Origin: Deltaproteobacteria bacterium
Lineage (GTDB): Bacteria; Desulfobacterota; Syntrophobacteria; BM002
NCBI GenBank assembly: GCA_020353215.1
Contig: CP070692.1
Span: forward strand, 168,900 to 207,711
DNA length: 38,812 nucleotides
Direction: 5' to 3'
The position numbers and the translations under genes are program-made. Of this stretch, positions 1-38,812 are shown in pieces. Within the stretch, counting starts at the first letter, position 1; each line of letters starts with the position of its first letter. Below the pieces are notes generated by a model. The model had not been told where the DNA came from. It saw nothing but the letters and a program-made list of their open reading frames with translations, and made no database searches.

Positions 1-10
1 GATTCCATCA

Positions 11-49
11 AGTTCCCCCCTTTGACAAAGGGGGGTTGGAGGGGATTTC
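11..49. repeat. C-run/G-run short dispersed repeat, copy 1
   Basis: A run of C, a short spacer containing TTTGACAAA, then runs of G ending in GGGGATTT. The two halves can pair as a hairpin. Related copies lie at 8408-8448, 8465-8503, 23061-23097 and, in part, 23441-23466. All are intergenic. Their translations give Pro-rich pseudo-peptides that are not real proteins. Confidence 0.8.
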
Positions 50-86
50 GAGATGGGGCAATTCTATTAGAACCTGTCTGTTCGAC

Positions 87-156
87 AGCCACCTTTAGGT
101 GGCTCATGGTTTTACAACCGCTTTGAGCGGTTCACAAATCACGCCTCCGGCTGTGA
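87..156. other. Three consecutive stem-loops
   Basis: Three back-to-back inverted repeats: 87-104 (7-bp stem AGCCACC/GGTGGCT, 4-base loop), 116-132 (7-bp stem AACCGCT/AGCGGTT, 3-base loop) and 139-156 (imperfect stem starting TCAC/GTGA). None has a T-tract, so they do not look like ordinary terminators. They could be the end of a decayed mobile element or a structured leader. The role is unknown. Confidence 0.55.
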
Positions 157-171
157 TAGCTATCCTTAGGT

Positions 172-187
172 TGGCACAGGGATTGCA
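172..187 (+). promoter_or_regulatory. Sigma-54 (-24/-12) promoter
   Basis: TGGCACA-GGGA-TTGCA matches the sigma-54 consensus TGGCACG-N4-TTGCW, with the invariant GG and GC at the correct spacing. It lies about 105 bases before the start codon of the broken solute-binding protein gene and points at it and the following histidine kinase. The match is seen in sequence; activity is inferred. Confidence 0.7.
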
Positions 188-293
188 CAAATCAGCCCAC
201 GGGCAATCGCGGGCACCAACGGCGTCCTTTCTTTTCCACTAAAACCCCACTGCGGCAAATCTGTGCGAACGGATCAGTAATGATGAGGCACCA

Positions 294-794
294 ATGGAGT
301 GTAGTAAGACAATCCGGTTGTTCAAGTCAGCATTCGTTTCTAACATGGTCCTAATGTTTCTCGCGATGGTAGGTTCGGCTACGGGAGCCGACCTGTTTCA
401 GGTCAAGGAGAAAGGCGTGCTGAGGCATCTTGGCGTACCTTACGCCAACTTCGTGACCGGCACAGGAACCGGGCTGGATGCGTAGATGGTAAGGCTGTTC
501 GCCCAGGGTCCGGGCGTGGAGTATCAGTACGTCAAGACCTCCTGGAAAGACGTGATCGGGGACTTGACCGGAAACAAGATCAATCCCAACGGCGACTATA
601 TCAAAATCCTGGGCGAAGTCCCGGTCAGGGGAGATAGCATCGCCAATGGATTCTGCGTCTGCCAAGACGTCCCTCAACTCAAGGATGCCTTTGAGCGGTT
701 TTTCCATCGCTGTAAAAGAGATGGCACGTATCAATGGTTGGTCAAGAAATGCTATCCAACCGTATTTTCATACTATTCGGAATTCTTCAACTAG
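294..794 (+). pseudogene. Broken periplasmic solute-binding protein (SBP family 3-like)
   Basis: The reading frame starts with an exported-type N-terminus (hydrophobic residues about 10-32) and continues into motifs I recognise from family-3 periplasmic binding proteins (LRHLGVPYANFVTG, YVKTSW, VIGDLTG). An in-frame TAG at 483-485 stands where the family usually has Glu (GLDxE), so a GAG to TAG change is likely. The same frame continues to 794. After the GDSIANGF segment the text jumps to a typical C-terminus (LVKKCYPTVFSYYSEFF), so a large central part is missing. The combined length of about 165 codons is well below the usual 250-300. The gene sits behind a sigma-54 promoter and immediately before a sensor kinase, so it may once have supplied that kinase with ligand or formed part of an uptake system. 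Confidence 0.75.
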
Positions 795-822
795 GCACGG
801 AACCAGACATTTGGATGTTTGA

Positions 823-3438
823 ATGACCAAAAGTGAACCTCGCACCAAAACTCTCCTAGGGGCATGGAATTACACTACCGTAGCACTAGCTCTGCTGCTT
901 GTCGGCTTCATTGCTTTTCTCCTCATTAGCAACTACCTGTCTCAGATGCACCTCCGTGAGCACGCCCTGCAGCAACTCAGGCAAGACACAGAGAAGCGAG
1001 CGAGCGTGGTTAGCTATTTCTTTTCCGAGAGGAAAAGTGATCTGGAAAATCTCGCTGCAAGCCAGGTCATATCCTCTTTTTTTGAGAACAGGGCGCTCGG
1101 GATGTCGCTGGAGTACGGACTGCACGCCAGCTTGCTTGCCATCGGAGAGCGATTCAATCGGTTCGTTGAAGAAGAGAGGATCGGCGACCAGAGGATCTAC
1201 ACCATTTTACGGTTCGTGGACAGGAACGGGGACATACTGGTAGATACCACTGCCGACATTTCGGGACAGCGATCCGAGCGAAACTGGAAATCCTATCTAA
1301 CACCAACAAGTACAGAACCTGTGATCATCGCACAAGGCAGCAAGATGGCGGTTTCTATGCCCTATTACTTCAAAAACCAATATCAAGGTCAGATCATTGC
1401 CTGGATCATACCTCAAAGCGTGTATGACCAGCTGGTGAAAGGGTACCGATCAAAGGGCCAGTTCATTGGAATCTCTTCTGGCAAAGACAACTTCTACGTG
1501 CCGGAGGACATGCCAATAGAGATTTTGTTTTCCGGACTGTCCGATCTCCGAAGGTTGGAAGTCGGTGACACCATGCGGTTTTGGATGAGCGACCGCAAAG
1601 GCATCCAAATTGAGATGGTTTCAACGAAAGTTCCGGTCAAAGAAACTCCATTCTCGCTAGTTAACGTTTTACCAGCCACAGAGGTGTTCGGCCCCACGAC
1701 TCCCTGGCACCTACTCCTGGTGATGGGCGCAGTGGCAGTGATCGTTCTGGTCGGATTGGCGCTTGTCTGGCGGGCCAATGCTCAAAGAATCGTTCTTCGA
1801 ACGAGACTCGATGAAGCGGCGATAAGGGAAAGGGAGATTGAAGAGAAGAAGCGACAGCTCGAGAAAGAAATCGTCGAGCGTGAGCGGGCGGAGGAAGCGC
1901 TCCAAAAGAGTAAGGAAAGGTATCGCCATGTTGTCGAGGACATGCCTGATATGATTTGTCGTTTTCTCCTGGACGGAACACTGACTTTCGTAAATCATGC
2001 CTATTGCGCCTACTTCAACAAACGCAAAGAAGAACTGCTGGGAGGAAACTTCTTCCAATTCATTCCCGAAGGAGAGCAGAGCAAGGTAAGAGAGCACTTC
2101 CAATCCCTCACTCAAGATGCGCCGATGATTACTTATGAGCATCAGGCTGTTGCACCGGACGGGTCCACTCGGTGGCAGGAGTGGAACGATAGAGCGCTGT
2201 TTGATGAACACGGTGATCTGGTTGAATATCAATCCATTGGAAACGACATCACCGAACGGAAGCTCGCACGACAGGAAAAAGCCAAACTGGAAAGGCAGCT
2301 TCAGCATGCCCAAAAAATGGAGGCAGTCGGCACCCTTGCTGGCGGCATTTCGCACGATTTTAACAATTTGCTCCAGGCTGTTCAGGGCTATGCACAGCTG
2401 CTTCTGCTGGATAAAGATGGCGACGAACCAGGCTACCGGGAGCTACAGGAGATTCTACGTGCCGCTAAACGGGGCGGCGAGCTGACTCAACAAATGCTCA
2501 CTTTCAGCCGCAAGGTAGAGAGCCACAGACGTCCTATTGACCTCAACCAAGAGGTCCGCGGAGTAAAAAGACTGCTTGAGCGCACCATCCCAAAGATGAT
2601 CGAGATTGAACTGCTCCTGGTGGATAATCTCTGGACCGTGGATGCGGATCCGGTCCAGATGGAGCAAATACTTATGAACCTCGCCGTCAACGCCAAGGAC
2701 GCCATGCCCGAGGGCGGTAGACTGGTGATAGAAACAGAAAATGTTTTTTTGGATGAGGAATACTGTAAGGCTCACTTGGGAGCAAAAGCCGGAGGGTACG
2801 TGCTCCTGAGAATTTCAGACAATGGACACGGTATTGACCGAAGGACTCTGGAGCACATATTCGAGCCATTCTTCAGCACCAAGGAAGCGGGCAAAGGCAC
2901 TGGTCTTGGTTTGGCCATGGTCTATGGTATCGTCAAGAGCCATGAGGGCCACATCATGTGCTACAGCGAGCCTGGCGAGGGTACCACTTTCAAGATATAC
3001 CTGCCGGTAATCGAGCGACCCAGTGACGGCGTGGAATTGACGGAAGCGGAAACTCCTCCTCCCGGGGGCAGCGAGACTATTCTGTTGGTGGATGATGAGC
3101 AGTCCGTCAGGGAGTTGGGGGAGCGGTTTTTGAGCACGTTTGGTTACACAGTGGTTGTGGCTTCGGACGCTGAGAGTGCGTTGGAGCTTTACCGTGAGGA
3201 GCAGTATCGGCCGGAGCTGGTGATTTTGGATTTGATCATGCCGGGGATGGGTGGCAGCAGGTGCCTTGAGGGTCTATTGGAGATTGACCCTGAGGCGAAG
3301 GTTCTGATAGCCAGTGGCTACTCACCCCAAGGGCCGACGAGGGAAATCCTGAACGCGGGTGCCAAGGGCTTTGTCAGTAAGCCTTATGAAGTGAGACAAC
3401 TCCTCGAAGCGGCCCGAGAGGTCCTGGATGAAAACTAA
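823..3438 (+). CDS. Membrane-bound hybrid sensor histidine kinase with C-terminal receiver
   Basis: 871 residues. A TM helix at about 16-37 and another at about 295-317 bracket a periplasmic sensor region (dCache-like by layout, not by motif). A coiled coil (about 325-370) follows, then a PAS domain (about 370-485), HisKA with phospho-acceptor H511 in GISHDFNN, an HATPase_c domain with N-box N619/N623 and G-boxes ([15 protein letters not shown]), and a C-terminal receiver with phospho-acceptor D803 in VILDLIMPG. The protein should autophosphorylate in response to a periplasmic cue and pass phosphate to its own receiver. No response regulator with an output domain is adjacent. It starts 28 bases after the broken binding-protein gene, which may have been its partner. 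The ribosome-binding site is weak, so it may depend on upstream translation. The ligand is unknown. Confidence 0.93.
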
Positions 3439-3765
3439 GATGCGTTTTCTACAACCGGGTGCGACCCGGTTTCATCCCTTCCGTTTGACGTCTACCTAAC
3501 CGCAATACTGTCTGCTCAAGCTTTTATCTCCTTCGATTCGCAAACTGATCTTTGCACATACTTGACACAGGGGCGGTATACGTATTGGATTTCTGATTAA
3601 GCCATTACAAACCGTGCGCAGCGTGGCCGCCTCGAATAGTACTGGGGTCCCAATTGAAATGACTAGTATTTGCGAACGGTGTTGATTAAGATACAGTAAA
3701 AATGATCGTTGCAGGGTCGCTGCCCCAGTGGACCCCACTGGTTCGCACCAAAGTAAGGAATAATT
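3439..3765. other. Intergenic region with IS-end-like motif and palindrome
   Basis: No convincing gene. It contains the hairpin at 3454-3470, a segment at 3541-3574 (AAACTGATCTTT followed by GACACAGGGG) that resembles the left border of the foldback element at 23.1 kb, and a perfect 7-bp palindrome CCAGTGG/CCACTGG at 3725-3741. It may hold the remains of a mobile element between the kinase gene and the protease remnant. Confidence 0.4.
3454..3475 (+). terminator. Possible terminator after the hybrid kinase gene
   Basis: A perfect 7-bp stem ACCGGGT / ACCCGGT with loop GCG (3454-3470), followed by TTCAT rather than a full T-run. It lies 16 bases after the kinase stop codon. Position and GC-rich stem support a terminator; the weak U-tract lowers confidence. 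Confidence 0.5.
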
Positions 3766-4107
3766 ATGCGTCGCAGATCAGTTCTCTCGGTTATTGTTTT
3801 CAGCGTCTGCTGCCTAAGCGCTGTCACCGAAGCGACGTCGCTCAGCAAGGTGTTTCGCAAAGTCAATCCAACAGTGGTAGTGGTCCTTTTGGGCTTCGAG
3901 CCTGGAAGGATTCCGGTACAGATAGGCCGAGAGCAACTCCTTATCGGCGGGGACATTGTGCTCTAAGCGCAGGGCGTACCAGTGTCGGCAGAAATGGAAA
4001 CGACGTGCGCAATTCGGGACAGGATTGGAGAGCTGCCCGAGGGTAGCCGCATTGAGATAAAGGTGTTGCGGGGCGGGAAGACCTTGAACTTGTATACTCA
4101 CAAGTAG
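3766..4107 (+). pseudogene. Remnant of an HtrA/S1C-like exported serine protease with PDZ domain
   Basis: The frame opens with a signal-peptide-like N-terminus (about residues 1-23) and the phrase KVNPTVVVVL, typical of the start of S1C trypsin-like proteases. It then passes directly to a PDZ-like end (GFEPGRIPVQIG, GGDIVL). TAA at 3964-3966 interrupts the frame. The same frame continues (GVPVSAEME, IRDRIGELPEGSRIEIKVLR), which matches the rest of a PDZ fold, to a natural stop at 4107. The whole catalytic domain, about 200 residues, is absent. I therefore read it as a gene with one internal deletion and one nonsense mutation. The 66-codon open part might still be translated but would have no protease activity. 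Family assignment is from motif memory. Confidence 0.6.
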
Positions 4108-4169
4108 GTCGGGGATGACGGCAAGGTGGCTCAAGCAGATACCAGACTGATCGGTCCAAGGAGACGGTT

Positions 4170-5855
4170 ATGGATGACTTGAACGTTGTCATTGCCGGTG
4201 CAGCCGGTGAGGGAGTGCAGACCGTAGGTGCTGCTCTGGCTGATACGGTTTCCGCACAGGGGTATGGTGTGTTCAGTTGGCAGGAGTTTGAATCGAGGAT
4301 ACGGGGCGGCCAAAACAGCTACTCGATCAGGATCAGTGAGGAAGTTCGAAACGCGCCGTTGATGGATGCGGATATTCTTCTGGCGCTTAATGAGGGCGCG
4401 GTGAAAAAGTACGAACCCTTACTCAAACAAGAGGGAATCCTGCTCGCAGAAAAAGAAATGAGACAAAGAACGATCGTAATTCCCTTTACGAAAATTGCGG
4501 AAAAGGAATTCGGCGGGATAATCTACGCGAATACCATCGCCGTTGGCGCACTGGTGGCAACGCTCGGTATTGAGCTGGATACACTGAACCAAATACTTGC
4601 TCGTCAGTTTGCGGATAAAGGCGCTGGGGTGGTAAGAGCCAATCTGGCGGCGGCGGAAAGAGGTTACAGTTTGGCGGACCAAGGCTGTATCGACATGTGC
4701 CCATGGGGACTTCCAAAACGTGACATGCGTTCTTATCTCATTGGTGTAAATGAGGCGATCCCTTCAGCGGCCGCTTATGCCGGCTGCCGCTATATGTCTG
4801 CATACCCGATGAGCCCCTCCACCGCGATCATCACTTTTCTTGCCAGGGAAGAAGAACACCTGGAGATATTCACTGAGCAGGCGGAAGATGAGATCGCAGC
4901 CATAAACATGGCGATTGGGGCGAGTTACGGTGGTGCGAGAGCCATGACCGCTACCTCTGGGGGCGGGTTTGCGCTGATGGTGGAGGGTGTAAGTTTGGCA
5001 GGAATGATAGAGGCGCCTCTGGTGATTGTTGTTGCCCAGCGCCCGGGGCCGGCAACAGGTTTACCCACCAGGACGGCCCAAGGGGACCTCTTGTTCGCCA
5101 TCAATTCAGGGCATGGCGAATTCCCCAAAATGGTGCTAGCGCCGTCGGACCCGAAGGACGCCTTTCACAAAACGGTGCGGGCTTTCAACCTTGCTGACAA
5201 GTATCAAACGGTGGTTATTATGCTCACCGATCAGTTTCTCTCTGACTCGCGTTTTACGGTGGAGGACTTTGCTCTCGAAGAGATCGGTCCAACCGTATAT
5301 ATCGCTGATCCCCAGTCCATAAAGGATTACAAACGTTATCGGTTGACCGCTGACGGGATTTCGCCGCGTCTCTACCCAGGACAGAGCGAACACCTGGTTG
5401 GCGTAGACAGCGATGAGCACAATGAGGAAGGCCACATCACTGAAGACCTTTCCAAGACTGCGGTAGCCATGGTTGAAAAACGACTGGCAAAATTCGAAGG
5501 CTTGCGAAACGAGGTCAGCCCGCCTGAGGAAGTACAGATGGAAGGGGCCGATATTGTTCTGGTGGGATGGGGATCTTCTCGGCAAGCTATTCTGGAAGGA
5601 CTCGAACTTTTGAACAAGGAAGGCATTGAAGGGGGCATGATCCATTTCACCGAGGTGTGGCCACTGCCGATTTACACCTTCCCACGAGGAAAGAAGTACT
5701 GGACGGTGGAAAGTAATGCCACAGGCCAATTGGCCAGACTTTTGCGCTCGGAATACGGGTTGGATTTTACGGGGAGTATCCGCAGGTATGACGGTCTGCC
5801 ATTGACCGGAGAATATATCAGGAGGCGTTTCAATGATTACAGTGGAGGAGTTTAA
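4170..5855 (+). CDS. korA: 2-oxoacid:ferredoxin oxidoreductase, alpha subunit with fused gamma domain (KorA type)
   Basis: 561 residues. The N-terminal gamma-type domain (about 1-185) carries GAAGEGVQTVG and RGGQNSY. The pyrimidine-binding alpha domain (about 195-430) has AYPMSPST, the conserved Glu-containing segment EQAEDEIAAINMAIGASYGG, and ATSGGGFALM. A C-terminal domain II (about 450-561) follows. With the downstream beta subunit it should form a thiamine-diphosphate enzyme that oxidatively decarboxylates a 2-oxoacid to an acyl-CoA and reduces ferredoxin, or runs in reverse. The domain order is that of two-subunit KorAB enzymes. Substrate (2-oxoglutarate or another 2-oxoacid) cannot be decided. 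The start is fixed by AAGGAGACGG seven to ten bases upstream. It overlaps the beta gene by 23 bases, so the two are translationally coupled. Confidence 0.9.
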   Translation: MDDLNVVIAGAAGEGVQTVGAALADTVSAQGYGVFSWQEFESRIRGGQNSYSIRISEEVRNAPLMDADILLALNEGAVKKYEPLLKQEGILLAEKEMRQRTIVIPFTKIAEKEFGGIIYANTIAVGALVATLGIELDTLNQILARQFADKGAGVVRANLAAAERGYSLADQGCIDMCPWGLPKRDMRSYLIGVNEAIPSAAAYAGCRYMSAYPMSPSTAIITFLAREEEHLEIFTEQAEDEIAAINMAIGASYGGARAMTATSGGGFALMVEGVSLAGMIEAPLVIVVAQRPGPATGLPTRTAQGDLLFAINSGHGEFPKMVLAPSDPKDAFHKTVRAFNLADKYQTVVIMLTDQFLSDSRFTVEDFALEEIGPTVYIADPQSIKDYKRYRLTADGISPRLYPGQSEHLVGVDSDEHNEEGHITEDLSKTAVAMVEKRLAKFEGLRNEVSPPEEVQMEGADIVLVGWGSSRQAILEGLELLNKEGIEGGMIHFTEVWPLPIYTFPRGKKYWTVESNATGQLARLLRSEYGLDFTGSIRRYDGLPLTGEYIRRRFNDYSGGV

Positions 5856-6699
5856 GAGCAAGGCTGAGATTCAGTGGTGTCCCGGCTGCCCGAACCATGC
5901 CATCCTGCAGGCGCTGAAAATGGCTCTGGTGGAGTTGGGAAAGGCGCCCCATGAAATATGTTTGGTGTCGGGAATCGGACAGGCAGCAAAACTACCCCAC
6001 TATCTCAAGTGTAATTTCTTCAATGGGTTACATGGCAGGGCAGTTTCCGCCGCTCTGGGTATTCACGTAGCCAATCCCGAACTCACCACAATTGTCACCA
6101 CGGGCGACGGCGACTGCTACGGCGAAGGTGGAAACCACTTCATCCACGCTTTGCGGCGGAACCCAGATATAACGGTGATCGTGCACAACAATGAGTATTA
6201 CGCGCTGACTTTGGGACAGGCATCGCCAACGACCATGCCGGGAGAAAAGCGGAGCCTTCAGCCCAAGGGGGTGGAGATCGCACCACTGAACATGCCAGCC
6301 ATCGCTATTGCCCACAATTGTACCTTTGTGGCCCGAGGTTTTGCGGGAGACCTGGATCACCTGAAGAGTCTTCTGGTGGAGGCAATAAAGCATACGGGTT
6401 TGTCCTACGTTGACGTGATTCAGCCGTGCATAACCTGGGGGATCCACCCGATGCGCTGGTATAAAGAACGAGTCTATCAGCTCGATGAGGAGTATGACCC
6501 GACTGATCGCGACGCTGCCTTGGAGAAAACCGAGGAAAGGACAGAGCGGATGCCCATTGGAGTCCTGTACAGGTCGTCGCCGCTCTCTCTCTACGCCAGT
6601 AGATTCAGAAAGACGGTAACCAGGAGACCTTTGGCCGAGCTCCGACCTCTCGATAGGGAAAAGATGGCCGGATTCCTCTCACGATTCAGGTCGGGATAG
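5833..6699 (+). CDS. korB: 2-oxoacid:ferredoxin oxidoreductase, beta subunit (KorB type)
   Basis: 288 residues. It carries the WCPGCPN cluster motif (C16, C19), the thiamine-diphosphate/Mg site GDGDCYGEGGNHFIHALRRN, and the family signature LTLGQASPTTMPG. The late Cys in DVIQPCITWG is present. The third ligand position, usually Cys in GIGCS, is Gln here (GIGQAAK, Q50); C43 and C60 lie nearby. The [4Fe-4S] ligation may therefore differ from the textbook enzyme, or this may be a known subfamily variant. It forms the catalytic heterodimer with the upstream alpha subunit, acts in the cytoplasm and needs ferredoxin. No delta (ferredoxin-like) subunit gene follows. Confidence 0.9.
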   Translation: MITVEEFKSKAEIQWCPGCPNHAILQALKMALVELGKAPHEICLVSGIGQAAKLPHYLKCNFFNGLHGRAVSAALGIHVANPELTTIVTTGDGDCYGEGGNHFIHALRRNPDITVIVHNNEYYALTLGQASPTTMPGEKRSLQPKGVEIAPLNMPAIAIAHNCTFVARGFAGDLDHLKSLLVEAIKHTGLSYVDVIQPCITWGIHPMRWYKERVYQLDEEYDPTDRDAALEKTEERTERMPIGVLYRSSPLSLYASRFRKTVTRRPLAELRPLDREKMAGFLSRFRSG

Positions 6700-6937
6700 G
6701 AGAGCCAGCGGTTTGTACATACTCTGAGATAGAAAATCTGCGACGGACGAAATCCTGCCCAGGCAAAACTGGTGCTGGGGAACGCCAGCTTTGCGCGTGC
6801 TGGCCCTATCTCACATTGCACTTCGATCCCCCCGCCCCGGCCGAACACACCCAGGCGCTGATATGCTTTCCAGTAACGACTGACGAATGAGAAATAACTG
6901 TCAATTGAGCGGCATCGCGCAATTGAGGTTGAACACA

Positions 6938-7570
6938 ATGAAGATACTCGTGGGCCTATTGTGTCTGACGGTTTTGGCGTTTGGATACGCTCTATTAGCC
7001 CCTGCAACTATCTATTTGACCGTCGGCTTTGACAAGAGGCTGTTCGGATTTGTCGGAGTCAAACTTTTCCCCTTCGAATATCGCTTTACCAGACGCAAGA
7101 AGCAAAAGCCTTCCAAGAGTGAGAAGGTTGAACCTGGATCTGAGAAATCTGACTTGAAACGAACAGTGAAACCCACCGGGCCGGCCTATGTTCTGGTCAA
7201 GCTTATCGTGTGGGAGTTTGAGGCATTTCGTCAGATCGCTGCTGCAATCTTGCGCCTGGTATTAGGAATAGTCGCAGCCACCAGTCAATATTACTTGAGA
7301 ATAACTATGGTGGGTGGCATCGAAGCGCCGGATGTAACCGGTCAATTGTACGGGGCCATCACGTGGCTGCAGAGATTTCCCGCCACCTCTGTTTCAATCG
7401 TCTACCGACCGGACTATCTGGCAGATACCCTCAGGGGGGAAGTGATCGGCGGTGCAGTAGTGAGACCGTACAGAATCTTGCGGGAAATATTGCTTTTTGG
7501 TTGGCGGTTGCCCAAAATGAAGACGATTCACATATACCGGAAGTACAAAAAGGAGGTCCGGCATGGCTAA
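6938..7570 (+). CDS. DUF2953-like membrane-associated protein (YtfI-like)
   Basis: About 210 residues. The ATG at 6938 is preferred over the upstream 6887 start because it has GAGG upstream and directly gives a membrane-anchoring N-terminus (MKILVGLLCLTVLAFGYALL). A basic, Lys-rich stretch (about 50-80) and an amphipathic body follow. DUF2953 proteins (Bacillus YtfI) are typically encoded beside GerW/YtfJ, and here too the next gene is a GerW homologue overlapping by 8 bases. The assignment rests on this pairing plus general resemblance, such as VTGQLYGAITWLQ near the middle. Function is unknown; it probably sits at the inner membrane and works with its partner. Confidence 0.6.
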   Translation: MKILVGLLCLTVLAFGYALLAPATIYLTVGFDKRLFGFVGVKLFPFEYRFTRRKKQKPSKSEKVEPGSEKSDLKRTVKPTGPAYVLVKLIVWEFEAFRQIAAAILRLVLGIVAATSQYYLRITMVGGIEAPDVTGQLYGAITWLQRFPATSVSIVYRPDYLADTLRGEVIGGAVVRPYRILREILLFGWRLPKMKTIHIYRKYKKEVRHG

Positions 7571-7946
7571 CAAGCTGAAAGAACTGCTCTCTTCCATCAT
7601 CGATGAACTCAGGCAGATCGCTACCACCGAGACCATAGTCGGGAACCCTGTCGTGCTTGGCGACAAAAATGTCGTCCCGGTCTCCCGGATAACGGTCGGC
7701 TTCGGTGTCGGTGGAGGAGAAGGGGAGTCGGAGCAAAAAGGCCAGGGGTTTGGTGGTGGTGGCGGCGGTGGAGCCCGGGTAGAGCCGGTGGGATTTATTG
7801 TCATCGACGGCGATAGGATTTCCTTTCTGCCGACCAAGCCAGGCAGGTTAGAGGGTTTGATAGACGCTGTTCCGGATTTCTTGACCAAGGTAAAGGCAAT
7901 GAGGAAAGGCGAGGGTGACGATGCCGGGCAGACGGTGGAAAAGTAG
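7563..7946 (+). CDS. GerW/YtfJ-family protein
   Basis: 127 residues. It shows the family pattern: an amphipathic N-terminal helix (LKELLSSIIDEL), then TIVGNPVVLGDKNVVPVSR, a glycine-rich loop (GFGVGGGEGE and a longer Gly run at about 60-75), and the closing strand EPVGFIVIDGDRISFLP. In Bacillus, YtfJ/GerW is a spore protein needed for germination. Homologues also occur in non-spore-formers, where the role is not established. A strong AAGGAGG lies 7-12 bases before the ATG. The start codon is inside the end of the DUF2953-like gene, so the pair is coupled. The acidic C-terminal tail (about 112-127) is probably disordered. Confidence 0.88.
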   Translation: MANKLKELLSSIIDELRQIATTETIVGNPVVLGDKNVVPVSRITVGFGVGGGEGESEQKGQGFGGGGGGGARVEPVGFIVIDGDRISFLPTKPGRLEGLIDAVPDFLTKVKAMRKGEGDDAGQTVEK

Positions 7947-7954
7947 GTCTTCGA

Positions 7955-8305
7955 GTCCAGGAATCCTACCTGGCCACAACACGAATCGCCACTGTGATCG
8001 ATCGGGTGCAGACACCACTAGTGATGGTGAGCTCCCGTGACGATCCGGCAGAACCGCGTTGGATGTTTGAAGAGGTCGTTGCTGCAGCAGATGACAGCAC
8101 ACGGGTCGCGTCCTATGAAACCAATCGTGGAGGACACTTCGGCTTTGACATTGCTTATGGCAAGGACGACATCGGGCAAATCATTCGGCTAATGTTGGAC
8201 CCGGAAGTGCTTCGGGCGTGGAATCGGCGGCCGGAGTCCTGTAAAGGGACAGTTGCGGACAATTCCACGGGCTGGCCGAAAGGCGGAAGATTATTGTTAG
8301 CGTAG
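7955..8305 (+). pseudogene. C-terminal remnant of an alpha/beta hydrolase
   Basis: The open frame runs back past the GTG at 7994. In that frame VQESYLATTRIATVIDRVQTP, then LVMVSSRDDPAEP and RGGHFGF, resemble the last third of an alpha/beta hydrolase: the strand with the acidic residue (D in SRDDP) and the catalytic His loop (GGHFGF). The nucleophile elbow (GxSxG) and the whole N-terminal half are missing, and the frame begins straight after the stop of the GerW gene without a ribosome-binding site. The last 30 codons look unrelated. It is most likely a gene fragment. A short expressed protein from GTG 7994 cannot be excluded. Confidence 0.45.
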
Positions 8306-8407
8306 AGGAGGGGTTCATCCTATAAGCGCTCAAATAAGGGATCTGAATCTCTTGTTGCCCGATCGTCTGAGAGGGCTCAATGCTGTTGAGCTAGTGCGTC
8401 GCCCGAC

Positions 8408-8448
8408 AAAATCCCCCTCGATCCCCCTTTGCAAAGGGGGAAGATTTT
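8408..8448. repeat. C-run/G-run short dispersed repeat, copy 2 (inverted)
   Basis: ATCCCCCTCGATCCCCCTTT, then GCAAAGGGGGAAGATTT. It is in the opposite orientation to copies at 11-49 and 8465-8503 and lies inside the MITE-like element. Confidence 0.8.
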
Positions 8449-8464
8449 GACGTGATCTCAGCGA

Positions 8465-8503
8465 CTTCCCCCCTTTGGCAAAGGGGGGGTTAGGGGGGAT
8501 TTG
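8465..8503. repeat. C-run/G-run short dispersed repeat, copy 3
   Basis: TTCCCCCCTTTGGCAAAG, then a G-run and TTAGGGGGGATTT. It pairs with copy 2, 17 bases upstream, as an inverted duplicate inside the MITE-like element. Confidence 0.8.
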
Positions 8504-8683
8504 AAAGACTTTTGAGTTCCGTTTTACTTTCTTGATCAATTACGATTAGCTCTACACTTATTACGAGGAATCTCTTATTTGAGCGCTTATGGGGGTTTAT
8601 CCTTCCCCTCTGGCGTACCTAGCGGTTGAATATGCTGGATTGCGGAATCGGGACCTGACCAACGACACCATGGGGTTGCAGCG

Positions 8684-9058
8684 ATGTACGGGTTTCTAGC
8701 CGATGCGGTAATGATTCTGCATTTGAGCTTCATCCTCCTGGTTGTCTTTGGCGGTTTTCTGGTGCTTCGTTGGCAGCGTTTTGCTCTGTTGCATGTGCCG
8801 GCGGTCCTCTGGGCTCTCGTCATTGAGTTGCGACCAGGGACCCTCTGCCCGTTGACCCCTTTAGAGCAAACCCTGCGAATGCGAGCGGGGGAGACTGCCT
8901 ACAAAACCGGGTTTATCGATCACTATCTCGGGCCGATCATCTATCCGAACATGACGGCCCATGATCAATACGCGGCCGGTGTCGCCTTACTCTTCTTGAC
9001 GCTAGTGATCTACGTCGTTGTATGCTGGAAGTGGCGCTCGGCTCGTCAACGAAATTGA
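8684..9058 (+). CDS. DUF2784 family membrane protein
   Basis: 124 residues with three or four hydrophobic segments (about 5-27, 35-48, 100-117). It shows the DUF2784 pattern: the His in the first helix (ILHLSFILLVV), LRWQRFALLHVPAVLWALVIEL, the CPLTPLEQTLR motif, and HYLGPIIYP. It is an inner-membrane protein of unknown function. Full family length is present. No strong Shine-Dalgarno sequence was seen. It is preceded by the MITE-like element and is probably monocistronic. Confidence 0.85.
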   Translation: MYGFLADAVMILHLSFILLVVFGGFLVLRWQRFALLHVPAVLWALVIELRPGTLCPLTPLEQTLRMRAGETAYKTGFIDHYLGPIIYPNMTAHDQYAAGVALLFLTLVIYVVVCWKWRSARQRN

Positions 9059-9081
9059 TTCCTCTCCGCACCCCCAATCAC

Positions 9082-9109
9082 TTGCAATCGTGGAATTCCG
9101 TCTTATTTT
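9082..9109 (+). promoter_or_regulatory. Possible sigma-70 promoter for the small Cys-rich ORF
   Basis: TTGCAA, 16 bases, TATTTT. It lies just after the DUF2784 stop and about 50 bases before the small ORF at 9161. Moderate match only. Confidence 0.35.
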
Positions 9110-9160
9110 CGAAGAGAGAACACCAGTGACTGTAAGGCTGCAGAGAAAGGGGGGACCTCG

Positions 9161-9274
9161 ATGGAAGATATCTGCAAATGTATGGTGGTTACCAGTGATG
9201 ACAGTGTCCTCTGCGTCCAAGACGACAAGTGCTGTGAAGAAGTGCGTAAGAACCTTCAACCCCTTGAATGTTGA
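9161..9274 (+). CDS. Small Cys-rich protein (37 aa)
   Basis: The ORF MEDICKCMVVTSDDSVLCVQ continues to 37 residues, with six Cys (positions 5, 7, 18, 24, 25, 37) and many acidic residues. A purine-rich AAAGGGGGGA lies about 5-13 bases before the ATG and a strong intrinsic terminator follows at 9317-9349, so the unit has the layout of a small gene. The Cys pattern suggests metal binding or disulfides. I do not recognise the family. A non-coding RNA ending at the same terminator is the main alternative. Confidence 0.5.
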   Translation: MEDICKCMVVTSDDSVLCVQDDKCCEEVRKNLQPLEC

Positions 9275-9316
9275 TGGACTTTGAGGCCAAGATAGCCGTA
9301 AAACTATGAAATCGTG

Positions 9317-9349
9317 TACCACCGCCAACTCAGGCGGTGGTATTTTTTT
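9317..9349 (+). terminator. Rho-independent terminator
   Basis: A 10-bp perfect stem TACCACCGCC / GGCGGTGGTA with a 6-base loop, then seven T. It ends the small Cys-rich transcription unit on the plus strand, facing the convergent zinc-ribbon gene. Confidence 0.92.
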
Positions 9350-9361
9350 GGGCGAACCATT

Positions 9362-9691
9362 TCATGGGCGTGAGTGGGGCGAACGTTCTCCGCCGCAATA
9401 TGGACAGTAGCGGAAGTCTCCCGCCAAAGTGGCGCCGCAGCGAGAGCAGCGAGTTGCTTGCAGGTCAAGTGGAGGTTCCTGGGTTCTGCCGCTCTCGTCA
9501 GCAGTATGGCCGCAACGTTCGCACTGGACGAGGGGCTGGCCCTTACTAATTCGGAGAACGGGGATGAAGAAAAGAGACAAGTAGTTGTCAATGCGGATGA
9601 GGTAGGCCTGGCTCAGGCCACAGTTGGAACAGATGCGTGGCTGGACGTCTAGTCGTTTTTTCCTGGGGCCGATGCCTCCAATGAAAATCAC
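9362..9691 (-). CDS. Zinc-ribbon protein with four CxxC pairs
   Basis: About 109 residues from GTG at 9691. A TTG at 9700 is also open, but AGGAGG is only a base or two from it, while it is 10 bases from the GTG. Four CxxC pairs form two zinc-ribbon-like modules: CSNC with CERC, and a C-terminal CSRC with CPYC. Between the first two pairs is a hydrophobic strand region (YLSLFFIPVLRIS), a layout I know from small zinc-ribbon proteins of unknown role. No enzymatic motif. It is convergent with the small Cys-rich ORF and is separated from it by the terminator. Confidence 0.75.
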   Translation of the reverse strand: MIFIGGIGPRKKRLDVQPRICSNCGLSQAYLIRIDNYLSLFFIPVLRISKGQPLVQCERCGHTADESGRTQEPPLDLQATRCSRCGATLAGDFRYCPYCGGERSPHSRP

Positions 9692-9700
9692 CTGGCTCAA

Positions 9701-10360
9701 ACCTCCTGCACAGCATCAGGAGTTATTCCTTAATTATCACCATTCCAATCCGGCTTGTCCACACAGAAGGTCGTGCAGGGCTTTTCCCAAGAACTCTGTT
9801 TCGGAAGGGACAGATTATTCTTCCAACACTTGACTTCTCCATAACTATCGATAACCAGAGGCAGAGTTGACACCCTTGGATACAGAACATAGCCGAGACC
9901 TAGATTCCTTACTCGTTTGAGGCGTGCTCCTCAGGAGGTATTCCCTTATATTCGTCTCACCACGCATTTCCCTAATCACTTTGCCGAAGTTAGGATGGTG
10001 GCTGAGATCCTTAGCCCGGATGTTTCATGAATGGCCTGCTGCGACCGTTTTACTTGTCATCACGCTTCGCTGTCACTCATAGTCACTGGGTCACTGTGTC
10101 GTTTTATGCCAAAATCACGAAATCATGGCTTTGCCATTCCTGGTGATGGGTTTATCAAAGCGACCGAACGATTTGATGACGGGCGTTAGCCCAAATGACC
10201 TGATGACAACCTTGTCAGGTACGGTTCGGGTCCAATCCGGCGGTACCTTGGGACGATTGGACGGTGGCAAGTTCATCTCTATGGTCTCGCCACAGCAGTT
10301 CATGAAATATCCGAAGCTGGGCGATGTAAGTCTCTTCGACATAGGCAGAGGAGGAAAATC
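9701..10360. other. Intergenic region upstream of the BMP transporter operon
   Basis: No convincing ORF. It contains a copy of a dispersed repeat at 10041-10106 (core CGCTTCGC, GTCACT, ATAGTCA, then GTCAC and GTCGTTTTAT). Further GTCA/TGAC-rich stretches at 10155-10220 may be degenerate copies. The promoter of the transporter operon must lie here, but I see no strong -35/-10 pair. Confidence 0.5.
10041..10106 (+). repeat. Dispersed intergenic repeat (GTCACT family), copy A
   Basis: Shares the order CGCTTCGC - GTCACT - ATAGTCA - GTCAC - GTCGTTTT with the reverse complement of 20103-20170. Both copies are in non-coding DNA about 10 kb apart and in opposite orientation. Similarity is partial, with small gaps. 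Confidence 0.6.
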
Positions 10361-11542
10361 ATGCTCCGAAGAATGTTGCGACTCTGTGTGGTAGTTCTAC
10401 TGGTTTTGGGTGTTGGATGTGCCAAAGAGGTGGAGAAGAAACCATTCGTCGTCGGAATGCTGCTGGTTGGCCCTTACAACGATCGGGGATGGAGCCAGGC
10501 CCACTACGATGCCGGTCTCTACTTAGAGCGCAAGCTTCCCGACGCCAAGATGCTCTATCTCGACAAGGTCAATCCAGCCGACAGACCCGGTCTGACCCTA
10601 CCTCAGTTAGTGGATGATCTGGTGGCCAAGGGTGCCAGGCTCATCATTGCCAATTCGGACGACATGACAGACGGCGCCCGGGAGGCGGCTAAACAACATC
10701 CGGAAGTAACTTTTATTCATGTCTCAGGCGATGACGTTCTTACCGGGAAAGCGCCGCTTAATCTGGGGAACATCATGGGACGCATGGAGTATGGGAAGAT
10801 GATGGCAGGCTTTGTTGCCGCCCTCACTACCAAAACAGGAAAGATCGGCTACCTGGGACCCCTCATCAACGAGGAGACGAGGCGGTTGGCGGCATCCTGT
10901 TATTTGGGCGCAGCCTATGGCTGGGAAAAGGTTCGCAAGCGTCCTCTGAGCGAGCTGAAGTTCAAGGTGAGCTGGATTGGATTCTGGTTTAACATTCCCG
11001 GGGTGACCGCTGATCCGACCCAGGTGGCGAATCGCTTTTTCGACAGTGGCCATGACGTGGTCGTCTCCGGCATCGACACGACTGAGGCTCTGGTGGTGGC
11101 CATGCAGAAGCGGAGAGCAGGGCGCCAGGTCTGGGCCATTCCATACGATTACGAGGGGGCGTGCGAGGGTGCCGATGAGGTCTGCCTGGGAGTGCCTTAT
11201 TTCAACTGGGGACCGGCGTATCTGCAGACCGCCAGGGCGGTGAAAGATGGGGGCTGGAAACAGGCCTGGGAATGGAATGGTCCTGATTGGAAAGACATCA
11301 ACAACCACGACACCAGCGCGGTCGGGTTCTTGGTCGGCCCGGCACTGTCACGAGCGGCAAACGAGGAGCTGGCCAGATTTACCCGGGGGTTGGCCACCGG
11401 AAAGATAAATCTGTTTCGGGGTCCGCTTTTCTATCAAGACGGCTCGATATTTCTCAAGGAAGGTGAAACTGCTACGGACCAACAGGTATGGTATATGAAG
11501 CAACTGCTTAAGGGGATGGAAGGGGCCAGCAGCCCGAAGTAA
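10361..11542 (+). CDS. BMP-family ABC transporter substrate-binding lipoprotein
   Basis: 393 residues. A lipoprotein signal peptide ends near C20 (VLGVGC). The mature protein has the BMP/PnrA signature: VVGMLLVGPYNDRGWSQAHY at about 30, GARLIIANSDD, HVSGDD, and GKIGYLGPLI. Family members (PnrA/TmpC, Med) bind purine nucleosides in several bacteria, so a nucleoside or related compound is the best guess. The start is fixed by AGAGGAGG seven bases upstream. It is the first gene of a four-gene importer operon. Confidence 0.92.
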   Translation: MLRRMLRLCVVVLLVLGVGCAKEVEKKPFVVGMLLVGPYNDRGWSQAHYDAGLYLERKLPDAKMLYLDKVNPADRPGLTLPQLVDDLVAKGARLIIANSDDMTDGAREAAKQHPEVTFIHVSGDDVLTGKAPLNLGNIMGRMEYGKMMAGFVAALTTKTGKIGYLGPLINEETRRLAASCYLGAAYGWEKVRKRPLSELKFKVSWIGFWFNIPGVTADPTQVANRFFDSGHDVVVSGIDTTEALVVAMQKRRAGRQVWAIPYDYEGACEGADEVCLGVPYFNWGPAYLQTARAVKDGGWKQAWEWNGPDWKDINNHDTSAVGFLVGPALSRAANEELARFTRGLATGKINLFRGPLFYQDGSIFLKEGETATDQQVWYMKQLLKGMEGASSPK

Positions 11543-11545
11543 GCG

Positions 11546-13012
11546 GTGAAAATGAGAATAGAGTTTCAGGATATTCACAAATACTACGGTCGAGTGCGAG
11601 CCAACGCCGGGATCAGTCTGGTGCTGGAACCCGGCCGGATTTATGGGCTCCTGGGAGAGAACGGCGCAGGCAAGACGACCCTGATGCGAATGCTCGCCGG
11701 GCACACTCAACCCAGCCGTGGCCGTATACTTTTCGACGGAGAGTCGGTGGGTCGACTTAGTCCTTCCCGCGCCCTCGGTATGGGGGTGGGTATGTTATAC
11801 CAGGACCCCCAGGATTTCCCCGCCCTGACGGTCTGGGAGAACTTCCGCCTGGGAGGGAGGAGAAGAGACAAGAGGAATGCTATCCAACGCTTACAAGAGC
11901 TAGGAGACCGCTTTCACTTCCGGCTTCCTCCGGAAGAGAGGGCCACGGAGCTCACTGTTGGCGAGCGACAGCAGCTGGATTTGCTTCGGCTCCTGGACTT
12001 GGGTGCTAACGTGCTGATCCTGGACGAGCCTACGACAGGTATCTCCGTAACCCAAAAAGAGACGCTGTTTGCCGCCATGAACCAACTAGCGAAGGATCAG
12101 GGGCGAACAATCATCTTTGTCACCCACAAGTTGGCCGAAGCAGAAGAACTCTGCCAGGAGATTCTGGTGTTGCGGCAGGGCAGACTAGCGGGACAGTTGC
12201 TGCCGCCATTCCGTTCGGACGAACTGGTGGATTTGATGTTCGGTTCCGAGTCTGGTGCAGGTGGTGAGGCTGGGCCAAAGCTTCAGCCGAACAAGAACCC
12301 CTTCCTCAGCTTAGAGCACGCCCAACTGGTTGGCGAGAAGTATGCACTTAGCAATGCTTCCCTCTCCATTCGTCCGGGAGAGATCGTGGGCTTGGCCGGG
12401 CTGGAAGGAAATGGACAGGAACTCCTGTTGCGCAGCCTGGCCGGTTTGACCCGGGTAGCAAAAGGCCGCATCATTATGGGTGGCGAGCAACTGCAAGGGC
12501 TCCCGTACGTTAGATTCCGTCAGGCGGGTATTCATTTCTTTCCGGCGGCGCGGTTGGAAGAGGGGTTGTTCCCGGATCTTAGCCTCGTAGAACACTTCCA
12601 GTTGGCCTTCCCGACTGCGCGAGGTAATCCTGTCGAGCGCTTGTCTGAAGAAGGCATCAGAAGATTTCGCATCCATGCTCAACCCTTTGCCTCTGCTAGA
12701 ACTCTCTCCGGTGGAAACCAACAGAGGCTGTTGCTGGCGCTCATCCCAAAGCAGATAAAATTGCTACTTCTGGAGCACCCAACCCGAGGACTGGACCAGG
12801 GCGCGGGAAAGCTTGTATGGCACCATCTGGCCGAGAGGTGCCGTCAAGACACCTCACTTATTTTCTCGTCTGCCGACCTGGAAGAGATAAAGACCCACAG
12901 CCACCGGATACTGGTGTTCTATAACCGGCGACTGGTAGCCGACCGACCAAGCCAATCCATCAGTGTGGAGGAGATGGGACGCCTCATGGCCGGTCAGGCA
13001 ACGGCGGCTTAA
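11546..13012 (+). CDS. ABC transporter ATP-binding protein, two fused nucleotide-binding domains
   Basis: About 488 residues, in RbsA/NupA-type arrangement. Domain 1 (about 1-235): Walker A GENGAGKTT, degenerate signature ELTVGERQQ, Walker B VLILDEPTT, switch His VTHK. Domain 2 (about 250-488): a degenerate Walker A-like GLEGNGQELL without Lys, signature LSGGNQQR, and Walker B LLLLEHPT. One active and one weak ATPase site is usual for this class. The start may be GTG 11546 or ATG 11552. The gene follows the binding protein after 3 bases and the permease gene begins 3 bases after its stop. Confidence 0.93.
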   Translation: MKMRIEFQDIHKYYGRVRANAGISLVLEPGRIYGLLGENGAGKTTLMRMLAGHTQPSRGRILFDGESVGRLSPSRALGMGVGMLYQDPQDFPALTVWENFRLGGRRRDKRNAIQRLQELGDRFHFRLPPEERATELTVGERQQLDLLRLLDLGANVLILDEPTTGISVTQKETLFAAMNQLAKDQGRTIIFVTHKLAEAEELCQEILVLRQGRLAGQLLPPFRSDELVDLMFGSESGAGGEAGPKLQPNKNPFLSLEHAQLVGEKYALSNASLSIRPGEIVGLAGLEGNGQELLLRSLAGLTRVAKGRIIMGGEQLQGLPYVRFRQAGIHFFPAARLEEGLFPDLSLVEHFQLAFPTARGNPVERLSEEGIRRFRIHAQPFASARTLSGGNQQRLLLALIPKQIKLLLLEHPTRGLDQGAGKLVWHHLAERCRQDTSLIFSSADLEEIKTHSHRILVFYNRRLVADRPSQSISVEEMGRLMAGQATAA

Positions 13013-13015
13013 CCA

Positions 13016-14062
13016 ATGTTCTCAAAAACGAGCCTTGCCACCTCCCTGGGCCGGTTGGTGGCCGCGCTCGTCCTTGCTCTTGTACTCACCACGCTCATCG
13101 TTTTGATTGCGGGAGCGCCTCCCTTGCAAACCCTTGCCATCCTTGTCGTGGGCGGGCTGGGTTCCGCCGCAAAGCTTGCTCAAGCAGCTGCGGTCTGGAT
13201 TCCGTTGGTACTCTGCTCTTCGGCTCTCCTGCTGACCTTCGCAGCCGGACTCTGGAATATTGGAATTGAGGGACAAATAATCCTCGGTGCTGTGTTTGCC
13301 ACTGGCTTCCTGCGACCATTTCCTGATGGTGGCAGTTTCCTGCTGGTGATGGGCGCACTCATGGCGGGCATGATCGGCGGTGCTTTGTGGGCACTTGCGG
13401 CGGGTTTGTTGCGGACCTGGGGCCGGGTACACGAGATCTTCGGCGGTCTGGGCTTGAATTTCGTCGCCCTGGGTCTCACTCTTTGGCTGATATTCGGACC
13501 GTGGAAACGTCCGGGCATTGCTTCCATGAGCGGCACTGAACCGCTTCATCCGACCCTCTGGCTCGAGGCTTTGGGAGGATCGTCTCTGAGCCCGGTTAGT
13601 CTGTTGCTGGCACTGACGGTCTTCTTACTTGTGGCCTTTGTTCTCAGCTCTACCCAGTGGGGACTTCGCCTTAAAGCAGTGGGGCAGAATCAAGATGCCG
13701 CGTTACTCTTTGGGCTTAACCCGCAAGTGCGCATTCTGGAGGCCATGGTTGGATGTGGAGCACTGGCCGGACTTGCCGGAGCCCTGCAAGTGGTCGGTGT
13801 GTACCACCGGTTACTGCCGGCCATCTCCAGCAATTACGGGTACACAGCCTTACTTGTGGCAATGCTGGCTTCGTTTCGGTCCCAGATCGTTCCGGTCTTA
13901 TGTTTCTTTTTCGCAGTGCTGAACGTGGGCTCCATTCAACTACCCCTCCAACTCAAACTGGACTCATCCCTGGCTGGTGTCATTCAAGGGGTTCTGGTCC
14001 TGTCTTTCTTCCTTGTGCAAGGTTTCGAAGAGCGTTTTCGAGTGCTGAGGAGGACCGAATAG
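13016..14062 (+). CDS. ABC transporter permease (BMP/nucleoside-type), first subunit
   Basis: 348 residues, about 8-10 hydrophobic helices. It contains the family landmarks NIGIEGQIILGAVFATGF, the cytoplasmic coupling region LRLKAVGQNQDAALLFGL, and GALAGLAGALQVVG. It is homologous to the YufP/NupP type of BMP-transporter permease and would form the membrane channel with the next gene. It shares one base with the next start codon (TAGTG). Confidence 0.92.
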   Translation: MFSKTSLATSLGRLVAALVLALVLTTLIVLIAGAPPLQTLAILVVGGLGSAAKLAQAAAVWIPLVLCSSALLLTFAAGLWNIGIEGQIILGAVFATGFLRPFPDGGSFLLVMGALMAGMIGGALWALAAGLLRTWGRVHEIFGGLGLNFVALGLTLWLIFGPWKRPGIASMSGTEPLHPTLWLEALGGSSLSPVSLLLALTVFLLVAFVLSSTQWGLRLKAVGQNQDAALLFGLNPQVRILEAMVGCGALAGLAGALQVVGVYHRLLPAISSNYGYTALLVAMLASFRSQIVPVLCFFFAVLNVGSIQLPLQLKLDSSLAGVIQGVLVLSFFLVQGFEERFRVLRRTE

Positions 14063-15045
14063 TGGATTTTCTGGCGCTTACCCTGGCTGGCATCCTATCG
14101 GCAGGCGCTCCCATCGTCCTGGCCACACTGGGAGAAACTTTGACCGAGAGGGCGGGCGTCATCAACCTGTCTCTTGATGGCACCATTTTGCTGGCGGCCA
14201 TGACGGGATTTGTACTGGCCTTGCTGAGCGGTAACCCCTGGTTGGGCCTTCTGGCCAGTACCGCAGTGGGTGCGACTTCGGCTGCCGCCGTCGCACTGTT
14301 GGGGCTGGCATTGGCCCGTTCGCAGCTGGCCGTGGGCTTCATTCTCACCCTCCTTTGCAGGGATCTGGCCTATTTTCTCGGTCACAACTACGCCCGACAA
14401 CTAGGACCCGAACTGCCGGTCTGGTCAATCCCCGGCATACGTGACTTACCGTTCGTTGGTCCCGCGCTCGGCTACCAGAGCCCTGTGGTCTACCTCAGTC
14501 TGTTGCTGACGTTCTTTCTCTGGTGGTGGCTTTTTTCGACCCGAGCCGGCCTGGAACTACGGGCTGTTGGAGAGCAGCCCTGGGCGGCCTTTACCAGGGG
14601 TATCAGAGTTCAACGACTGCGTATAACCTATACCTTGCTTGGCGGGGCTCTGGTGGGAATGGCAGGAGGGGCATTCTCTCTCGCTGTCAAGCCAGGGTGG
14701 GGTCGGCCCCAGGGCGCTGAGGGAGCTGGGTGGATTGCCCTGGCCATAGTCATCTTTGGCGGTTGGCATCCCCTGAGAGCTGCCCTCGGAGCTTACCTTT
14801 TTGCCGCTCTGCAAGTTCTCGGCATCCATTTGCAGGAACTATTCCCCATGCTGCCGGCGTCTCTGTTTCAAGTGGCGCCTTTTCCTGTTATGATATTAAC
14901 CTTGCTGCTGGTGAATGTGGGCACGGCCAACTGGTTCCGGGACCTGACGCTTCGGTATCCCGGTCTCAAGAAATGGTTGAATCGCTGGCAGGTGACGGCC
15001 CCGGCAGCTCTGGGACGAGATTTTCGACCGGAGAAAGAGGCGTGA
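14062..15045 (+). CDS. ABC transporter permease (BMP/nucleoside-type), second subunit
   Basis: 327 residues from the GTG at 14062, which overlaps the stop of the previous gene (TAGTG). The reading frame is open further upstream, but that part lies inside the first permease gene and is not homologous. Motifs: TLGETLTERAGVINLSLDG, the coupling region LELRAVGEQPWAAFTRGI, and GGALVGMAGGAFSL, all typical of YufQ/NupQ-type permeases. About 8-9 TM helices. It completes the four-part importer. The substrate remains unproven. Confidence 0.92.
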   Translation: MDFLALTLAGILSAGAPIVLATLGETLTERAGVINLSLDGTILLAAMTGFVLALLSGNPWLGLLASTAVGATSAAAVALLGLALARSQLAVGFILTLLCRDLAYFLGHNYARQLGPELPVWSIPGIRDLPFVGPALGYQSPVVYLSLLLTFFLWWWLFSTRAGLELRAVGEQPWAAFTRGIRVQRLRITYTLLGGALVGMAGGAFSLAVKPGWGRPQGAEGAGWIALAIVIFGGWHPLRAALGAYLFAALQVLGIHLQELFPMLPASLFQVAPFPVMILTLLLVNVGTANWFRDLTLRYPGLKKWLNRWQVTAPAALGRDFRPEKEA

Positions 15046-15162
15046 TGGGGGTAAGACGGGTGGCAGGAGGTGGCGACCTCTAAAGCGGGCCTGGATCGAA
15101 CCATTACTTGGATCCATTATGCTCGGAAGCGTTTCTCATTAAGGGGAGGTCAAGAAGTCGGG

Positions 15163-15576
15163 ATGCTAACAAAAAAAAGCAGATACTTGATGTTATTACT
15201 CGTGCTGGTGACGTCAGTTGCGAACTGTGTTTCCGCTGGAGACCGGAAGCTTGCTGAGAGGGCTGTTGACAAGATTGTTGAAGGAGAGACCGAGGGGTAT
15301 GAAATCGCCGAAGTGTTAGGTTATCCGGAGCAGATATTGACTCTGGACAGAACTAGTCTGAACGGTTATCTCAGCAGAGTCATTCCGACCGAATCAACGG
15401 AGACAATGCTACCGGAAGGTCAATACCAAGTATGGACCTACAGCAACTGGCGATACGTCCCAGGCCCAATTCTTATCCCTAGTCACGAAACATCTCGTTT
15501 TAGCGTACTTGTCATCAACAGTAATGATGTTTGTGTGAAGAGATTCTTTGTCGAGAAGGCACGATTAGGAGATTAG
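15163..15576 (+). CDS. Small exported protein of unknown function
   Basis: 137 residues from ATG 15163, with GGAGGT 12 bases upstream. An N-terminal signal peptide (about 1-25, hydrophobic core LMLLLVLVTSVANC) probably ends at VSA before GDRK. The Cys in VANC lacks a clean lipobox. The mature part has an acidic helix (RKLAERAVDKIVEGETEGYEI), then short strands (QYQVWTYSNWRYVPGP). I do not recognise a family. It lies between the transporter operon and serA and is probably transcribed alone. Confidence 0.65.
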   Translation: MLTKKSRYLMLLLVLVTSVANCVSAGDRKLAERAVDKIVEGETEGYEIAEVLGYPEQILTLDRTSLNGYLSRVIPTESTETMLPEGQYQVWTYSNWRYVPGPILIPSHETSRFSVLVINSNDVCVKRFFVEKARLGD

Positions 15577-15837
15577 GTATTGCTAATATAGTATTATGCT
15601 TTCAGTAGTAATTCATTTCTCGATCCCAGCTGCCTTCGCAAAAACCTTACGCACCAGCATCGCCTAGTCCTTTGTAAGCGATATGATGTGCACTTGGATC
15701 AGGGATCGTTCTACTCAGTGGTGCGCCCCGACAGGAAAACCCTCATTATAGGCTTGCCTTCCAGCACTGATCCCCCTAACATAGCTCGGATCTGGCGATA
15801 AGACTGCGGAGACCAGCACGTTGAGGAGGAAACTTCT

Positions 15838-17418
15838 ATGCGGATTCTCGTATGCGACGGACTCCATCGTAAGGGAGTGAAAATCTTTGAAAAGGCCAAA
15901 GGAATCGAAGTAGAGGTGCACGAAAGGCTGGGAGCCAAGGACCTTCTGGAGGCGATTCAACCCTGTGAAGGTGTGGTGGTGCGCAGTCGCACTAACATAG
16001 ACCGGACGGTCTTGGAAAATTCACCGCGTTTACGCGTGATCGGGCGCGCCGGCATTGGCGTTGACAATATAGATCTCGAGGCAGCAACCCAACGCGGCAT
16101 CTTGGTGATGAACACTCCCGGGGCCAACGCTGTGGCCGCTGCTGAACATGCGATGGCCCTGATGTTGGCACTTTCACGACATATTCCCCGAGCGGATCAG
16201 TCAGTGCGGGATGGCAGATGGGAAAAGAAGAAGTTCGTGGGGACCGAACTCTACAATCAGACCTTGGGCATTATCGGGGTCGGACGCATTGGTTCGATCA
16301 TGGCCAATCGGGCCCAAGGTATGAAAATGAGGGTGCTCGCATACGATCCCTACGTCTCGGCCGAAGTGGCCGCAAAGCTCGGGGTGGAGTTGGTGCCTCC
16401 ACAGAAGCTCTTCCGGCAATCGGACTTTATCAGCATTCATACGCCTTTTACTAAAGAAACACGGGGGCTGCTGGATGAAACCGCCTTCAAGACGATGAAA
16501 CGGGGAGTGCGCATCATCAATTGCGCCAGAGGGGGCATCATCGACGAGAACGCCCTCTACCAGGCGATTAAGAAGAGAAAGGTGGCAGGGGCAGCACTGG
16601 ACGTGTTTGAGGAAGAGCCACCAGTGAATAATCCACTACTTTCATTACCCCAAGTGATCGCAACGCCCCATCTGGGCGCTTCCAGTGAACAGGCGCAGGT
16701 CAACGTGGCCACTGCCATTGCTGAGCAGATGGTGGATTACTTGCAGAACGGGTTGATCAGGAATGCGGTAAATATGCCTTCCATGAGCCCCAAAATGGTG
16801 GAGCAGATCCAGCCCTATATGCTCCTGGCCGAACGTCTGGGCCGTTTCCTGTCCCGCTACTTCCGGGGCAACGTGCGCAGGCTGAAGGTTGGCTATGGAG
16901 GTGATCTGCGGGATCTGGAATTAGCACCGGTGACCAACGCGGCCCAGAAAGGCTTTCTCGAACGGGCACTGGCTGAAGAGGTCAATCTGGTTAACGCACC
17001 GGTGATCATGAAAAACAGGGGAATCCAGGTAGACGTGGCCACGTCGTCCGATGCCCGCGGATATGCAGGACTCATCACCCTGGCCGTGGTAACGGACAAA
17101 CGGGAATCTCGGGTGGCAGGCACGGTGTTCCCGGCTCCCGAGTGCCGCATCGTCGAGATTGATGACTACCGCATGGAGGCTCCTCTGGAAGGACGCATGC
17201 TGCTCATTTCCAATTACGACCGGCCCGGTGTGATCGGTTTTATCGGCACAACCTTGGGTGACCATCAGGTTAACATTGCCGATATGCATCTGAGCCGAAT
17301 TCGCAGTAAAGGAACGGCCATTTGCCTGGTCACCGTGGACAACCCGGTGTCCTCAGAGGTTCTCCAGGCCCTCAGGGATCAAGAAAACATCATCGAAGCG
17401 ATGATCATTGAGGTCTAG
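15838..17418 (+). CDS. serA: D-3-phosphoglycerate dehydrogenase, long ACT-domain form
   Basis: 526 residues, the standard length of the type with an extra intervening domain plus ACT. The substrate-binding N-terminus (VVVRSRTNIDRTVLE) is followed by the NAD-binding fold with GIIGVGRIGSIMANRAQGM, the catalytic Arg in NCARGGIID, Glu in DVFEEEPP and His in ATPHLGASS. The allosteric-substrate-binding domain is at about 320-450 and the C-terminal ACT domain at about 453-526 (LISNYDRPGVIGFIG). It catalyses the first step of serine synthesis. The ACT domain may bind serine. GAGGAGG lies ten bases before the ATG. It is convergent with the next gene, with only 42 bases between stops. Confidence 0.96.
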   Translation: MRILVCDGLHRKGVKIFEKAKGIEVEVHERLGAKDLLEAIQPCEGVVVRSRTNIDRTVLENSPRLRVIGRAGIGVDNIDLEAATQRGILVMNTPGANAVAAAEHAMALMLALSRHIPRADQSVRDGRWEKKKFVGTELYNQTLGIIGVGRIGSIMANRAQGMKMRVLAYDPYVSAEVAAKLGVELVPPQKLFRQSDFISIHTPFTKETRGLLDETAFKTMKRGVRIINCARGGIIDENALYQAIKKRKVAGAALDVFEEEPPVNNPLLSLPQVIATPHLGASSEQAQVNVATAIAEQMVDYLQNGLIRNAVNMPSMSPKMVEQIQPYMLLAERLGRFLSRYFRGNVRRLKVGYGGDLRDLELAPVTNAAQKGFLERALAEEVNLVNAPVIMKNRGIQVDVATSSDARGYAGLITLAVVTDKRESRVAGTVFPAPECRIVEIDDYRMEAPLEGRMLLISNYDRPGVIGFIGTTLGDHQVNIADMHLSRIRSKGTAICLVTVDNPVSSEVLQALRDQENIIEAMIIEV

Positions 17419-17460
17419 CTTATCGCAATTGCCGGGCTTGATCGCTCAGAAGCTATCCCG

Positions 17461-19926
17461 TCAGGAAACAGATCCCCAGACTCTAAAGGCTAGGACTGTC
17501 GCCAGCAAGTAGGAACCCACGGCGAGAGCCAGAACCGCCTGGAATCCCAGAGACATGGCCAGCAACACCGTGAGCGGGGCTGCGGCCACAGAGGCGAAGC
17601 CATTCAGGCCCCAGGCCCACGGCATCAAACCGGGTGACCACCGTTCCAAGAGCCTCATACCAGCCGGAAAGGGCCAGCCCATGAGAAAGGCAAGGGGGGC
17701 CAGAAGAATGAGGAGCACGACAAATCTACTCGCAGTGGTCCAGGTGGAGACAGGGCCGAGAAGCCACTTGCTCAGCAGAAAGACTAGGGGAGCAGAGAGA
17801 GCTATTCCCAGCCCTGCCAAAAAGATCGCCCAGGCGGGTTTATGTGTCCAGCGCTGAGCGTAAATACTTCCCAATCCCGCAAAGAAGAGGAAACCACTGA
17901 GTACTCCGGCAGCTGCAAGCAGCGGATCCCCCATGAGCAAGGTGAAACGCTGCATCAAGCTGATTTCAAGGGCCAAGAACGCAAAACCGAGCAAAAGGAA
18001 GTACACAAAAGCCCAGCCTCCCCCGGAGGGGGACCTTCTATGGCGAGCCCAAAGAAATAGAGGGAGCAGGAGCAGCACTACCGCCGCTGCCACAATTTGC
18101 ACCAGGGAGATCACCAGGACAACATAACCGAGTTCCAGGCGTTGGAACCAGTAATGACCATGACTTCTGATGAAACGCGGCAACGAACGCCAGCGGAAGA
18201 AGTCGAAGAAGTAAGGTCGGTCATCCGTGGCCGGGCGCACATTATAGGCCCAGTCCTTGAAGAAGCGTTCCCGGTTTGGAGAGAAGATTTCCCCGGCCGC
18301 CATCCGGTAGAAGGAGCCATTTTCCCCTGTTGATCCCATGAGGCGGTTGAAGGGTTCCCTGCTGTGGGGATCAAAACCGGGAAGAGTGTCGATGTCAAGC
18401 CAAAGCAAATCGCTGATCTGCACCACCTGTTGCACCCGTATCGGTTCGAAAGGTTTGCCAGCGCCCAAGGTGCAGACGGCCAGATGGTTTCGCAGCTGGG
18501 CGAGATGAGTGTCTGGTCTCTGGACGCCGATTCCTTCCAACGCTGCCACCAAAGTGGCGAGAATCTTGACGTTGTCTCTGGGGGGAGACTGCAGACCTCT
18601 GGTGATGGTTATCAGGCCTCTGGGCGTCAGGTGTTCCAGGCAGCGAACCATTCCTTCCACGGTGAGTAGATAATTCTCGTGCAATGACAAGAGGCTGCTC
18701 ACGCCGGCCGCCATTCCCTCGGCACCCACCACGTGAATAATGTCAAACCTGTCCTCGGAGTATTCGAGAAAGTGCCGCGGCGAGGCCGAATGGACCTCCA
18801 GGTCCTCGCCCTTGAGGCCCCGGTCTCCAATGTGGTCCAGAGGGCCCAGGAGTACATCCAACATCTGGGGGTTCTCTACAACCAGGGTTATCTTGCTCGC
18901 GCCGTAGCGCCGTGCCAACCACACATTCACCCCGCTTGTTTCACCTAGTAGCAAAACCCTGGCGTTGGGTAGAAGACGATAGGCAACCGACATGGGGGTG
19001 TGTTCCAGAATGGAAGCCCCGGCTGGATTGTCAATGTGCAACATGGGGCCTGCGCTTTCACCGTCGGCGAGCAGAAGTGACTGGGATGGGGGAGGGGTTG
19101 TGGCTGTAAGTCCGGCAAAAAGGGTATGGTGCAGCCGCGGGGAAGTGAAGACGTCAAGCCTCGCGCGCGGGCCATGGCGGGTAACCAGGTGACGGGCGTC
19201 TCCCTGCTTCTGCCAGCGCTGCAATTCTGCCAGCATCTTGTGAGGATCGGTGCGCATTGGCACAGGCAAAAAGATTGCCTCCGCAACAATGAGAAGACCC
19301 ACCAGAACGGATATTCCTGCAAATCGCCTAGCGCTTCTTCTGCCAGGAGCAGGAGGCCAGAGAAACACTGAGGTCCACACCAAGAACGCGGCACCCTGAA
19401 TCAGTCGGGCGGGTGGCAACCACATCATGAGCCCCACCGCAAGGATCGGACCGGTGCCACTGCCCAGGAGATTGGCCCCGTAGACCAGGTTAACCGAGGG
19501 GGCAAAGCGAATCAGGGTGAAACCGATGAGGATCCCTGCCACGAGAAAAGGCAGGAAGATCAGGGCCTGGTAGCAGGTGAGATAAAAAAGCTGCTGCCCG
19601 CTGAACAGGACATACCTCATCTGGAGTGGAAGAGACTCTGCCGAGCGGTAGCAAAGTGTAATGCTGACAGCGAGGATGAGAGTTAGACCACGGACCCAGG
19701 GGGAGAAGTGTGGTAGGAGTCGGGGAGTGAGCAGCCCGAGCCATGTTCCACTGGCGCCGAAGCCGAGCAGTGCCAGTCCGACCACGAGATAGGCGAAGTG
19801 GTGCCATCGAGAAATGGCCAGAGTCCGCATGAGGGCAAGTTCAAGCCCGAGCACCGCTGCAGAAATAATTGCCACAGCGGCCAGTTCTCGCAAACCGGGC
19901 TTGTCCGTCGGGGAAGAAGTGTCCAA
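17461..19926 (-). CDS. Polytopic membrane protein with spermidine-synthase-like central domain
   Basis: 821 residues. N-terminal TM bundle (about 12-225, six to seven helices; GLELALMRTLAISRWHHF motif), a soluble Rossmann-like middle (about 240-590), and a second TM bundle (about 610-815, six or seven helices). This layout is known in fused membrane/spermidine-synthase-like proteins. The nucleotide-binding loop VLLLGETSGVNVWLARR is degenerate compared with the usual GGGxG of polyamine synthases, though an acidic residue follows at the end of the next strand (VVEN). Polyamine synthesis is therefore doubtful; a transport or methyl/aminopropyl-transfer role is possible. Monocistronic as far as can be seen. 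Confidence 0.8.
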   Translation of the reverse strand: MDTSSPTDKPGLRELAAVAIISAAVLGLELALMRTLAISRWHHFAYLVVGLALLGFGASGTWLGLLTPRLLPHFSPWVRGLTLILAVSITLCYRSAESLPLQMRYVLFSGQQLFYLTCYQALIFLPFLVAGILIGFTLIRFAPSVNLVYGANLLGSGTGPILAVGLMMWLPPARLIQGAAFLVWTSVFLWPPAPGRRSARRFAGISVLVGLLIVAEAIFLPVPMRTDPHKMLAELQRWQKQGDARHLVTRHGPRARLDVFTSPRLHHTLFAGLTATTPPPSQSLLLADGESAGPMLHIDNPAGASILEHTPMSVAYRLLPNARVLLLGETSGVNVWLARRYGASKITLVVENPQMLDVLLGPLDHIGDRGLKGEDLEVHSASPRHFLEYSEDRFDIIHVVGAEGMAAGVSSLLSLHENYLLTVEGMVRCLEHLTPRGLITITRGLQSPPRDNVKILATLVAALEGIGVQRPDTHLAQLRNHLAVCTLGAGKPFEPIRVQQVVQISDLLWLDIDTLPGFDPHSREPFNRLMGSTGENGSFYRMAAGEIFSPNRERFFKDWAYNVRPATDDRPYFFDFFRWRSLPRFIRSHGHYWFQRLELGYVVLVISLVQIVAAAVVLLLLPLFLWARHRRSPSGGGWAFVYFLLLGFAFLALEISLMQRFTLLMGDPLLAAAGVLSGFLFFAGLGSIYAQRWTHKPAWAIFLAGLGIALSAPLVFLLSKWLLGPVSTWTTASRFVVLLILLAPLAFLMGWPFPAGMRLLERWSPGLMPWAWGLNGFASVAAAPLTVLLAMSLGFQAVLALAVGSYLLATVLAFRVWGSVS

Positions 19927-20231
19927 GGTGTGTAAGCGCTCACGGGATATGATTCGAACTCCTTAGTTCACCATCCTCGCACTGTGGAAGGCAATGTCGG
20001 ATGAATAGGTCATTCGGGCATACCGCCCGTCATTGGGTCACGAGGTCGTATAAAAACAGGATCACCACTAACAGCGAAGGTGTGATCGGGTGATCCAGTT
20101 ATCAAACGACCTGGTGACCGAGTGACTTAATGACTATCAGTGACCGCGAAGCGAACGCGAAGAAACGACCCGGCAATGCCTTTGTATTACCGTTGACTGC
20201 GTGTTCCTGGCGCATGCCGCAGACTGAGGGC
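19927..20231. other. Intergenic region with GTCACT-family repeat
   Basis: No gene. It carries copy B of the repeat (20103-20170) and further TGAC/GTCAC-rich text at 20033-20100, including GGTCACGAGGTCGTATAAAA, which looks like another partial copy. Confidence 0.5.
20103..20170 (-). repeat. Dispersed intergenic repeat (GTCACT family), copy B
   Basis: Its reverse complement follows copy A (10041-10106) with the same order of words: TTCGC, GTCACT, ATAGTCA, GTCAC, GTCGTTT. Like copy A it is a stretch of repeated GTCA/TGAC words. Confidence 0.6.
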
Positions 20232-21044
20232 TCACGGCCCTTTCTGAATGGCGCCGGTCATGGGCACGAACACCACCGGCAGTAGTTCGTGGGTCTGGAC
20301 TTTCCCCTGGTTGTCTTTGGTCACCACCAAAAGGCGCTGGACCTGAAAAATACTCCCCACCGGAATCACCATGCGCCCACCTGAACCGAGTTGTTCAACC
20401 AGAGGAGGGGGGATGTGCCCGGCGGCGCAGGTAACTATGATTCCGTCGAAGGGGGCCTCCTCCGGCCAGCCGAAATACCCGTCGCCGACTCTGCCCCTTA
20501 CCGTCTTGTAGTCAAGCTTTTGCAGCCGCTCTCCAGCCTTCTCTCCCAGAGCACGGATGATTTCCATGGTAAAGACCCTGGGTGTCAATTCAGAGAGTAC
20601 CGCGGCCTGGTATCCGCTTCCTGTACCTATTTCCAAAATCTTCGCACCTGGCTTTACCGCCAGGGCATCGGTCATGAGCGCGACGATGTACGGCTGCGAT
20701 ATGGTCTGACCGTGGCCGATGGGAAGCGGCCGATCAGCGTAGGCGAGTCGCTGCAGATCGAAAGGAACGAAAAGGTGCCGCGGGACCTGGCGCATGGCCT
20801 CCAGAACTTGAGCATCGCGGATTGCTGGTCGACGCGAAGCAATCTGGGTCCGGACCATGCTTGCTCGCTCCTGACTATATTCAGAAAAACGGGGCCGCAG
20901 CCAAGTCGTCGCGGAAGATTGCGAAACTGACTGTTCCGCCGTGTGTTGGCTAAAAGCAGGCTGCAGAAACATGAAAACCAGGGCGAAAAAGCAAACAGTT
21001 ATGCTGGCCCAGAGGAAACTCGCTGTAAACCGCTTTCCCCGCAT
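20232..21044 (-). CDS. pcm: Protein-L-isoaspartate O-methyltransferase, exported or membrane-anchored form
   Basis: 270 residues. An N-terminal hydrophobic segment (about 9-32, ending near AFS) precedes the Pcm domain. Pcm landmarks: VPRHLFVP, the PIGHGQTISQPYIVALM loop, and SAM motif I EIGTGSGYQAAVLSEL. It repairs isoaspartyl residues in damaged proteins by methylation from S-adenosylmethionine. Most bacterial Pcm proteins are cytosolic and about 210 residues, so the roughly 60-residue leader is extra and suggests action in the periplasm or at the membrane, where the SAM supply would need explaining. AAGGGA lies about nine bases before the ATG. Confidence 0.93.
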   Translation of the reverse strand: MRGKRFTASFLWASITVCFFALVFMFLQPAFSQHTAEQSVSQSSATTWLRPRFSEYSQERASMVRTQIASRRPAIRDAQVLEAMRQVPRHLFVPFDLQRLAYADRPLPIGHGQTISQPYIVALMTDALAVKPGAKILEIGTGSGYQAAVLSELTPRVFTMEIIRALGEKAGERLQKLDYKTVRGRVGDGYFGWPEEAPFDGIIVTCAAGHIPPPLVEQLGSGGRMVIPVGSIFQVQRLLVVTKDNQGKVQTHELLPVVFVPMTGAIQKGP

Positions 21045-21198
21045 GCTATCAATCCCTTGCTATTTTGGATCACCACTACTGTAACGCGATATGTCTTCGA
21101 GTTCTTTGGATTAATCTTGTGGATAACATAACAGAGGGGTGACGAGAGGGTCAAGAAAATGGCGCACTAATCTATCAGCTCATATTTTCATCATTGAT

Positions 21199-21227
21199 TT
21201 GACTCATTCGCGTCCAATGGTTACGTT
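21199..21227 (+). promoter_or_regulatory. Possible sigma-70 promoter for the second small Cys-rich ORF
   Basis: TTGACT, 17 bases, TACGTT, about 33 bases before the ATG at 21260. Good -35 and spacing, weak -10. Confidence 0.35.
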
Positions 21228-21259
21228 ATTGAAACAACACTTTGAGAGGGGTGAAGAAG

Positions 21260-21394
21260 ATGGAAAGTGACCTTGGCTATACGCCGTTGTCCCATCAAGA
21301 GGAATGTGACTGCTGTTGCGGTTGCGACAGCTTTGCCGAAAGGGAGGACTATCCCAAGGATGAAGAGGGTAATCCCCTTTACCGGCCTTTTTAG
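21260..21394 (+). CDS. Small Cys-rich acidic protein (44 aa)
   Basis: MESDLGYTPLSHQEE is followed by the cluster CDCCCGC, then an acidic tail ending LYRPF. It contains five Cys within seven residues. GAGAGGGG lies about ten bases before the ATG. A GTG at 21251 would add three residues. A strong terminator follows 25 bases after the stop. The Cys cluster suggests metal or cofactor binding. The family is not recognised. Layout parallels the small ORF at 9161-9274. Confidence 0.6.
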   Translation: MESDLGYTPLSHQEECDCCCGCDSFAEREDYPKDEEGNPLYRPF

Positions 21395-21418
21395 AGCACA
21401 CTGGACTACAAATTAGAC

Positions 21419-21444
21419 AGGCCCGCTCAGGCGGGCCTTTTTTT
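21419..21444 (+). terminator. Rho-independent terminator
   Basis: An 8-bp perfect stem AGGCCCGC / GCGGGCCT with loop TCAG, then seven T (overlapping the stem end). It terminates the small Cys-rich gene. Confidence 0.93.
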
Positions 21445-21665
21445 GTGGTTGGGCATGGTAAGGTGTTGGCTTCATCCTTGCGGTGCCCAAATGCAGCGGA
21501 CCCGAGTAACTCTTTCCCGCTCCGCGGCGGACCTGGGAGCAGTCGTCGAGCTTCTCGGGTCCACAAAAATAGATTACTCTATTTTGGTTGTTAAGTCAAC
21601 AGAAAAATTCAGAGGGCTTTCCCTACTTCTTGTCACTCTTCTAGTCAAAGAGAAAAGAGCAATCT

Positions 21666-22703
21666 TCAACCCAAGGAACGAACAACTCTGACGTACAAGT
21701 AGGAAGGGTATCCGTCGATAAGACCCTGGCCGATACAGCCGCAGTGAAAGTCGACTTTCCAAGCGGAGACGGAGCCGTAGGTGTCAGTGCTCCAGTAATC
21801 CGCTTGCTTGCCGGAGAAAAGGGGGTGGATGTGGGAGCGATTTTCCATGGACTGGGACTCGATCAGGGAAGCAAGCTCTTCCAGGGTAGGGAGCCGCCAG
21901 TCCGAATGGTCGGCAAAGCTCGATTCGTTGAGCAGACGCACATATTCTTGAGCTTGGGACCAGGTCATGGTCGAAAGTGAGCCTGCCTGATGCCACATGA
22001 GGCTCGTGGCCCTGTCGGTCACGGTTCCGTCCGTATTGTCAACGAAATCGTTGGCAAATACTGCTCCTCTGTTCCTGACGCTGTCGTAACAGTTATACCT
22101 GACCAGAAGTATGTGCACGTCCTGCTCCGACAGCGCTCTGGGCTCTTTCCTGAGCGTGACCTTGGAAACGTGCACCTCCTTCAAAGCATAGGCCAGCCTT
22201 TTGGCGTCGTCGCGATATTGGTCTTTGGCGAGGACTCCTTCCATATGGGGTGAGTCTTTTGAGTTGACTTGCCGGCTTGAGTCCGATTGTTGCTGAGCTT
22301 TCTTTTTATCCTTTGGCATCTGTAGTGATTTGACGGTGACCACATTATCGTCGGCATCATACTTGACCATCACACGGCGCTTTTCGCCACGAAAAACTTC
22401 CAATGGCGTGCCCACGACTTCCCAGGCTCCAAAGGTCAAAAAATCTAGCTGCAAGTGGCCCATGGCGTGATCCGGCCTCGGCTCGTCTCCGATCTTGTAT
22501 TCATAGATGTCCACCGTGATTCCGTCAGGTTCCCTGATAGACTCCACCGGGCTACCCAGCTGCTGTTCCACTTCCATGCGCCTGGATCCTGTCTTGATCA
22601 GACTGAAATCTGGTTCCGGGTCCCCTGTCATGGACATCCAGACGGAGCATCCGGTGAGAGCCAGACATAAACACAGGAGGAAGCTAACTATCGCAACCCG
22701 CAT
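21666..22703 (-). CDS. Lipoprotein with BamE/SmpA-like N-terminus and C-terminal DUF1566 domain
   Basis: 345 residues. A canonical lipobox LTGC puts the lipidated Cys at 19. Residues about 35-125 resemble a BamE/SmpA-type fold: KTGSRRMEVEQQLGSPVES, IYEYKIGDEP, and FLTFGAWEVVGTPLEVF. The C-terminal ~125 residues form a DUF1566 domain (DNTDGTVTDRATSLMWHQAG, WRLPTLEELASLIE, YWSTDTY, VRVVRS). DUF1566 resembles the C-type-lectin-like fold and is common in secreted proteins of deltaproteobacteria. The protein is probably attached to the outer membrane facing the periplasm. Partner unknown. The linker (about 125-200) is polar and Lys/Gln-rich. Confidence 0.85.
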   Translation of the reverse strand: MRVAIVSFLLCLCLALTGCSVWMSMTGDPEPDFSLIKTGSRRMEVEQQLGSPVESIREPDGITVDIYEYKIGDEPRPDHAMGHLQLDFLTFGAWEVVGTPLEVFRGEKRRVMVKYDADDNVVTVKSLQMPKDKKKAQQQSDSSRQVNSKDSPHMEGVLAKDQYRDDAKRLAYALKEVHVSKVTLRKEPRALSEQDVHILLVRYNCYDSVRNRGAVFANDFVDNTDGTVTDRATSLMWHQAGSLSTMTWSQAQEYVRLLNESSFADHSDWRLPTLEELASLIESQSMENRSHIHPLFSGKQADYWSTDTYGSVSAWKVDFHCGCIGQGLIDGYPSYLYVRVVRSLG

Positions 22704-23060
22704 CGATTCCTGCCTTTAGGACCTTGTAGTGACAACGTGGCCAGAGTGCACCAGCTGATCGCTGGCCGTGGCTCGGCTTGTTTCGCTGAGATTACCGTGA
22801 ACTGAGTCTCAAACTGGGAATTTTCACCGCTCTCGGGCTCTAGGGTGAAATTCTGAGAACCCGAAGTCTCGTTTCATCTCTTGGGGTAGCAGTAGGTGAG
22901 GAAATCGTACCTTAATGATTTACCTATTCCCCTACTACTAATAATATCATAAAGATAGAGTTTCTGCGAGCCTCAATTGGCCCCAACAACTAATCCCTAA
23001 ACTGAGCGATTCTCGGGGTTGATGCTAGTCAAGATGATACCCGTTGGACTTGGCGCTTTG

Positions 23061-23097
23061 AAGTCCCCCTCTGCAAAGGGGGATTTGGAGGGATTTT
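23061..23097. repeat. C-run/G-run short dispersed repeat, copy 4
   Basis: AAGTCCCCCTCTGCAAAGGG, then GGATTTGGAGGGATTTT, in the same orientation as copies 1 and 3. It lies left of the foldback element. Confidence 0.8.
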
Positions 23098-23144
23098 CAA
23101 GCGGTTGTGAAGTCCCCTCAGACCCTTTACGAAACTGATCTTTA

Positions 23145-23427
23145 CCCACAAGTGGGACTGCTGGACACAGGGGGTGGTGGAACCATTGGAGGGGCACTGG
23201 GGCCTCTTCTTTCGTTCCGAGGCTCCCAGCCCGGTCACTTCTAACGTGTTTGCAGCCAGGGGAAGGCGTCCCCTCCTTGTTTCCCGTTCCTATGGAACGG
23301 GACCGAGGGCTCCCCTAGCCGCAAACGCGGAAGTGGCACCGGCCTCCCGCCAGTCACTGCAGAAAAGGCCCCAGTGCCCCTCTTGAGGGAGCAGATAAGC
23401 CCACCTGTGTCCAGCAAAAAATGTGGG
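23145..23427. mobile_element. Foldback (long imperfect inverted-repeat) element, 283 bp
   Basis: Outer arms share TGCTGGACACAGG (23159-23171) with its reverse complement at 23404-23416. Inner arms share a perfect 17-bp repeat GAGGGGCACTGGGGCCT (23189-23205) with 23366-23382. The centre holds TCCCGTTCC-TAT-GGAACGGGA. Nearly the whole length can fold on itself. No coding capacity. It looks like a foldback or MITE-type element, possibly inserted in a C-run repeat whose right half lies at 23441-23466. Confidence 0.55.
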
Positions 23428-23440
23428 ACATGGTTAGCTT

Positions 23441-23466
23441 TTTAAAGGGGGGTTAGGGGGGATCTT
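23441..23466. repeat. C-run/G-run repeat, right half only (copy 5)
   Basis: TTTAAAGGGGGGTTAGGGGG followed by GATCTT matches the G-rich half of copy 3 (8465-8503). The C-rich half is missing next to it. Confidence 0.65.
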
Positions 23467-23666
23467 AGGAGGTGTTAAAACCGCAATTTGTTCTTAAGTG
23501 AACAACATTGGGGATAGGGCAGGTTCAGAGCGGTAGACGCACAGAGCATTTGCGAGCGGACTGGCCAGTAAGCCCAAAGCACCAGGCACCAAAGGTCGTA
23601 TAGTTGTATCTCCTGGCCACTGCCCGGTTCTTAATCACACGGTCTCCATTATCCACCGATAAGCGT

Positions 23667-25067
23667 TCAGCGAATACCGTACTTCTTCAGACGATAGAGC
23701 AGCGTGTTTCTCGTGATACCCAAGAGCTTGGCTGTTTGCACCTGATTCCTACCCGTCTGTTTGTAAGCAGTGCTGATGATATCTTTGATCACTTCATCAA
23801 GGTGGATGCCATTGTCGGGAATTCGCGATGGTGGAAAACTGTACTGCTCAGCTTCCCGCTTGACTGAGGGTGTGTGAGGCAGTCTAGGCGCGAGAAAATC
23901 CAAGTGCTCCTGTTCGACCTCTGTTGTGTCTTCTAACAGCGTCACACGCTCAATGGCGTTCTTGAGTTCACGTACGTTGCCCTTCCAGGAATGGCTCATG
24001 AGGATGTCCACCGCCCCCTGGGATACTCGGCGAAAGTTCTTACCGTATTTCTTGTTGAACATGTCGAGGAAATAATTAACCAAGAGTAGAATATCGTCCT
24101 TGCGTTCTCGCAGCGGTGTGATGTTGATGTTGATGGTGGCCAGACGGAAGTAGAGATCCTGGCGAAATTGTCCGGTTTCGCAAAGCTTTTCCAGTGGCTG
24201 GTTAGTCGTGGCGATAACCCGGACGTCTGCCTTTTTCTGCTGCGAGTCTCCGACCGGATAGAATTCCTTTTCCTCTAGGACCCGGAGAAGCTTCGCTTGG
24301 ACATCAAGTGGGAGATCCGCCACTTCGTCAAGGAGAAGGGTTCCCCCGTGAGCCTCCTCAAAGAACCCCTTTTTCCCCTTTGTGTGCGCGCCGGTAAATG
24401 CTCCGCGCTTGTAGCCGAACAGCTCGCTTTCAACCACCTCTTTGTTGATGGCGGCACAGTTGACCGCGACAAATGGACCAGAAGCCCTGGGACTGTTGAA
24501 ATGGATTGCCCGGGCAAATAGTTCCTTGCCGACTCCACTCTCTCCACCAATGTAAACATTAGCGTCGGGGCTCCTGGCGACCCTCTTCGCCATGGAAAGT
24601 GCCCCAAGGAACTCGGGACTCTTACCAATCAAGTTGTCAATGGTATATTCCCTGCCGAGAGCTTGACGTAAGGCGGCGATCTCCTGCTTATAACGCAACC
24701 GCTCCAGGGCCTTGCCGATGGCAATGTGCAACTCGTCCAGGTCAATAGGTTTGGTTAAATAGTCCACTGCGCCTTGGTTAATCGCCTGGACAACGTTTCG
24801 TATTTCACCGTAAGCAGTTACCATGATTACTGCAATGAAGTCGTCGACCTCCCTGACTTTCCGGAGGGTTTCAAGACCGTCCACACCGGGCATGGCGATG
24901 TCCAACAAGACCACGTCCGGGGGAGCCTCCAGTACGTGTCGGACGGCCTCGTCACTTGTAGCCGCTTCGGATACCTCATAGTCTTTTTTCAGGGCTCCTC
25001 GGAGAGAGGTCCGAAAGGAGGCCTCGTCATCCACGATCAAAACTCTATAGAGAGACTCTTCATTCAT
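23667..25067 (-). CDS. Sigma-54-dependent response regulator (NtrC/ZraR type)
   Basis: 466 residues. Receiver domain (about 7-120) with phospho-acceptor D56 in VVLLDIAMPG. AAA+ domain (about 145-370) with Walker A GESGVGKE, the sigma-54 contact loop GAFTGA, and Walker B LLLDEVADL. C-terminal Fis-type helix-turn-helix (about 425-466; QTAKLLGITRNTLLYRLKKYG). All elements needed for phosphorylation-controlled activation of sigma-54 promoters are intact. It is the second gene of an operon with the kinase upstream (119-base gap), its likely phosphate donor. Target promoters are unknown; the only sigma-54 site I am fairly sure of in the window is at 172-187, far away. Confidence 0.95.
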   Translation of the reverse strand: MNEESLYRVLIVDDEASFRTSLRGALKKDYEVSEAATSDEAVRHVLEAPPDVVLLDIAMPGVDGLETLRKVREVDDFIAVIMVTAYGEIRNVVQAINQGAVDYLTKPIDLDELHIAIGKALERLRYKQEIAALRQALGREYTIDNLIGKSPEFLGALSMAKRVARSPDANVYIGGESGVGKELFARAIHFNSPRASGPFVAVNCAAINKEVVESELFGYKRGAFTGAHTKGKKGFFEEAHGGTLLLDEVADLPLDVQAKLLRVLEEKEFYPVGDSQQKKADVRVIATTNQPLEKLCETGQFRQDLYFRLATININITPLRERKDDILLLVNYFLDMFNKKYGKNFRRVSQGAVDILMSHSWKGNVRELKNAIERVTLLEDTTEVEQEHLDFLAPRLPHTPSVKREAEQYSFPPSRIPDNGIHLDEVIKDIISTAYKQTGRNQVQTAKLLGITRNTLLYRLKKYGIR

Positions 25068-25186
25068 GGGTTACACCAGAGCTAGAGGTCGCTAAAATGA
25101 TTCTTTTCTCTTTATCACGGTTTTGCGACGCTGTGCGAATATCTTCTTCGAAGAATGGTTCCGAAACACTGTAGTTGTTGCCGTTT

Positions 25187-28100
25187 CTACGTCACCAAAG
25201 TCTTGAAACTGGTCCGAAAGGTAGTTCCCTGGTTCACTTTACTGGACACATTGATTGCGGCCTGGTTCTTGTCCAGCATCTGGCGGGCTATTGCCAGACC
25301 CAGCCCAGTTCCCTCCGGCTTATTGGTAAAGAAAGGATCAAAGATCTTATCTAGGTTCTCTGCGGGTATGCCCACACCTGTGTCGCTCACCAGCAACTCC
25401 ACCCGGCTGCTAGCAGGATCCAACTGCGTGGTGACCGTCAGATCGCCGCCTTCGGGGATGGCCTGCATGGCATTGATCACCAGGTTGATGAGCACCTGAG
25501 AGATTTGAGCCGGATCGATGAGTACAGGCGGTAGGGACTCGTCCAGGTCAAAGTGCACCAGAACCCCGTGTTTGCGTAATTGCACCCGGGTAAGCTCATG
25601 TACGCTTCTTACCACCTCATTTATGTTGGTCTCAACAAGGTGTGCTGGCTTGGGTTTGGAAAATTCCAGAATTTCCGAAATGATCCGTTCGATTTTCTTG
25701 ACCTCCCTCTGGATGTCAAGCATATAGACCTGATGTTCTTGGTCCAACTGAAGATCCCGGAGGAGAATCTGGGTGTTGAGATTGATGGTGGCCATCGGGT
25801 TTCTGATTTCATGAGCAATGCCTGCAGCCAGAGTACCCAGCGAAGCCATCTTATCCGCTTGGATCAGCTGTTTTTCCATCTTTATCTTGTCGGTGACATC
25901 AATGCCGTAGTCAATTATGAGAGAGAGGTTGCCAGAGGCATCAAACACCGGATAGGTGTATTCCTCCATGGTCCGATTGATCACTGGGTTAGTGCTAAGC
26001 CGGTGAGATGCCTTGCCAGTACGAATTGTTTCGTTCACGGGACAGTTAGCGCACGGCTCCTTCCGGTTATGATAGGCTTCATAGCATTTCCTCCCCAGGA
26101 AACTCGGAATGGTATCACCAAACAGGGAGGCCGTGGCCTTGTTGACCATAATGATGTTGTAGTCCAGATCCAGGATGGTCAACGGCGACATGATGCCGTC
26201 GAAGACTGCCATCAACCGGTTCTTGCTTTCGATGATTGCCTGTTCCAGGTGTTTCTGGCGAAGTTCTTTCTCCTTTCGTAAGGTAATGTCACGCACGACC
26301 GACATCACGTACTTCTCGCCTTTGAGTTTCAAAACGGAAGTGTTTACTTCCACCGGTATCCTACTGCCGTCCCTCCGGGCCATGGTCTCTTCCCGTTGCT
26401 GGCTTTCGCCTCCATCTCTTGGTTCTTGGGCGGCCAGGCCGTCTTCGCGATAGACCAGTTCGACCATCTTACGGTGCAACAGATCATCTCTGGCGTACCC
26501 TAACATCTGGCAGGCCTTAGTGTTGACGTCCACCAGACGGCCGTCGAACGTCTCGAGAAACACGGCGTCATTGGCGCCCTCGACAAGGGTTCGATACCTT
26601 TCTTCCGAGTCCCTTAACGCCTGCTCAGTATGTTTTCGTTGGGTGACGTCTTCCAATATCGCCTGGAGGGCGGGACGCCCATCGTAGGAGGTCTTTCCCA
26701 CTGTTATCCGAATGTCAACCGTGGCGGCGTCACTGTCAACACCACGGAAATCGAGACTTCGCTCCGAGTGAACCGTGGGGTGTCTGTTGACTCTCCGAAT
26801 CAGCTCAGCGACTTTCTGGTGGTCCTCAGGATGAACCAACTCCATGAAATCCCGATCAACGAGCAAGGAAGGATTGGGGTAACGAAACAGAGCCGCCATT
26901 ACCGTATTGCAGTAACAAATAACGCCTCGCCCGTCGATGATAGTGATGGGATAGAGGTTCCCCTCCACCAAAGAGCGATGCTTGTCTTCAGAGCGAATGA
27001 TCGCCTCCTGCAGATCGCGACGCTCTTCCTCGATTTCAAGTGCTTTGGCGAGCATGGAAAACATGGCCAACTCGTGAGGAAGCACTGTATGCGGCGCACT
27101 GAAGGCAACGCAGAAAGAGCCCCTTATTTGTCCACTCACCAGTAGAGGTTTGGCGATGCATGCATTCAACTGATAGCGATCTACGAGGTAGTCCAGCTGC
27201 AGGTCGGGGTCCTGGCCGAGATTGTCAAAAAGCTCCGGCTGCTCCGCAGAGTTCCGCATGATTTTGCTGAGGAGGGGACATGTCTGAGCCCTGATGCCTC
27301 TCTCTTCCTCCACTCTACCGCCCGCATGTGCCAGGGTGAGGGTGGCTTCCATGCCATTCCGTTCAGTTCGATAATAGATTGAACAAGCAGCAGACAATAG
27401 GTTGCCGGCCTCCACGACAACCTTATGGATATTGGCACTGTGGTCCGTGCCAAAACTCAAGAAAAGCTGGTTCAATCCACTCGTCAGTTTTTCCAGCCGT
27501 TTCTGATGAGTGATATCGAAAAGGATGCCGTTGATATGCTCGGTGTTTCCTTGATCATCAGATACCGGCTGCCCCCTCACTTCGAGCCATCGCCGTCTGC
27601 CTTTGCGGTCCCGGATCAGGTATTCCCGCACCAAACTGCGTTGCTGTTCAGAGGATGACTGATGGAGTTCCGCAACAAAAGAGGAGTTGTTTTCTCCAAA
27701 GAGTGACGACCAGAGACCGGGTTCGTCACTAAACGCGTCAGCCGGATACCCGGTCAAGTCCTTTATTTTATCGTCCAAAAAATGGCTTCTACCATCGGCA
27801 AACAGGCTGAATACAACACCCGGAATGTTTTCCAGGAGGGTCCGGAAATGTCTTTCCGAACGCTGAATTGTTCTCAGCTGTCGACGTTCCCGCAGAACCC
27901 TCTTTAGTTTGGCCTCAAACTCATCTTTGCTGAAAGGTTTCTGGATGAAATCGATTGCGCCCGCTGCCAGCACTTCCTCGAAGGAATAACGCATGTTGAA
28001 AGCCGTCATCAGGATGATATCCGTCTCGGGGTAATGCTCTTTGACGAACCTGGCGAGTTGAAGACCGTCCACTCCCGGCATGGCTATGTCACTGACCACC

Positions 28101-28288
28101 AGGGCAAAAGGCTCCCGTGCCAGTAAGTCTTTGGCGTGGGAAGAGTCGGGAGCCGTGGCCATCTCCAGGCCGATGTTGTGGATGAGTTCAGCACATAGGC
28201 TGCGCACTCCCTCAACATCATCCACCACCAAAATTCTTCCCGGTGGTTGCTCAGCTTCTTGCCAGGGCACCGGTGCGGAGTGATTCAT
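25187..28288 (-). CDS. Soluble PAS/GAF sensor histidine kinase with N-terminal receiver domain
   Basis: About 1033 residues from ATG 28288 (GTG 28297 also possible). Order of domains: receiver (about 17-135, D67 in VVSDIAMPG), PAS (about 145-265), GAF (about 275-420), three PAS domains (about 440-560, 565-685, 700-815), HisKA with H826 in GIAHEIRNP, and HATPase_c (about 925-1033; DTGVGI, GTGLGLAI). No TM helix, so it is cytosolic. The fourth PAS contains a CYEAYHNRKEPCANCPV segment whose Cys could bind a cofactor or metal. The N-terminal receiver implies input from another kinase before this one signals. The sigma-54 regulator gene follows in the same direction. Confidence 0.94.
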   Translation of the reverse strand: MNHSAPVPWQEAEQPPGRILVVDDVEGVRSLCAELIHNIGLEMATAPDSSHAKDLLAREPFALVVSDIAMPGVDGLQLARFVKEHYPETDIILMTAFNMRYSFEEVLAAGAIDFIQKPFSKDEFEAKLKRVLRERRQLRTIQRSERHFRTLLENIPGVVFSLFADGRSHFLDDKIKDLTGYPADAFSDEPGLWSSLFGENNSSFVAELHQSSSEQQRSLVREYLIRDRKGRRRWLEVRGQPVSDDQGNTEHINGILFDITHQKRLEKLTSGLNQLFLSFGTDHSANIHKVVVEAGNLLSAACSIYYRTERNGMEATLTLAHAGGRVEEERGIRAQTCPLLSKIMRNSAEQPELFDNLGQDPDLQLDYLVDRYQLNACIAKPLLVSGQIRGSFCVAFSAPHTVLPHELAMFSMLAKALEIEEERRDLQEAIIRSEDKHRSLVEGNLYPITIIDGRGVICYCNTVMAALFRYPNPSLLVDRDFMELVHPEDHQKVAELIRRVNRHPTVHSERSLDFRGVDSDAATVDIRITVGKTSYDGRPALQAILEDVTQRKHTEQALRDSEERYRTLVEGANDAVFLETFDGRLVDVNTKACQMLGYARDDLLHRKMVELVYREDGLAAQEPRDGGESQQREETMARRDGSRIPVEVNTSVLKLKGEKYVMSVVRDITLRKEKELRQKHLEQAIIESKNRLMAVFDGIMSPLTILDLDYNIIMVNKATASLFGDTIPSFLGRKCYEAYHNRKEPCANCPVNETIRTGKASHRLSTNPVINRTMEEYTYPVFDASGNLSLIIDYGIDVTDKIKMEKQLIQADKMASLGTLAAGIAHEIRNPMATINLNTQILLRDLQLDQEHQVYMLDIQREVKKIERIISEILEFSKPKPAHLVETNINEVVRSVHELTRVQLRKHGVLVHFDLDESLPPVLIDPAQISQVLINLVINAMQAIPEGGDLTVTTQLDPASSRVELLVSDTGVGIPAENLDKIFDPFFTNKPEGTGLGLAIARQMLDKNQAAINVSSKVNQGTTFRTSFKTLVT

Positions 28289-28639
28289 GAACACCACCGA
28301 TTTGATCGGGACCAGCCAAATTCAATCAAACTCGTCGGAAGCCAGTCAGGCCAGACTCCCGATTGGCTTCCGAGGCCAGCGGGGTATGATGGGTTGTTTT
28401 AGGGGTTGACCTGATGGACATGTGCTAGATGCCGAGAGTATGTAGGGCGTCACCTTGAGCCCGAATTCTGGGTCCGTGGATCCGGCTAGAAAGTGTAAAG
28501 GCCAACCAAGTTGTACTGTATTTACTGCAAAAGTGGAACCAACTCTACCATCTCTTTTGGAAGATTTCAATAAAATCTGCCAGGTTGCACAAGTTGGAAT
28601 AAGGCAAAGGAGTAAACGGCAGGCAGTGGACAGCAAACC
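28289..28639. other. Intergenic region upstream of the PAS kinase
   Basis: No convincing ORF. An 8-bp inverted repeat GGAAGCCA / TGGCTTCC lies at 28337-28371, close to the kinase start. A weak sigma-54-like site on the minus strand (TGG-N8-TTGCA spacing, 28526-28542) is noted but not trusted. Confidence 0.4.
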
Positions 28640-28828
28640 CTACTCCTCCTTGGATGGTCCGTGAGAACCAGCCTTGTCCTTCTTACGGTGAACATGGCGG
28701 ACGACCATGAGCAAAAAGAAGGCCGCAAGCCAAGTCTTTACCGTCAGGGCGAAGAGACTATCGGCGGACCAAATCAACAACACAGGAACGACGATAGCAC
28801 CCAAAACAACCAAGAACATTGTACCCAT
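28640..28828 (-). CDS. Small membrane protein (62 aa)
   Basis: Two hydrophobic segments (about 4-22 and 27-44), then a basic, His/Lys-rich tail (VRHVHRKKDK) and a polar end. The distribution follows a two-helix membrane protein with a cytoplasmic tail by the positive-inside rule. No clear Shine-Dalgarno sequence was found. ATG 28828 or 28819 may serve as start. No family recognised. It could be a real small gene or a chance ORF. Confidence 0.4.
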   Translation of the reverse strand: MGTMFLVVLGAIVVPVLLIWSADSLFALTVKTWLAAFFLLMVVRHVHRKKDKAGSHGPSKEE

Positions 28829-28920
28829 CGTTTCGTTCTGCCTGTCGAGTTACGCCAACGATGGAGATGCTGCAACTTGAGTTAGCAACCGGTGGGGCTT
28901 GCAGACAAAGGGTGGCCTTG

Positions 28921-28949
28921 TTGACAAGCACACCGAGCTATGTTAGATA
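28921..28949 (+). promoter_or_regulatory. Sigma-70 promoter of tRNA-Arg
   Basis: TTGACA, 17 bases, TAGATA. Perfect -35 and spacing, good -10, about 58 bases before the 5' end of the tRNA. Confidence 0.75.
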
Positions 28950-29006
28950 CAGTCGCTAATCGTGCGGGGTCGGGTTCAAATCATGGCACGGATAAGTCAA
29001 GTGTGA

Positions 29007-29082
29007 GGGCGACTAGCTCAGTGGATAGAGCGTTGGTCTCCGGAACCAAAGGTCCCGGGTTCGATCCCCGGGTCGCCCTCCA
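29007..29082 (+). tRNA. tRNA-Arg (anticodon CCG)
   Basis: Full cloverleaf: acceptor GGGCGAC pairs with GTCGCCC (29072-29078); D-stem GCTC/GAGC with loop AGTGGATA; anticodon stem TTGGT/ACCAA with loop CTCCGGA (anticodon CCG at 29040-29042); T-arm CCGGG-TTCGATC-CCCGG. CCA is encoded (29080-29082). The discriminator base is T (29079), while A or G is usual for bacterial tRNA-Arg. The D-loop has the A20 expected of arginine tRNAs. It reads CGG codons. Confidence 0.97.
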
Positions 29083-29209
29083 TGGACTGTCCAGGGGTTG
29101 GGCCGGAACCCTAACCCCTTCACTGTGTCCAGATTTGAAGCGTGCTGACCCGAATTATGGCGTGGCCTTCCTCAGTACAGGTTTGCAACGTGTTAGGGTT
29201 GAGCTCGTC

Positions 29210-29899
29210 TTATTGCATGCGCTCTTCTTTCCAGGGATCTGCGGAATTACTATAACCGAGTCGTTCCCAATAACCGGGCTCGTCTCGGGCAGTGAATCTG
29301 ATTCCCTCCAACCACTTGGCGCTTTTGTAAAAATAGCGATCTGGCACCAAGGCGCGCACCGGAGCGCCGTGGGGTCGGGGCAACTTCCGGCCAAAGAACC
29401 GATGGGCTAAGATAACATTTTGCTTGCGGGCTTCACTCAGGGGGATGTTGCTGGTATAGCCAGCGGCCGCCTCAAAGGTCACGAAACGGGCGCTGGCTTT
29501 GATTTCAACCAGTTCCATGATGGTCGTCAGACGAACCCCGCTCCACTCGGAATCCAGCAGGGTCCAGCCGGTGACACAGTGTACGTCGCAGGTGACACTC
29601 ACCTGGCTCAACTCTAGCATCTCGTTGAGATTCAAGGTGGTCGGTTTTTCTACCTCACCATGAAGTTGGAGTTTCCAGTCTGACTCTCCGGCAGTCCCTT
29701 CAACGCCACCCATGTCGATTATCTTTTTCACTCCCTGCTGACCCGGGGGGAGACGAGGTCTACCATCCGGTCTCCTTTCCCCAGCGAGAGCCAGGTTTTC
29801 CTGGTCCATGAGTTGCACGAATATGCCTGGCAGGCTAATGGTAACGATTGCTCCACCGGCGTGCGCTATGAAGTCACGCCTGGAAATTCTCTGATTCAT
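29210..29899 (-). CDS. Tat-exported sulfite-oxidase-family molybdopterin protein
   Basis: 229 residues from ATG 29899. A twin-arginine motif SRRDFI lies at 6-11, followed by a hydrophobic stretch. The oxidoreductase molybdopterin-binding domain contains the likely Mo-ligating C108 in HCVTGWTLLD, plus WSGVRLTTIMELV and HGAPVRALVPDRYFYKSAKW, which match the family of YedY/MsrP and sulfite oxidase. The catalytic domain is short and the dimerisation domain of true sulfite oxidases is absent. Substrate unknown (sulfite, sulfoxides or other oxyanions). The start codon lies 26 bases inside the upstream regulator gene, so the two are probably co-transcribed. Confidence 0.87.
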   Translation of the reverse strand: MNQRISRRDFIAHAGGAIVTISLPGIFVQLMDQENLALAGERRPDGRPRLPPGQQGVKKIIDMGGVEGTAGESDWKLQLHGEVEKPTTLNLNEMLELSQVSVTCDVHCVTGWTLLDSEWSGVRLTTIMELVEIKASARFVTFEAAAGYTSNIPLSEARKQNVILAHRFFGRKLPRPHGAPVRALVPDRYFYKSAKWLEGIRFTARDEPGYWERLGYSNSADPWKEERMQ

Positions 29900-31295
29900 C
29901 TTCTGCGTCGTCCTCTCCACCCAAGCCAAACTTGGCAAGGCGGTAGCGAAAGGAACGAAAACTGATGCCGAGAAGGTCAGCCGCCTTCTGTTTGGCACCC
30001 CGCGTTCTAGCTAGGGCCTGTTGGAGGAGATCTTTCTCCAATCGACCAAGCACCTGGTCAAGATCGATCCCGTCCTGGGATAGCGTCATAGAGACGGAGT
30101 CAGGTTTTTGCTCCAACTGGGCTTGCTGTTTGAAACTGGACAAGGTAAGGCTGTCTGGTAACACGATGTTGGAAGCTTCCAGCGCCACGCTTCGCTCAAT
30201 AATGTTTTCCAGCTCTCGTATGTTGCCAGGAAAATTGTAACTCTTTAGAATATCGAGGGCATAGGAGGAAATCTTCCGAATGTCCTTCCCCATCTGCTGG
30301 CTATATTTTTCAAGAAAGTACTGAGCCAAGAAGGGGATATCTTCAGCCCGCTCCCGAAGAGGTGGCAGACGAGTGTTGATGACATTCAATCGGTAATACA
30401 GGTCCTCACGAAAAGTCCCTTCCATCACTTCTCTTTCAAGATCGCGGTTGGTGGCGCTGATGATTCTGACGTCTACACTCAGCTCTTCTGTTCCTCCGAC
30501 CATCTTGAAGGTCTTCTCCTGCACAGCCCTCAAGAGTTTGACCTGCACGGTCGGGGTGAGTTCGGCAATCTCGTCGAGAAAGAGGGTTCCCTGATCGGCG
30601 GCCTCAAAAAGACCACTGCGGGTTGAAATGGCCCCGGTGAAGGCCCCCTTCTTGTGTCCGAAAAGCTCACTTTCCATCAATGTTTCCGGCATGCTTCCAC
30701 AGTTAACCGTAACGAAGGGCCTGTTCCGCCGGGGGCTCTCACGGTGAATGGCCTTGGCGATCAACTCCTTGCCTGTACCGGATTCTCCGGTAATGAGGAC
30801 GTTGCTCGTGGCAGCAGCGATCCGTGGGATCAGATCCAGTATCTTCTTAATCTCCCGGCTGCTGGCAACGATTCCGGGGTAATAGAAGGCACTGGTCTCA
30901 TCCGCTGGTTCCTTTGGTTTGCTTTCAAGCGCCTGCATCGTTGCCAGGGCGTCACGAATGACAGTCTTGATCTCTTTGACCTTGAATGGTTTGGGAAGGT
31001 AGTCGTAAGCGCCCCACTTCATGGCTTCAACGGCTGTGGAGGTGCTGGCGTACGCAGAGATCATTATGACCACCGTGCTGGGATGCAGTTCCTTGCACTT
31101 CTTCAGCACCTGGAGACCATCAACGTCTTTCATCCGAATGTCGGTTATCACCAGATCATAGGCTTCGTCTTCAAGATGACTGATGGCCTCACCTCCGCCA
31201 GCTGCAGCGGTCGCCTGATAGCCTTCCTTGGCCAGCATGATCTCGAGAAACTCCCTCATGCTACGTTCATCGTCGACTACGAGGATATGAGCCAT
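29874..31295 (-). CDS. Sigma-54-dependent response regulator (PilR-like)
   Basis: 473 residues from ATG 31295. The longer open frame upstream is non-homologous. Receiver (about 3-118) with D52 in LVITDIRMKD and the opening ILVVDDERSMREFLEIML, typical of PilR-type regulators. AAA+ (about 145-375) with GESGTGKE, GAFTGA and LFLDEIAEL. Fis-type HTH at the end (QKAADLLGISFRSFRYRLAKFG). All functional motifs are intact. No sensor kinase (PilS) is adjacent: pyrC lies upstream and the molybdopterin protein downstream. It is therefore an orphan whose partner must be elsewhere. PilR identity is a guess from motif similarity. Confidence 0.93.
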   Translation of the reverse strand: MAHILVVDDERSMREFLEIMLAKEGYQATAAAGGGEAISHLEDEAYDLVITDIRMKDVDGLQVLKKCKELHPSTVVIMISAYASTSTAVEAMKWGAYDYLPKPFKVKEIKTVIRDALATMQALESKPKEPADETSAFYYPGIVASSREIKKILDLIPRIAAATSNVLITGESGTGKELIAKAIHRESPRRNRPFVTVNCGSMPETLMESELFGHKKGAFTGAISTRSGLFEAADQGTLFLDEIAELTPTVQVKLLRAVQEKTFKMVGGTEELSVDVRIISATNRDLEREVMEGTFREDLYYRLNVINTRLPPLRERAEDIPFLAQYFLEKYSQQMGKDIRKISSYALDILKSYNFPGNIRELENIIERSVALEASNIVLPDSLTLSSFKQQAQLEQKPDSVSMTLSQDGIDLDQVLGRLEKDLLQQALARTRGAKQKAADLLGISFRSFRYRLAKFGLGGEDDAEDESENFQA

Positions 31296-31557
31296 TGTGC
31301 GTCCGTCTCGCTCCACTAAGCGTGAATATCCATTAGCGAAACCCGAAACAATTCTCAGAGAAGAGATGCGCCATATGTAAGGTGAAATATGCGGCGCGGG
31401 GATAGCCCCAACCACCCGCGCAAATTTTACATCCCACACCCCACATCGTGGACATAACCTTGTTCCGAACTTCGTACTTCGGAAGTTGAATTTTAGAATT
31501 CTATTCCAGGTGTGCGCTTGCTGGAGGTCCATGCAAGAAGAATACCGAACCTGTCCG

Positions 31558-32847
31558 CTACTGATCTTTGAAGATGACTTTCCCATCCCGAAGCACAGTC
31601 ACTGTCTTCCCCTGGACTTCCCAGCCATGGAACGGTGAATTCCTGCTTTTGGAACGGAAGAGCTTTACATCAATTGTTACCTTGCGGCCAGGATCGATAA
31701 TGGTGACATCGGCCGGGAGTCGGGGGCTTAACCGGCCCAAATCAAGTCCGATGATACGGGCTGGCTCACTGGTCAACTTGCTCACGGCTTGCAGTGGAGT
31801 GAGAATCCCCTGCTCAACCAGCCGAAGCGTCAGCGGCACGGCGGTTTCTAGCCCGACCATCCCGAAGGCGGCATAGTCGAACTCCACGTCCTTCTCTATG
31901 CTACTGTGCGGTGCGTGATCAGTGGCGATGGCATCAATGGTTCCGTCTGTAAGTCCATTCTGAATCGCTCTCACGTCAGCCGCAGAGCGTAGCGGCGGGT
32001 TGACCTTGAGGCTGGTGTCAAAACTCTCGAGAGCCTCATCGGTCAAGGTGAAGTGATGCGGGGTGGCCTCGGCGCTCACTCGAGCTCCCCGGGCCTTGAA
32101 TTGCCTGATCAGTTCCACGGCTCCCTCAGTGCTTACATGCGCTATGTGCAAACGTCCGTCCGTCAGTGCCGCCAGGCTGCAGTCGCGAAACACCATAATG
32201 TCCTCGGCTGCGCTGGGGATTTCCTTTAGACCCAGACGGGCGGAGACCGCGCCCTCATTCATTACCCCGTCAGCAGCGAGATGACGGTCTTCGGCATGGC
32301 TGATCACCGGCAGGTCAAAGACCTTGGCGTACTCGAGGGCCCTCCGCATGAGCAGGCCGTTCATCACCGCTTGACCGTCGTCACTCACCGCCACCGCTCC
32401 GGCCTCTTTGAGCTCAGCATACTCAGCGAGCACTTCGCCCTTTAGTCCCTGACTGATGGCCCCCACAGGGAAGACTCGAACCAGATCTGCCTCGGCAGCA
32501 CGACGAAGGATCAGGTCAGTGACCGCTGAGTTGTCATTTACCTGCTTGGTATTCGGCATGCAACATATGCTGGTAAAGCCACCAGCCGCTGCCGCCTGAC
32601 TTCCGGTGAAGATGGTTTCCTTGTATTCCTCACCAGGCTCTCGCAGATGGGTATGCAGATCAATCAGGCCAGGCAACACCCACATCCCTTGAGCTTCAAT
32701 GATCTGCACGGAAGAATCCAACTTCGATTCCATGGATTCCCCGGGGCCAATGGCGCTGATTCTGTTGCCTTCGATGAGGACATCCTGGAGATCGTCCAAG
32801 CCACTGGCCGGATCCAGAACCCTACCACCGCGGATGAGCTTACGCAT
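31558..32847 (-). CDS. pyrC: Dihydroorotase
   Basis: 429 residues from ATG 32847. AGGAGG eight bases upstream supports this start over GTG 32856. Metal site [10 protein letters not shown] (first His pair), substrate loop [12 protein letters not shown], second ligands [13 protein letters not shown] and [13 protein letters not shown], and the catalytic Asp in ATDHAPHS are all present. This is the class with the full set of catalytic residues, so an active enzyme is expected rather than a PyrC' pseudo-subunit. It closes carbamoyl-aspartate to dihydroorotate. It overlaps pyrB by 8 bases (ATGCGTAA), so translation is coupled. Confidence 0.96.
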
Positions 32848-33769
32848 CTCTTTCACCTCCTATGAGCAGGTAGAGGAGGGCCATACGTATTGCGACGCCG
32901 TTATTTACTTGATCTAGAATTACTGAATAGGGTCCGTCGGCCACAGAGGGGCTGATCTCGACGCCGCGATTGATCGGGCCGGGATGCATGATGAGTACGT
33001 CGGGTTTAGCGTCTGATAGTTTCCTTTCATCCAGGCCGAAGACGCTAGAGTATTCCCTCAAACTGGGCAAGAGCATCTCACCTTGTCGTTCCCGTTGGAT
33101 TCGCAGCATCATGATGACATCCGCCTCTCCAATGACGTCTTCGGGTCGGTAAAACACTTCCACTCCCATGGTCTCCAAGTGGAGTGGAATCATGGTTGCC
33201 GGGCCAGCCACCAGCACCCGGGCCCCCATCTTGGTGAGAGCTAAAATATTGGATCGGGCCACTCGGCTGTGCGCGATATCTCCAATGATGGCGACAGTTT
33301 GTCCTGATATCGTGCCTCTTTTGTCGCGGATGGTAAGGAGGTCAAGCAGAGCCTGCGTGGGGTGTTCGTGCATACCGTCTCCGGCGTTAATTACTGAGGC
33401 CTGGACGTGCTTGGCTAGCAGGTGTGGAGCTCCGGCGGCTGAGTGGCGAAGCACAATAACGTCTGGGTTCATGGCCTCCAAATTCCTGGCCGTATCCAAC
33501 AAGGTTTCGCCTTTGACGATGCTACTGGTAGAGGCGGAGATGTTGAAGGTATCTGCACTCAACCGTTTGGCCGCAATCTCGAAGGAGGTTCGCGTTCTGG
33601 TGCTGGGCTCATAGAATAGATGGACTACAGTCCTGCCTCTCAGGGTGGGTACTTTCTTGATCGGTCGGGTGGAGATTTCTTTAAAGGTCTCGGCCGTTTC
33701 AAGGATGAACTGGATTTCCTCTGGTTCTAGCTGTTTGATGCCGAGCAAATCTTTTTTGCGGAACTGCAT
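32840..33769 (-). CDS. pyrB: Aspartate carbamoyltransferase catalytic subunit
   Basis: 309 residues from ATG 33769, with GAGGA eight bases upstream. The upstream extension of the frame to 33961 is not part of the family. It has the carbamoyl-phosphate loop [20 protein letters not shown], the [12 protein letters not shown] motif, and [12 protein letters not shown]. It catalyses the first committed step of pyrimidine synthesis. The regulatory subunit gene pyrI is not present, so the enzyme is probably the pyrB-pyrC-associated class. It is first in the operon and divergent from nrdJ across about 1 kb. Confidence 0.96.
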
Positions 33770-34587
33770 GGATAGCTTCCTCGATGGAAAGGCAGCAACC
33801 CAAAGGAGAGAGATGCAGCCCGGGACAACGAAGGTGATCTTGTGCGAAATTTTCGGGGGATACCAATATTCAGCGACGTAATCTACCCCATTTAACCCTG
33901 CCTTGGCAAGATTAATGTTTTCCAGGAGTTTCTCCAAGAATTGATCGTTGATCTTTGTCAACTGAGGTCACGAGGTAGTTTGCCCTGAATTTGAGATAAA
34001 ATGCTTTCCTAGTGTCTCTTCTGCCGTTCCAAAGCTCATCCGCCTGCGGCGGAGTCATTTCAAGCCTGGCTGCGCACAGTGGAAACCTTCCCCTTGACAA
34101 CCGCCCGTTTCATAGCAGTCACTCAGAAAAGCCACCAAGCATAGGGGACGGCTGCGAAACAACGAGCATCTGAGCAACCTGCCTTGACAATCTCAGCCCG
34201 GCTAGTCCATGCATGAAGATTTGGTGCTTTGTTAACAGGGACATTGCCATAACATGGTGCGAATTGCTCGTTGTGGGGTAGCCTTCCCCTATGCCTGGAT
34301 CGCTAATGATGTTCTTGGGAAAGGCATGTAATGTTTCCCGGACTTTCCCCTTTCTTTAGTCTGAGTTCAGCAAAGACTCAGAGCGGAGGAGGCTGCTAAA
34401 CCACGGGCACTGGAACCACCTTTGATTCAGCTCTTGCCATCAAAACGCAAGGTGTTTGTCAGCTGTCGTTCGCAGTAGTCTATTGCGACATCCCCGCCGG
34501 GCGGGATCTTCGGTAGTCCACTGTTCCAAGTCGACAAAATTACACCTGTCAGGGTTGAACTCAGAGGTGGCCCCTTCGGGTCAGATC

Positions 34588-34609
34588 TTTACATATAAGC
34601 ATATGTAAA
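34588..34609. promoter_or_regulatory. Perfect palindrome upstream of nrdJ (operator candidate)
   Basis: TTTACATAT-AAGC-ATATGTAAA: two 9-bp arms with a 4-base spacer, about 62 bases before the nrdJ -35 box. The length and symmetry are those of a dimeric regulator site. It does not match the NrdR box I know. Confidence 0.55.
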
Positions 34610-34670
34610 TGTTAGATAATTCCTAATTTCAAAAAATGAGTGATCCTCGGCAACTGAGGTTCAAATTGGT

Positions 34671-34699
34671 TTGACATCCGCTGGGGCCTCCATTATGAT
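34671..34699 (+). promoter_or_regulatory. Sigma-70 promoter of nrdJ
   Basis: TTGACA, 17 bases, TATGAT: one mismatch from the sigma-70 consensus, with ideal spacing. The predicted start is about 80 bases before the nrdJ ATG. Confidence 0.85.
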
Positions 34700-34785
34700 T
34701 TATGCCCCTTATTAATAAATGATCCGGTTGGGCTTGTGACCCCGTCGTGTTAGAATTAAGTAAATGAGCTTAGCAAGGAGAGGAA

Positions 34786-36972
34786 ATGTCCCTTGAACAG
34801 AGCGTTGACATCCCGGGCTTAACAGAGAACGCGCTGGTGGTTTTAAAGAAGCGCTATCTCAAAAAGAACGAGTACGGCGAGGTCGCAGAAACCGCGGAGG
34901 ATATGTTCTTTAGGGTCGCCAATTCGGTAGCTGAAGCGGAAAGGATCTATGATCCGGAAACGGATGTCCGTGAGGTTGCGGCGGTTTTCTACGGAATGAT
35001 AACCCGACTGGAGTTCGTACCGAACTCACCCACGCTCATGAATGCTGGCAGGGAATTGGGACAGCTTTCTGCCTGCTTTGTCTTGCCGGTCGAGGACTCA
35101 ATTGAGAGCATTTTTGAGGCCATCAAGCACACCGCCGTCATTCATAAGAGCGGTGGCGGTACAGGCTTTTCCTTTTCTCGGGTCAGACCGGAGAATGACA
35201 AAGTTCTCTCCACTCAGGGTGTTTCCAGTGGACCCATTAGTTTCATGACGGTTTTCGATGTGGCCACAGAGACCATCAAACAAGGAGGAACCAGGCGCGG
35301 AGCGAATATGGGCATCCTCCGGGTGGATCATCCTGATACGGAAGCTTTTGTTACCGCGAAGACCGACAATGACAAATTGAACAACTTCAACCTATCGGTG
35401 GCGGTTACCGACAAGTTTATGCAAGCTATGGAAGAGGATGGGGAATACGACCTCATCAATCCTCGCACGGGTGAGAGGATCAAGCGTCTGGCGGCGACAG
35501 AGATATTCGAACGCATTGTTGACTCGGCTTGGAAGAACGGCGAGCCTGGAATAATCTTTCTGGACAGCATAAACCGGGACAATCCAACCCCGCACGTGGG
35601 AGAGATCGAGTCTACCAATCCTTGTGGCGAACAGCCGCTGCTTCCGTACGAATCCTGCAACCTCGGGTCTATCAACTTGACCAAGGTGGTTGAAAACGGG
35701 CGGGTGAACTTGGAAAAGCTGAAAGAGGTCGTGTGGACCAGCGTGCACTTCCTGGACAATGTCATTGACGTAAACCGCTACCCATTGCACCAGATCGAGG
35801 AGATGACCAAGGCGAACCGCAAAATCGGGCTCGGAGTGATGGGATTTGCCGACCTGCTGATCGGTTTGGGGATTCCGTACAATTCCGAGGAAGCCATTGA
35901 GACGGCTGAGGAGATCATGTCTTTCATTCAGAGAGAATCCAAGGCTGCATCTGCTGAACTGGCCAAGAAGAGGGGGAACTTTCCCAATTATCCGGGCTCT
36001 ATCTATGACAACCCGGATACACCATACATGCGCAACGCGACCACTACTACCATCGCCCCCACAGGGACGATTAGCATTATTGGAGGAACATCAAGCGGAA
36101 TTGAGCCCATATTTGCCATTTCGTTCTTGCGCAAAGTTTTGGACGGGCAGGAGCTGTTGGAGGTGCACCCGATTTTTCGCCAGGAGTCTGAGAAGGGGGG
36201 CTTCTATAGCGAAACACTGATGAGAGAGATTGCAGAGAAGGGCTCCATCCAGGATGTAGACGGAATCCCAGAAGACATAAAACGTCTCTTCGTCACCTCC
36301 CATGACGTCAAGCCGGAATGGCATATTCGAATCCAAGCGGCCTTTCAAAAGCATACGGACAACGCAGTGAGTAAGACCATCAACTTCCCCCACTCGGCCA
36401 CCCGTGAAGATGTGCGCAATGCTTACCTGCTCTCCTACCACCTAGGATGCAAAGGACTCACCATTTACCGTGATGGTAGCAGGGACCAGCAGGTGCTCAA
36501 TATCCAGCGCAAGCCGGAACCGCCGCAACTTGCCCCGCGGCCTCGCCCTGAGAGAACCTATGGAGTGACTCAGCGCATGAACACCGGTTGCGGCAAGCTA
36601 TACGTGACTCTCAACACCGATGAATTGGGACCCTGCGAGGTGTTTGCCCAGATGGGCAAGGCCGGCGGCTGTGCCAATTCACAGATCGAAGCCACCGGCC
36701 GGCTAATCTCACTGGCGCTCCGTTCAGGGGTCAACCCGGAGTCCATCTTGAGACAGTTGATGGGGATTCGGTGCCCGTCGCCCGTATGGCAGGAAGGCGA
36801 GATGGTGCTCAGTTGCTCGGACGCCATCGCCCGGGTGCTCAACGAATTCTGCCAGAGTGGATTCACTCACATGGTGGCAGAGATGGGTGCCTGCCCGGAC
36901 TGCGGCGCGTCGGTGGAGCACGAAGGAGGCTGTATTGTCTGTCGCTCTTGCGGCTTTTCCCGGTGTGGATAA
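34786..36972 (+). CDS. nrdJ: Adenosylcobalamin-dependent (class II) ribonucleotide reductase
   Basis: 728 residues. Redox-active C97 ([10 protein letters not shown]), the loop [12 protein letters not shown], and the active-site [21 protein letters not shown] with C280-x-E282. [20 protein letters not shown] precedes the TSCPD-type region with CGKLYVTLN. The C-terminus has paired Cys (CPDC, CRSC, then RCG), used for reduction by thioredoxin-like partners or zinc binding. It converts ribonucleotides to deoxyribonucleotides using B12, with or without oxygen. No N-terminal ATP-cone is present. AAGGAGAGG precedes the ATG closely. It has its own promoter (34671-34699). Confidence 0.97.
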
Positions 36973-37061
36973 TACGCATGGGCACAAGGTGCAAGGGTGA
37001 AGGCGCAAGGCATGAGTGCGTCATTACGCTCCGCTGTTGCCCGCGGTCTGTTTCTTGAAAC

Positions 37062-37730
37062 ATGCTTCACTCCTGGGACCTCTCCCCTAAAGAGGCCATA
37101 GCCTTACAGCGCCGCTTGGCGTCCATGGTCGAATTGAAACCCCTGCCCGAGCCAATCAACTTGGTAGGTGGGGCAGATGTGGGCTATAGCCTTCACGATA
37201 ACATGGCCGTGGCGGCTGTGGCCACATATGCTTTTCCTAGCCTTGAATTCAATGAAATCGCTTACTTCAATGCTAAGGTCTCCTACCCTTACATCCCTGG
37301 ACTTCTCTCCTTTCGCGAGGTTCCTTTGATTCTCCATGCGTTTCAGCGCTTGCGAAAAGAGCCTGAAGTGTTACTTTGCGACGGGCAAGGAGTGGCCCAT
37401 CCGCGTCGGTCTGGCCTCGCCAGCCACCTGGGGCTGTGGTTGAATTTGCCTGCGGTGGGCTGTGCCAAGACCAGATTGGTGGGCAGCCATGGGCAGGTGG
37501 GACCTCGTCGGGGCCAGTTTCGCTCGCTCATGTACCGAGGCGAACGGGTGGGTGTGGTGCTCAGAACTAGAACCAACGTCAAACCGCTCTATATTTCCGC
37601 CGGCCATTTGGCAGACCTGGTGACCAGTCGTAAGCTGGTGGAGCGCTGTTGCCTGAAAACCCGCATGCCTGAGCCCATCCGGCGGGCGCACTTGGAGGTG
37701 CAACGCGCAGTGAGATGTCGCAAGGAATAG
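37062..37730 (+). CDS. nfi: Endonuclease V (deoxyinosine 3' endonuclease)
   Basis: 222 residues, the usual length. Metal-binding/catalytic residues: D39 in GGADVGYS, E86 in SFREVP, D107 in LLCDGQGVAHPRR. YPYIPGLLSFRE and CAKTRLVG are also typical. It cuts DNA near deoxyinosine to start repair of deaminated adenine. The ATG at 37062 lacks a clear Shine-Dalgarno sequence. The gene follows nrdJ by 89 bases and may be read through from it. Confidence 0.94.
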   Translation: MLHSWDLSPKEAIALQRRLASMVELKPLPEPINLVGGADVGYSLHDNMAVAAVATYAFPSLEFNEIAYFNAKVSYPYIPGLLSFREVPLILHAFQRLRKEPEVLLCDGQGVAHPRRSGLASHLGLWLNLPAVGCAKTRLVGSHGQVGPRRGQFRSLMYRGERVGVVLRTRTNVKPLYISAGHLADLVTSRKLVERCCLKTRMPEPIRRAHLEVQRAVRCRKE

Positions 37731-37937
37731 CAATGGACGTCAATGAGACTCCTCAGCTATCTTCCAATCTCTTCAACAGCTTCTCGTGCAAGTGATCGAA
37801 TGAACCGATTGGTAGAGCTGGATAACTGGTTGAAATCATTAGATCTGATTCACAAAGAGTTGCGGGAACTTTGCCGCAATCTGCAAACTATACGCAACCA
37901 TTTTCAACATTTTGCAAGGAGAGCATGAATTGGTAGA

Positions 37938-38765
37938 TTGAATAAGAGGTTGAGAGGCCCTAGCCTGATCAGCGAAAAGCCGGTCTTTCCCACCGGCCTG
38001 GGCCACATTCCCAATGGGGCATTGCGAGGGGAGGCAGTGACGAACCAAGAGAGGCTTTACGGACAATTGCTGGTTGATTTTGCCAATGCGACAACCATCG
38101 ATGAGGCAGCCATTGGTTTTCTTGAAAATGTGCAGCGAGTATTCAGGTTCTCTCACGGCTTTGTGGAAAAAGCGAAGGAGGGATTTCCCTTTCCGGATGA
38201 TCCTGAGAAGTATTCAACGGCAGCCACTAAGGCGAGAGACGTCAAGGCATTATATGATGACATTGTGGAATACAATGCACTGACTATTACGGTATTGAAT
38301 GAGGTAATGAAAGGTAATAGTCCCGAGAACAGTGATCTTATTAGATCGTTTCTCATGCCATATGAAATTAGGAAATCTGGCAAAACAATGATTTCCATCC
38401 TCGAAAACCTAAGTAATCACAGGTCTTTTGAACAGCAGGACTTCCTTGACATCTACAATAGACTAACAGTAGACATTTGCGTGTCTGAAGATGGAAAAGA
38501 ATCAAAGAGCACAAACGTCGGTTTAGAGTTCTCGGCAGTTCTGTCTTTGTGCCTTAGGGAGTTTATAAGAAATCCGAAGAACACTGAATATTTGCGAAAA
38601 TGTACAAGCTGTGAGGATTTCTTCATAGCCAAACACCTACGCAGGGAAGTCTGCTATCCTCCCAAAGATTGTGAAAAACTCCGAAAGAGGAAGACACAGA
38701 GAGATCTCATGCGGAGAAAACGTGACCCTGAGAGCGATGACTTTGACCCCAAGTACGTCCGTTAG
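37938..38765 (+). CDS. CGNR-like zinc-finger protein
   Basis: 275 residues from TTG 37938, or about 242 from GTG 38037; neither has an ideal ribosome-binding site. The C-terminus (about 225-265) has a zinc-finger-like pattern, CTSCEDFF, then Cys in REVCYPPKDC, and a Lys/Arg-rich tail (RKRKTQRDLMRRKRD). This resembles the CGNR/ABATE proteins thought to bind nucleic acid. The CGNR residues themselves are not conserved (CEKL). The N-terminal part is helical and polar. The DNA looks more AT-rich than the neighbours, a possible sign of acquisition. The AAGGAG at 37917-37922 feeds only a 3-codon frame (ATG AAT TGG TAG at 37925). Ends 47 bases before the window edge. Confidence 0.6.
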   Translation: MNKRLRGPSLISEKPVFPTGLGHIPNGALRGEAVTNQERLYGQLLVDFANATTIDEAAIGFLENVQRVFRFSHGFVEKAKEGFPFPDDPEKYSTAATKARDVKALYDDIVEYNALTITVLNEVMKGNSPENSDLIRSFLMPYEIRKSGKTMISILENLSNHRSFEQQDFLDIYNRLTVDICVSEDGKESKSTNVGLEFSAVLSLCLREFIRNPKNTEYLRKCTSCEDFFIAKHLRREVCYPPKDCEKLRKRKTQRDLMRRKRDPESDDFDPKYVR

Positions 38766-38812
38766 CCTGAAAGTAGTTGTTAGCCTGATTTTTGTTCTAA
38801 CATAAGATATTG

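Follow-up and report, generated by a model that had tools for sequence, protein, structure and literature searches.

Bacterial metallothioneins of the SmtA type bind three to four Zn in a zinc-finger fold (PMC10612145), and MymT, the copper metallothionein of Mycobacterium tuberculosis, is a Cys-rich protein of 4.9 kDa encoded by a small, non-annotated ORF (PMC7558416). Metal-sensing upstream ORFs are also known, e.g. the copper-responsive CruR (DUF2946) at the head of an operon, with stalling at a RAPP motif (PMC9426467). The 44-residue microprotein described here, encoded in a window of 38,812 nucleotides (the whole stretch of DNA that was analysed), resembles each of these in part. With SmtA/BmtA it shares the small size, the high Cys content, the cytosolic location, a His beside the Cys and, presumably, the binding of soft metals by thiolates, but it has a single cluster of five Cys; no metallothionein profile of Pfam or NCBIfam matched it, nor did any solved metallothionein in the PDB. 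At 5.1 kDa it is similar to MymT, both being Cys-rich products of small unannotated ORFs, whereas its conserved acidic tail has no stated counterpart in MymT, from which it is set apart by description and not by alignment. The gene is, like cruR, a short conserved ORF with conserved Cys; unlike CruR, it is followed by a terminator, and in most relatives there is no co-directed target gene.

The gene lies at 21260-21394 (+) of the window and encodes MESDLGYTPLSHQEECDCCCGCDSFAEREDYPKDEEGNPLYRPF, in which the CDCCCGC cluster (residues 16-22) is followed by an acidic tail; the ORF is present just as a sequence-only reading of this DNA had stated. The product is strongly acidic (calculated pI 4.05, charge -9.4) and devoid of an N-terminal hydrophobic stretch. 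We take the ATG at 21260 as the start because a conserved ribosome-binding site (GAGGGGTG, 21246-21253, +; AGGAGGTG or AGGGGGTG in relatives) precedes it by 6-7 bases in all 13 genomes of the family, while an in-frame TTG at 21242 sits 5' of that site. An ORF of at least 25 codons with five Cys within seven residues appeared in one of 100 dinucleotide shuffles of the window and is hence rare by chance. Gene callers routinely miss proteins of fewer than 50 residues, and this one is the product of a real, previously unrecorded and independently transcribed gene; it is very acidic, probably cytosolic and of an undescribed family.

Analysis of the 13 sampled genomes of the family, which span four genera, reveals one confident copy of the gene in each (64-88% identity); a search of the source genome likewise gives a single confident copy. 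The sequence-only reading would have been refuted by a lack of conservation of the Cys cluster at the protein level, and this refutation fails, as all 13 genomes carry the protein. Of the columns of the protein alignment, 19 are invariant, including P9, L10, H12, C16, D17, C19, C20, G21, C22, D23, A26, P32, D34, E35, G37, P39, R42 and P43; C18 is replaced by Gly in one genome, that of the most distant member. Conservation extends through the last residues, and the C-terminal half is among the best-conserved parts. Synonymous sites have nearly reached saturation (mean pS 0.74, as against pN 0.11), and the numbers of variable first, second and third codon positions are 15, 11 and 41 among the 44 codons. 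The microprotein is therefore under strong purifying selection as a protein, as is found for genuine protein-coding genes. TGT and TGC alternate among the Cys codons, which indicates that the residue is kept rather than the DNA. The codon pattern and the conservation together rule out a chance open frame and bear out the description of the product as a Cys-rich microprotein. In the best cases, pairwise blastn comparisons with orthologous loci delimit a conserved block at 21196-21444, nearly identical to the unit of 21199-21444 proposed from the sequence alone, and the intergenic DNA beyond it is mostly unalignable between relatives.

Upstream of the gene, a -35 box (TTGACT, 21199-21204, +) and a -10-like box (TACGTT, 21222-21227, +) are embedded in a longer footprint, for which the aligned upstream regions of the orthologues give the consensus TTTGACT-N11-ARTGGTTA; in the window this gene-specific promoter reads TTTGACT-N11-AATGGTTA (21198-21227, +). 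The pattern TTTGACTN{9,12}ARTGGTTA occurs once each in ten of the 13 family genomes, always ahead of the microprotein gene, and the reversed control pattern gives one match in all 13 together; the promoter region is masked in genome G004 and shows small changes in G001 and G002. The conserved sequence extends past a simple -35/-10 pair and occurs just once in each of the ten genomes, which suggests that it may serve as an operator for a regulator. Downstream, a GC-rich hairpin, AGGCCCGC-loop-GCGGGCCT, with a T-run forms an intrinsic terminator (21419-21444, +), and a GC-rich hairpin followed by T is found at this position in all 13 genomes. The gene had been read as a stand-alone unit with promoter-like boxes, ribosome-binding site and terminator, and these signals are both found and conserved across genomes.

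Relatives were also sought outside the family. None of 43 other genomes of the class contained a match at an E-value of 0.01 or better, and in a sample of 395 genomes of the phylum (about 380 of them outside the family) a single weak match was detected beyond the family (G238, E=0.003 per genome); this match and the others outside the family, with E above 0.01, are at chance level. When 85,000 species genomes were scanned with a pattern, 11 loci came back, every one of them in a MAG labelled Desulfobacterota, Deltaproteobacteria, Syntrophobacterales or Desulfobacteraceae. The microprotein matched no family in Pfam, NCBIfam or PHROGs, a profile search of the PDB gave no chain up to E=10, the sole match among defence and PHROG families was PtuB at E=0.1, which we take as chance, and the literature yielded nothing that matches the CDCCCGC motif string or describes similar small proteins. 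An origin from phages or plasmids was rejected, as we found no credible relatives among phages, plasmids and viral contigs. Since no relative was recovered from the rest of the class, the rest of the phylum, the species-wide scan or the databases, the microprotein is, as judged by sequence comparison, new and restricted to its family.

The window encodes another Cys-rich microprotein at 9161-9274 (+), presumably the other unit meant by the earlier reading, which had noted the same gene design in both. This ORF of 37 codons (MEDICKCMVVTSDDSVLCVQDDKCCEEVRKNLQPLEC) likewise has its own ribosome-binding site and terminator and an acidic, Cys-rich product; unlike in the 44-residue protein, however, the Cys are spread out (C-x-C, C, CC and a C-terminal C), and there is no evident sequence relation between the two. 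It is conserved in six of the 13 family genomes, with six Cys invariant across those six, and elsewhere in the class only one weak partial match was found (E 0.002). At least two lineage-specific microproteins rich in Cys seem to be in use in this family.

Beyond the terminator of the 44-residue gene we found a putative convergent small-RNA gene of about 77 nt (21488-21564, -), comprising one long hairpin with GCTGC and a T-rich tail, preceded by a promoter at 21571-21599 (-) with TTGACT (21599-21594), a 17-nt spacer and TAATCT (21576-21571). The TTGAC and TA---T boxes are kept in the small-RNA loci of ten genomes, just ahead of the RNA start, and in most genomes the hairpin ends in a T-run, which in the source genome is interrupted. 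The element is present in 11 of the 13 family genomes (ten complete copies, and one, in G011, cut by the contig end); in G002 and G003 the microprotein is kept and the small RNA is not detectable. One member folds with z = -7.1 relative to shuffles, and across the ten sequences 95% of the cells are paired and four pairs are changed on both sides, as against a shuffle mean of 1.3, most of the variation falling in the inner helix; covariation support for the fold is moderate. According to a covariance model, the RNA is confined to the microprotein's family and occurs once per genome, a count that leaves aside weaker opposite-strand matches of the same place. We rejected a dispersed repeat element, as the RNA is single copy, and it scored above no Rfam family's gathering threshold. 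By sequence comparison, then, neither the microprotein nor the small RNA has a counterpart in known families. Wherever the RNA was found, its gene and that of the microprotein are arranged tail to tail; this holds also for G004 and G000, which lack the gene for PEPCK downstream, and for G006 and G007, despite a few hundred intervening bases.

The upstream neighbour of the microprotein gene is usually pcm, on the other strand. The downstream neighbour is, in the window, a lipoprotein gene in convergent orientation that encodes an Lcl_C domain, the gene for PEPCK in most relatives, mtaB in G002 and G003, and in G004 a co-directed nitroreductase gene some 270 bases away. In most relatives the flanking genes are on the opposite strand, so the microprotein gene does not belong to a conserved operon. 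Its neighbours are pcm, lipoprotein or PEPCK, nitroreductase, mtaB and mnmA genes; none of them is a gene for metal transport, sensing or resistance, which speaks against a metal-binding role. A gene for an 821-residue membrane protein (17461-19926, -), which many relatives also keep next to pcm, has no match in Pfam or NCBIfam at the thresholds used.

The best explanation, which we favour with moderate confidence, is a metal-binding Cys-cluster protein with its own promoter and a tail for a partner. Metal binding via the invariant Cys is, we infer, the most economical reading, and a metal-thiolate function is likely. For the metal-free chain, AlphaFold2 gave no confident fold (mean pLDDT 60), which would be expected for a protein folded by its metal, though it is not specific to such proteins. 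The metal-free microprotein would be mostly unfolded, and C16, C19, C20 and C22, together with C18 and possibly H12, would form a thiolate cluster that binds either a soft metal, for instance Zn(II) or Cu(I), or an Fe-S unit. Conservation of the tail (DYPKDEEGNPIYRPL) suggests that a partner protein may recognise this part. Most likely, the microprotein would serve as a small metal/thiol buffer or carrier whose own promoter switches it on under one specific condition. Overall, the microprotein represents a new family, ordinary in its size class, for which metal or thiol chemistry is plausible.

Five Cys in seven residues are tight for a single metal site within one chain, and the same residues would also fit a disulfide, persulfide or oligomeric role. 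The protein could instead be a thiol/persulfide (sulfur) carrier or a redox protein, possibly working for MnmA and MtaB, the enzymes of tRNA thiolation. In favour of this, mtaB and mnmA are no more than a few kb away in many relatives and adjoin the microprotein gene in the two outlying genera, and the lineage belongs to Desulfobacterota, many of which live on sulfur compounds. We consider this unlikely: these genes are on the opposite strand and not co-transcribed with the microprotein gene, their closeness may reflect inherited gene order, and mtaB is not nearby in the window or in the stretch read from G012. Far less probable is a regulatory leader peptide, in which the run of Cys codons would sense cysteine or a metal as in copper-responsive upstream ORFs; a short Cys-dense ORF followed by a terminator would suit it, but the entire protein, its last residues included, is conserved, and in most relatives the gene that follows is convergent, which leaves a leader without the target it needs; this reading is largely refuted. 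A precursor of a modified peptide (RiPP), to which the short, Cys-rich product might correspond, is equally remote, as nothing next to the gene codes for a dedicated maturase, protease or exporter, the neighbours are housekeeping genes (MtaB itself being a housekeeping radical-SAM enzyme), no NCBIfam or Pfam precursor family (e.g. SCIFF) matched, and the well-conserved C-terminal half is unlike a variable core.

It is also doubtful that the microprotein and the convergent RNA form a two-part module, in which the RNA controls, or is bound by, the microprotein or its mRNA. Both are family-restricted and single copy, and they are adjacent in 11 of the 13 genomes even where the flanks differ or extra DNA intervenes; shared ancestry of gene order could, however, explain this adjacency, G002 and G003 possess the microprotein with no detectable RNA, the protein, in contrast to most RNA binders, is acidic, and in nine genomes pairing between the RNA and the microprotein mRNA gave no consistent signal over shuffles. 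The more specific idea of a family-specific regulatory module, with the Cys cluster sensing metal or redox state and the small RNA as its regulator or target, we regard as slightly less probable still.

The metal-binding Cys-cluster protein remains our preferred reading, and the locus offers a compact system for testing how five clustered Cys may handle metal or sulfur; it also yields a previously unrecorded small-RNA gene, which together with the unique promoter raises its interest. The microprotein is kept by the whole sampled family under strong selection, and this retention, along with a promoter found once per genome, suggests a task tied to particular conditions in an uncultured lineage of Desulfobacterota.
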